From NCBI GenBank assembly GCA_947471985.1, contig CANIZL010000050.1, forward strand, positions 1 through 46,593: a DNA stretch of 46,593 nt, given 5' to 3'. The notes under the pieces are model-generated. The model did no database searches, was not told the DNA's origin, and saw only the letters and a program-made list of their open reading frames with translations. The translations under genes were made by a program, and so were the position numbers. Positions 1 through 46,593 of this stretch are shown here, piece after piece. The stretch comes from Verrucomicrobiota bacterium. Lineage in GTDB: Bacteria; Verrucomicrobiota; Verrucomicrobiia; Limisphaerales; UBA9464. The stretch's first letter is position 1. Each line of letters starts with the position of its first letter.

Positions 1-359
1 AATCCGGCGGGGTGGTGGCGGTGTTGGTGGATCGTCCGGCGGCGGCGACGGCGGTGGAGGTGGAGCTGTGCGGTCGGCCGTTTGCGGCGAGTATTGCGGC
101 GGCGGAATTGGCGCGGGCGACCGGTTGCCGAATCCTGCCGACCTACATCGTACGGGAAGGCCCGCTCTACCGGGCGCACGTCCTGCCGCCGGTGGCGTAT
201 GATCGGCGCGAGTTGAACAATCGGCCGGCGCGGGCCCGGTTCACCGGCGATATCCTGCGTGCGTTTGAGCCGGTTCTGCGGCAATATCCGGACCAATGGT
301 TTCATTTCGTGCCGGTGTGGCCCCGTCCGTCCGGGGAAGATCCCGGGCCGCGGGTCTGA
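1..359 (+). CDS. LpxL/HtrB-like lysophospholipid acyltransferase, C-terminal part (5' end outside window)
   Basis: The frame is open from the left edge (in frame from base 3) to the stop at 357-359, so only about the last 118 residues are visible. The end of the protein has the signature of the lipid A biosynthesis acyltransferase family: a 'GRPFAAS' stretch, then 'CRILPTYIVREG', and the terminal 'QYPDQWFHFVPVWP', which matches the 'yPeqWyW..rRw' tail of LpxL/HtrB relatives. These are inner-membrane enzymes that move an acyl chain from acyl-ACP to a lipid or glycolipid. The catalytic HX4D motif would lie upstream of the window. The next gene starts inside this one (296), so they are probably translationally coupled. 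With the LolA and dehydratase genes that follow, it could instead be the acyltransferase of an aryl-polyene type cluster. Confidence 0.75.
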   Translation, partial: SGGVVAVLVDRPAAATAVEVELCGRPFAASIAAAELARATGCRILPTYIVREGPLYRAHVLPPVAYDRRELNNRPARARFTGDILRAFEPVLRQYPDQWFHFVPVWPRPSGEDPGPRV

Positions 360-1048
360 CGGGATGGTTCGTGCTGCTCCTGGCCGGGGTGTCGTGGGCG
401 GTCGCAGCGACCCCAAGTGGCAGTGAGTCGTCCCTGCTGGAGCGGTGGTTGCACCAGGCCCAGGGATTGAAGTCCTGGGAATCCAACTTCGTACAGACGC
501 GGCATCTCAAGGCGCTGACCCAGCCGCTGAAGACCACGGGCCGCGTCTGGTTCGCCGCGCCGGATCGGTTTCGGTGGGAACTCGGCGATCCCCCGCAATC
601 CCTGGTCTTGCGCGATGGCGCGCTCCTGCAGGTGTTGTCGCCCCGGCTGCATCGGGCGGAGCAATTGAGTCTGACCAATGTGGCCGCCGGTCCGATGCGC
701 GAGGCGATGGCCTTGCTGGACACCGGATTTCCCCGCGATGCGGAGACGTTTCAAACGCAGTTCAAACTGTTGTCCACCCGCACCAATTCCGGCTCCGGGG
801 GCGAATCCAGCTACGCGTTTCGCCTGCAACCGCGGTCGGCCGCGGCCCGGCGCTTCCTGCCGGAGTTGACGGTCGAGGTGGCCGGCCGGGATTTGCAACT
901 CACCGCCACGGAACTGCAGTTTGCGGATGGCTCCCGACTGCGAAATGACTTCACCGGTGCCCGGATCAATCCGCCCGTGGATCCGGAACGGTTCCGCACG
1001 AATCTGGACGCCTCGTGGAAAATTGTCGTCCCGGGGGCTGCGCCGTGA
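296..1048 (+). CDS. LolA-like outer-membrane lipoprotein carrier protein
   Basis: This 250-residue exported protein has a basic N-terminus and a hydrophobic segment at about residues 21-38 ending in 'VSWAVAA', a likely signal peptide. The mature part follows the LolA plan: an early 'LKSWESNFVQTRHLKAL' helix, then 'GRVWFAAPDRFRWEL', a short 'LVLRDGALLQVLSP' strand pair, and a closing 'FTGARINPPVDPERF' segment. LolA folds form an open beta-barrel that carries acyl chains across the periplasm. The start at 296 overlaps the preceding acyltransferase by 64 bases; an in-frame GTG at 317 is an alternative. The stop overlaps the start of the next gene. Because it sits between an acyltransferase and a dehydratase rather than beside ftsK, it may be the specialised LolA of a lipid or polyene export cluster rather than the housekeeping copy. 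Confidence 0.75.
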   Translation: MVSFRAGVAPSVRGRSRAAGLTGWFVLLLAGVSWAVAATPSGSESSLLERWLHQAQGLKSWESNFVQTRHLKALTQPLKTTGRVWFAAPDRFRWELGDPPQSLVLRDGALLQVLSPRLHRAEQLSLTNVAAGPMREAMALLDTGFPRDAETFQTQFKLLSTRTNSGSGGESSYAFRLQPRSAAARRFLPELTVEVAGRDLQLTATELQFADGSRLRNDFTGARINPPVDPERFRTNLDASWKIVVPGAAP

Positions 1049-1485
1049 GTGCCCTGCTGACGGACGCCCTGGCCGCGCTGCCGCACGGGCCGGAGTTCCG
1101 CTTTCTGGACCGACTGGTGTCGTTGGAGCCGGGGGTTCGTGGCACGGGGGAGTACACCGTGCGCGGTGACGAGGACTTTCTGCGCGGGCATTTCCCCGGC
1201 GCGCCCCTGCTGCCGGGCGTGCTGCTGCTGGAAGCGGCGGCGCAATTGGCCGGAGTCGTGGCGCAGAGTGATCCCGGACACGTCCCGCTCGCGGGCTTGA
1301 AACTGACGGCCCTGCGCGGGGCGAAGATTCTGGGCTCGGCCCGTCCGGGCGAAACGGTGGTGCTGGACGCCCGGATTTCCGCCCGCCTGGGAACCTTGAT
1401 CCAGGCCCAAGCGACGGCGGCGGTGGCCGGGCGGACGGTCCTGCAGTGTGAGGTGACCTTGGCCGGGGAGCTGCCGCCCGCGTAG
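1045..1485 (+). CDS. FabZ/ApeI-like 3-hydroxyacyl-ACP dehydratase
   Basis: This 146-residue hot-dog-fold protein carries the FabZ active-site block 'GHFPGAPLLPGVLLLEAAAQ'. His49 and Glu63 (numbering from 1045) match the catalytic His/Glu pair that dehydrates 3-hydroxyacyl-ACP to the trans-2-enoyl form. The chosen GTG at 1045 overlaps the LolA stop as GTGA, a classic coupling arrangement. A GTG at 1015 would add ten residues and overlap LolA by 34 bases. The length fits FabZ and the shorter ApeI/ApeP-type dehydratases. Its place after acyltransferase and LolA genes, away from lpxA, lpxD or other fab genes, argues for a role in a dedicated acyl or polyene pathway, but this is inference. Confidence 0.8.
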   Translation: MSALLTDALAALPHGPEFRFLDRLVSLEPGVRGTGEYTVRGDEDFLRGHFPGAPLLPGVLLLEAAAQLAGVVAQSDPGHVPLAGLKLTALRGAKILGSARPGETVVLDARISARLGTLIQAQATAAVAGRTVLQCEVTLAGELPPA

Positions 1486-1583
1486 GGCGCGACGGGGTGC
1501 TCGCGGGTCGCCGAATTGTTTTCTCCGCGGCTGGACCGTGGTTTGACACCCCGCCTCAGGCTTCCGAGTGTAATCCTCTTTTT

Positions 1584-3365
1584 ATGGCCGAGCCGAAGAC
1601 AAATGAGTTGATGGAGAAGATCGTTTCCCTCGGGAAACGTCGCGGGTTTATTTTCCAGTCGTCCGAGATCTACGGCGGACTCAACGGATTCTGGGACTAC
1701 GGCCCGTTGGGTGCGGAATTGAAGCGCAACGTCAAGGACGCGTGGTGGAGCACCATGATCCGTTTGCGCGACGATGTGGTGGGCCTCGAAGCCACCATCA
1801 TCATGCATCCGCAGATCTGGAAGGCGTCCGGCCACGTGGATACCTTCAGCGATCCGATGTGCGATTGCTTGCTCACCCGGAAGCGCTTTCGCGCGGACCA
1901 GGTCGATCCCCAGTCCGGCAATGCGTATAACTTTACCGGCGCCCGGGATACGGTTTCGGGCGGCGAAATGAACGAGCCCTACTCCGTGCTGCTGCCCGCG
2001 GGCAAACCACCGGAATCGGCCCGGAAAACGGCCATGGCGTACTACGCCCTGCGCGGGGTGACGCAGCCGGAACTGCTCGGCGAACGCGTCGAGGCGGTGG
2101 TGGATTCGCAGCGGTACAATCCGGAAAACGGCTCGCTGCTGACCGAACCGCGGCCCTTCAATTTGATGTTCAAGACCTACGTCGGTCCGGTGGCCGACGA
2201 GGACAACGTCGCCTACCTGCGGCCCGAGACCGCCCAGGCGATCTTTGCGCAGTTCAAGAACGTGGCGGACACCTGCCGGCAGAAGGTTCCGTTCGGCATC
2301 GGCCAGATCGGCAAGGCCTTCCGCAATGAGGTCACGCCGCGGAACTACATCTTCCGGTCCCGCGAATTCGAGCAGATGGAACTCGAGTTTTTCATCAAGC
2401 CGGATGAGGCGATTGAGGTCCTGTCCGGCACGGTGGCCAACGTGTCCGCCGAGGCGTGGAAAGGTGAGCCGCAGGCGGATTGGGGCTGGGAGGTCTGGCA
2501 CAAGTATTGGGTGGAACAGCGCGTGCGCTTCTACGAGGCCATCGGCTTGCCCCGGACGGCGTTTGAGGAGTACTGGCAGAAGCCGGAGGAGTTGGCTCAC
2601 TACGCCCGCGCGTGCGTCGATCTGTTGTACAAGTTCCCTTTTGGCACGCAGGAGCTTGAAGGCATCGCGGCCCGCAGCGACTTCGATCTAACCCAGCACG
2701 AGACCCATTCCGGCAAGGCGATGGGTGTGTTCGACGAGGAACTGCGGGCGGCGTGGGGCAAATTGGACGAGGCGCGCAAGGCGTCCCTGCGGGCCAATTA
2801 TGTGGCGGCCAAGACGGCGGCCGGCCTCAAGAAGGGCGCGACGGAAGCGGAGGCCGCGAAACAGGCCGAGGCCCTCGCCACGATCTTCTTCGAGAAGCTC
2901 GCCAAGGGTCAGTATCTGCCGCATGTCATCGAGCCGTCCGCCGGCGTCGATCGCCTGATCCTCGCGCTGCTGTGCCACGCGTACAGCGAAGTCACCACCA
3001 CGGATGAGAAGGGCAAATCCGAGACCCGCGTCATCCTGCGCTTCCATCCGCGCATCGCGCCGATCAAGGTCGGCATCTTTCCGCTGTTGAAGAACAAGCC
3101 GGAATTGGTGAAGAAGGCGATGGCGGTTCGCGATCTGCTCCGGCCGCACATGGCAATCTATTATGACGACGGCGGGGCGATCGGCCGTCGGTACGCGCGT
3201 CAGGACGAGGCGGGCACGCCGTTCGGCTTGACCATCGATTTCGACACCCTCGGCGAGAAACCGGAATTGCTCGACACCGTCACGCTGCGGCATCGCGACA
3301 CTGGGGCCCAGGAACGCGTGGCCATCGCGGATCTTTTGGGACGGCTGCTGCCGCTCATCCGCTAG
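1584..3365 (+). CDS. glyQS: Glycyl-tRNA synthetase (single-chain class II type)
   Basis: This 593-residue enzyme attaches glycine to tRNA-Gly. It is the homodimeric type, not the split alpha/beta GlyQ-GlyS type. The N-terminus has the family stretch 'RRGFIFQSSEIYGGLNGFWDYGPLG' in two adjoining parts, motif 2 is seen at 'FRNEVTPRNYIFRSREFEQ' (from about residue 246), and motif 3 at 'VIEPSAGVDRLILALL'. An anticodon-binding domain begins near 'RIAPIKVGIFPL'. The start is the ATG at 1584, which gives the normal 'MAEPKTNELMEKIVSLGKRR' N-terminus; an in-frame upstream extension to 1497 has no family resemblance. No clear ribosome binding site is visible. It faces the LMW-PTP/RpiB/GlyA gene across the DUF2127 gene, so glycine synthesis and glycine charging are neighbours. 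Confidence 0.97.
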   Translation: MAEPKTNELMEKIVSLGKRRGFIFQSSEIYGGLNGFWDYGPLGAELKRNVKDAWWSTMIRLRDDVVGLEATIIMHPQIWKASGHVDTFSDPMCDCLLTRKRFRADQVDPQSGNAYNFTGARDTVSGGEMNEPYSVLLPAGKPPESARKTAMAYYALRGVTQPELLGERVEAVVDSQRYNPENGSLLTEPRPFNLMFKTYVGPVADEDNVAYLRPETAQAIFAQFKNVADTCRQKVPFGIGQIGKAFRNEVTPRNYIFRSREFEQMELEFFIKPDEAIEVLSGTVANVSAEAWKGEPQADWGWEVWHKYWVEQRVRFYEAIGLPRTAFEEYWQKPEELAHYARACVDLLYKFPFGTQELEGIAARSDFDLTQHETHSGKAMGVFDEELRAAWGKLDEARKASLRANYVAAKTAAGLKKGATEAEAAKQAEALATIFFEKLAKGQYLPHVIEPSAGVDRLILALLCHAYSEVTTTDEKGKSETRVILRFHPRIAPIKVGIFPLLKNKPELVKKAMAVRDLLRPHMAIYYDDGGAIGRRYARQDEAGTPFGLTIDFDTLGEKPELLDTVTLRHRDTGAQERVAIADLLGRLLPLIR

Positions 3366-3399
3366 CCCTGGGCGGCGAGCGCTCTGCTACTTCGAATCT

Positions 3400-3867
3400 G
3401 TGCCGACCAAAAAGGGCAAAGCCCCCGGTCTCTGGGGTGTCATTGCCTTCAAACTGGGTAAAGGCGTGTTGTTCCTCGCGATTGCCGCGGGGATCTTCAC
3501 GCTGACGGACAACAATCTGCCGGAGGATTTCCGGCGGTTGTTGCTGGATATGCATTTCGATCCGGAACGTCAGTTCTGGGCCGATATCTCCGCCCGATTG
3601 GGAACGGTCACGCCCAAGAACCTGGTGTGGGTGGCTTCGGGCACGGTGCTCTATGGCACGCTGTCCCTCCTGGAGGCACTGGGCCTGTTCCTTCGCAAAC
3701 CGTGGGGCGGCTGGCTCGCCATCGCGGAGGGAGCCTTTTTCATTCCGATTGAGGTGTTCGAGCTCGGACACCACTTCACTTATGGCCTCAGTGTGATTCT
3801 GGTGATCAACTGCGTGATCGTCCTGTATCTGTGGCGGAATCGGGCGCGGCTCTTTAGCCACGGCTGA
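3400..3867 (+). CDS. DUF2127 family integral membrane protein
   Basis: This 155-residue protein starts at GTG 3400, 35 bases after glyQS and on the same strand. It has about four hydrophobic segments: residues 14-36 ('GVIAFKLGKGVLFLAIAAGI'), about 68-90, about 97-118 and 125-146. Short charged loops and a basic C-terminus 'WRNRARLFSHG' follow. The features 'LLEALGLFLRKPWGGWLAI' and 'PIEVFELGHH' are typical of DUF2127, a widespread membrane family of unknown function. Nothing in the sequence suggests a substrate. It may be cotranscribed with glyQS because of the short gap, but nothing supports a shared role. Confidence 0.8.
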   Translation: MPTKKGKAPGLWGVIAFKLGKGVLFLAIAAGIFTLTDNNLPEDFRRLLLDMHFDPERQFWADISARLGTVTPKNLVWVASGTVLYGTLSLLEALGLFLRKPWGGWLAIAEGAFFIPIEVFELGHHFTYGLSVILVINCVIVLYLWRNRARLFSHG

Positions 3868-3985
3868 AGTGACGCCCGCCGGGCCTGGCGAAAGCCCCAA
3901 CGTCAGCCGGCACCCAGCCGACCGGGACGTGTCGCGGGGCGTGTCCCCGGGGCGCCGGTTCGGGGCCCCGGGAAGCGTTCCAACC
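3868..3985. other. Convergent intergenic region with GC-rich hairpins, possible bidirectional terminator
   Basis: This 118-base gap separates two convergent genes. It contains a CGGGG/CCCCG stem with a five-base loop at 3935-3949 and a perfect palindrome CGGGGCCCCG at 3961-3970. Neither is followed by a T-run on either strand, so an intrinsic terminator is only a suggestion. Confidence 0.35.
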
Positions 3986-6130
3986 TCAGTACGGCAGCGG
4001 GAAACGCGCCGTGAGGGCACGGACCCGGTCGCGCACTTTGTGCGCCGTCGCCGGATTCGCGATGTCGAGCAGGACCTCGCTGATCATGTCCGCAATGGCG
4101 GCCATCTCCGGTTCGGCCATGCCGCGGGTGGTCACCGCCGGCGTGCCCAGTCGGATGCCCGAGGCCTCAAACGGCGAGCGGGTTTCAAACGGGATCGTGT
4201 TCTTGTTGGTCGTGATGCCGGCTTCATCCAACGCCAGTTGCGATTGCTTGCCGGTCAAGCCGCGGGCGCCGACGTCCACCAGCATCAGGTGGTTTTCCGT
4301 GCCGCCGGACACCAGACGGAACCCATTCCGCTTCATGCCTTCGGCGAGGGCGATGGAATTGCGCACGATCTGCTGCTGATACGCCTTGAAGCCGGATTGC
4401 CGGGCTTCGTGGAAACAGACCGCCTTGGCCGCGATGACGTGCATCAGGGGGCCGCCCTGGATGCCCGGGAAAACCTGGGAATCAATCAGCTTGGCGTACT
4501 CGGCCCGGCACAGAATCAGGCCGCCCCGGGGGCCGCGCAGGGTCTTGTGCGTGGTGGTGGTGACGAAGTCCGCGTGCCGGATCGGACTCGGATGCACGCC
4601 GGCGGCCACCAGACCCGCGATATGGGCGATGTCGGCCAGCAGCAGCGCGCCGACCTCCTTGGCGATCGCCCCCATGCGGGCGAAATCAATGACGCGCGGA
4701 TAGGCGGAGGCGCCTACCGTGATCATCTTCGGCCGGTGATCGCGGGCCATTTGGGCGAGTTGATCGTAATCGATCCGTTCGTCCTCCTTACGGACGCCGT
4801 AGTGGACGATCTCAAAGAATTTGCCCGAGAAATTGGCCTTGTTGCCGTGGGTCAGATGGCCGCCATGGGAGAGGTCCATGGTGAGCAGCTTGTCGCCCGG
4901 CTTCAGCATCGCGAAATACACCGCCATGTTGGCGCCCGAACCCGAGTGCGGCTGCACGTTCGCGTGTTCTGCTTCGAACAACTCCTTGGCGCGGTCGATG
5001 GCCAGCTGTTCCGCCTCGTCGACAAATTCACAACCGCCGTACCAACGCTTCTTCGGATAGCCTTCGGCGTACTTGTTGGTCAGCACCGATCCCTGGGCCT
5101 CCATGACCGCCGGACTGGTGAAGTTTTCCGACGCAATCAGCTCGATGTTCTCGAGCTGACGGGTGCGTTCCTGGCGGATGATGTTCGCGATCTGCGGGTC
5201 TACGTGTTCGAGTCGGGTGGACATGTCGGTTTCCAGTTTGTTCACGCGGCGTTGATGACGGCCGCCTTCAAATTCGGTGTTGAGAAAAATATCGACGAGT
5301 TCGGCCGCGAGGGCGGGGGTGACGAACTTGGCGCCCAGGCACAGGACGTTCGCATCGTTGTGCTGGCGGCAGAGGATGGCGCCTTCCTCGTTGTGCACCA
5401 CCGCCGCCCGGACGCCGGGCACGCGGTTGGCAGCGATGCTGATGCCGACCCCGGTGGCGCAAACCAGGATGCCGAAATCCGCCTGCCCCTCCGCCACCAG
5501 ATGGGCGACCTGATGCCCGTAGTCCGGATAATCGGTGCTGGCATTCGAGTGCGTGCCGATGTCCTCCACGTCGCACTCCAGACGCGCGAGCACCGCCTTG
5601 AGCGATTCCTTCAGCTCGAACCCGGCATGGTCGGAACCCAGCGCCAGACGGAGTCGGGACGGCGCCTGGTGGGCCGCCTTGCGCATTTCCGCGAGCACGG
5701 ATTTCACCCCGGAATGGATCTGATCCCGGACGACGAGATATTCGGAAAGCGGGCCACCGACGGGATCAGCGATGTCCTTTTCCTCGGGTTCCGCCGCCGG
5801 ATCGAATTCGCGGAGCAGGTAGGTTTTGCCGGCCGCTTGCGGGTAAAGGTACAGGATGCCATCGACGTGTCCCGAGGTCAGTCCGAAGATCACATCCGCC
5901 TCCGCCACCAATTTGGCGGTGAGCATCTGGGCGCGGTGGCCGGTGATATCGATGCCCAAGGGGCGCAGGGCGGTGACGGAATGGGGGGTGACCGGCTGCC
6001 CGTTCACGGCCCCGAGACCGGCAGAGACAAAGCGCCACCCCGGTTGACCGGCGAGTTCATGGCGCGCCAGACCCTCTGCCATGGGGGATCGGCAGGTATT
6101 GCCCGTACAAACAAACAGGAGGGTCTTCAT
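3986..6130 (-). CDS. Three-domain fusion: LMW protein phosphatase - ribose-5-phosphate isomerase B - serine hydroxymethyltransferase
   Basis: One uninterrupted 714-residue frame encodes three complete enzymes. Residues 1-152 are a low-molecular-weight phosphatase with P-loop 'CTGNTCRS' (Cys8, Arg14) and a late 'DIADP' general-acid motif. Residues about 159-297 are RpiB, beginning '[15 protein letters not shown]', with '[15 protein letters not shown]' (Cys224) and the usual tail 'FEGGRHQRR'. Residues 303-714 are GlyA, with '[11 protein letters not shown]' holding the PLP lysine (Lys529). The start is ATG 6130, giving '[15 protein letters not shown]'; a GTG at 6136 adds two residues. No start codon precedes the RpiB part. 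GlyA begins with its own Met (ATG 5224-5222) preceded by a weak GGAAA, so separate internal initiation of GlyA is possible. LMW phosphatase, rpiB and glyA are neighbouring genes in Bacillus (ywlE, ywlF, glyA), so the fusion follows a known gene order. Confidence 0.95.
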
Positions 6131-6343
6131 TCCCACGAAAGAGAAAGAAGCTCTGAAATGAGGCCCCCTGGGTCAAACCGGAAAGCGGGAGAGGTTCCAC
6201 TTTTTGCCGAAGGCGAACTTCTCGTGAAGGAGGCCGTGGGCGATCGGAAAAACGCGCATCCCGCGGCGCCGCAGGGACCTGGAAGCACTCTGGCCGGGGA
6301 CGTTCGGTGCCGATGAAAACTTCCCACACCCCGGCCCGCCCGC

Positions 6344-7180
6344 TTGATTTCGGCCGTGGTTCTCTTGCTCGACATCGGCAACACGCATGTGCACTGCGGT
6401 CTGGCGGATCGCCGTCGCGTGCGGCGCCGATGGGATTTTCCGACGGTGGATCTGCTGAACGCGGTCGCTGCCGAAACGACCGCCGCCGCGCTCCGGCAGC
6501 GGGTGGGGCGTGCTGCGGTGACCGCGGTCGCCCTTTGCTCAGTGGTTCCCGCGGCGACGGTCTCGGCCCAGGCGCTGGTGGGAAAGTTGTTCGGCCTGAC
6601 CGCCCGCCAACTCACCCACACGCAAATGCCCGGGTTGCGTCTCGATTATCCCCGGCCGGAAACCCTCGGCCAGGATCGCCTGGCCAATGCCCTGGCCGCC
6701 CGGCATCACTTCGGGGCGCCCGTGGTGGCGGTGGGCTTTGGCACGGCGGTGATTTTCGACGTGGTGAACCCGCACGGCGAGTACGTCGGCGGCATCATTG
6801 CGCCGGGGCTGGCGTTGATGACCCGGTACTTGCACGAAAAGACCGCGCAACTCCCGGAGATCCGCGTGCGGGAACCGCGATCGCTGGTGGGGCGGAATAC
6901 GGAGCAGGCCATGCTGGTGGGCGCGGTCGTGGGTTATCGCGGATTGGTGCGCGAGTTGATCACGGGGCTGAAGCGCGAGTTGCGGGCGCCGCAGTTGCCA
7001 GTGGTGGCGACCGGGGGATACGCCCCCTTGCTGGCCAAGCACCTCCCGGAAATCACCCGGGTTTATCCGGGACTGACCCTCGAGGGCCTGCGGCTGTGGT
7101 GGGAACTGACGGAAAACCCGGGCGCTGTGCCTGAGCCCGTACGGAATGCCCGGCCGGCCGGGCGGAAACGCAAAAACTAG
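6344..7180 (+). CDS. coaX: Type III pantothenate kinase
   Basis: This roughly 275-residue ASKHA-fold kinase phosphorylates pantothenate in the first step of CoA synthesis. Visible motifs are the N-terminal 'LLLDIGNTHVHCG', 'PETLGQDRLANALAA' with the catalytic-region G-x-D-R, 'GGIIAPGLALM', and 'GAVVGYRGLV'. The phosphate-2 block reads 'VGFGTAVIFDVV', where the family normally has Asp-x-Gly-Thr; Gly131 replaces the Asp. The start is uncertain: TTG 6344 is given, but GTG 6356 yields 'MVLLLDIGNT', closer to usual CoaX N-termini. Neither has a ribosome binding site. The stop overlaps the trpC stop head to head within CTAG (7177-7180), leaving no room for a terminator between the convergent genes. 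Confidence 0.9.
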   Translation: MISAVVLLLDIGNTHVHCGLADRRRVRRRWDFPTVDLLNAVAAETTAAALRQRVGRAAVTAVALCSVVPAATVSAQALVGKLFGLTARQLTHTQMPGLRLDYPRPETLGQDRLANALAARHHFGAPVVAVGFGTAVIFDVVNPHGEYVGGIIAPGLALMTRYLHEKTAQLPEIRVREPRSLVGRNTEQAMLVGAVVGYRGLVRELITGLKRELRAPQLPVVATGGYAPLLAKHLPEITRVYPGLTLEGLRLWWELTENPGAVPEPVRNARPAGRKRKN

Positions 7181-8013
7181 ACCGCCGGTTTGGCCCCGCT
7201 CAGTCCGAGCAATTCCGCGGCCTTGACCCCGATGTCGCCGCTCTTCATGAGCGATTCCCCAACCAGGATTGCCTGGGCGCCGCAGCGCTTGAGGCGCTCG
7301 ACGTCGGCGCGGGAGTGAATGCCGCTCTCCGCCACCAGCAGGCGGCCGCTCTTGTCGCCGCCGTCGGCCGTTCGCAATTGCGCTGCCAGCCGTTCGGTAG
7401 TCGCCAGATCCACCTTGAAGGTCTTCAGATCGCGATTGTTCACGCCGATCAACCGGGCGCCGCAGCGCAGCGCGCGCACCAACTCGGCGTCATCATGAAC
7501 CTCCACCAACGCCGTCAAACCACACGCGTCCGCCAACGCCTGGAAATGCGCCAGCTGCGCGTCGTCGAGGATCGACACGATGAGCAGGATGGCGTCCGCG
7601 CCCCATTCAATCGCCTCGAGAATCTGCCGCTCATCGATGATGAAATCCTTCCGCAACAGGGGCAGGGACACCGCCGCGCGGATGGCTTGGAGATACTCCA
7701 GTGAGCCTTGGAAAAACTGTTCGTCGGTCAGGACGGAAAGGCAGCTGGCGCCGGCGGCTTCATACTCCCGGGCAATGCGGACGGGATCAAAATCCGCCCG
7801 GATCACGCCCAGGGAAGGGGAGGCCTTTTTCACCTCGGCGATGAGGCCGATGTCCCCGCTTCGGGGATGGCCCAAGGCGCCAAAAAAATCCCGCACGGCG
7901 CCGCCGCGTTTCGCCAGCGCCGCCCGCAGTTGATGCGCCGCCACCGGCCCGGCGGGTAGTCGCGCCACTTCCAGACGTTTCTGGACGACGATCTTATCCA
8001 GGATGGTACTCAT
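7177..8013 (-). CDS. trpC: Indole-3-glycerol phosphate synthase
   Basis: This 278-residue TIM-barrel enzyme of tryptophan synthesis cyclises carboxyphenylamino-deoxyribulose phosphate to indole-3-glycerol phosphate. The signature order is intact: 'LIAEVKKASPSLGVI', 'LRKDFIIDERQILEA', 'EVHDDAELVRAL', 'IGVNNRDLKTFKVDL', 'VAESGIHSRADV', and 'AILVGESLM' at the phosphate site. The ATG at 8013 is set by a strong GGAGGA five bases upstream. It lies 32 bases after the prfB stop on the same strand, so it is probably cotranscribed with prfB rather than in a trp operon; no other trp gene is visible. Confidence 0.95.
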   Translation of the reverse strand: MSTILDKIVVQKRLEVARLPAGPVAAHQLRAALAKRGGAVRDFFGALGHPRSGDIGLIAEVKKASPSLGVIRADFDPVRIAREYEAAGASCLSVLTDEQFFQGSLEYLQAIRAAVSLPLLRKDFIIDERQILEAIEWGADAILLIVSILDDAQLAHFQALADACGLTALVEVHDDAELVRALRCGARLIGVNNRDLKTFKVDLATTERLAAQLRTADGGDKSGRLLVAESGIHSRADVERLKRCGAQAILVGESLMKSGDIGVKAAELLGLSGAKPAV

Positions 8014-8018
8014 GATGC

Positions 8019-8024
8019 TCCTCC
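8019..8024 (-). promoter_or_regulatory. Strong ribosome binding site of trpC
   Basis: On the minus strand the sequence reads GGAGGA, five bases before the ATG at 8013. It fixes the trpC start against a longer in-frame extension that would overlap prfB. It is one of very few clear Shine-Dalgarno sites in the window. Confidence 0.8.
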
Positions 8025-8045
8025 GTAGCGCCGTGGATCGATCGA

Positions 8046-9194
8046 TTAGTCTTCCTCGTCCTTCAATCCCGGGATCCGCTTCAACGGGCAACCCGCGCGC
8101 AGCCAGCCGTTCACGTACGGATCCAAATCCCCGTCCATGACACCCTGCACATCACTCGTCAGGACCCCGGTGCGGAGATCCTTCACCAGACGATACGGCT
8201 GAAAGATGTAACTGCGGATCTGGTTGCCCCAGCTCACACTGCCCTTTTCGCCGTAGAACTTGTCCATGTCCGCCTTCGCCTGATCGAGCTTCAGGGCGAA
8301 CAATTTGGAAATGAGCATCTTCATCGCCGTGGCCTCGTTCTGGACCTGACTGCGTTGGGCCTGCGACGCGGCCACCAAGCCGGTCGGCAAGTGGGTCAAT
8401 CGGACGGCGGTTTCCACCTTGTTGACGTTCTGTCCGCCCTTGCCACCGGAGCGGAACGTGTCGCGCAGGATCTCGCTCTTCGGGATGACGATGTCGTTCT
8501 GGTCCAGGTCATCGATTTCCGCGATGACGTCCACACTGCTGAAGCTCGTGTGGCGGCGCTTGTTGGAATCGAACGGCGAAATGCGCACGAGCCGGTGCAC
8601 GCCGCGTTCGGCCTTGCAGAAACCGTAGGCGTTTTCGCCTTCGACGCGGAAGCTCACGCTCTTCAACCCGGCGGAATCGCCGGGCAGCGCGTCGGTGACC
8701 TCCCATTTCCAGCCGCGGGAATCAAACCACCGGCCGTACATGCGCGAGAGCATTTCGGCCCAATCCTGCGCTTCCGTACCGCCGGCCCCGGCTTGTATGC
8801 TGAAGATGCAGTTCCGGGCGTCGTGCGGACCGGTGAGGAAGACGGTGAGTTCGAAACGTTCCGCGTCGCGGAGCAGGCTGGCCAGTTCGGCGTCGGCCTC
8901 GTTTTGCACGGCATCCTGACCGGCGGGCGGTTCGGCCTCCCCGAGTTCCAGCAGGATGCGCACGTCGGCCAGGCGCTGTTCGAACTTCATCTGGGGTTCC
9001 AGGCGCTTTTTCAGGCCATTGACCTCGTCAATCACCTTGCGGGCCGTTTCTGCGTTATTCCAGAAGGTGTCGCCGCTCATCTGCGCGTCGCCCTCGGCGA
9101 CGCGCTTCTGCAATTGCGGGACGTCCAGAAACTTCCGCAATCCCGCAAGCTTGCCGGCGAGCGCATCCAGATTGGTGCGAGTGACTTCAAACAT
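8046..9194 (-). CDS. prfB: Peptide chain release factor 2
   Basis: This 382-residue protein ends translation at UGA and UAA. The codon-recognition tripeptide Ser-Pro-Phe is at 206-208 in 'RISPFDSNKRRHTSF', which marks RF2 rather than RF1. The peptidyl-tRNA hydrolysis motif GGQ is at 253-255 in 'RSGGKGGQNVNKVETAVRLT'. The start at ATG 9194 gives 'MFEVTRTNLDAL', the usual RF2 N-terminus. Most bacteria have a UGA and a +1 programmed frameshift near codon 25. Here the frame runs straight through the equivalent 'LRKFLDVPQLQKR' region, so autoregulation by frameshifting is absent. trpC follows on the same strand. Confidence 0.97.
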   Translation of the reverse strand: MFEVTRTNLDALAGKLAGLRKFLDVPQLQKRVAEGDAQMSGDTFWNNAETARKVIDEVNGLKKRLEPQMKFEQRLADVRILLELGEAEPPAGQDAVQNEADAELASLLRDAERFELTVFLTGPHDARNCIFSIQAGAGGTEAQDWAEMLSRMYGRWFDSRGWKWEVTDALPGDSAGLKSVSFRVEGENAYGFCKAERGVHRLVRISPFDSNKRRHTSFSSVDVIAEIDDLDQNDIVIPKSEILRDTFRSGGKGGQNVNKVETAVRLTHLPTGLVAASQAQRSQVQNEATAMKMLISKLFALKLDQAKADMDKFYGEKGSVSWGNQIRSYIFQPYRLVKDLRTGVLTSDVQGVMDGDLDPYVNGWLRAGCPLKRIPGLKDEED

Positions 9195-9376
9195 ATACCA
9201 GAACCCGCCATTAAGCCGGTTGCGACGCGTCGCGTCAAATGGGGTATCGTTCGGGCGAGGGCGCGAGGGCGCAGAAAGCGGACCAAAGCGCCATCCCTGC
9301 CTGCACTGGGGATCGGCATCAACGCGCATCGGGTCCCCGGAGGCATCCGGGAGGATTGCCCCAATTCTTCGGGACC

Positions 9377-10213
9377 CTAAAGCGCTTTGAGAACATCGGG
9401 TGTCAGGAGATGCCGCAGCCGCTTGGGCATCCGCATTGACCGAAGGGGACCACCAATCTGCACATCGCCGGCCTCCGATTTGTAGCGGACCATGCGCGTT
9501 GGGTTGCCGACTGGATCCGGTGGGCCGTTTGTGACCTCAATATCGAGTTCAGCCTGGCCGGAACGGAGCCAATCCAAATCATCTTCAGATGGTGCCCCAT
9601 GCCGGCTTTGGCGGTGTGAATTGGGTGTGCGGATCAACTGATCAAGGAGTTCACCGCGCTCGTCTCCCAGCAGTTCTTTCAGTTTTTGGCTCCACTCCGT
9701 CTTCAGCGCCGCGCTTTCCTCCGGGAAGGCGCGCACGACAAACTTGCCGTCCCCGGACTTAAGGCGAACCAAGTGATCACCTTCAAGCTGTTCACAGCGC
9801 TTCTTCATCGCCCCATACAGGCCCCGAATCGCCTCCCCTTCCAAGGGCGTCAATTTGCAGAGTGCGCTTGCGTCGGCAGAAACTTCCTGGTCCTCCGTCA
9901 GCCCTTCCCTTTTAAGGGCGTCAAAGTGGCTCTTTGGTAGCTCGACATAGGTTGCGTGCTCATCCCAACGCTGGAACCCATCGGCCGGCGATTCCAATCC
10001 GGGCGAGACGAGCTTGTTTTGTGCATCCGCTTCCGGACCAACGGCGTTGGAGGAGTCGGTCCCTGGCTCGGTCTTTTGAGTTCCGGGATGGTCAGTAATC
10101 CATTTCCGCCATCGTACGAGGACAGGCTTGAGGGATTCGGGCGCGTATGGATCCAGCGGCGCACCATAATTGAACCCCTCGCAGGCAAAGCTGGCGCCCC
10201 GGAAGTTCCCCAA
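9377..10213 (-). CDS. Hypothetical protein sharing a domain with the neighbouring sigma remnant
   Basis: A 278-residue frame from TTG 10213 (start weak). The same frame is open back to a TAG at 10283-10285, which is the stop of the sigma-like ORF upstream. The middle of the protein has 'CKLTPLEGEAIRGLYGAMK', 'RAFPEESAALKTEW' and 'LKELLGDERGELLDQL'. The same order (LTPxE, FPEE, LGDER) occurs in the C-terminal half of the upstream ORF, so the two share a domain. The N-terminal 'YGAPLDPYAPESLKPVLVRWRKW' is not recognised, and no signal peptide or membrane segment is seen. It could be the surviving 3' part of a second sigma-fusion gene or the C-terminal part of a gene broken by the TAG. Confidence 0.5.
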   Translation of the reverse strand: MGNFRGASFACEGFNYGAPLDPYAPESLKPVLVRWRKWITDHPGTQKTEPGTDSSNAVGPEADAQNKLVSPGLESPADGFQRWDEHATYVELPKSHFDALKREGLTEDQEVSADASALCKLTPLEGEAIRGLYGAMKKRCEQLEGDHLVRLKSGDGKFVVRAFPEESAALKTEWSQKLKELLGDERGELLDQLIRTPNSHRQSRHGAPSEDDLDWLRSGQAELDIEVTNGPPDPVGNPTRMVRYKSEAGDVQIGGPLRSMRMPKRLRHLLTPDVLKAL

Positions 10214-10282
10214 GCCGGAAGTAGTGGAATATCGATGCAGGTCGACGAGGGGTCGTGGGGCCCGGTCGGTGAGTCGAAAGGA

Positions 10283-11317
10283 CTAGGTGATCGACAAAAT
10301 TCTGCCCTCAGGAACTGTTTCCGGAAAAGGGTACATATTGCCGGCTGATTTTAAGAAAAGCGCGGCCCGCTCGTCGCCCAACGATTCGAGGACATCGGAT
10401 TCAAGTTTTCGTCGGATACCCCGGGCCTCTTCCGGGAACGGCTTCAAGCGAAAGTTTACGCCCTCGACAATTCGAATTCCGGGCGTTGCAGCCATGTCCT
10501 CGACGATTTCGTCCGTGGGTTCCAGGTGTCGGCTCTCCTCAATTCGATAGCGATGCTGCGCCTCGGCGAGACTTGACGTGACCTGGGCCACTTCTGAAGG
10601 CGTCAGTTTCAGGGTTTTGATGAACTCTTCCGTAAGTACGTAGTTTCGGGATTCGGTGTCGGGCATCGTGATCGCTTCCAAGGGAATGCGGTTCAGAATG
10701 TTTTTGGGAACCCGTACGCTATCCGGCGATTCCAGTTGGGGGGTCGGCGTGGGTTGGGTCGCCAACGGTGCCGCTGCCAGTGTCGTCGCAATTGGCTCGA
10801 GGTTGCCGGCGATGCGGCCGGATGGACGTCCGGGGTCTGCGGCCGTGTTTGCTGCCACGGCGACGTTGGAACCAAGTGGGTCCTCCAATTGTCGCATTCG
10901 GTGGGCACGGACGGCAACAGTGCCAATGAGTAGGGATGCGGTCGCGGTCGCGACGACGAGTGCGGTTGGAGACGTCATAGCAGCTTTGAAGCTAAAACCG
11001 GGAGTAACCGCTGCAGCCTGCCACACCGCGCCCGCCACCGCATGGTTGGCCAGGCGGGTCGCAAGTCCGGCCGGTGCTACTTGATCGGCGTGTGCCACCA
11101 GAGTGGCCGTTATCGCCGTGGCGGTGGTGCTGATGCCACGGGTGGCCAGTGAGTCCCGGAGTCGGTCGAGGGCCCGGGCGACCCGCTTGCGCGCCGCTTC
11201 CTCAGACAGGCCGAGCGCGGTTCCCACTCGGGAAAGTTCCAGTCCTTCGAAATATCGAAGCAAAATGACATTCCTTTCGAGGCTCTGAAAGCGGTCCAGC
11301 GATTCCGCCGCCCCGCC
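10283..11317 (-). pseudogene. N-terminally truncated ECF-type sigma factor with membrane-anchored C-terminal domain
   Basis: The frame from 11317 (TGA upstream at 11318-11320) reads 'SLDRFQSLERNVILLRYFEG' and then 'LELSRVGTALGLSEEAARKR', a good sigma-70 region 4 helix-turn-helix. Sigma region 2, needed for -10 recognition and core binding, is missing: none of the upstream frames encodes it, and the opposite-strand gene at 11428 begins just beyond. After region 4 come an Ala/Thr-rich linker, one hydrophobic segment (about residues 100-119 from TTG 11263) and a C-terminal domain with 'LTPSEVAQVTSS', 'RLKPFPEEARGI' and 'VLESLGDERAAL'. Sigma factors with such tails occur in Verrucomicrobiota. The remaining 326 residues could still be translated from TTG 11263, but as a sigma factor the gene looks dead. 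Confidence 0.6.
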
Positions 11318-11427
11318 TCACTGTACTCTTCGAGTCAGACTTGATGGCTCCGCCCTTGAGATGGCGTTTCCGTCCGCGAGCCGGACTCCCGATTGAACCC
11401 CTTGATGGAACCCGTAACCTCCCCGGC

Positions 11428-13587
11428 ATGATTCTCCCTTGGCTTCGCCTCGCTGCGATGACCGGTTTGCTCGCTGTCGCGCAGGCGGCCGAATGGGACA
11501 CGTTCAGCGATACTTGGGTGGCCACCGATGCGCTGGGACGAACCATGCCTACCGGGGCTCAGGTCGGAGCGCCACGGGCGGATCGCACCGTGGGGATGTT
11601 TTATTTCCTCTGGCACGGGGCGCACATTCAGGGCGGTCCCTTCGATATCACCCGCATCCTCGCCCAAAACCCCGCGGCTATGCAGCAGCCGGACAGTCCG
11701 CTTTGGGGTCCCTTGCACGTCCCGCATCACTGGGGCGAATCGATCTTTGGCTATTATCGGACGGCCGACGCCGGCGTGCTGCGCAAACATGCCCAGATGC
11801 TCAGCGATGCCGGTGTGGATGTGGTGATTTTTGATGTCACGAATCAGGTCACTTACCGCGACGATTACTTCGCCCTGCTGCGCGAGTGGAGCGCCTGGCG
11901 CAAGCTCGGCAATCGCACGCCGCAAGTCGCCTTTCTGACGCCGTTTTGGGATCCGGCCAAAGTCACTCGCGAACTCTGGCGGGATCTGTACGCCACCGGC
12001 CAGTTTCGCGAATTGTGGTATGCCTGGGACGGCAAGCCCCTGATCCTCGCCGATGCGGCGCAGTTATTCGAACGCGAGGAAAATACCCACCAGAATCAAC
12101 CCACCGCGCTCCCGCCCGGTCACACGCTGGGTCAGACGTTCACCACGGAGCGAACCCTGCACGCCGTGAGCGGACGTTTTCCGACGTGGAGCTCGCCCCA
12201 TTCGGGCCTCACCCTGACCCTGCGCCGTGATAGCGCCCAAGGCCCGGTGGTCGCCACCCAACGCTTCGCCTCCGTGCGGGACAACGAATGGCTCCAGCTC
12301 CAACTCGCCACTCCGTTGCCGCCCGGCGCCTATTGTCTCGAAGCGAGCGACGCGACGGGCCAAATCGGTTGGTGGAGTCACACCGAGGATTCCTTCGCCC
12401 GCGGCACGGCAATCGCGGACGGCCAGCCCGTGGCAGGGGATCGCACGCTGCGCCTGCTGTGGGCGGATGGCGAAACCGCACCGATCCGCGATTTCTTCAC
12501 CTTTCGCAAACCGCAGCCGGACTATTTTCAGGGCCCGACGCAGCCCGACATGTGGAGCTGGCTGGAAGTCGCGCCGCAGCATGTCTTTCGCAATGGACGC
12601 GGTGAGAAGGAACAGATGTCCGTCGGCGTCGGTCAGAACGCGGTCAACGGACGGCTCGGTTCCATGAGCGAACCGGGTTCGCGGGGCCGCAGTTTTCACG
12701 ATGGCAAAACAGATCCGCGCCCGGAGGCCGTCCGTTGGGGTTTGAACTTCGCCGAGCAATGGACGAATGCCCTGCGCGAAGATCCGCGCTTCGTTTTCGT
12801 CACCGGTTGGAACGAGTGGATCGCCGGCCGCTTCGATGAGTTCAATCGCGTGAAGTTGCCCGTGATGTTTGTCGATCAGTTCGACCAGGAACACAGCCGC
12901 GATCTCGAGCCCATGCACGGCGGGCACGGCGATGATTATTACTACCAGTTCGTGGATGCGGTCCGTCGTTACAAGGGCGTCCGCCCCGCGCCAGCCTTGC
13001 GGTCCCAGTCGGTGCGGATCGATGGCAAGTTTACCGATTGGCAATCCGTGCAACCGGAGTTTCGGGATACCGTGGGAGATCCCGTGCGCCGGCAACATCC
13101 CGCGTGGGACGCCGCGGTTACGTACACCAATGCCACCGGGCGGAACGATCTGATCGCCGCCAAAGCCAGTTGGTCTGCCCGCCGCGCTGCGTTTTACGTG
13201 CGCACGCAGGGCGCTCTGACGCCGGTCACCGACCCCAACTGGATGGTGCTTTTCGTCGATGTGGACGCCGACGTCCGCACCGGGTGGCTGGGGTATGATT
13301 TTGTCCTCAACCGGACGCGATCCAACGCACACGCTGCGTCGGTGGAACGGAATGTCGGCGGCCGATACGAATGGGAGACCGTCGGCACCGCAGAGCTGGG
13401 AGTCGGGGAGCGGGAACTGGAAATTGCGGTGCCGTGGAAACTGCTCGGTGTGCGTCGCGCGCCTCTGCGCTTGGATTTCAAATGGGCCGACAACCTTCAG
13501 CAAACCGGCGACTGGAGTGATTTCACACTGAACGGCGACGTCGCCCCGAATGATCGCTTTAACTTCCGGGCGATCACCCAACCCTGA
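11428..13587 (+). CDS. Secreted GH99/WbsX-like glycoside hydrolase with CBM9-like C-terminal domain
   Basis: This 719-residue protein starts at ATG 11428 with a signal peptide 'MILPWLRLAAMTGLLAVAQA'. The N-terminal catalytic part has barrel-like strands 'TVGMFYFLWHG' and 'GVDVVIFDVTNQ', and a late 'FVTGWNEWIAGRF' (Trp461-Asn-Glu-Trp464). That motif is typical of GH71/GH99-related and WbsX-like proteins that act on alpha-linked glycans. A beta-rich stretch of about 120 residues, from 'TTERTLHAVSGRFPTW' to 'GDRTLRLLWAD', interrupts the barrel. The C-terminal 170 residues, starting 'VRIDGKFTDWQSVQPEF', resemble CBM9-like carbohydrate-binding modules ('VDVDADVRTGWLGYDF'). The gene stands alone, divergent from the sigma remnant. 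The exact substrate cannot be read from sequence. Confidence 0.75.
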   Translation: MILPWLRLAAMTGLLAVAQAAEWDTFSDTWVATDALGRTMPTGAQVGAPRADRTVGMFYFLWHGAHIQGGPFDITRILAQNPAAMQQPDSPLWGPLHVPHHWGESIFGYYRTADAGVLRKHAQMLSDAGVDVVIFDVTNQVTYRDDYFALLREWSAWRKLGNRTPQVAFLTPFWDPAKVTRELWRDLYATGQFRELWYAWDGKPLILADAAQLFEREENTHQNQPTALPPGHTLGQTFTTERTLHAVSGRFPTWSSPHSGLTLTLRRDSAQGPVVATQRFASVRDNEWLQLQLATPLPPGAYCLEASDATGQIGWWSHTEDSFARGTAIADGQPVAGDRTLRLLWADGETAPIRDFFTFRKPQPDYFQGPTQPDMWSWLEVAPQHVFRNGRGEKEQMSVGVGQNAVNGRLGSMSEPGSRGRSFHDGKTDPRPEAVRWGLNFAEQWTNALREDPRFVFVTGWNEWIAGRFDEFNRVKLPVMFVDQFDQEHSRDLEPMHGGHGDDYYYQFVDAVRRYKGVRPAPALRSQSVRIDGKFTDWQSVQPEFRDTVGDPVRRQHPAWDAAVTYTNATGRNDLIAAKASWSARRAAFYVRTQGALTPVTDPNWMVLFVDVDADVRTGWLGYDFVLNRTRSNAHAASVERNVGGRYEWETVGTAELGVGERELEIAVPWKLLGVRRAPLRLDFKWADNLQQTGDWSDFTLNGDVAPNDRFNFRAITQP

Positions 13588-13652
13588 CTCGGCCCACGAA
13601 TAACCAGGTTCTTCGAGTTTGCCGCTGACGGCGGAGGGCCTCTTGTGTTCCC

Positions 13653-14186
13653 GTGTCCTACACCCTTTGCCTCTGGGATCCCAGCCGACCCGGGACGCTC
13701 CCCACGACCCACCGGGATGCCGATACGATCTGCGAGCGTTTGAGTGCCGTGTCGGATCGGCCCACTGCCAAGATGATCGCGCTCGTTTCGGCCTTGGTGA
13801 CGGTCGCTGAGACCCGGCCGACGGAGGAGCAGGCGCGCGTCGGACTGGAAGCGTATTGGGGGGCGGATCCGCGCGTCAGCCTTCGGGCCAACGAAACGGC
13901 GGTGTTCCGGCTGACAATTCCGAGCGACGACTGTATCGCTCAGATCGCCGCGGTCGTGAGCGCTGGCGCGAAATTCGGGTTGGTGGTTTACGACGACGAA
14001 AATGGCATGTGCTTTTTGCCGGACGGAACGATTTTCCCGGAGTCCATGCGCGAAGGTTGGGCGTTTGATCTGGAAGAGTTGCGGGCCGGTCCACCGGATC
14101 CCCACGCACCGGATGGCCGCACCTGGCTGCAACGCCTCGCGGGCGAGCTGTTCGATGCTCTCGGACAGGGCAACCGCCGCTCGTGA
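13653..14186 (+). CDS. Conserved hypothetical protein
   Basis: A 177-residue soluble protein from GTG 13653 ('MSYTLCLWDPSRPG'). It has no signal peptide or membrane segment. The segment 'GAKFGLVVYDDENGMCFLPDGTIFPE' and the 'MSYxLxxWxP' N-terminus resemble small proteins of unknown function found sporadically in proteobacteria, often near polymorphic-toxin immunity genes. That similarity is from memory and weak, and no toxin gene is adjacent. A GGAGGG at 13632-13637 is too far upstream to be a good ribosome site. The codon pattern matches the neighbours. Confidence 0.65.
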   Translation: MSYTLCLWDPSRPGTLPTTHRDADTICERLSAVSDRPTAKMIALVSALVTVAETRPTEEQARVGLEAYWGADPRVSLRANETAVFRLTIPSDDCIAQIAAVVSAGAKFGLVVYDDENGMCFLPDGTIFPESMREGWAFDLEELRAGPPDPHAPDGRTWLQRLAGELFDALGQGNRRS

Positions 14187-14336
14187 GCCGTGGATTCGCG
14201 CAGTCGAGCGAAGTGCCTCTCGGGCTACGCGGATTGCCGGGCCTGCCGGCGGACCCTTTTTAGGAACGTAGGTTTGACCGCTTTCCGGGCGGGTCGTTCG
14301 TTGGGTCGCGTTCGAACTTTCGGACAATTCCCCAAT

Positions 14337-15527
14337 ATGTACCCAGATCGATTCGGTTGGTGGCGTCGTTTCTCATTCTTCGCGGTGGTTGGTCTCGTCG
14401 CGGTCGGCCTGCGCGCGGAAGAGGCGTTGTCGCTGACGTCCCCGATGTCGTACGCCGTGTTTCAGCGCTCCCTGAGCAATACCGCGCGGATTCCCATCGC
14501 GGGTTCCGCGGCGGCGGTCGTGGCCCGGTTGGAAGCGAAAGTGACGCTCGCCTCGGACTATCGGGAGGGAACCGACGGGCGTTCCTCGGAATTCGTCGAG
14601 ATCGGCCGGCCCGGAACACGCGAATTTCGGGGCTCCCTCGAGACGGTCGCCGGCGGATGGTACACGGTCACCGTGCGGGCACTGGATGCCGCGGGGGCGG
14701 TGATGGGTGAAAGCTCCATTGCGAAAGTCGGCGTCGGCGAGGTGTTCGTCGCCGCCGGTCACTCGTTCTGTTCCAATTTCCAAGGCGACAAACCCGGCAA
14801 GGCCGAGGACGATCGCGGGGCCACGTGCATTGATTGGACCAATACGCCGCCCGCCCACCTGGCGTTTCGTCATGCGGACGATCCTTTGCGTCCGGGCGAT
14901 GCACGTCGGGCCTCCCCGTGGCCGGCCGTGGGCGACGTCCTGGTGCGGCAGTTGCATGTGCCGGTCCTGATCATTTCCACGGGCATTGGCGGCACGACGG
15001 TGGCGCGGTGGCGCACGGTGGCGGAGCATCCCGACTCCGGCGATTCCTCGTATGTCGCCTGCCGCGCCACGCTACAACGCTGGACGCCGTACACGGGCTT
15101 GCGGGCCTTGATCTGGTTCGGCAACGAGAACGACTTGAATCAAGGTCCCACCGCCGAAGTATTCGCGGACAATTTCACGCACCTGATTGCCCGCACGCGG
15201 CTGGATTCGGGCATCCCGAACCTGCCCTGGATCATTGCCTTCGACGCGTTTGATCCGGGGGTTCAGGAAAAGATTGGCCCGACCGAGATGCAGCGGCGCA
15301 AGGAGCGGATTGATCGCGGGGCGCAACGCGTGTTGGAGACGGTACCCTTCACTTACGACGGACCGCAGACCGATGACCTGGGTCCGGAGTTCCGGCGCAG
15401 CGACGGCGATCACTTCAACGAAGCGGGTGTCCGCCAATTGGGCGTTCGTTTTGCGCGACAGATTACCCGTGCGTTTTTTTCGCCCCCGGCACCCGCTCCG
15501 CAGCCCCCGCGCGACGTGATGCCGTAA
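14337..15527 (+). CDS. Secreted SGNH-hydrolase (sialate O-acetylesterase-like)
   Basis: A 396-residue exported protein from ATG 14337, with hydrophobic signal segment 'FSFFAVVGLVAVGLRAEE'. A short beta-sandwich domain ('SYAVFQRSLSNTARIPIAGS' onward) precedes the hydrolase. The catalytic region has 'VGEVFVAAGHSFCSNFQG', where Ser143 takes the nucleophile position of the usual 'GQSNM' block, a middle 'ALIWFGNENDLNQG' loop, and 'SDGDHFNEAG' with Asp356 and His359 matching the C-terminal D-x-x-H dyad. Such esterases (CE6/DUF303-like) remove acetyl groups from glycans. The block-I variant G-H-S-F instead of G-Q-S-N is unusual. Earlier in-frame starts have no family resemblance. Confidence 0.75.
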   Translation: MYPDRFGWWRRFSFFAVVGLVAVGLRAEEALSLTSPMSYAVFQRSLSNTARIPIAGSAAAVVARLEAKVTLASDYREGTDGRSSEFVEIGRPGTREFRGSLETVAGGWYTVTVRALDAAGAVMGESSIAKVGVGEVFVAAGHSFCSNFQGDKPGKAEDDRGATCIDWTNTPPAHLAFRHADDPLRPGDARRASPWPAVGDVLVRQLHVPVLIISTGIGGTTVARWRTVAEHPDSGDSSYVACRATLQRWTPYTGLRALIWFGNENDLNQGPTAEVFADNFTHLIARTRLDSGIPNLPWIIAFDAFDPGVQEKIGPTEMQRRKERIDRGAQRVLETVPFTYDGPQTDDLGPEFRRSDGDHFNEAGVRQLGVRFARQITRAFFSPPAPAPQPPRDVMP

Positions 15528-15651
15528 TCCCGTTGGCGAGCCTTTCCGCAGCGAAAAGCCCCGAGCACTTCGTTTCCGCGGTTTCCTACTGTGAAGGGGG
15601 ATTCGCGTTGCCGGGAGTATCCCGCCGGTGCCGACGCGGTCGGCCTGAGGA

Positions 15652-17106
15652 TCAATCTCCCAGGGAATACAGGTGCTCCACGGTCCGGAGGTAAACGTGT
15701 CCCCCCACCAGGGCGGGAGTGGCGAAAATGCGCTCCCCAAAATCGGCGCGGTGCACAATCTCCGGAGCATCACCCCCGGCTTTGACCACGGTGAGCTTGC
15801 CGTCGAGTGACGCGAAATAGACGTGGTCCCCCGAGGCGACGGGCGAAGCGTAGTACGCCGCCGCCGTTCCCAGGCGTTCCTGGGAGTAGAACGTCTTGCC
15901 ACTGCGGGCGTCGAAGCAGGAAATCATCCCGCCGTCCTTCACGAGATAAATGCGCCCCTGATGAAAGAGCGGCGACGGTACGTACGGCAGACCGCGGCCA
16001 AACTTCCAGGCCACGTGGGTCTTGGTGATGTCCCCGGTCCCGCCGGGCCGGACCGCGATCAGCAAATTTTCGGCGCGGCTCGCGCGATCCCGCACGAGGG
16101 CGAGGTCGACATCATTGATTTCACCATCGCGATTCGCATCGAGGCCGCGCAGAAAATCCCAGGTAACGGGATCGAGGTCCTTCGAATTCACCGTCCCGTC
16201 CCCGTTCTTGTCGAAGCGTTGGCGGAACGAGGGCCAATCCATGGGGACGGACGAATCCGCTTTTCCGGGTGACCAGGCGGCAAAGTAGAGCTGATCGTCA
16301 CCGATCACCGGCGTGGTGCAGACGAAGCTCGAAACCCCGGTGACGAGCCATCGCTCCCGGCCCGTCTTGACGTCATAGCCCTTCAGTTGAACTGAGCCGG
16401 GCACAATGACTTCATCAACGCCCGCGTTCCGCCAAATCACCGGGGTGCCGAATCCGCCGATCATTTCCGGACGGGGTGTCTCCCAGACCTTGTGCCCGTT
16501 AGCCAGATCGACGCACAGCAGGCTCGACCCCAGGTCCTGATCACGATTGATCAGCACGCGATCGCCGAAGATCACGGGCGAAGTTCCCGTGCCATAGCTG
16601 CCGCCGCTCAAGGCCATTGGCAGCGGATGCCGCCAGAGCTCGCGGCCTTCCGCATCATGGCAGATCAATCCGAATGAGCCGAAGTAGCTGACCACCCGCC
16701 GGCCATCGGTGGCCGGAGTGGACGCCGCGGGGCTGCCGTCGCTGCGGTGGAACGTTTCGAGTTTTTCGGGCCGCACCTGTTTCGCCCACAGCAACCGGCC
16801 GGTGGCCCGATCGTGGGCGCGGGTTTCGAGTTGTCCGTCCACGAACGTGGTCAAAAAGATTCGGTCGCCCCAGACGCACGGCGAAGACGGCGACCACGGC
16901 ACGGCAATCTTCCACGCCACGCCGTTGGTGGGACCGAATTTCCAAGGTGCCTGGGTGGCTCGGGAGACACCGCTGCTATTGGGTCCGCGAAATTGGGGCC
17001 ATTGATCCTGGGCCGCTGTCGCCGCATGCGTCGGAGTGAAGGAGCCCGCGGCGGCCAGCAGGGTCAGGGACAGCAAGCTGCGGGCGACTCGTGGGGCGAG
17101 GCTCAT
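15652..17106 (-). CDS. Exported PQQ-type beta-propeller protein with inserted pair of EF-hands
   Basis: A 484-residue protein starting at ATG 17106 with signal peptide 'SLLSLTLLAAAGSFTPTHA'. The mature part has repeated PQQ-like propeller blades, for example 'PCVWGDRIFLTTF', 'THDRATGRLLWAKQ'-like, 'DLANGHKVWETPRPEMIGG', 'YDVKTGRERWLVTG' and 'FDARSGKTFYSQERLG', with 'WPQFRGPNSSG' at the front as in planctomycete and verrucomicrobial secreted PQQ proteins. Between blades lie two EF-hand loops: 'DKNGDGTVNSKD' (299-310) and 'DANRDGEINDVD' (323-334). Both keep the acidic calcium ligands at positions 1, 3, 5 and 12. The propeller probably binds a partner or polymer rather than PQQ. It is convergent with the SGNH gene, and the large surface-protein gene lies upstream on the same strand. 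Confidence 0.85.
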   Translation of the reverse strand: MSLAPRVARSLLSLTLLAAAGSFTPTHAATAAQDQWPQFRGPNSSGVSRATQAPWKFGPTNGVAWKIAVPWSPSSPCVWGDRIFLTTFVDGQLETRAHDRATGRLLWAKQVRPEKLETFHRSDGSPAASTPATDGRRVVSYFGSFGLICHDAEGRELWRHPLPMALSGGSYGTGTSPVIFGDRVLINRDQDLGSSLLCVDLANGHKVWETPRPEMIGGFGTPVIWRNAGVDEVIVPGSVQLKGYDVKTGRERWLVTGVSSFVCTTPVIGDDQLYFAAWSPGKADSSVPMDWPSFRQRFDKNGDGTVNSKDLDPVTWDFLRGLDANRDGEINDVDLALVRDRASRAENLLIAVRPGGTGDITKTHVAWKFGRGLPYVPSPLFHQGRIYLVKDGGMISCFDARSGKTFYSQERLGTAAAYYASPVASGDHVYFASLDGKLTVVKAGGDAPEIVHRADFGERIFATPALVGGHVYLRTVEHLYSLGD

Positions 17107-17357
17107 CGGCGAACGAGGGGCCGGCGCGGGTGTGAAACTCCACCGAGGGTTCGCCCCGTTTTCCGCTGAGACGTTGAAGGGCGATGCTCCCAGTGTGTGG
17201 AGCGTAAGGTTAGGAGCCTCGGTCATTTGGCGTGGATCCTGCCCCGCGGCCTGCGGTGGAGCAAGCCGTTCCGGGGGAAGGGGCAATCCCCTCGCCACCC
17301 ACTCAGCACCGGGCTGGCCTTCATTTCACACCCTGCCTCCCTGGAATCCTTCACCCG

Positions 17358-20300
17358 TTACGGCAGCGCACGCAGTCGCCAGTAGCGGGAGGCTTCCGTG
17401 GGTTGCCCGGTCGCGATCTCTTCCGCGGTGGCCGCCACGAATTCACTCTCGGCCTGCCAGTTTACGAGATCCGACGTGGATTCCACTCGATACCGCACTC
17501 CGATGGTCACTTGGTGAGCCCGTACGAGTCCGAACGGTGTCTGCATGATGGAGAGTCGGGCGCGGGCCGGTGCCGGCAGGACGGTTAGGCGGGCGGGTGG
17601 CGACAGCAGTTCCCGGGTGGGGGTTCGGATCAGTACTTGATAGTTGCCGGCGTCTTCCGGGCGAACCTGCGGGAGGGAGAAGGCGGCATTCGTAGCGCCG
17701 GGAATTGGATTTTGATCCCGGAACCAAAGGTATTGGATCGGTTTCTCGCCGGTACCTTCCGTCTGAAAACCGGCGGCGTCTCCCGCCCGGACGGTCACGG
17801 GTGCGGGGTATTTATTGAATCCGGGGAGGGGCGCCTCGGCATTCCAGCCCAGTGCGGCTCCGGTGGGCGTCAAATGGAGCAATTGCGGCTTGGGGCGCCC
17901 GAAATCATCCGGAAATTCTCCCGCGACAACAATGGATTGATTGGGCATTTCGGCCAGGGCCCAAATCGCGTGCGTCGTGGGAAGTTCGGCGTGGAAGGTG
18001 GTATCGACGCCCGACAAGTCCGCCTTGAGCCGGATCAATTGGACCTCCGATGCGCCCACCGGTAAGACGGCGAGCAGGATGGCGTGATTGGCTAATTCCA
18101 ACGTCGCGGCCCGTTGCAGCCCGTTGACTCCGATGGCCAGCGGTATGGGCGCGACGATCTTGCCGGCCGCACTCAACTGGAACAGTCCTTCGACATGCGT
18201 GAATCCTTCATCGTAGGCGCCGCCGACCAGTTGTCGGCCATCCCGCAGCACCAACCAGAGACTTGGGCTGGATCCGAACCGGGTATCGAGTTGATAACCC
18301 GGGTCCACGTTGCCGTCCGCCAGGAGGCGTACGAACCCGTTCCGTTCCACGCCATTGAAGGAAAAGAATGAACCAGTTACCAGGAGCTTTCCGCCCGGGA
18401 GGAGGTCGACGGTCTCCGGGAAATCGAAGTCTGATCCGGAGCCGATATTAAAAGATACATCGCGCTCGCCGGTAGCGCGGAGTCGGGTCAGTCCAGTCAT
18501 CGGAAAATCATCGACATGGTAAAAGCTGCCAAAGACCACGACTCGGCCATCCGGTTGGACCAGTGTCTTGAGGAACGAGTCGTCGATGGCCGGTTGAAAG
18601 GTGGCGACCCGTTGCCCGTTCGAATTCACCCGGATCAACGTATGGTCAAAGTCGAGGTTGTCCGGAGGCGGCTCGGCGGGATAGATCACGGAGCCATCGG
18701 CCAGGACCGCGAATTGCGCGTTCTCCCAGGAGGGGAATTGTTCGGGGTTGAACGTGGTGTCCAAAGAGCCATCGGCCAGGAGGCGCGCCATTCCCGGGCG
18801 GGGTTCGCCATTCACATAATGAAAGTCGCCGCGGACCAGCAGGGTCCCATTCGCCAACGCGGCGATTTGCCGGACGGGTCCGTCCAGGCCGAAACCTGGG
18901 CGATTGACTCCGTCATTATCAAGGAGCAGGACCTCCGTTCGGCTCAACGGCACCAGGCCGCCATAAGCTCCCGTTACCTCCACCTGGAATGAGCGATCCG
19001 GTTCGTCGTGGGTGTTGTCGAGCAGGGGCAGGATCAAATCGGTATCCGTGACGCCGGGCGGCAGCACGGCGTGCAACGTTCCCCAGGCAACGAGGTCCGC
19101 GGTGGCGGTGCCGGGTCGAACTTCAAAATCGACCAATCGGAGGGTTGAAGTATCGCCGTAACTCTGGATGTGGATCTTGTAGGCTCCGGCGCCTTCACTC
19201 ACTTGGGTTGCCACCGGTGCGTCGACTTGAAATCCGCTCTGCTGGTCGTCCATTACCACAATCGTCTCGGGAATGTCCCCCGGTATGATGTCGGCACCGG
19301 CCAACCGCAGGGTAAGATCGCGCGGAGGACCGGGTTTCGGGTCCGGCAGGATGGAAAGGCGCACTTCCGCGAATCGCGCGCCGACCGCGAAATGGATCGC
19401 CTCCGTCGGGCTTTCAAAGTGAATTCCCGGTTGAGCGGATCCACCCTCCGCCACCTGGATCGGGATTTGAAGTTCCGTGTTATAGGGTCCCGTTCGTTCC
19501 ACGGGGAGGGTCAGGATGCCGACGCCTTCGTTCACCCGATAGGCTCGTTGCAAAAAACGCACCACGGGCTGGTTGGTGGGGAGCCGGGTAACGATCACGT
19601 TGTCGAGTGTCCAGTGGACATCCGATGCATCGCCCAGACCCCGGTCCCGGAATTGGGCAGCCAGCTCCGGTCCGCCACCGGGAATGAGAAAGCGAAGCCG
19701 ATACACGGTTTGGGCGGGAAATGTTCCCGGACGGGCCGGTACCGCGGCGCCGAACTCGGGGGGAAAGCGAGGTCCGCCCAGTTCGGCTGGGAAATTCTGC
19801 ACGTCGAACGACTGGGGAGGACGCGACGAATCCGGGGAGTGTTGGCTGCTGAAAGTGGTCCGCAGCCAGTTCGAGCCACCCGGGGCGCCCACTTCGAAAA
19901 CATCCGGCCCACGCCCGTCCGTCCGGGTCAGGCCGCTCCAGGCGCCGCTCAAAATCAAATCGCACAGGATGAGTGCCGGGCGTTCATCCGCGGGCCGCGC
20001 CAGTTTCAGCGAGGCGCCATCGGCGGTGAAACTCCATTCGGGTCCCACGCCCGCGTGGCTGAAATCGCTCACGTAAAGGGACTCCCCGATGATGCGCACC
20101 AGGGCGGGCGCGCTGGTGGACGCGCCGAAGGCATTGAGGACCACCAAATCGTAGAGTCCCGACAGACTGGCGTCGGCTTTGGGTAAAATTAGTTCGGGCT
20201 GGGATCCGGCGGGCGGATTGAGGGGAATACCCGCGCGTCGCCATTGGTAGGTAAAGGGTCCATCGCCGGAGGTGGATCCGGACAATCGCAGCGTCTGGCC

Positions 20301-21494
20301 CGCGTAACCGATCAAATCCCGCAGCGGCGAAACGCGAGGGGGACGCTGTCCGTCGGGAGTGACGACGATTTCGGGCAGGCCGGGCGATTTGAGGAGAAAA
20401 TAGTCGAACTCGGTGGGGTAGCCGCCATCGAAGCGCTCCGGTCCCGCGATGCCAGCGAGCCCCGCCGCCGGCGCGTTGGTCAGATGGAGCGCTGAATCCC
20501 AATAGTTCCACTGGATACCTGCCAAAGGTTCCGGCGTGGCTCCGTCGGCTACCCAGATCTTCGCTTCCGTGTCCACCGCGCCGGGTAATGAATTCGGCAG
20601 GTGCCGCAGGCGCAGCCAGAACCAGTTGGTGACGGATGTGCCAGTGAGCACGGTCGGGGCCGGCACGGTGATTCCGGGGGGCATGCGCAAGCGCGCCGAT
20701 GGAGCGATTCCTTCCGGTCCCAGCAGCCATTGCTGGCCACCGAGGAGTGACGCTGCCGGAGCTTCGGTGAACGTGAATCCCACCACGGGCCCGCCGACGG
20801 TCGCGGTTCCTGCGTTCGCGGGTCGGAGGCAGCGAAGACGCAGCAGCACCTCCTGGTTGGAGGTGTCGTAGTTCAGGCCGGTGAGGCCGAGCCAACTGGC
20901 CCGCGAGAATCCCCCGCCACCGGACTGAAGCACCCCGTTCGACAACTCAAAGCCGGCGAATGCCGTGGCCCCAAAGACATCCGTCGCGGGGAATCGCTGC
21001 CAGGCCCCATTCAGGGTCGGACCACCAAAGTCGTCCTGAAAACCGCTCACCGTTGTGCCGGCGTCCCTGGGGCGGGCCGGCGTGTGATCGATCGGCGTCC
21101 GGTTGCCGGCGGCAATCACGACCCCGGCACCATTCTTCAAAGTGCTGACGCCGATCTCTACCGGGCTGCCCGTGTGCTGGATCAACAACATTTCGGGGTG
21201 ATACGGGTGCCGGACTGCGGACGTGACTTTGGCCGTCGTCGCCGGTGTGAGCGTGTAATTGGCAATATTGAGGGCCGTGGGTGTATTGGGGACGGCTTCG
21301 GAAAATTGGAGCGTGATCTGATTGGTGACGCCAAATTCCCGTGCCTCCAGCACCGTGAAGGCTGCGGCTTCTGCCCGATGAGCGCTCAACCCCAGGCACC
21401 ACCCGGCCACCCAGCCAAAAGTCACACGCACGCACGCGAGAAGTGGTGGTAAATTACGAGCCGGACGGTGCGTGAGGAGGAGCGGCGTGGGCAT
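17358..21494 (-). CDS. Large secreted surface protein: Ig-like, two Calx-beta-like domains and delta-60 repeats
   Basis: A 1378-residue protein from ATG 21494, with a long signal region ending 'LSAHRAEAAAF'. Domains in order are: an Ig-like fold ('FGVTNQITLQFSEAVPNTP'); a lectin-like segment from 'FQDDFGGPTLNGAWQRFP'; an Ig domain ('GPFTYQWRRAGIPLNP', ending 'SGLYDLVVLNAFG'); a second beta-sandwich ('LYVSDFSHAGVGPEW'); two Calx-beta-like repeats ('YRVNEGVGILTLPVER' and 'VSEGAGAYKIHIQS'); about seven delta-60 type repeats such as 'VQPDGRVVVFGSFYHVD' and 'LLPGGKLLVTGSFFSFNG'; and a final Ig domain ('QYLWFRDQNPIPGA'). Seven repeats could close one propeller. The C-terminal 'YRVESTSDLVNWQAES' is common in verrucomicrobial secreted proteins. 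It is probably an adhesin or polymer-binding protein; the function is unknown. Confidence 0.85.
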   Translation of the reverse strand: MPTPLLLTHRPARNLPPLLACVRVTFGWVAGWCLGLSAHRAEAAAFTVLEAREFGVTNQITLQFSEAVPNTPTALNIANYTLTPATTAKVTSAVRHPYHPEMLLIQHTGSPVEIGVSTLKNGAGVVIAAGNRTPIDHTPARPRDAGTTVSGFQDDFGGPTLNGAWQRFPATDVFGATAFAGFELSNGVLQSGGGGFSRASWLGLTGLNYDTSNQEVLLRLRCLRPANAGTATVGGPVVGFTFTEAPAASLLGGQQWLLGPEGIAPSARLRMPPGITVPAPTVLTGTSVTNWFWLRLRHLPNSLPGAVDTEAKIWVADGATPEPLAGIQWNYWDSALHLTNAPAAGLAGIAGPERFDGGYPTEFDYFLLKSPGLPEIVVTPDGQRPPRVSPLRDLIGYAGQTLRLSGSTSGDGPFTYQWRRAGIPLNPPAGSQPELILPKADASLSGLYDLVVLNAFGASTSAPALVRIIGESLYVSDFSHAGVGPEWSFTADGASLKLARPADERPALILCDLILSGAWSGLTRTDGRGPDVFEVGAPGGSNWLRTTFSSQHSPDSSRPPQSFDVQNFPAELGGPRFPPEFGAAVPARPGTFPAQTVYRLRFLIPGGGPELAAQFRDRGLGDASDVHWTLDNVIVTRLPTNQPVVRFLQRAYRVNEGVGILTLPVERTGPYNTELQIPIQVAEGGSAQPGIHFESPTEAIHFAVGARFAEVRLSILPDPKPGPPRDLTLRLAGADIIPGDIPETIVVMDDQQSGFQVDAPVATQVSEGAGAYKIHIQSYGDTSTLRLVDFEVRPGTATADLVAWGTLHAVLPPGVTDTDLILPLLDNTHDEPDRSFQVEVTGAYGGLVPLSRTEVLLLDNDGVNRPGFGLDGPVRQIAALANGTLLVRGDFHYVNGEPRPGMARLLADGSLDTTFNPEQFPSWENAQFAVLADGSVIYPAEPPPDNLDFDHTLIRVNSNGQRVATFQPAIDDSFLKTLVQPDGRVVVFGSFYHVDDFPMTGLTRLRATGERDVSFNIGSGSDFDFPETVDLLPGGKLLVTGSFFSFNGVERNGFVRLLADGNVDPGYQLDTRFGSSPSLWLVLRDGRQLVGGAYDEGFTHVEGLFQLSAAGKIVAPIPLAIGVNGLQRAATLELANHAILLAVLPVGASEVQLIRLKADLSGVDTTFHAELPTTHAIWALAEMPNQSIVVAGEFPDDFGRPKPQLLHLTPTGAALGWNAEAPLPGFNKYPAPVTVRAGDAAGFQTEGTGEKPIQYLWFRDQNPIPGATNAAFSLPQVRPEDAGNYQVLIRTPTRELLSPPARLTVLPAPARARLSIMQTPFGLVRAHQVTIGVRYRVESTSDLVNWQAESEFVAATAEEIATGQPTEASRYWRLRALP

Positions 21495-21585
21495 GGTCGG
21501 GAAGGCTATCGGAGCCGGATGCGGCCGGCTACTTTTCCGCCACCGAAGTTCCGTTCGGGTGGCGCCGTGGCAGCCCGTCGGTACC

Positions 21586-21621
21586 ACTTAAGATATAGAT
21601 ATTAAGTCCCCTGGTCAGGGG
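21586..21621. promoter_or_regulatory. Operator-like inverted repeats in a divergent promoter region
   Basis: Between the start of the surface protein (21494, minus) and the alcohol dehydrogenase (21706, plus) lies a locally AT-rich patch. Arms ACTTAA (21586-21591) and TTAAGT (21602-21607) flank GATATAGATA. Directly after it, CCCCTG (21608-21613) and CAGGGG (21616-21621) form a second inverted repeat. The contrast with the surrounding GC-rich sequence and the divergent placement suggest a regulator site or promoter element for one or both genes. No matching regulator gene is nearby. Confidence 0.4.
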
Positions 21622-21705
21622 GGGTGTTTAGCGGATTGACTTTTGGGCCGAGTCAGGCGGAGACTCGCAACGTTCGCTGTATTTTCCTGCCGCCTTCTTT
21701 TGACC

Positions 21706-22722
21706 ATGAGCACCACCATCAAAGCCTATGCCGCCCTGCAAAAGGGTCAGCCCTTGCAGCCCTTCACCTATGAACCCGGTCCGCTCGGTTCGGAGCAGGT
21801 GGAAATCAAGGTGGAATACTGCGGCATCTGCCATTCGGATCTCTCCATGATCGAGAACGAATGGGGATTTTCCGCTTATCCGTTCGTACCCGGGCATGAA
21901 ATTGTCGGCACGATCGTCGCCGTGGGACCGGCAGCCAAGCGGGTGCGGGTGGGGGATCGCGTGGGGTTGGGTTGGAATTCCGGAAGTTGCCTGGCGTGTC
22001 CGCCGTGCCTCGCAGGAGATCACAATCTGTGCACCACCGGGGAGGGGACGATTGTCGGCCGAAACGGCGGCTTTGCCGATCGGGTGCGGTGTCATTGGGT
22101 CTGGGCCGCGCCGATGCCCAGTGCCGTGGATCCGGGTTCTGCGGGACCATTGCTGTGCGGCGGGATCACCGTTTTCAATCCTCTCGTCCAATTCGAGGTT
22201 CGCCCCACCCAGCGGGTTGGCGTGGTGGGCATCGGCGGGCTCGGGCACATGGCGTTGCAATTCCTCAATAAATGGGGCTGCGAGGTGACGGCATTCACGT
22301 CGAGCGAGGCCAAGTACGCGGAGGCGAAGGGCTTCGGCGCGCATCACGCAGTCAGTTCCCGGGATTCCGCCGCCTTGAGGCAGCTCGCGGGTTCGCTGGA
22401 TTTCATTCTCGTCACGGCCAATGCGACGCTCGATTGGGAGGCCTTGCTCGGCGCGCTGGCGCCGCGGGGACGCCTGCATTTTGTCGGGGCCGTGCTGGAA
22501 CCCGTGCCGGTGGCCGCGTTCGGACTCATCCCGCAACAAAAGTCCATTTCCGGATCGCCCACGGGCAGCCCGAGCGTGGTGGATCGCATGCTGGCGTTCT
22601 GTGCGCGCCACCGGATTGCGCCCACGATTGAAATGTTTCCGCTGTCGCGGGTGAATGACGCCCTGGAACACCTGCGTTCCGGGCAGGCGCGTTACCGCGG
22701 CGTCCTGCGCAACGATTTTTAG
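21706..22722 (+). CDS. Zinc-dependent alcohol dehydrogenase (cinnamyl-alcohol/YahK type)
   Basis: A 338-residue MDR-family NAD(P)H-dependent alcohol/aldehyde oxidoreductase from ATG 21706. The catalytic zinc site shows 'EYCGICHSD' (Cys39) and 'VPGHEIVG' (His64-Glu65). The structural zinc has four cysteines at 95, 98, 101 and 109 ('CLACPPCLAGDHNLC'). The Rossmann fold follows with 'VVGIGGLGHMALQFL'. The order and spacing match the YahK/ADH C family, which reduces a broad range of aldehydes. The gene is divergent from the surface-protein gene and is followed by a 7-base-pair hairpin. The natural substrate is not evident from the neighbours. Confidence 0.92.
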   Translation: MSTTIKAYAALQKGQPLQPFTYEPGPLGSEQVEIKVEYCGICHSDLSMIENEWGFSAYPFVPGHEIVGTIVAVGPAAKRVRVGDRVGLGWNSGSCLACPPCLAGDHNLCTTGEGTIVGRNGGFADRVRCHWVWAAPMPSAVDPGSAGPLLCGGITVFNPLVQFEVRPTQRVGVVGIGGLGHMALQFLNKWGCEVTAFTSSEAKYAEAKGFGAHHAVSSRDSAALRQLAGSLDFILVTANATLDWEALLGALAPRGRLHFVGAVLEPVPVAAFGLIPQQKSISGSPTGSPSVVDRMLAFCARHRIAPTIEMFPLSRVNDALEHLRSGQARYRGVLRNDF

Positions 22723-22729
22723 CCGTCGC

Positions 22730-22747
22730 CCCGACGCCTTCGTCGGG
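22730..22747 (+). terminator. Hairpin after the alcohol dehydrogenase
   Basis: CCCGACG and CGTCGGG pair perfectly around a CCTT loop, eight bases beyond the stop at 22722. No T-run follows, so it may act with Rho or only stabilise the 3' end. Confidence 0.4.
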
Positions 22748-22809
22748 TCATTCCGCCAAAATTCCTTGCTGACCGCAGGGGATACCTCGTCCAGATTCCC
22801 CGGGCGCAC

Positions 22810-24000
22810 ATGAAACGATTCTTATTCCTCTTCGTTGCGGCCGTGTCGTCACTGGTCGCCGCTGACCTGAAATCCTTCAACGGGACCTGGGTCCTCCGCT
22901 CCGCCGAAATGGATGGCGATGCGGTGGGCAGTGATATCGTGAATTCCATCGTTCTGATCATGAAGGACGGGACTTACGATTTCGACGACGGCCAGAACCA
23001 TGCCAAAGGCACCTACACGATCGACCTGAATAAGACCCCGGCGACGATTGAGTCGAAGGAGGTGGAAGGGCCGAATGTGGGACGCACGCTGCTGGGGATC
23101 GCCGAGTTGACCCCGACGGGTATGCGGGCGTGTTACGCCCTGCAGGGAACCGATGCCCCGAAGGAATTCAAGACCAGCTCGGGCAGCGGCATGTTCCTGG
23201 CGAACTACCAGCGGAAGCCCGGTACGGCGCCGGCGGTGGCCCCGCTCCGGATCCTGCTGGTCGCGGGTGGCTGCTGCCACGATTACGCGCAGCAGAAGGA
23301 GATTCTGAAAAAGGGCCTGGAAGCCCGGGTGAACGCCCAGGTTGATTTCGTTTACAGCCCCGATGGCAGCACGCGACCCCCGCTCGCGATCTATGGCAAG
23401 CCCGGCTACGCCGAGGGCTATGACCTCGTGATCCATGACGAATGCGCGTCCGATATCAATGATCCCGCCGTCGTCGAAGGCGTACTCAAGCCGCATCGCG
23501 ATGGCATCCCGGCGGTCAACCTGCACTGCGCCATGCACTGCTATCGGATTGGGGATCCGAATGACCCGGCCAAGTCCGGCACGCCCCACGCGTTCTGGTT
23601 CGACTATCTCGGTTTGCAATCGAGCGGCCACGGGGCCCAGAAGCCCATCGCCATCACCTTTTTGGATGCCAGCAGTCCGATCACCCGGGGCCTGCCGGAG
23701 TGGACCACGGTGAACGAGGAACTTTACAACAACATCCAGGTTTGGGGCCGGGCCAAGCCGCTGGCGCGGGGCAAGCAGGACGCGGGCGATCGCCCGGGGC
23801 AAAACGACGCGACGGTCGTGTGGACTCACGAATACGGTGCCAAGAAGGCTCGCGTGTTTTCGACGACGCTCGGTCACAACAACGCCACCGTGGCGGATAG
23901 TCGTTATCTGGATCTCGTCGCCCGCGGCGTCTTGTGGAGCACCCACCACCTCAATGACGACGGCACCCCGGCCACCGGCTACGGAGCTGCCGGGAAGTAA
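22810..24000 (+). CDS. Exported TIGR03067 domain - ThuA-like domain fusion protein
   Basis: A 396-residue protein from ATG 22810 with signal peptide 'MKRFLFLFVAAVSSLVAA'. Residues about 20-135 match the TIGR03067 pattern of planctomycete/verrucomicrobial secreted proteins: 'LKSFNGTWVLRSAEMDGD', 'GTYTIDLNKTPATI' and 'MRACYALQG'. Residues about 148-380 are ThuA-like, a class-I-amidotransferase-like fold: 'LRILLVAGGCCHDYAQQKE', 'YDLVIHDECASDIND', 'VNLHCAMHCYR', 'VVWTHEYGAKKARVF' and 'TTLGHNNATV'. ThuA proteins are linked to trehalose and other sugar use, often secreted in this phylum. Fusion of the two domains suggests a single exported carbohydrate-processing unit; no activity is proven. Confidence 0.85.
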   Translation: MKRFLFLFVAAVSSLVAADLKSFNGTWVLRSAEMDGDAVGSDIVNSIVLIMKDGTYDFDDGQNHAKGTYTIDLNKTPATIESKEVEGPNVGRTLLGIAELTPTGMRACYALQGTDAPKEFKTSSGSGMFLANYQRKPGTAPAVAPLRILLVAGGCCHDYAQQKEILKKGLEARVNAQVDFVYSPDGSTRPPLAIYGKPGYAEGYDLVIHDECASDINDPAVVEGVLKPHRDGIPAVNLHCAMHCYRIGDPNDPAKSGTPHAFWFDYLGLQSSGHGAQKPIAITFLDASSPITRGLPEWTTVNEELYNNIQVWGRAKPLARGKQDAGDRPGQNDATVVWTHEYGAKKARVFSTTLGHNNATVADSRYLDLVARGVLWSTHHLNDDGTPATGYGAAGK

Positions 24001-24014
24001 ACGGGGGTGAATTC

Positions 24015-24041
24015 CGGTCCGGCCGGTGAACGGCCGGACCG
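24015..24041 (+). terminator. Strong 11-bp hairpin after the ThuA fusion gene
   Basis: CGGTCCGGCCG (24015-24025) and CGGCCGGACCG (24031-24041) pair perfectly around a GTGAA loop, 15 bases past the ThuA stop. The next six bases are TTGGGA, not a T-run. The hairpin would fall inside the next ORF if that began at GTG 24007, and so favours the later ATG start at 24109. Confidence 0.5.
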
Positions 24042-24108
24042 TTGGGAAAACGTCACGCGGGAAGATTGGACGGGCTGGACCCAAGCCGGCCGAAACTCGT
24101 CGGAAGTG

Positions 24109-24489
24109 ATGGAGTCGACTGTTTTGGCATCAACCGGGGAATCCCCGGTCACACTGCGAGCCCTCTACTGCCGGGTGCACCGGTGCCCGGCGGCGGAGTT
24201 TGAGCGGCACCTGTTCGGGCGCACGGTGCGCTCGCCTTGGGGTTGGGTGGCCCCGCTGGTTCTGCGCCTCTGGCCGGCCCCATTTCAACGGGACCTGCGC
24301 GAATTGGCGGTGGCGGGTCACGCGGTGACGCCGCTCGAACTGCGGGAGGTCGCCTCGGAATTTCGCAAAGGACATGATCCCCGGGAGCGGCGCACGTTCA
24401 TCCGGGACACTCTTGGAATGCGCATTTCCGGGCGGAAATTGATGGCCGAAGCGCAGCGCCTCTGGGCGGAGGCGGCCCCGGGTCCCTGA
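24109..24489 (+). CDS. Conserved hypothetical protein, about 126 residues
   Basis: A small soluble protein from ATG 24109. An in-frame GTG at 24007 would put a strong hairpin inside the gene. Notable features are 'LYCRVHRCPAAEFERHLF' with a C-x3-H-x-C arrangement near the N-terminus, a hydrophobic 'VAPLVLRLWPAPFQRDL', and a basic C-terminal half ('EFRKGHDPRERRTFIRD', 'RISGRKLMAEAQRLW'). The layout recalls short conserved proteins of unknown function in Verrucomicrobiota. The cysteine/histidine pair could bind a metal, but with so few ligands this is speculative. It is convergent with the prepilin-like gene across a terminator. Confidence 0.6.
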   Translation: MESTVLASTGESPVTLRALYCRVHRCPAAEFERHLFGRTVRSPWGWVAPLVLRLWPAPFQRDLRELAVAGHAVTPLELREVASEFRKGHDPRERRTFIRDTLGMRISGRKLMAEAQRLWAEAAPGP

Positions 24490-24679
24490 GGATGGACGCC
24501 TCGTCGTCGCCGTGTTCCCGGAGGGTTTCAGTTGGGAACGGCGAATTCAACCGGCACCGGCGGGAAAGGGGACACCGTCAGCGACGGCTGCCCTGATTAG
24601 CGCGACGAAAAGACTCGCCGCGCGGGAGACGCAAAGAACGAGGGACGGCGGTCGCCCACTCGTTGTTTTTCGTTCCTGT

Positions 24680-24705
24680 CCGGAAAAAAACCGCCGGTTT
24701 TTCGG
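24680..24705 (-). terminator. Intrinsic terminator of the prepilin-like gene, probably bidirectional
   Basis: AAAAACC (24686-24692) pairs with GGTTTTT (24696-24702) around a three-base loop, and an outer CCG/CGG pair extends the stem past a small bulge. Read on the minus strand the stem is followed by a run of seven T's, starting two bases after the stop of the gene at 24707. On the plus strand the T-run is five bases, so it could also end transcription from the gene at 24109. Confidence 0.7.
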
Positions 24706-24706
24706 T

Positions 24707-25561
24707 TCAGCGTTTGACCGCCGCCCGCTCCTCCAGCCACAGCGCATCCTGCTTTCCGGTCGCATCAAACGGTTGCGTCCCGTAGGCGAATTTGACCGGG
24801 ATCTTCGTGCGGACACTCAGCCATTTGTGCACCTCGGCGTGGCCGTCGCAGAACGTGAAACTGCCCGCGCCGTTGTGGTAGGACGCCGGGATGTCACCCC
24901 ATTGGGCGGGGTTGAAACCATTGATGTAGTAGCCGTCGTTGATGGAATCCGCATGCTCGTCCAGCGTGCAGAACAAGGTGGCCGGGACCTGGATGGCGCT
25001 CTGCTTGATGAACTGCAAGCGGTCGCCGCCGGTCAGGGGATTGAGTCCGTTCGCACCCGAGGACGCCGGATCCTTGGACGTGTTGAAGAGTCCCAGGGAC
25101 GCGTTCATGGACTGGCTCCGATTGCGGAAGGGGAAGTTGGCCCGCTTTTGCTCGGCGCTCCGGTAGCTGTCGGCGGGGCAGCGGTAGATCCCCACGGCGG
25201 CCGCCGTGTACGGCGCCAGAACGCCGTTTTTGATCAGGGCCTGATTGGTGATTTCGGAAATGGCACTCCATTCCATCACGTTGTTGACCCAGTTGGCAAA
25301 GGACTTGTCGGCGACCGAGGCTCGGGTTTCGGAGACCCCGAAGTTGTTCGCCACGCGGTCATTGAAATCACCGGAATACAGGTGCCACCCGAGGAGTAAC
25401 TGTTTGCCGTTGTTCAAGCAGGCAATGCCCTGCGCCTTGGTCTTGGCCTTCGCCAGGGCGGGCAGCAGCATGCCGGCGAGGATCGCGATGATGGCGATGA
25501 CCACCAAAAGTTCGATCAGGGTAAAACCCAACGAACGCCGCAAAGGAAGACGAGTTTTCAT
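24707..25561 (-). CDS. Prepilin-like protein (type II secretion/pseudopilin N-terminus, DUF1559-like)
   Basis: A 284-residue protein from ATG 25561. The N-terminus '[19 protein letters not shown]' is a classic prepilin peptidase site (cleavage Gly12-Phe13, Glu at mature position 5) followed by a hydrophobic helix to about residue 35. The globular part has '[21 protein letters not shown]', '[10 protein letters not shown]' and the closing '[17 protein letters not shown]', a pattern shared by the large pseudopilin-like families of Planctomycetes and Verrucomicrobiota. These are thought to act at the cell surface, but most are uncharacterised. No secretion machinery genes are adjacent. A longer upstream start lacks any family match. 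Confidence 0.92.
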
Positions 25562-25733
25562 AGTGCGTCGCAAAACTGTGTGATGTGTGTCAAACACCTA
25601 CACCGAAGGACGGGGGCGGGCAAGCGGTATTGCGAGACAGTTCTCGCGGAAGTTGAGAGGAGTCAGCGTGGCCCTATGCGGCATCCAACTTGCCTTACCC
25701 ATCCCCGGTCGTCCTCTTGTTCGGACTACTGCC

Positions 25734-26453
25734 ATGTCCGCTCCCACATTCCTTCCCGCCAAGTCTTCGGTTCCTTCCCTCACCGTCTTGGCCCGGCGGA
25801 CTCGGTCCGGGACCTGCCTCGGCGCTCTATCGCTGGTCCTCGCAGTCGCGATGCCGCCGTGGCGCACGGCCGCGGATCAATTCGTGCTGTTTGATGTCAC
25901 GTTCGACTATTCCAAATCGGACGCGGACCACGCCACGCCGAGCAAATCCCACTACTACGTCAAAGGCGATCAGTTGAACCCGGCGCGACCCACCGATTGG
26001 ACCAGCCCGGTGGATTATCGCAACGGTACCGTGCATATCCGCGCCGAAGTGCTCGACAAACCCGCCGGCGGAGAACCTACGACCTGGACCATTTGCTACA
26101 TTCCCAACCACGGTCAGGGCAATGGCTACGGCTGCACGGGCACGGATCTCTATAAGGAAAAGGGCGTGTACGAAAAGGATGTTTCGATGCGCTCCTTTTG
26201 GGAGAACAACGCCATTATTTGGTCCGAGGGCATCCGGCAGATGGACCTCGTCATCAAGGATGGCAGTGGTGGTGGCGGCCATGCCCACAAGCGGGCCGAT
26301 GCGGAGAAATTCTTTCCCACGAAGATGCGCATCACGGTGGTGCAGGTTTCGGCCGGAGCGACTTATGATCCGAAGCTGGTCCCCAACCTGCCCGCGAAAC
26401 CTGCAGCTCCCGCGGTCGATAAGGCGGAAAAAGCCGAGAAGGCGGCAAAATAA
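25734..26453 (+). CDS. Secreted hypothetical protein with Gly/His-rich loop and Lys/Ala-rich tail
   Basis: A 239-residue protein from ATG 25734; an earlier GTG/ATG extension is possible. A hydrophobic stretch 'LGALSLVLAVAMPPW' fits a signal peptide. The mature part opens 'DQFVLFDVTFDYSKSDAD', has two cysteines in 'WTICYIPNHGQGNGYGCTG', and a flexible 'GSGGGGHAHKRAD' that could bind metal. It ends in a Lys/Ala-rich tail. The overall style, with many aromatic and acidic residues in beta strands, resembles secreted proteins of unknown function in planctomycetes. It is divergent from the prepilin-like gene and convergent with the DUF59-fusion gene, so no operon partner is evident. Confidence 0.65.
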   Translation: MSAPTFLPAKSSVPSLTVLARRTRSGTCLGALSLVLAVAMPPWRTAADQFVLFDVTFDYSKSDADHATPSKSHYYVKGDQLNPARPTDWTSPVDYRNGTVHIRAEVLDKPAGGEPTTWTICYIPNHGQGNGYGCTGTDLYKEKGVYEKDVSMRSFWENNAIIWSEGIRQMDLVIKDGSGGGGHAHKRADAEKFFPTKMRITVVQVSAGATYDPKLVPNLPAKPAAPAVDKAEKAEKAAK

Positions 26454-26478
26454 GCCGCGCCGCAAAACTCCGTCCGAC

Positions 26479-28443
26479 CTACGGCTGCTTTCCAGTCGGC
26501 GTCTCCGTGGCGACGGGCAGTCCCAGTTTCTGTCGTCCCGCATCGGTCAGATCATTGGAACTCCAGCCGGGATCCCAAGTCTGTTCGAAAACCACTTTGC
26601 CCACTCCGGGCACCTGCAGAAGCCGTTCGCGAATGGGGCGGGAAAAAGTGGGATGCACGGAGATCGAGCCCTGCGTGAAATAGCCCATCAGCGGGCGACC
26701 GCGATGCGGCATGGCCATCACCACGGACACCACGTTGCCGCGCACCCGTAGATCGTGGATCAATCCGAGGTCCACGACATTGATGTCCGCGGTATAAAGC
26801 TGGGCATCCTTGCAATCGCGCAGAGCGGCCCAGAGCAGCGGCTTGGGAATCGGGCTGTCGCCGGTTTCCCCGGCGCGCGCCAGATGGCCAACCGCGGTGC
26901 CGGGAGTCGACGGTGACGGGGGAATTGCGTCGTTGGGCGATACGACCAGCGGATGCGTGAGTTGACGCCGCAGGGCTTCGATCCGTTCCGCTCCGCCAGG
27001 TTCGGTGAAGGGCACGACGCTGTAGGCGTTCTTCTGGTGCAGGACCGCTCCGGCGGGGACGTGTTTGCCGGGGAGCGGATAGCGGCTCCAGACATGCCCG
27101 TGCCACCGGTAGAAAAGCTGCGGTACGCCGGTGTGTTTGAGGGGCGGCAAACCGTCGGCCTGGTGTTCGAGGAACAATCCAACGAAGGCGTCGTGGCTCT
27201 CGCGATTGATGAATCCCACGCCCCACAGATCCTCCTGACCCGCGGCGTCCACGTCGCCGGTCCGCAGTTTTCCGTCGGATCCCATCCAGACTTTTTCCGT
27301 GAACGATTGTCCGGAAAACACCCACTCGTCATCGCGCAGCGCCGAGGCCTCGAAGTCCTTCACCGCCTGCATGGAGCCAAACTTGTGAAACCAGGGCAGT
27401 CCGGCATAGAACCGGTATTCGACGTAGATATTCAGCCGGCTCGGCGAGTAGATTGGGTGCACCGGAGAGTGCGGAAATCCCCAGCGCCGCACGATGGTGC
27501 AAACCGGTCCGCGAATAACCTCGTAATCGGGACAGGTGTCCCAGAGGGAGATGCGCAGTTTCTGAAAATTGCCGGCGTCCACGTAATCGTGGGCCCAATC
27601 GATGCCCGGCGGTTCTCCGTGACCCTCGCCGCCGGAGAACAGCTCCAGCCCGTGTTCGCGCTTCAAGGTCAGTCGTTCGAGCTGTCCCGTCTGATGGGAA
27701 AGCGCGGCCTTGAAATGCTCGTTTTCGATATCCAGTCCGACGCCCTCGCCCCGGGTGGTGAGGTCGCTGGAATACTCCGGGAGTTCCGCGTCCGGGTTGC
27801 CGTAGAAAATTGCGTAGGTCTGCTTTTGCCGCGCGGCGCTGTCGGCCAGGAAGAGCACGCGACCCAATCGCTCGGTGCCGCGATGGACTTCGCCGTGGAT
27901 CTGGCTGGGAACCTCCTGCCCGGTGCCGTCGACCCACCGGGCGACCCGAACCTCGCGCGCGAGGGAGGTGACCTGATCGGCGGGGAACGAAAGCAGCAGT
28001 TCAACGGGCTCCGGTGTGTGAGCCTGCGCCTCCGTTTCGTCCAGGGTCACGAACTTCACGTAGCGCCAGCCCTGGGCCCACGTGCGCCCGGGTTCGGGGA
28101 GCGATGCGGTCGGATGGAACCGCCGCGCGGCGATCAGGGGCTCTCCGGGTCTTTCCTCTTCGGCCTGGGTTTGCAGAACCGTGCTGCGCAGCGAATGGGT
28201 CAGGGCGCGCGCCAGGCGATAGTCCTTCCGCTTCCAGGCGTCCGCGAGCAGGCGGAGTTTTTCTTCGAACGAATCCGTGCGCTCGGCCGCGGTCAACGAG
28301 ACGGAGGCCTCGGGGGGCGTGCTGGCGGGCACGTTGGTAGGAGCCGCACTGGGTCCCGCACCGTGCAGTCCCAGCGCCATCAGGGTCAAAACGCAGAGCG
28401 TGCGGGGGAAGGATTGGCGGATCGGGTAGAGCGAGGGTGTCAT
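26479..28443 (-). CDS. Exported mutarotase-like protein with C-terminal MIP18/DUF59-like domain lacking the conserved Cys
   Basis: A 654-residue protein from ATG 28443 with signal segment 'LCVLTLMALGLHGAGPSAA'. The middle, about 90-535, is beta-rich, with 'QTYAIFYGNPDAELPEYSSD', 'VGLDIENEHFKAALSHQTG' and 'VEYRFYAGLPWFHKFGSMQ'. This style recalls galactose-mutarotase-like domains of polysaccharide lyases and hydrolases. Residues about 538-650 follow the DUF59 (SufT/PaaD/MIP18) plan: 'RDCKDAQLYTADINVVDLG', 'GNVVSVVMAMPHRGRP' and 'PGVGKVVFEQTWDPGW'. The T-x-P-x-C-P cysteine used by Fe-S relatives is Arg583 here. An Fe-S assembly role is therefore unlikely, and the domain is predicted to lie outside the cytoplasm. 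It is the last gene of the run DUF1592, DUF1552, DUF1501, 69 bases after DUF1501. Confidence 0.8.
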   Translation of the reverse strand: MTPSLYPIRQSFPRTLCVLTLMALGLHGAGPSAAPTNVPASTPPEASVSLTAAERTDSFEEKLRLLADAWKRKDYRLARALTHSLRSTVLQTQAEEERPGEPLIAARRFHPTASLPEPGRTWAQGWRYVKFVTLDETEAQAHTPEPVELLLSFPADQVTSLAREVRVARWVDGTGQEVPSQIHGEVHRGTERLGRVLFLADSAARQKQTYAIFYGNPDAELPEYSSDLTTRGEGVGLDIENEHFKAALSHQTGQLERLTLKREHGLELFSGGEGHGEPPGIDWAHDYVDAGNFQKLRISLWDTCPDYEVIRGPVCTIVRRWGFPHSPVHPIYSPSRLNIYVEYRFYAGLPWFHKFGSMQAVKDFEASALRDDEWVFSGQSFTEKVWMGSDGKLRTGDVDAAGQEDLWGVGFINRESHDAFVGLFLEHQADGLPPLKHTGVPQLFYRWHGHVWSRYPLPGKHVPAGAVLHQKNAYSVVPFTEPGGAERIEALRRQLTHPLVVSPNDAIPPSPSTPGTAVGHLARAGETGDSPIPKPLLWAALRDCKDAQLYTADINVVDLGLIHDLRVRGNVVSVVMAMPHRGRPLMGYFTQGSISVHPTFSRPIRERLLQVPGVGKVVFEQTWDPGWSSNDLTDAGRQKLGLPVATETPTGKQP

Positions 28444-28512
28444 CCGAAGGGTAGAGCGGGCGGCGGCGGTTGGGGCCAACTCAGTTCCGCTGTTGGTCGC
28501 GAGTGGCGCTGT

Positions 28513-29946
28513 TCAAGCGCGGCGGGCGAGTTCCGGGATCGGTTGTCCATTGGCCACGAGGGGAATCGGGCGTCCCGAGAAATCCGGAATCGAAATCTCC
28601 GACGCCGCGATCCCGAGGTGTTGATAGATCGTCGCCAGGAAATCGCCCGGCCGGGTCGCCCGCTGCACCACGTCTTCGCCGTGTTTGTCGGTGGCCCCGA
28701 TCACTCCGCCCGTGGTGATGCCGCCCCCGGCCCAGAGTTGCGAGAACGCGCGCGGCCAATGATCTCGCCCCGGTTGCACGGTGCCGGTCACGCCGCTCGC
28801 CACACCCCCACCGCTGCTGGCCACCCGCTCGATCCGCGGCGTGCGACCAAACTCGCCGGTGACCACCACCAGGACCCGTTGATCCAGGCCGCGAGCATAG
28901 ATGTCCTCGATCAAGGCCGAGACCGCCTGGTCGAAATACGGGAGCCGGAATTGAAGCGCGTCGAACACGTGATGGTTCACCGCGTGATCATCCCAATTTC
29001 CCACACGACCGCAGAGCGGCCCGTCGAAAGTGGTGGTGATGATCTCGACACCGGCTTCCACCAGGCGCCGGGCCATGAGGCATTGCTGTCCCCATTGGTG
29101 GCGGCCGTAACGGTCGCGGATCCGGTCGGGTTCCTGATTGAGATCGAAGGCCTGGCGTGCGGCGGGGCTGGTGAGGAGGGCGAGCGCCTGGGCTTCGAAC
29201 TCGTCAATCGCCTTCATCGTGCCGGATTGATCAATCGCCCGATCCAGTCGATCCAGGCGTTCCCGCAATTGGATGCGATCCTGCAGGCGGCCGGCCTGGG
29301 CGGCGTCGTGCAGGCCGATGTTTGGGACTTCGAAATGCGGATCGTTCGGATCGCCCGTGATGGCAAACGGGCCGTAGGCGGGATTGACGTACGCGGAGCC
29401 GGCGATGGTGAAGTTGTCGTAACGCACCACCGGGTTGACGCCGATGTAATTCGGGAGCGTGCGGGATCGATCGGCGCGCAGGTAATTGGCGACGGTCATC
29501 CAGTCGGGAAACACGGGCTTCTCCTTATCCTGGGCGTCCGGATCGCCGGTGAGCATTTGCAGGGAACCCGCGGGGTGACCGGCCCCGGTGTGGGTCATGG
29601 AGCGCAGCAGTGTGAACTTGTTCGCGATCCGGGCGTGGCGGGGCAGCAGCTCGCAGAGTTGGAGGCCGGGAACGACCGTGGAAATGGGATTGAAAATACC
29701 CCGGATCTCACTGGGGGCATCGGGCTTGGGATCGTAGGTCTCCAAGTGCGAGGCCCCACCGCGCAGCCAGACGAGAATGATGGCGGTTTTGGGAGTGCGA
29801 CTGGTGCCGCCGGCCTGGGCCCGCAATTGCAACAAACCGGGCAGGGAGAGACTCGCAAATCCGGCCAGGCCGGCGCGCAGAAATTCCCGCCGGGGCAGGG
29901 GCCCGGAGCAAACCCGCGGTTGCGGAGCTGGCGGATGATTCAACAT
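28513..29946 (-). CDS. DUF1501 family secreted protein (Tat signal)
   Basis: A 477-residue protein from ATG 29946. The N-terminus 'LPRREFLRAGLAGFASLSL' is a twin-arginine signal. The family pattern follows: 'AIILVWLRGGASHLETYDPK', 'HTGAGHPAGSLQMLTG', 'ITTTFDGPLCGRVGNWDDH', 'VVVTGEFGRTPRIER' and 'GRDHWPRAFSQLWAGGG'. The fold belongs with the alkaline-phosphatase/sulfatase superfamily, but the catalytic nucleophile is not certain. DUF1501 is greatly expanded in Planctomycetes and Verrucomicrobiota, usually beside DUF1549/DUF1553 or DUF1552/DUF1592 partners, as here. Tat export suggests folding, possibly with a metal, before transport. Function is undetermined. Confidence 0.93.
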   Translation of the reverse strand: MLNHPPAPQPRVCSGPLPRREFLRAGLAGFASLSLPGLLQLRAQAGGTSRTPKTAIILVWLRGGASHLETYDPKPDAPSEIRGIFNPISTVVPGLQLCELLPRHARIANKFTLLRSMTHTGAGHPAGSLQMLTGDPDAQDKEKPVFPDWMTVANYLRADRSRTLPNYIGVNPVVRYDNFTIAGSAYVNPAYGPFAITGDPNDPHFEVPNIGLHDAAQAGRLQDRIQLRERLDRLDRAIDQSGTMKAIDEFEAQALALLTSPAARQAFDLNQEPDRIRDRYGRHQWGQQCLMARRLVEAGVEIITTTFDGPLCGRVGNWDDHAVNHHVFDALQFRLPYFDQAVSALIEDIYARGLDQRVLVVVTGEFGRTPRIERVASSGGGVASGVTGTVQPGRDHWPRAFSQLWAGGGITTGGVIGATDKHGEDVVQRATRPGDFLATIYQHLGIAASEISIPDFSGRPIPLVANGQPIPELARRA

Positions 29947-29985
29947 GGCTGACCTCGCGGAAGCTTCCCTCCCACGCACTTCGGA

Positions 29986-30012
29986 AGCGCTCCCCGGAAT
30001 CTCCGGGGCGCT
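29986..30012 (-). other. Stem-loop between the DUF1552 and DUF1501 genes
   Basis: An 11-base-pair stem (AGCG...CCCCGGA with TCCGGGGCGCT, two-base bulge, three-base loop) lies in the 180-base gap about 40 bases upstream of the DUF1501 start. There is no T-run. It could set the relative output of the two genes or be a processing site. Confidence 0.35.
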
Positions 30013-30126
30013 GGGAGCAGCGGTGTCCCGAGGTGCGGGGGAAAATCTTCCGGCGAGCGTTACCCCTAGACCAGCCGGAGCCCGATCCGCAAACCAAAAC
30101 CGTGCCGCGCCGGGCGCCGATCACAC

Positions 30127-31467
30127 TCAGACTCCGGCCAGCCGCTCGTCGGCGTCGCCGAAGCGCGGGAGCTTTACGTCCATCCGGTCCAGAAGCGACA
30201 GGTACAGACTGCACAGCTTGCGGTTGTCGTCGCCCGACTGGCGGTAATCCAGCACCCGGCCCGTGGCGAGCGCGCCGCCGAGGCCGCCCAACGTCAGCAA
30301 CGGCAGTTTGGTGTTATCGTGCCGTTCCCCGGACCACATGTTGGACAAAAATAGCAGGCAGGTGTGATCGAGCACGGTGCCTTCGCCTTCCGGCATGGCG
30401 TCCAGGCGGCCGGCGAGGTACGCGAGATTGCTGACGTAGTACCGCGAGATGCGCTCGTAGGCGTCCGAGAGATCGTTGTGCGAGGCGGAATGATGGGCGT
30501 CGCGCACGTTGAGGAAGGGATAGAACAACCCGGACAAATCGCGGCAGAGCACCAGGGTGGCGACCCGCGTTTTGTCCGTTTGAAAGGCAAGGGCCACGAT
30601 GTCGCACATCAGCTTCATGTGCTCGCGGATGTCCTCGGGCAAGCCGTTGTCGGGCCGCTTCATGGTGATGAGCGGCCGGCCCCGGTCCCGCGCCCGGCTC
30701 GCGGCTTTCGCCTGCTCACCGCGCAGACCGTCCACCCGCTTTTCCACTTCCCGGACACTGGAGAGATATTCGTCCAGGCGCCGATTGTCTTCGGAACTGA
30801 CCTGGCGGCTGAGGGTCGAGAGATCGCCTTTGACGCGATCGAGGATGCTCTTGGCCCGCTGATTGCCGCGGTTTTCGAACAAGGCGTCGAAGGCGAGCGA
30901 CGGATACACCTCCATCGGCACCGGCGAGTCCGCACTCTGCCAGGAGATGTGCGAGCTGTAGGCCATGGAGAAATTGGACTCGTGATAACCGGTGATCGGT
31001 TGTTCACAACCCAGCACGAGACTGGACTGCAGCGTCTCCGGACCGGTGTGATTGGCCAGCACCTGGTCCATGCTGATGCCGCCGCGCAGGACCGCGCCCT
31101 TCATCAGCGGCATGCCCGAGAGGATGTTGCCCGTCTGCCCGGGATGAATGCCGACGCCGACCGCGGGCCGGTTGTAGAGCCCATTGATCACATTGAGCTT
31201 GGCGCGAAACGGCGCGAGGGGCTCGAGTGAGCGGCTCAATTCCATGTTGGCGCCGCTGCCCTTGGCCCACCAGTGATCGCCGTTGATGCCGTTGCCCATG
31301 AACAGGGCGGCGAAGCGTTTGGGAAACGGTGTCGCCGCGTCCGTCACCACCGGGGTGTCGGCGCCCCAGACCCGGATCGATTCCAACCACGGCAGGGTCA
31401 TGGTAACTCCGGCGCCGCGAAGAAACGTGCGGCGGGAAAAGGGCCGGGGGGCAGAAGTAGGGTGCAT
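30127..31467 (-). CDS. DUF1552 family secreted protein (Tat signal)
   Basis: A 446-residue protein from ATG 31467, only six bases after the DUF1592 stop. The signal is 'FSRRTFLRGAGVTMTLPW'. Family blocks are 'KRFAALFMGNGINGDHWWA', 'LNVINGLYNRPAVGVGIHPG', 'GISMDQVLANHTG', 'SMAYSSHISWQSADSPVPME' and 'LFLSNMWSGERHDNTKLPLL'. DUF1552 proteins occur almost only with DUF1592/DUF1587-type partners in Planctomycetes, Verrucomicrobiota and some Acidobacteria, and the pair is assumed to work together outside the cytoplasm. The very tight spacing supports co-translation. No catalytic residues are established for the family. Confidence 0.94.
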   Translation of the reverse strand: MHPTSAPRPFSRRTFLRGAGVTMTLPWLESIRVWGADTPVVTDAATPFPKRFAALFMGNGINGDHWWAKGSGANMELSRSLEPLAPFRAKLNVINGLYNRPAVGVGIHPGQTGNILSGMPLMKGAVLRGGISMDQVLANHTGPETLQSSLVLGCEQPITGYHESNFSMAYSSHISWQSADSPVPMEVYPSLAFDALFENRGNQRAKSILDRVKGDLSTLSRQVSSEDNRRLDEYLSSVREVEKRVDGLRGEQAKAASRARDRGRPLITMKRPDNGLPEDIREHMKLMCDIVALAFQTDKTRVATLVLCRDLSGLFYPFLNVRDAHHSASHNDLSDAYERISRYYVSNLAYLAGRLDAMPEGEGTVLDHTCLLFLSNMWSGERHDNTKLPLLTLGGLGGALATGRVLDYRQSGDDNRKLCSLYLSLLDRMDVKLPRFGDADERLAGV

Positions 31468-31473
31468 GGGGTG

Positions 31474-34400
31474 TCAGTTTTTGGCCACCGTCTCGGGGCT
31501 GCGTTTGTTGAGGAACTGCGGACTCGTCACGATGCTTTCCACCAGGCTGTTAAAGCGATAACCATCAGCCCGGAGTTTCGCCTGCATTTCCCGGACCAGT
31601 GGTTCGTCGCCGAGAATGAGCGTCCGGCCCAGACCGTAGGCCAGCATTTTACGGCACAGATTGTCCACGAAATCCGGCTGCCGATGTTGTCGGATATAGG
31701 TAATCAATCCGGGAAGTCCCGCCCCCTCCGAACCGCCGGGGAATTCCGCCTGGGTGTCCACCGGATGGCCGGCCAGATCCACGTCGCGTCGTTCGCCCAC
31801 GGGACCGTAGCCTTCAAACACCAACCCGAGGGAATCGAAGCGGGCATGGCATTCGGCGCAGCCCACCCGATCCCGATGCGCGGCGAGCGCCTGGCGCAGG
31901 GTGCGATCGCCGAGGGCCTTTTCGTCGCGGGGCAGTTCCGGCACCTGAGCGGGCGGCGGCGGAATGCGTTCGCCGAGCACACGACGCACCACCCAGTAGC
32001 CGCGTTTGACCGGACTGGTGCGCAGGCCGGGGGAATTGGCGGTCAGAAAGGCCGCCATGGGCAACACTCCACCGCGTCCGTACGCCCGGGCATTCTCCAC
32101 GTGGACCCACGTGTTGGTCGAGGGCGGCACCGGAGTCATGCCGTAGTGCCGCGCCAGCGGGGCGTTAACGAACGTGTCCGGGGCGTCGAGGAAATCGAGC
32201 ACCGATCGATTGCGCTGGGCGACATCGACGAAGAAGCGAAGGGGTTCTTCAAACATCGCCTGGCGCAGTTCGTTATTGAAGACGGGGAAGCGTTCGCGAT
32301 CGACGCTGTTATGTTCTTCGAAGCGTCGGAAGTCGAGCCAGTTGCCGGCGAATTCGGCGGCGAAGTTTTGCACGCGCGGATCCTGCAGCAGGCGTCGCGC
32401 TTCCGATCGCAGCACGTTTGGCCGATGCAAATCGCCCGCCGCAGCCCGCGCCCGCAAGGCTTCGTCGGGCGCACTGGCCCAAAGGAAATAACTGAGGCGG
32501 CTGGCGAGCGCCTGATCCGGGAGGGGTTGCACGGCCCGGTGTTCGGGTGGGTTGACGTGCGAGCGGACGCTGGTCCGGGCCCGGGAAGGCGTGGCGGTCC
32601 CGGCGACCAGGTCCATGCGGAACAGGAACCCGGGCGACATCAAGACCCGGGCGACGCAATCGCGCATGGCCTCCTCATGATTCATGGCGTTGGCTTCGCT
32701 CGATTCCCGGTAGAATGTGCGGAGGTCCGCCACTTCCGCCACCGACAACGGCCGGCGGTAGGCCCGGGCGGCGAAGGCCTCGAGGGTGGCCAGGTGCGTC
32801 GGCTCGGCGGCGGCGCGGAGCTGCTCGACCCGGGCGATGTCCGCCGCCGCGGTGACAAAGTGTTCCTGGATCGCTTTCTGCGCGGTCTCACTCGCGTTGT
32901 TGCGGCGGGCCTTGGCCAGATACAGCTCGGCCAGTCCCCGAATCTTCTCCGGCGTGGTGACCGATTTGTCCTCCGGTCGGTACGGATCGAATTCCGGGTC
33001 GCGCAGGTACGCGGAGTCGGTGCGCTCGAACCAGACCAGACTCGTGTGCATGCGCTGCGGCACCGAGGCCAGGCAGTTGAATTCATCCCACAGCCGGTCG
33101 AGTTCCTGTCGACCAGCGGCATCCAGGATCAGGTCGTAGAGCGGTTGATCGTCCCGGAAGTAGCCGGTCATGCTGTGAAATCCGGCGCTCAACAGGCGGC
33201 CGGCGTTCTCCTGCTCCTTCTCGGCATCGAGATAAACCCGGCCACGTTCAGTAATGTAAAACGCGTCCGGAAAAATGTCGGCAAAGCGCGCGAAGGCGGC
33301 CGCGTAGTGGGCGCGCTCGACCGGATCCGCCGGGACGATCAACTCCGGATCGTCCCGATGCTTGCGGGCCGCGGCCATCCGGGCGGTGGCGGAGGATTCT
33401 CGCGTGATCAACGTAGGGGCCAACGAAAGCCCCCCTTTCTTTACCGCCTCGGGTGTGGGCGCCTGGACATGGCCGGGGGGGCGACGACTCGGGGCATTGG
33501 TTTTGGACGCCGGGGGCGTGGCGGCGACGGCGGCACTCGCGGGTGGATTGGTGCTGGATCCTTCAATCCGTAGTGCGGCGGGATCGAAACGACGTCGATT
33601 CGCAGCCATCTGGCGGTCCTTCCACAGAACCAGCGTCGGCGAGCCGTCGTGGATCGTCGGGGCTTGCAAATTCGGCACCGCCGGGATGATGCCTTCGCGA
33701 ACCCGCAGCACGTAATCCCGCAGCGCCCCGCACGCCGGACGAACGTCGGGAGCGACGCCGTTGGCCGGGGCCGGCAGCGCCCGCCATTGGGCGCGGAGTT
33801 TGGCCAGTGGACCGTAATCGTCTGCACGGTTGGTCAGCAGCGACCAGACGTGCCCGAGGTATTTGGGGCTCAGCTTCAACTCGACGGCCACCTCGGGCAG
33901 GGTGGCGCTTCGATGTCCCAGTGCGGCGCGATGTTGGTACCGCCACGCGGCCAGAAAATACTCGGCGAAATCCGTGGGCTGGCGCCGATAAAAATCCACG
34001 ATGCGAAACACGGCCCACTTGTCGCGATCCGTATCCGCAACCACCGGGTGCGGCGCAAAGGTGAAGCCGTTGGGTTGCAGCGCGAGGTGGGCGGCCACTT
34101 CCTGGGCGGCCGCGAGATATTTGGACACCAGCGCGGGCGATAGCGCGAGCGATTCCTCGGAATTGTCGAAGCCCGCCTGGTTGGCCGGATCCACGGGGAA
34201 CGTGCGGGTCGGGCGGATATCCACGCCGGTGAGATCGTGGATCGTATGATTGTACTCGGCGTTGCTGAGGCGCCGGGCGGGCAGGGGGCCGGGATCGCCG
34301 GCGTTCCGCCGAGCTTCGCGATCGCGCAGGGATTCGATCCAGGCGATCACGCCTTGCCGGGCGGCGGGGGCGGGTTGTTCCCGGGATTTCTTGGGGGGCA

Positions 34401-34668
34401 TGTCGCCGCTGCGCAGCCGTTCCAGCACCAGCTCCCAGTGCGCGTAGTCCGCGGCCACGGTTTCCACCGTTTTGAACGGGCTCAAATCAAGATCGCCTTT
34501 GCGGGTGTCAGCGTCGTGACAGGTGAGGCAATAGTTCTCCAGAAAAGGCCGGACCGTTTGCTCAAAGGCCGGCTCCAAGCCCCGTCGGGTTGCCGACGCA
34601 CGTTCGGCGGCCAGCGCGGTGGCACCGACCGTCCCGGCGGCGGCCAGGGCGAAGACAACCCGCTTCAT
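31474..34668 (-). CDS. Exported multidomain DUF1587/DUF1595/DUF1592/DUF1588/DUF1585 protein with c-type heme motif
   Basis: A 1064-residue protein from ATG 34668 with signal peptide 'VVFALAAAGTVGATALAAE'. A planctomycete-type cytochrome c region has 'ENYCLTCHDADTRKGDLDL' (Cys47, Cys50, His51) and 'RSGDMPPKKSREQP' with a candidate methionine ligand. DUF1587 follows at 'RRLSNAEYNHTIHDLTGVDI'. A roughly 400-residue central region contains a Pro/Ala-rich linker. Then come DUF1595 ('FAARAYRRPLSVAEV'), DUF1592 ('SRLSYFLWASAPDEAL', 'NWLDFRRFEEH'), DUF1588 ('KRGYWVVRRVLGERIPPPP', with a second CxxCH 'CAECH') and DUF1585 ('LAYGLGRTLILGDEPLV'). Such proteins are thought to be exported redox or polymer-processing factors; the function is undetermined. 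DUF1552 follows after six bases. Confidence 0.94.
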   Translation of the reverse strand: MKRVVFALAAAGTVGATALAAERASATRRGLEPAFEQTVRPFLENYCLTCHDADTRKGDLDLSPFKTVETVAADYAHWELVLERLRSGDMPPKKSREQPAPAARQGVIAWIESLRDREARRNAGDPGPLPARRLSNAEYNHTIHDLTGVDIRPTRTFPVDPANQAGFDNSEESLALSPALVSKYLAAAQEVAAHLALQPNGFTFAPHPVVADTDRDKWAVFRIVDFYRRQPTDFAEYFLAAWRYQHRAALGHRSATLPEVAVELKLSPKYLGHVWSLLTNRADDYGPLAKLRAQWRALPAPANGVAPDVRPACGALRDYVLRVREGIIPAVPNLQAPTIHDGSPTLVLWKDRQMAANRRRFDPAALRIEGSSTNPPASAAVAATPPASKTNAPSRRPPGHVQAPTPEAVKKGGLSLAPTLITRESSATARMAAARKHRDDPELIVPADPVERAHYAAAFARFADIFPDAFYITERGRVYLDAEKEQENAGRLLSAGFHSMTGYFRDDQPLYDLILDAAGRQELDRLWDEFNCLASVPQRMHTSLVWFERTDSAYLRDPEFDPYRPEDKSVTTPEKIRGLAELYLAKARRNNASETAQKAIQEHFVTAAADIARVEQLRAAAEPTHLATLEAFAARAYRRPLSVAEVADLRTFYRESSEANAMNHEEAMRDCVARVLMSPGFLFRMDLVAGTATPSRARTSVRSHVNPPEHRAVQPLPDQALASRLSYFLWASAPDEALRARAAAGDLHRPNVLRSEARRLLQDPRVQNFAAEFAGNWLDFRRFEEHNSVDRERFPVFNNELRQAMFEEPLRFFVDVAQRNRSVLDFLDAPDTFVNAPLARHYGMTPVPPSTNTWVHVENARAYGRGGVLPMAAFLTANSPGLRTSPVKRGYWVVRRVLGERIPPPPAQVPELPRDEKALGDRTLRQALAAHRDRVGCAECHARFDSLGLVFEGYGPVGERRDVDLAGHPVDTQAEFPGGSEGAGLPGLITYIRQHRQPDFVDNLCRKMLAYGLGRTLILGDEPLVREMQAKLRADGYRFNSLVESIVTSPQFLNKRSPETVAKN

Positions 34669-34814
34669 GGTTCGGAAATCCCGTTTTGGTGCACGGCGAT
34701 CACCCTTGCGAAACAGCTGCGAGGCGTCCAGTCGAATCTCCCCGTCCATCGAGCAATCAAGCGGAGGGGTCGGTTGATGCGGTGCCGTCGCTTTCGTTCG
34801 CGTCACTGCGGGCC

Positions 34815-35675
34815 TCACCAATCCAGCACGGCCGTGACGTAGTTAATGGGCGAGTGATCGGCCAGTTCCCGGGAAATGACCGCGCCCGGTTGCCGGGCCT
34901 GGTGGGCGAGATACTCCAGCGATGCGTGCCGGCGGTCCGCGGCCACGGCGGTCGGATCGGGCGATACGACCACCCGACGGTGGCGGTCGATATAGTGCAG
35001 CGTTCCCGTGGAAACGTAGAGGAGTGCCCGCGGGGGAACCCGGGTCACCAGATCACAGCAGTCGACAAAACGGGTATGCTGCACGAGGCGTTGGGATTCT
35101 GCGAAGGCGGCATTGCCCACGCGCGGCGACCCAAAGGTGTAGAGTCGAGCCCCGGGCAGCCAACTGGCCAGCAGGGTGGCCAAGGCCGCGCCCAGACTGT
35201 GTCCGGTCAGCAGGAGGTCGTGCGCGGCGCCTGGCCCGGTAACTTGGTTTTGGATTTGCCCGGCGAGATCGTCTTTTAGCAAGGCTTTCGCAAATCCCCG
35301 GTGCACCTCGCCACACGCCGCTCCCGTACCATCTGCCCAGGGAATCCGAATAAAGTCGGCATCGGTCAAAAGATCGGAAGGGTCGGCTGGCTCGGTACCC
35401 CGGAAGGCCACGACGTGCCGGTTGTCGTCCGGCCGCCGTGCGATAAACACCTGAGTTCCCCCGTGGTCATAGCTGAAGGTTTGCTTCAACTGGAAGCCCG
35501 CCCGGCCCAGATACCCGGCCAGTCGGTCGGGCTCCCGGACGTAGGCCAAACGGGACATCTCGGCGCAGAGGGCGGCTTCACTGGGAGGTGCGCCGGTGCC
35601 GAGTTGAAAGAAATCGTCGGCCGCACCCGGATGAAACAGGGATTGGCGACTGGGATCGTAGGAACGCTCAGGCAT
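34815..35675 (-). CDS. Lipase class 3 / alpha-beta hydrolase
   Basis: A 286-residue alpha/beta hydrolase from ATG 35675. The nucleophile elbow is 'LLLTGHSLGAALATLLA' (Ser160). Before it come 'VVAFRGTEPADPSDLL' and 'GEVHRGFAKAL'; after it 'LYTFGSPRVGNAAF', 'FVDCCDLVTRVPP' with the candidate Asp, and 'ADHSPINYV' with the candidate His. This order matches fungal-type class 3 lipases (triacylglycerol or related esters). No signal peptide is seen, so it may be cytoplasmic or use an unusual route. It lies 146 bases upstream of the DUF1592 gene on the same strand and could be the first gene of that run. Confidence 0.9.
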   Translation of the reverse strand: MPERSYDPSRQSLFHPGAADDFFQLGTGAPPSEAALCAEMSRLAYVREPDRLAGYLGRAGFQLKQTFSYDHGGTQVFIARRPDDNRHVVAFRGTEPADPSDLLTDADFIRIPWADGTGAACGEVHRGFAKALLKDDLAGQIQNQVTGPGAAHDLLLTGHSLGAALATLLASWLPGARLYTFGSPRVGNAAFAESQRLVQHTRFVDCCDLVTRVPPRALLYVSTGTLHYIDRHRRVVVSPDPTAVAADRRHASLEYLAHQARQPGAVISRELADHSPINYVTAVLDW

Positions 35676-35827
35676 GATGGGGGCCGCCGATTGCGTGGGT
35701 GAAGGCGGAGGTTATTCGGAAGGGTTGGTGTGCCCGGCTGTGCGCGGCGTAAAAGGAAAAATCGCCGGTCGATTGGCGGGTCGCGCCATGGCGCGACCTT
35801 GCGGAGAGCGGGTGGTGAGTAACGACG

Positions 35828-36313
35828 TCACTTCCGGGGTGATTGCTTTGGTGCGAGCGATTTGTCTCCGGGCTTTCGCGAGATCGGCGCCGGGAGCAAC
35901 ACGGCCTGAATGGGGAAGTAATGTTGGCCGGTTGCCGCGGTGATTCGCCATCGCAGTTGCCCCTTTTCGAGCCGCAGTTCGGCGGTGCCATGGCTGCCCG
36001 TACCGTAGCCACTCCTAAAACTCACCACCGCCACGTGATTGGTGATGTAACCCACGATCGATGGCTCACTGGTTTCGCCCGGATTGGCGGGTGTCGCGTC
36101 ATCAATGCGCCGCCCCTCCGCCGCGATCGCGGAATGATGCCCGGTGAGCTGGTTGCCCCGTTGGGTCAATTTGAGCGAGAAGGAAATGCCCTCGGCTCGG
36201 TCGTCGGTGTGCCAACGACCGGTAAAGGGATCGGCTGCCGCCGATTGAGCTCGGACGAAATTCCCGCTGCCGGCCAACAGGCAGAGCCAAAATAGATACT
36301 GGATGACTCGCAT
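35828..36313 (-). CDS. Small exported protein, about 161 residues
   Basis: From ATG 36313 the protein begins with signal peptide 'VIQYLFWLCLLAGSGNFVRA'. The mature part looks like a small lipocalin-like or TIGR-type beta-barrel domain: 'DPFTGRWHTDDRAEGISFSL', 'LTGHHSAIAAEGRRID', 'VSFRSGYGTGSHGTAEL' and 'LRWRITAATGQHYFPIQAV'. The 'GxWxTDD...L.L.Q.GNQLTG' pattern occurs in many exported proteins that score the presence of a ligand or stress signal; no function is assigned. The frame stays open far upstream of 36313, but without signal or family features. Confidence 0.7.
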   Translation of the reverse strand: MRVIQYLFWLCLLAGSGNFVRAQSAAADPFTGRWHTDDRAEGISFSLKLTQRGNQLTGHHSAIAAEGRRIDDATPANPGETSEPSIVGYITNHVAVVSFRSGYGTGSHGTAELRLEKGQLRWRITAATGQHYFPIQAVLLPAPISRKPGDKSLAPKQSPRK

Positions 36314-36414
36314 ACGCCGGAAGTCGTTGTGCTCAGGATCGCCCGACGCGATTGGACCGCCTCGACGGTGATCGTCCGCGTGCTCCGGGGAGCAAGTTGA
36401 GGTGCGGCACCGGG

Positions 36415-36609
36415 TCAATTGGACCGGCCCAAGCCCAGCTTGCGGAGGAAAATCGCCAGCGGACAGAAGCCGGTCAGGGACGACTGAAAAAGGTTGAAGC
36501 CGACGAACGTGGTCAACCAAAGCCAGTTCGGGTTGTGATAGTGAGCGAGGGCCAGGCTGGAAAGGATGACCGTGCCGGCAAACATGCGAATGATGTCTTC
36601 TCGTTTCAT
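36415..36609 (-). CDS. DUF2892 (YgaP-like) small membrane protein
   Basis: A 64-residue protein with two hydrophobic helices: residues about 8-23 ('RMFAGTVILSSLALAHY') and 28-50 ('NWLWLTTFVGFNLFQSSLTG'). It ends 'CPLAIFLRKLGLGRSN'. The 'F...N..QSSLTGFCP' block with the single Cys is characteristic of DUF2892, often fused to rhodanese domains or standing beside sulfur-handling genes. The gene here is alone. The ATG at 36609 has no visible ribosome site. Confidence 0.85.
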   Translation of the reverse strand: MKREDIIRMFAGTVILSSLALAHYHNPNWLWLTTFVGFNLFQSSLTGFCPLAIFLRKLGLGRSN

Positions 36610-36978
36610 AGTCCGTACTTGAATGCTCGACCAAGCGACTGGCTGGGTCCAGAGGGATCCAGAACTGTCTGATGTTACCGCCGTAACGCTCGGTGCCTGA
36701 CGGCCCGGATACCGGGTGGAATTCCGGGTTCCCGCAATGCCACGTCATGGGGCTCCACAAGCTGCGACCGGCATCGGTACCTCGGCGCAATGGAAGGAAA
36801 GGCCCGTAATCGCGGTACTGGGTGTTTTCGACAATAAGGACCCATCACAGACGTTCGCAGCACCTCACCGAAGCTTCAGTGCTTGACCGTTTTTGTCTCC
36901 GGAACGGTTGAATTCAATACCTCGAATCAATCCTCGTTGGAATCTCCGAAAGCGATACCCGGAAGAGTGGATGGGCCC
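36610..36978. other. Intergenic region without a recognised gene
   Basis: About 370 bases between the DUF2892 gene and the end of the patatin-like gene. It holds short inverted repeats, such as 'CCCGGATACCGGG' near 36704, but no tRNA-like fold, no convincing ORF and no T-run terminator. It may contain the DUF2892 promoter. Confidence 0.5.
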
Positions 36979-38343
36979 TTAACGGTCGTCTGCCACTCTT
37001 CTGATTTCGTCGATATTAAAATCAATAACCTTCCGCGCCGCCTCCCGGGAGGCACGGGCGTGTTCCACGGATATCCCCAGCGACGTCGGTGCGATCAATT
37101 GTCGCTTATCCTTGAAGTCGACATTCGTTGGGACGGGTTTGTCGAGGTCGAGAATATTCGGGAGATCATCGTGGATACTCACTCCGTCCGACAGGACTCC
37201 CGTGGTATAGTGAAGATGAATCACCCGTAAGCCCAAGTGCAGCGTGTCCTCCTTCAGGGCCCGCATGAGGCCCAGACGATCAACCTCAAACATGATGTCG
37301 AGACTTTTGCGCATCGTCCCGAAATCGACAAAATAGTCCGTCATTCGGCGGGAGTCCGCCTGCAGCGCCAGTTTGGCCTTTACCTCCACGGGTAGGGACG
37401 CATCCGCCACAATAATCACTCCGCCGCGGGGAAAGCGCTGGCGGTTCTCCTGAAAGATCTTCAACAGGGGCACGACGCCGAGGTTGTCGTAGACGCCCCC
37501 ATCCACAAGGTGGACAAATGTTTGGCCGGGCGCAGTGGTTGAATACTTGGTGTAATCCGGCAACACATAAGGATGAAAGAGCCCCGGAAAGGTCGATGAG
37601 GCCTGGACCGCGTCGGCCAGTTTTAAGACCCCGGATTGGATCCCCCGGCTGGCCAGTTGACGGTCGGTGAAGGTGAAAACGGCTCCGGATTCCAACGTGG
37701 TGGCGGTCATCAGCAACCGGGGGCGTTTGGGATTCAGATCGCTAAAGGTTTTCTCGTGCAGAAATTTCTGATCAATGACTGTCCTCATCTGATATGAGCG
37801 GTTCAAGCCCGTTCCGTAGTACCGCATCAGATTGAGCGGATTAAACACATAGCGACTGAAGTAGTCGAACCAGACGCCGCGCCGCATCAATTCCTCCACC
37901 ACCTCACGTTGCCAAACCAGATCGCCCGGCCGTGAATCCGCGGGATCCCGCGACACGCAATAATAGGCGCCGGCCAATGATCCGCTGGAGATGCCGGAAA
38001 TAAAGTCGACGCGCTGCATCACCCCGAGCTCGTGAAGTCGCGTCAGCACCTCGCCGGCGAACACGGCCGCCCGGCTGCCACCACCCGAGAGCGCCACACC
38101 GACAAAAAGTTCGTCCGCGGCGGCTTCCTCCACATCGTCGGACGTGCGGGTGTGGTTCTGTTGGTCACCCTGCAGGGCCTTGACGGACGCGGGTACGCTT
38201 TCGATCTGGCGCAACGGACTAAAAACACAGCCGCTGCCCCAGAGAAAAGCCACGCACAGAGAAACCCAACGGCTGATCCTTTCCCGAGAGAGGGTCAGCG
38301 AAATTCCGCGGAAAGGAAGATTCACTCTCGCGGGAACGTTCAT
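36979..38343 (-). CDS. Patatin-like phospholipase, probable lipoprotein
   Basis: A 454-residue protein from ATG 38343. A hydrophobic N-terminus ends 'FLWGSGCVFSP' with Cys39, a possible but imperfect lipobox. The patatin catalytic core is present: oxyanion stretch 'VALSGGGSRAAVFAGEV' (Gly87-Arg91), nucleophile 'FISGISSGSLAG' (Ser119) and 'VHLVDGGVYDNLGVV' with Asp281 of the Ser-Asp dyad. Patatin enzymes release fatty acids from phospholipids and acylglycerols. Regions 'MRRGVWFDYFSRYVFNPLN' and 'LKLADAVQASSTFPGLFHPY' are typical of bacterial membrane-associated members. The C-terminal 150 residues are amphipathic. The upstream region contains a palindromic element. Confidence 0.9.
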   Translation of the reverse strand: MNVPARVNLPFRGISLTLSRERISRWVSLCVAFLWGSGCVFSPLRQIESVPASVKALQGDQQNHTRTSDDVEEAAADELFVGVALSGGGSRAAVFAGEVLTRLHELGVMQRVDFISGISSGSLAGAYYCVSRDPADSRPGDLVWQREVVEELMRRGVWFDYFSRYVFNPLNLMRYYGTGLNRSYQMRTVIDQKFLHEKTFSDLNPKRPRLLMTATTLESGAVFTFTDRQLASRGIQSGVLKLADAVQASSTFPGLFHPYVLPDYTKYSTTAPGQTFVHLVDGGVYDNLGVVPLLKIFQENRQRFPRGGVIIVADASLPVEVKAKLALQADSRRMTDYFVDFGTMRKSLDIMFEVDRLGLMRALKEDTLHLGLRVIHLHYTTGVLSDGVSIHDDLPNILDLDKPVPTNVDFKDKRQLIAPTSLGISVEHARASREAARKVIDFNIDEIRRVADDR

Positions 38344-38691
38344 CGGAAGGGATTTTGCGGCGCTGACGACTGCGCGGCAAGGTGTTTCGGAATTCCGTAC
38401 GCCAACCAGGTTGAGGACGGGAGGCAGATCTCCGCAGGTCCGCAGAAATAGGTTTTGAAATGGGCGCTTTTGAACGGGTTCAGCTGGAGATAGTTCGGTG
38501 CTTTAGTGTTCCGCTTATATGAATAGGGATTATCTCGTAGTTGGAAATGGGAGCGTACCTCATATGGAAAACGGTTCGACGGCTTGATTGAGTTTCGAAC
38601 CGCGGGGAATCCCAGGGCACATCGGCACGCGTAGTTCACCATGGCGGTCGGGAACGATATAGGTGAGGGTGGCGGACGTGTGGACTGGCTT
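38344..38691. other. Divergent intergenic region with inverted repeat
   Basis: About 350 bases between the patatin-like gene (minus) and GH5 (plus), more AT-rich than average. CGGTTCG (38572-38578) and CGAACCG (38596-38602) form a seven-base inverted repeat 17 bases apart, and GGAATTCC lies at 38387-38394. It probably holds both promoters; no protein or RNA gene was recognised. A 100-residue minus-strand ORF here has no coding signature. Confidence 0.5.
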
Positions 38692-39855
38692 ATGAAAACC
38701 TCCGGCGGATTGGATTCCAGTGCAGCATTGGGACGCAGCGCTCAGACGCGGCGGCGCACGCGGCGTTGGCGGGAGATGGGCGCAGCTTTCGTGGGTGTCG
38801 CCATCACCGCCGCCACCGCCACCGCGATGCCGCCGTCGCTGCGCGTGAACGGCAATCACCTCGAGACGGATCGCGGCGAAACCGTGCGCCTTCAGGGGGT
38901 GAACATCCCCGGGCTGGAGTGGGATCCGGCCGGTGATCATCTCCAGCCAACCTTGGAGGCGGCTCTCGGGCCCTGGCACGCCCGGGTCATCCGTTTGCCG
39001 CTGAGTCAGGACACCTGGTTTGGCTATTTCCGAGGGGGACACTCAACCGAGCGGCGGGATGCCAACCGTCAGTTGGTGGATCGCGTCGTGCGCACCATTG
39101 CCGACAAGGATGCTTATGTGCTCCTCGACCTCCATTGGTCGGACGGCGGGGTGTGGGGCCAAAACGTCGGCCAACACGCGCTGCCCGATGACCATAGTCT
39201 CCGCTTCTGGGAGGATGTGGCGGGCCGTTTTGCCAATAACCCCGCCGTCTTTTTCGATCTCTACAACGAGCCGCATGACGTCTCGTGGGAGTTGTGGCGG
39301 AATGGGGGAATGGTCGAGGAACGGAATCAGGACCCCGCTCGGGGACTGAAGCTCACCTACCACTCTCCGGGTATGCAGGCCTTGGTGAATACGGTGCGAT
39401 CCGCCGGCGCCCGGAATGTGGTCGTCGCCGGCGGTCTCAATTGGGCCTACGACCTGCGGGGGATATTGCAGGGCCACGCGCTCACGGATCTGCCAGGCCG
39501 CGGCATCGTGTACGCGACCCATCTGTATCCGTGGAAAAAGGATTGGGACAGCAACGTTACGCTCGTGATGGCCAAATATGCCGTGTTTGTCGGCGAGGTG
39601 GGAACCAAACCCTGGAAAACCGGCGAGCCGGCGCACGAGAATGTTTATACCGAAAGTTGGGCTCCCCAGGTTATGGCGTATCTGGAGACCCACCAGTTGA
39701 GCTGGACGGCTTGGAGTTTCCATCCGGGCGCGTCGCCGTGCCTCATTAACGGTTGGGACTATACCCCGACCGCATATTGGGGTTCCTACGTCAAGGAGGC
39801 GCTGGCGAAGGCGGCGGCGGGTGCGGGCAAAGGGCCGCCGTCACCGCGGCCATAG
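38692..39855 (+). CDS. Glycoside hydrolase family 5 (cellulase-like), exported
   Basis: A 387-residue protein from ATG 38692, chosen over 38641. A basic N-terminus (about residues 17-26) and hydrophobic 'MGAAFVGVAITAATATAMP' suggest export. The TIM barrel shows 'GETVRLQGVNIPGLEWDP', 'HARVIRLPLSQDTWFGYFR', 'YVLLDLHWSDGGVWGQN', acid/base 'FDLYNEPHDVSWE' (Glu193), 'VYATHLYPWKKDW' and nucleophile 'YAVFVGEVGTKPW' (Glu302). Both catalytic glutamates are in GH5 spacing. Substrates of this family include cellulose, mannan and related beta-glucans. No CBM is visible, and the C-terminus is a Gly/Pro-rich tail. Confidence 0.92.
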   Translation: MKTSGGLDSSAALGRSAQTRRRTRRWREMGAAFVGVAITAATATAMPPSLRVNGNHLETDRGETVRLQGVNIPGLEWDPAGDHLQPTLEAALGPWHARVIRLPLSQDTWFGYFRGGHSTERRDANRQLVDRVVRTIADKDAYVLLDLHWSDGGVWGQNVGQHALPDDHSLRFWEDVAGRFANNPAVFFDLYNEPHDVSWELWRNGGMVEERNQDPARGLKLTYHSPGMQALVNTVRSAGARNVVVAGGLNWAYDLRGILQGHALTDLPGRGIVYATHLYPWKKDWDSNVTLVMAKYAVFVGEVGTKPWKTGEPAHENVYTESWAPQVMAYLETHQLSWTAWSFHPGASPCLINGWDYTPTAYWGSYVKEALAKAAAGAGKGPPSPRP

Positions 39856-39891
39856 GCAGTGGGAATGTTCGGTGGGGTTTCGCCCGCCCGA

Positions 39892-40539
39892 TCAAAGAAT
39901 CTGGTGCAGCCAGGCGTCCACCGTCGGGGCCAGTCGTCCAGCGACGTCTTGCGCAGCCCAGGCAACGAAGGCGGCGGTGAAGATGTCGAGGGTGTAGTGG
40001 GCCCGCAGGATGAGTACCGCGGCCGCTTCGCCGATCGCGACCAATATTCCCAACGCCGCCAGCCAGGGCGGTCCCTGCGTGGTCAACTCGAACGCGGTCA
40101 GTACCGCAATGGCGGTATGTCCGCTGAAAAAGAAATCATTCCCCACGTCGTAGGTAACCAGCAGGGAGGGCGCGCCCGGGTGACGCCAGATGATGCCCTC
40201 CGGTGCGGGCAGCGTGTTGATGAGCTGGCAGATTTGGCGCAGGCCGAAAAGGATCAGCAGGGCGAGAAAGGGGCGCAACGAATGGCCAAAGATGGAACTC
40301 CCCAGCAGAAAGATCCCGCAGGAGTCGATGCCCAGGGAACTGACGATCAGCGTGGCATTGGCGGCTCGTGGATGGGCGTGCAACCACGCATTCAACGAAG
40401 CGGTCCATACGTGCAATTGATCGCCCACGCCGTCGAATTTTGGAGCGCGTCGACCGATGATTTTTTGCGTCCAGAACCACAAGCCCAATCCGGCGACCAC
40501 GAATGCCAGGTGCACAGCGATGGCCTTGGGAGGGTTCAC
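39892..40539 (-). CDS. PAP2/sphingomyelin-synthase-like membrane phosphatase
   Basis: A 215-residue protein with about six hydrophobic segments. The PAP2_C pattern is visible: 'GNDFFFSGHTAIAVLTAF' with the first catalytic His, and 'ILRAHYTLDIFTAAFVAW' with His and Asp. This differs from the classical KX6RP motif of PAP2 and resembles sphingomyelin/ceramide-phosphoethanolamine synthases and related lipid phosphatases or transferases. Its GTG start overlaps the preceding plsC-like stop as GTGA (40536-40539), so the two are translationally coupled and probably act in the same lipid pathway. Confidence 0.85.
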   Translation of the reverse strand: MNPPKAIAVHLAFVVAGLGLWFWTQKIIGRRAPKFDGVGDQLHVWTASLNAWLHAHPRAANATLIVSSLGIDSCGIFLLGSSIFGHSLRPFLALLILFGLRQICQLINTLPAPEGIIWRHPGAPSLLVTYDVGNDFFFSGHTAIAVLTAFELTTQGPPWLAALGILVAIGEAAAVLILRAHYTLDIFTAAFVAWAAQDVAGRLAPTVDAWLHQIL

Positions 40540-41729
40540 TTCTTTCTCCCTTCTTCCCGCAGTGCGGCGAGTCGTGATTCCAGCCGTTCGCGGATCAGCC
40601 CCATCAATGGATCACCGTCGGGGCTCCGCTGCCGTTCGGGTGAAACTTCGATGGCCTCGCCAATTTCCACGACGGCACTCATTGGGTGATGAACCCGGCA
40701 GCTGTCCGTCAGATCCTCCTCCAGCTTCTCGACGATTTCGAGCAGGCGTTCCGGGGTGGGTTGGGCGGCACTGATATAGCCGGCGGGATAGAAGCCGATC
40801 TGCTGGGCGAGATAGACGATTTCCAGCTGGCGCCAGCGTCGCTGCTTTTCCTCCTCCGGGATATCGCCCGTGATCAAGTCCGGCAGGATGGCGGTGCGGA
40901 GCATCTTGACCCGGGCCACCACGTCCGTTTCATGGCGGCCTTTCAGCCATTCGTCTTCGAGCGGCGAGAGCATGCGGTTGACCAGTTGGCTGATTCGCAC
41001 GTCCAGCGGTCCTTCCTGGGCGCTGCCGAAGAATTCGACTTCTTTCAGTGACAACAAGGCCGCTCCCGCCTTGAGAATGCGTTCAATCAACGGCAGGGAT
41101 TCCTGCGTTTGCCACGCGAGGCGCTTCTCGATCTCGGCGAGCACCGGCCGGGTCGTGGCCTCCAGATCCCCGTTGAAGAAATATCGGATGGCCACGGGAT
41201 GGGCAACGACCTTGCCGCCGGTTTGCGCCCGTTGCTTGGCGGCACTGCGCAACATGAGGCCGGTGCCCTCCATGAGATTGTTGAGGACATCGTTGTGCCG
41301 TGAGATGACCCCCTCCGGAAAGACGACCAACGGCCGCTGCGCTTCGGTCAGTAATTGAATCGCACATTTCAGGGCCTCGCGGTCGAGACCCTCGCGGTAG
41401 ATACTGAAGACCCCGATGCGCTGCAGCAGAAAACGCTGCAACCAGCCCTGCATGAAGAGATGCCAGCTGGCCATGATGAAGGTGGGGCGCCCCAGCGCCT
41501 GCCCGAGCACCAGCGGATCGGCGGGTCGACAGTGATTCGGCACCAGCATGATGCCATGGCCGGCGTCCGAGGACGCTTTCAGCCGATCCAGCCCCCGACA
41601 CGCGACTTCGGTGATGCCGTGCTTCTTGCGCAACTGACCGGGGAGGGTCCGTGCGAAGAGCCGCGGCCAAAGATCACCGCGATGCGGGCCAACAAATTCG
41701 TAGGGCTTGGCTACGACGATGTTTTGCAT
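40536..41729 (-). CDS. PlsC-like 1-acyl-sn-glycerol-3-phosphate acyltransferase
   Basis: A 397-residue protein from ATG 41729; a TTG two codons upstream is less likely. The acyltransferase signature is 'IMLVPNHCRPADPLVL' (the NHX4D block) and 'PLVVFPEGVISRHNDVL' with the P-E-G motif; the substrate loop 'GVFSIYREGLDREALKCAI' is also present. The C-terminal 200 residues ('VEFFGSAQEGPLDVRIS', 'RRWRQLEIVYLAQQIGFYP') are longer than in plain PlsC and of unknown role. It acylates lysophosphatidic acid or a related lysolipid. The stop overlaps the PAP2-like start. The GNAT and VOC genes upstream read the same way. Confidence 0.9.
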   Translation of the reverse strand: MQNIVVAKPYEFVGPHRGDLWPRLFARTLPGQLRKKHGITEVACRGLDRLKASSDAGHGIMLVPNHCRPADPLVLGQALGRPTFIMASWHLFMQGWLQRFLLQRIGVFSIYREGLDREALKCAIQLLTEAQRPLVVFPEGVISRHNDVLNNLMEGTGLMLRSAAKQRAQTGGKVVAHPVAIRYFFNGDLEATTRPVLAEIEKRLAWQTQESLPLIERILKAGAALLSLKEVEFFGSAQEGPLDVRISQLVNRMLSPLEDEWLKGRHETDVVARVKMLRTAILPDLITGDIPEEEKQRRWRQLEIVYLAQQIGFYPAGYISAAQPTPERLLEIVEKLEEDLTDSCRVHHPMSAVVEIGEAIEVSPERQRSPDGDPLMGLIRERLESRLAALREEGRKK

Positions 41730-41818
41730 GTGCAAACACGGTGCCCGTCAGTCGAACCGGCGGCAAGGAGTCTGCGTGCCGCACCGGCCGGTCGACCGGG
41801 CCAGGTGTCGACTTCCCG

Positions 41819-42433
41819 CTAAGCTCGTGGCGCGCCGTGCGGGTGGGGGGCTGGCGATACGCCTTTTGCACCAGCTGCGGGTGTGGCCCAATCCCAAAGC
41901 ACCACGTCCCAGGTTTGGTCCCCGTAGTCGAGGGAATGGATTACCTGAAAACCGGTCCGACGGTGTGCCTGCAGGGAGCGGGTGTTGGCTCGCGCGATAT
42001 CGGTGATGGCGTAGCGGTGATGGGGTTGCAGGGATTCGCGAAACGACCCGTAGAGCTTTTGTACCAAACCCTGACTTCGATACGCCTTGCTGATACACAA
42101 TTGGCCCACGACGACGTAGTCGATGTCCTTCAAGGGTTCCTGTCCGAAGTGGAGCCGGTCGATTTCATCGAACAGGGCGGTGAGGAAGGGGTGTCCTTCC
42201 CGGACCGATTTGGCGGCGGCCAGGGCATATCCCACCACCTGATCCCCGTCGAGGGCGATGACCGCCGGGCGATGGGCGTTCATCGATCGCAGATATTCCT
42301 GCGTGTATTCGGCGATCAGAAAGCCCTGCTCGGCGGCCTCGGTGGCACTGAGATTCCGGCGCAGATTTTGGCTCTGCAATAACCGGATGCCGGTCAGCTC
42401 GGACTCGCTACTGGCGAGTTTGGTGCGGATCAT
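41819..42433 (-). CDS. GNAT-family N-acetyltransferase
   Basis: A 204-residue protein from ATG 42433. The GNAT core shows 'GYALAAAKSVREGHPFL', motif A 'VVVGQLCISKAYRSQGLVQK' (V/I-x-x-x-Q-G-L, acetyl-CoA pyrophosphate loop) and motif B 'IARANTRSLQAHRRTGFQV', ending in 'WDVVLWDWATPA'. It transfers acetyl from acetyl-CoA to an unknown amine. It lies about 90 bases upstream of the plsC-like gene and may be cotranscribed, but nothing indicates the substrate. Confidence 0.88.
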   Translation of the reverse strand: MIRTKLASSESELTGIRLLQSQNLRRNLSATEAAEQGFLIAEYTQEYLRSMNAHRPAVIALDGDQVVGYALAAAKSVREGHPFLTALFDEIDRLHFGQEPLKDIDYVVVGQLCISKAYRSQGLVQKLYGSFRESLQPHHRYAITDIARANTRSLQAHRRTGFQVIHSLDYGDQTWDVVLWDWATPAAGAKGVSPAPHPHGAPRA

Positions 42434-42519
42434 AAGGCGCTTTACGGGCTCGCGACGGGGTGTCGGTTCCGACGGACTGCGGCGTTTCGGCGGGCCGACT
42501 GGGCGGGCGGTTCGCTATC

Positions 42520-43044
42520 TCACTCCATGGGGCCGATCAGTTCGACGAAGGTGCCATCGGGATCCTGGACGAGGGCAAAGGAGGTAGTCCCTCCCATCAA
42601 AAAGGGCGTGTCTCCCAGCAGTTTGACGTTGTGCTCCTTGATACGTTGCAGCACGGGCTTCAGGGATTTCACGTGGATGGTGATGTATTGCATGCCGGTG
42701 TCGTCTTGCAGGTGCTTCTGCGGAGGATGGGCGGCGGGTTTGCCAAAGCTCATCAGCTTCCATTCGCTGGCCGTCTTGCCGTCGCCCAGTTTCAGCACGG
42801 TGATGCTGACCGGCTGGCCGTCGGTCAGACCAGTGCGTTTGCCCATCTCGGCATTCACCGCAAAGCCACCGGTCTTTTTCATGCCGATGACCTGGGTGTA
42901 GAACTCGACGGATTTTTCCAGATTCTGAACCACCACGCCAATGGACAGGGTTTCGCTGGAGAATTCGTTGGTCTGGGCTGCGGCCTGGGTGCTCGCCAGG
43001 GAAGTGGCGGTCAACAGGAGGAGGAAACGGAGGAGGAATTTCAT
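42520..43044 (-). CDS. Exported VOC/glyoxalase-fold protein
   Basis: A 174-residue protein from ATG 43044 with signal peptide 'FLLRFLLLLTATSLASTQAAA'. The mature part is two VOC repeats: 'TLSIGVVVQNLEKSVEFY' and 'GMQYITIHVKSLKPVLQRIK', ending 'FALVQDPDGTFVELIGPME' with the usual terminal Glu metal ligand. The VOC fold covers glyoxalases, dioxygenases and resistance proteins. Export of a VOC protein is uncommon. Starting at GTG/ATG further upstream (43116) would bury the signal peptide. It is divergent from the ScyD-like gene. Confidence 0.85.
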   Translation of the reverse strand: MKFLLRFLLLLTATSLASTQAAAQTNEFSSETLSIGVVVQNLEKSVEFYTQVIGMKKTGGFAVNAEMGKRTGLTDGQPVSITVLKLGDGKTASEWKLMSFGKPAAHPPQKHLQDDTGMQYITIHVKSLKPVLQRIKEHNVKLLGDTPFLMGGTTSFALVQDPDGTFVELIGPME

Positions 43045-43184
43045 GGTCAAGGGCGGCAGGCTGGGCTGCTGGGTGATGGGTGGCAATGGGAAAGTGGCTG
43101 TCGGCCGGAGTCGCAACGCGGAAAGTGACGTGGTGGGTGGATCCGATTTGACGGCGAGGTTGGGTGGGCAAATGGTCGCTTCTG

Positions 43185-43199
43185 AACATTATGAATGTT
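43185..43199. promoter_or_regulatory. Operator-like inverted repeat between the exported VOC and ScyD-like genes
   Basis: AACATT and AATGTT flank ATG, a perfect six-base inverted repeat in an AT-rich patch of the 246-base divergent region. It lies 92 bases before the ScyD-like start and 141 bases before the VOC start on the other strand. It could be a regulator site; no regulator gene is adjacent. Confidence 0.4.
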
Positions 43200-43290
43200 T
43201 CGCATCGCTCCTCGCGGACGACGGAGCATGGGGATGTATCAGCAACAACACAGAACCGTCCGGCGTAGTGACGGCGGACGTGATCCAAGG

Positions 43291-44544
43291 ATGAACATGC
43301 AATTGGCAGAAAAAACTCTCGATCGGCCCGCGGTTGGTTTTCGCACGGCCCCGTCAACGCAATCGTGGGCTCTGGGTCTGGGCGTCTGGCTCGCCGCCGC
43401 AGTGACCCTCTCCGCGGCGCCGCAATTGACCCCGGTGGCGACGGGCCTGAACAATCCCCGCGGCTTGGCGTTCGGCGAAGAAGGCACCCTTTTTGTCGCT
43501 GAGGCGGGCCTCGGCGCGGGTGATGGACTCGGTGGCTTTGGTGACGGTGTCGGATTGACCGGATCGATCACGGAGATCAAGCGCTTGCACTCCGCGCATC
43601 CCAAGGCTCGCCGCGTGGTGACCGGTTTGGTTTCGCTCGGAACGTCGGAACGTGGACCGGAAGTGGTGGGTGCGGATGGCATTTCCCTGCAGGGCGAAGG
43701 GAATCTCTTCGTCATCATGGCGGAGTCGACCGCCGGTGTGCTGGCGGAAGATCCCGGACTGGATCCCGGATTGGCCAGCCAATTCGGGCAACTCCTGCGT
43801 CTGTCTCCGAATGGAAAACGCAAGAATGTCGCTGATGTGGGCGCGGTGAATTATGCCTGGACCGCCGCGAACGCGGGACAACCCTGGGCCCCGCCCGAGT
43901 TTCCGGATTCCAATCCCTACGCGGTCCTGGCGGTCCATGGACGTCAATACGTGGTGGATGCCGGCGCCAACACGCTGAGCGAAGTCCGGCCGGACGGCAC
44001 CGTGAATATCATCGCCTTTTTCCCGAATCCGCTGTTTCCGGCGGTCCCGGGCGGACCGGGCGTCATCCCGATTGCCGATGCGGTGCCGACCTGTGTGGCT
44101 CAGGGGCCGGATGGCTACCTGTACGTCGGTACACTGGCCTTCGGTGCGAATTTTGCCCGCTTTGGCGGCGCACCTTTCTGGGCGAGCCTGCCGAAACAGT
44201 CCAAGATCTATCGGGTTAATCCCAAGTCGTCGAAGTTCTTCGTGACGGAGGCGGACGTGTGGGCGGATAATCTGAATCCCATCACCGGCTGTGGTTTTAG
44301 CCGTGGGGCTCTGTATGTAACGGAGTTCCTGACGCAGGAGTCCGGATATACGACGGGCGACGTCGTGCGTATTGCGACCAAACGCAATGGCCAGGCGGGC
44401 AATCGCACCGCTCTGGGCGTGGGCGCGCTGAACGCTCCGAACGGCTTTGCTGCCGACGAGGATGGCGACATCTATGTCTCCAACAACAGCACCTCCGCGG
44501 GTGTCGGCCCGGTCACCGGCGAAGTGGTGCGGGTTAATTACTGA
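43291..44544 (+). CDS. ScyD/ScyE-like secreted beta-propeller protein
   Basis: A 417-residue protein from ATG 43291; ATG 43297, six bases past an AAGG, is also possible. The signal segment is 'ALGLGVWLAAAVTLSAAP'. Propeller-like repeats include 'GLNNPRGLAFGEEGTLFVAE', 'GADGISLQGEGNLFVIMAE', 'YVVDAGANTLSEVRPDGTV', 'CVAQGPDGYLYVGTLAFG' and 'APNGFAADEDGDIYVSNNS'. The match is to the ScyD/ScyE family, first named in scytonemin clusters of cyanobacteria but widespread as secreted proteins of unknown role. A perfect 10-bp terminator follows at 44578-44611. Confidence 0.85.
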   Translation: MNMQLAEKTLDRPAVGFRTAPSTQSWALGLGVWLAAAVTLSAAPQLTPVATGLNNPRGLAFGEEGTLFVAEAGLGAGDGLGGFGDGVGLTGSITEIKRLHSAHPKARRVVTGLVSLGTSERGPEVVGADGISLQGEGNLFVIMAESTAGVLAEDPGLDPGLASQFGQLLRLSPNGKRKNVADVGAVNYAWTAANAGQPWAPPEFPDSNPYAVLAVHGRQYVVDAGANTLSEVRPDGTVNIIAFFPNPLFPAVPGGPGVIPIADAVPTCVAQGPDGYLYVGTLAFGANFARFGGAPFWASLPKQSKIYRVNPKSSKFFVTEADVWADNLNPITGCGFSRGALYVTEFLTQESGYTTGDVVRIATKRNGQAGNRTALGVGALNAPNGFAADEDGDIYVSNNSTSAGVGPVTGEVVRVNY

Positions 44545-44577
44545 TCCGAACGGTTCGATTCATTCGAATTTCAGCCA

Positions 44578-44620
44578 ACCCCTTGGGAGCGGGAAACTGC
44601 ACCCAAGGGGTATTTTATTT
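44578..44620 (+). terminator. Rho-independent terminator after the ScyD-like gene
   Basis: ACCCCTTGGG (44578-44587) and CCCAAGGGGT (44602-44611) pair perfectly around a 14-base loop, followed by ATTTTATTT. It starts 34 bases past the stop, a textbook intrinsic terminator. Confidence 0.85.
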
Positions 44621-44704
44621 CTGGGACGCGGTTGGCGCCGGTTTTGGTTCGATCAGAGCGTCCCGTGCTAACGAAGCGCGGGGTGATGTCACCGGGCGTC
44701 GGTT

Positions 44705-45070
44705 TCAGGCTCGGACCGGGGTTTCTTGTCCGATCCACAACCGGTTCCCGTCCGGATCATTGATGCGGAATTCGGTGAGTCCGTAGAAGGTGGTGGTCAG
44801 ATCGGGTACGACCAATCCGGTGCGGCGGACTTCTTCGTGGTAATTGACGATGTCTTCCGGGTAGAGGTAGATAATGGCTTCACGAAAGCAGCCCGGATGA
44901 CCCTGGATCGATTGATCCACCATTAAACGGCACTCATCGAAGCGGAGCAGGGCCCAGCCCCATGTGTCGTTACGGTTTTCCACGGCGAAGCCGAGTTTGC
45001 CGCAGTAGAAATCCACACTGGCGGGCATGCTCTTCACCGGCAGCATGGGGATCAATCGTTTCATTTTCAT
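44705..45070 (-). CDS. VOC family (glyoxalase/bleomycin-resistance-like) protein
   Basis: A 121-residue cytoplasmic protein from ATG 45070; ATG 45064 is also in frame. The single-domain VOC pattern is 'LIPMLPVKSMPASVDFYCGK', 'LGFAVENRNDTWGWALLRFD', 'SIQGHPGCFREAIIYLYPED' and 'TEFRINDPDGNRLWIGQE', with a terminal metal-ligand Glu. It resembles small dimeric resistance or metabolite-binding VOC proteins. It is convergent with the ScyD-like gene across the terminator. Confidence 0.88.
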   Translation of the reverse strand: MKMKRLIPMLPVKSMPASVDFYCGKLGFAVENRNDTWGWALLRFDECRLMVDQSIQGHPGCFREAIIYLYPEDIVNYHEEVRRTGLVVPDLTTTFYGLTEFRINDPDGNRLWIGQETPVRA

Positions 45071-45159
45071 GGAATCATCGTCACAGTTTCATGGCCCGCT
45101 GCCAAAGAAAGGGTTCCACCCCTCAAGCCCCGGGGGCGACAGCCGGATAAGGTGAATGG

Positions 45160-45172
45160 TGCCAGGTTCACT
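45160..45172 (+). repeat. Copy 1 of 13-base repeat TGCCAGGTTCACT
   Basis: The 13-mer TGCCAGGTTCACT lies in the 290-base gap upstream of the VOC gene. Two further exact copies are at 46139-46151 and 46201-46213, all on the plus strand and in non-coding sequence. Confidence 0.7.
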
Positions 45173-45360
45173 GAACGGACCGTGACGCACGTTGGCGGTA
45201 TGAATCTCCCAGCGAGGCTTTGGTGTGCTGAATCCGGATCGGTTCTGGGGTCGATTCCAGCAGTTGCCGGAGGCGGAGTTCGGACTCTTTGCTTGGCAAT
45301 GAACCGTGACCTTCTCCCTCTGATCAATCGGCCCCCACTGGGGGCAGGCACGTGGGCCGA

Positions 45361-46029
45361 TTACGGCCTGGGCCGCCGTTGCTGGAGGTCGTGAACGATC
45401 GAGGGAAGGGATTGCTTCAGCGTGGAGGCGGCGAGAAACTGTTCCGCCTCGCTGATCGCCCCGCGCGATCGCAGGCCGGCGTAAACGTGCAATTCGAACT
45501 GGACCCGCAGGTGGGCTGCTGCCTCGGGGAGTCCCAAGGCTTCCATCAGGAGGAACAGGGTTTCGACGGTGGAGTACCGGTCTCCGGCATGCTGGCTGCG
45601 GAGTTCATAGCGACTGGGGTTGCCGGGCGGGAGTCGGATGAGCCGGCCCCAGGATTCGACGCACTTCCGCATCCGGGCAGCCTCCCGCCAGCTCCCATCG
45701 AGCAGTAGGAGTTGGAGGTTTTCGGCGGCGGCGTTCGCGGGTGGCAGTTCGCCGGCGGGATGCAGGATCCAGAGTTCCCGATCCGGCTGAACAAACTGTT
45801 CCCGGGCGACGGGGATGTCCGGGCTGAATACGTATCCGCGGGAAGCGGGCAGCACGCGATTGATCAATCGGCTCGTGCTGGTGGGGCGTCTGGCCTCGCG
45901 CCGGTGGATGAGCAGATCCACGTGGAGTGGGCAGTCCAGCGTGCGCAATCCGGGGCAGGTGCACCACCGGGGTGCGAATTGGCACTGTTCGCACCGCTCA
46001 GTTCCGCGGGTGACCACGCTTCGGCTCAT
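45361..46029 (-). CDS. DTW-domain tRNA-uridine aminocarboxypropyltransferase (TapT/TYW3-like)
   Basis: A 222-residue protein from ATG 46029. The DTW signature is the N-terminal zinc-like cluster 'CEQCQFAPRWCTC' (Cys13, 16, 23, 25), then 'LLIHRREARRPTSTSRLIN', 'LLLDGSWREAARM' (Asp111-Gly-Ser-Trp114, the D-x-x-W motif) and 'STVETLFLLMEAL'. DTW proteins place a 3-amino-3-carboxypropyl group from SAM on uridines in tRNA (acp3U). The length and motif order match the family. It is separate from other RNA-modification genes. Confidence 0.93.
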   Translation of the reverse strand: MSRSVVTRGTERCEQCQFAPRWCTCPGLRTLDCPLHVDLLIHRREARRPTSTSRLINRVLPASRGYVFSPDIPVAREQFVQPDRELWILHPAGELPPANAAAENLQLLLLDGSWREAARMRKCVESWGRLIRLPPGNPSRYELRSQHAGDRYSTVETLFLLMEALGLPEAAAHLRVQFELHVYAGLRSRGAISEAEQFLAASTLKQSLPSIVHDLQQRRPRP

Positions 46030-46138
46030 GTCAGGCCGAAGGCGTGCGACAAAGCCCGCTCTGGGTCAACGGGATCACCGGGAAAAGTACTGTGCCTCCT
46101 TGGGCATGCCCGCCAGCACTCACGAATTCGCCATGCAG

Positions 46139-46151
46139 TGCCAGGTTCACT
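46139..46151 (+). repeat. Copy 2 of 13-base repeat TGCCAGGTTCACT
   Basis: Exact copy of the repeat at 45160. The base before it is G, as in copies 1 and 3. Copy 3 starts 62 bases later. Confidence 0.7.
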
Positions 46152-46200
46152 GCTCGTAACGCAGCGTGCCAACCTCCCGATTCGCCCGTCGTAGAGATCG

Positions 46201-46213
46201 TGCCAGGTTCACT
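46201..46213 (+). repeat. Copy 3 of 13-base repeat TGCCAGGTTCACT
   Basis: Exact copy of the repeat at 45160 and 46139, same strand, followed by different sequence, so the conserved unit is short. Confidence 0.7.
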
Positions 46214-46461
46214 ATCTTCGCCGGATAGGGAGCCAGCCTCAGTATCTTGCGCAGGATTCGCCGCTGGCGATGCAGCAGGCGGCGGATTGTGCTTTCGCGA
46301 TGGAACTGGTCCGGGATGGCTGTTTTGGCCGGTGGTCAGCTCACTTTTGGTCCTCGCGATGCCCCGGGCGGCCCGGGGGGACCGTTGATCGGCAGAGTTC
46401 TTCCGTTCCGGCGCGGGGATTTCGCCGGTTCGGCCGGTTGAAGGTTGGGTTCTTTGAGCCG

Positions 46462-46593
46462 TCAGCCGATGGCGTCGACGCGCAGGTCGCGTAGGACGCT
46501 GATTCCGGGAAGGGGGACGCCCCGGATGGGGCGGGCCCCATCCTTCCGCTTCGGGCTGAAGCGGTCCCGAAACCGAATGAACTGCTGATCCAC
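46462..46593 (-). CDS. Probable 3' end of a gene cut by the window edge
   Basis: Reading into the window from the right on the minus strand gives 43 codons without a stop, ending in TGA at 46462-46464. The tail is 'RPIRGVPLPGISVLRDLRV' followed by 'DAIG'. G and C dominate third codon positions, as in the neighbouring genes, which supports a real coding end. No family is recognised from so little sequence. Confidence 0.4.
   Translation of the reverse strand: MDQQFIRFRDRFSPKRKDGARPIRGVPLPGISVLRDLRVDAIG

Follow-up and report, generated by a model that had tools for sequence, protein, structure and literature searches.

A beta-sandwich fusion protein family with a rewritten SufT-type DUF59 domain, in which an invariant arginine takes the place of the conserved cysteine

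The gene at positions 26479..28443 (minus strand) of the analysed window, by which we mean the whole stretch of 46,593 nt, encodes a protein of 654 amino acids that combines an N-terminal beta-sandwich with a C-terminal DUF59 domain. This is a real architecture, absent from the literature searched, and its SufT-type domain has been rewritten. The literature search, which covered mostly titles and abstracts, left subscription papers largely outside and is not proof of absence, returned neither an exported or Cys-less DUF59 protein nor this fusion. DUF59 domains are tied to iron-sulfur (Fe-S) maturation via a single conserved cysteine, yet their mode of action is not settled. With its retained fold, an invariant arginine instead of the cysteine and a location that is apparently in part outside the cytoplasm, this family represents a natural test of what the DUF59 scaffold can do. 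What the computations establish is the fusion, the fold of the DUF59 domain and, in general terms, that of the N-region, the family-wide loss of the cysteine and the invariance of its replacement, together with the clade-wise signal-like segments and the link with one DUF1501 subfamily.

The minus-strand frame starts with an ATG at 28443 and ends with the stop codon at 26479-26481; an alternative in-frame TTG start at 28479 would give 666 amino acids. An antisense open frame of 999 amino acids (window 26953-29952, plus strand) overlaps the fusion and DUF1501 genes and is likely a high-GC artefact. The minus-strand gene is preferred over it, since the homologues support this frame. A search of genome contigs resulted in 23 loci with best segments 55-75% identical, two of which are truncated (L016 and L018), and the first search of relatives added eight copies in 7 of 95 other genomes, the G004 copy being the same record as L001. 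Without the two truncated loci and the record met twice, 28 distinct full-length homologues with 55-76% identity to the window protein remain. In L093 and L099 (G520) the fusion is split across two frames by a frameshift or sequencing error, and L019 contains, downstream of its full gene, a 78-aa frame (10366-10599, plus strand) that aligns with the terminal part of the DUF59 tail (81 bits) and perhaps represents a partial duplication.

The C-terminal residues 533-642 (26518..26847, minus strand) form a genuine DUF59 fold in the predicted structure, which superimposes on 3cq2 with a VIA-align Z-score of 13.0 (rmsd 2.1, 96 aligned residues, 34% identity). The match of the window protein to PF01883 is beyond chance (E = 9.5e-4) and with 19.8 bits lies just under the curated cut-off of 23.5 bits. 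Four NCBIfam models of the PaaD/SufT type match with E-values from 7e-7 to 2e-4, all far below their own cut-offs; the scores of 27.7 bits for TIGR02945 (cut-off 143.4) and 27.1 bits for TIGR03406 (cut-off 202.6) place the protein under the NCBIfam SufT threshold. DUF59 chains in the PDB were matched with E = 5.7e-5 by the single sequence and with E = 3.8e-9 by a family profile. The tail scores 52.6 bits with a profile built from 23 SufT-like proteins, compared to 5.4 bits for the best of 500 shuffles of the same tail. Each of the 20 proteins in alignment A1 matches PF01883 at E ≤ 1 (the best with 4.7e-6) and likewise three SufT/PaaD models (the best with 1.7e-11). Among divergent homologues, L091 scores over the PF01883 cut-off (33.2 bits) and L090 under it (16.1 bits). 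The original prediction of a DUF59/MIP18-like tail is hence borne out by the shuffle control and the fold match, and both motifs quoted for it are present, NVVDLGLI at residues 555-562 and PGVGKVVFEQTWDPGW at residues 612-627.

With SufT/DUF59 proteins (PF01883; TIGR02945, TIGR03406) and PaaD, the tail shares the fold, the motifs NVVDLGL and PGV..V.....W.PxW, and the aspartate of D-x-E. In contrast to them, it possesses Arg for Cys, Gln for Glu, Pro for Thr and a longer loop, it sits behind an N-region of 450 residues, and it stays under the cut-offs of all four matching NCBIfam models. The canonical TxPxCP is replaced by the loop PHRGRP (residues 579-584; 26692..26709, minus strand) with R583 at the position of the cysteine. 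This holds for all of the 48 tails that could be read, among them that of the window; two further rows stop at contig ends. The cysteine is present in each of 23 SufT-like proteins, of which the window's genome contributes one and its relatives 22; they are the top-ranked ones among the DUF59-only matches from the first search of relatives. A cysteine-bearing SufT-like protein coexists with the fusion in the same genome (L025). In alignments with TM0487, R583 stands opposite the cysteine of TTPMCP and the loop contains no gaps, whereas MAFFT opens a gap just before the cysteine when SufT-like proteins are aligned, so the exact residue that partners the cysteine varies by aligner. An alignment-free check leads to the same picture: the window tail has no cysteine at all after C544, and only 3 of the 48 tails have one there, located just before the last helix and never in the loop. 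The predicted exchange of the cysteine for Arg583 is thereby confirmed, and none of the readable homologues keeps a cysteine in the loop.

The loss of the cysteine is part of a larger replacement. A patch of D, E, T, C and P is described for SufT in the available text of one study (PMC9045647), and these residues correspond to D546, Q548, P579, R583 and P584 in the fusion. From D, E and T, the aspartate alone is kept, with Q548 for E and P579 for T in 45 of 45 rows. All 45 full rows agree in D546, Q548, P579, G582 and R583, and 44 of them in P584. According to the accessible parts of the respective reports, the cysteine occurs in each of 761 SufT homologues (PMC4982691), and SufT of M. tuberculosis requires it to interact with its partners (PMC9045647). 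The latter protein is also reported to bind neither Fe nor a cluster (PMC9045647). A different cysteine, C544, lies two residues before the conserved aspartate. The 45 tails that keep it contrast with the three most divergent of the 48, which have Val there, and most SufT-like proteins read have the same cysteine (C[YF]DPEI); C544 therefore looks inherited and not compensatory, although its retention in 45 tails would still allow a thiol role. The replacement and subsequent strict conservation of the patch is a pattern of new function. A recent decay of the tail is ruled out by the invariance of the replacement residues, and the 106 invariant positions within residues 54-645 of the 45 full rows (including 12 R, 8 W, 7 E, 6 D and 3 H), patch included, likewise argue against decay.

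The N-region (residues 54-505; 26929..28284, minus strand) is predicted to consist of two helices followed by a beta-sandwich of the GH38-C-terminal/mutarotase-like type. It is joined to the tail by the conserved linker LARAGETGDSPIPK (residues 521-534; 26842..26883, minus strand), in which L521, R523, G525, E526 and K534 are invariant (45 of 45 full rows). The AF2 models are of moderate confidence, with a mean pLDDT of 70.4 for the full length and 71.6 for the N-region alone. The highest VIA-align Z-scores were obtained with GH38 alpha-mannosidases (up to 14.2), followed by PL26 (12.8), GH174 (11.8) and aldose-1-epimerase-like proteins (11.1). In GH38 enzymes, the catalytic domain is the N-terminal half. 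The best GH38 matches begin at about residue 96-140 and cover the C-terminal half of the GH38 chains with approximately 8-14% identity, leaving the N-terminal catalytic domain unmatched; the approximately 40-85 residues between the signal and the start of the match offer no room for such a domain. The PL26 exo-rhamnogalacturonan lyase and the GH174 endo-fucanase are partial matches with approximately 8-11% identity and are likened by fold only, and with the aldose 1-epimerase (galactose mutarotase) superfamily the N-region shares the general fold. Non-enzymatic sandwiches score nearly as high, namely the periplasmic domain of YidC (Z approximately 10-10.7) and a PBCV-1 capsid protein (Z 11.0), and the fold alone therefore does not indicate an enzyme. 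The suggestion that about 450 residues of carbohydrate-active-like sequence precede the DUF59 domain is thus supported by the beta-sandwich fold, while the label "mutarotase-like" stands for the fold but finds no counterpart in Pfam: at E ≤ 1 the aldose 1-epimerase profile is absent and no Pfam family matches the N-region except for a sub-threshold hint of DUF4861 (E = 0.17), on which the literature search revealed nothing relevant. The PDB sequence searches, with the single sequence as well as with the family profile, matched the tail only and gave no relative of the N-region.

Since the N-region has no sequence match to a named family, the case for an enzyme function draws on fold and conservation. 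Its 82 invariant positions, 38 of them within residues 267-378 and many charged or aromatic, resemble an active site and, as a pattern of sequence conservation, favour an enzyme. The most conserved stretch is modelled worst, with block-mean pLDDT values of 36-63 for residues 271-330 in the presence of linker and tail and of 25-34 for residues 274-333 without them. The rise in pLDDT with the tail present might be a weak hint of a contact between tail and sandwich. In G432 (L095), two tandem proteins (16-1221 and 1224-2987, plus strand; the first starts at the contig end) resemble the N-region (E = 9e-19 and 1e-15) and are without a DUF59 tail; they have no convincing Pfam or PDB relative.

Residues 1 to approximately 34 of the window protein (28342..28443, minus strand) form a probable Sec-type signal peptide. 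The best 12-residue hydropathy mean is 2.3, with the core TLCVLTLMALGL, and pLDDT is below 50 for residues 1-55. Signal calls in the family were made by hydropathy alone, with a hydrophobic segment of mean ≥ 1.5 upstream of the domain counted as signal-like; 45 rows were classified in this way and a quick tree was calculated for 47 rows. The clade of the window comprises 13 rows (SH-aLRT 96), all of which possess a signal-like segment, the weakest being that of L082 (1.51). Six rows of this clade contain a RR[KT]FL Tat motif. A four-residue insert after the loop is present in 12 of the 13 rows and requires one change; the thirteenth row, L016, ends before the insert site. In contrast, all 26 rows of the sister clade (SH-aLRT 90) begin with M-x-E seven residues before the domain, and no scorable row reaches 1.5 (best 1.46 in L023; three rows are too short). 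Outside both clades, L065, L087, L088 and L091 have signal-like segments and L017 and L090 have none; L085 likewise belongs to neither of the two main clades. The 45 classified rows require a minimum of three changes of signal state.

Judged by these N-termini, the proteins of the window's clade would be exported by Sec or Tat, whereas those of the sister clade apparently stay in the cell. The original prediction of an exported protein is therefore supported for the 13-row clade of the window but does not extend to the family. The same is true of the proposed repurposing of the fold outside the cytoplasm: the strictly conserved replacement speaks for repurposing, but its extracellular part does not fit the 28 of 45 classified homologues that are without a signal. 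Since these 28 carry the same loop with the same arginine, the rewriting of the loop is independent of location. An explanation of the cysteine loss as a consequence of export was rejected, as the signal-less clade shows the same loss.

We tentatively favour, with chances that we consider close to even, the explanation that the fusion is a carbohydrate-active protein in which a SufT-derived domain became a non-Fe-S accessory module. The N-terminal beta-sandwich, of the galactose-mutarotase-like/GH38-C-terminal class, would probably bind and chemically alter an acidic or otherwise anionic sugar. The C-terminal domain would stem from a DUF59 ancestor of the SufT type and would no longer serve Fe-S maturation; an equally invariant patch with Gln for E, Pro for T and Arg for C has taken over from the former D, E, T, C, P. 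Most likely the tail packs on the beta-sandwich and contributes to the substrate site a loop that is basic, anion-binding or structural; a role as binding module, as originally suggested, is plausible. In the window's clade the protein would be sent out via Sec or Tat and may function next to the DUF1501 protein, and in the sister clade the same protein would stay in the cell. It is somewhat unlikely that the tail serves structure or dimerisation only, stabilising the protein without contact to substrate or metal. Retention of the fold along with loss of the reactive patch would fit such a role, and M. tuberculosis SufT is reported, in the part of the study available, to homodimerise (PMC9045647). 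However, the invariance of Q548, P579, G582 and R583 in 45 of 45 rows would exceed the needs of a scaffold, and the two tandem proteins of G432 illustrate that the sandwich can do without the tail.

An improbable alternative is a sugar-binding or surface protein without enzymatic activity, in which one or both domains bind a ligand. It would agree with the GH38 match lying outside the catalytic half and with the YidC and PBCV-1 sandwiches at Z-scores of 10-11, but the 82 invariant positions of the N-region, with their concentration of 38 within residues 267-378, look like an active site. Even less probable is a tail that still acts on a partner in Fe-S or metal maturation and uses C544 or the new loop as a substitute for the canonical cysteine. 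The descent from a SufT-like DUF59 domain, the presence of D546 in all tails and of C544 in 45 of 48, and the six Tat motifs, which fit a folded export, are in line with it, as are a radical-SAM (Fe-S enzyme) match below the cut-off beside L032 (22.3 of 29.5 bits) and cytochrome-c-like neighbors at L027 and L059. Against it, the canonical cysteine, reported from all 761 SufT homologues (PMC4982691) and as essential in M. tuberculosis SufT (PMC9045647) in the accessible text of both sources, is missing in 48 of 48 tails, Q replaces E and P replaces T in 45 of 45, C544 seems to be an inherited residue, and no Suf gene was found among the 40 neighbour proteins scanned. Beyond the favoured explanation of a carbohydrate-active protein with an accessory module, one could go further and assume that a SufT-type DUF59 domain left Fe-S biology and now contributes an invariant arginine loop to the active site of a new carbohydrate-enzyme family, some members of which are exported, with a dedicated DUF1501 partner and an anionic sugar; this fuller version is possible, though less likely than not.

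Within the window's order, the N-region profile finds matches in 31 of 320 genomes. Without G432 there are 30 such genomes, and the tail was seen in 29 of them. Among 288 genomes spread over the phylum, a strong match was obtained only in the window's own genome, next to two weak and short ones. The named loci are labelled Verrucomicrobiota, Acidobacteriota, Planctomycetota and, in one case, Proteobacteria (L023). The last label is doubtful, because length and score are the same as for the copy in G488, a genome of the window's order. A plasmid search gave two records, in which the tail only was matched.

DUF1501 is a family of unknown function. One of its subfamilies, defined here by E ≤ 1e-140, is the likely partner of the fusion. 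In the window, the corresponding gene (28513..29979, minus strand) is located directly upstream of the fusion gene and encodes a Tat-like RREFLR near its start. The DUF1501 proteins upstream of the fusion in the window, L001, L061, L101, L102 and L106 share 79-86% identity among themselves. Two copies in L002 (upstream of the fusion) and two in L011 (8-9.5 kb downstream) show 59-62% identity to the window's copy. For four others, including those directly upstream in L011 and L023, the identity to the window's copy is 36-38%. The window's genome contains 57 DUF1501 matches over the cut-off. The subfamily occurs in 36 of the 320 genomes and in 23 of the 30 fusion genomes (Fisher p = 5e-20, inflated by genome relatedness). 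Counted by genus, 10 are shared between sets of 16 and 17 out of 118, with 2.3 expected (p = 1e-6, again inflated by relatedness). Both genes lie within approximately 600 bases in 11 of the 23 genomes that have both. Seven of the 30 fusion genomes are without the subfamily, 13 of the 36 subfamily genomes are without the fusion, and the A2 search of six such DUF1501-only genomes gave no match. A DUF1501-like gene is found no more than 450 bases upstream on the same strand in 9 of 41 loci, two of these genes overlapping the called start; some of the nine are other DUF1501 subtypes, and some loci have little or no upstream DNA. A sequence search of the PDB gave no convincing relative of the partner. 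Its association with a probably sugar-active protein provides a handle on DUF1501. In two genomes the DUF1501 protein is more conserved than the adjoining fusion (85% versus 76% in G004, 80% versus 62% in G003).

A conserved operon across the family was ruled out, because the neighbours vary by locus apart from DUF1501 and GntR/FCD-type genes. The latter occur directly upstream in some Acidobacteriota (confirmed by Pfam in L008 only, and clustered with the L012 and L022 genes). Sugar-related neighbours are a sulfatase (L061), an FGE-sulfatase domain (L004), an esterase-like protein (L007), a GH141/beta-helix protein (L019), a BNR protein (L105) and the GntR/FCD regulator of L008. Many of the 40 scanned neighbour proteins have no link to sugars, for instance an MFS transporter, TrmO, an isochorismatase, an adenylate cyclase and an aminotransferase. 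Further upstream in the window follow a DUF1552 gene (30127-31467) and a gene for a PSCyt1/PSD multidomain protein (31474-34821), both assigned by Pfam, on the minus strand and of interest as context only. In freshwater Verrucomicrobia, PSCyt genes are often located near sulfatase genes, and the authors of that study, who note that no function of PSCyt proteins is known, suggest that they take part in carbohydrate metabolism (PMC5615132). This PSCyt/sulfatase context would fit a sugar role of the fusion without proving it. The end of a class 3 lipase-like gene (34815-35675, minus strand) overlaps the start of the PSCyt1/PSD gene, and a ThuA-domain protein (22810-24000, plus strand) and a pilin-like N_methyl/DUF1559 protein (24707-25597, minus strand) are encoded near the fusion gene.
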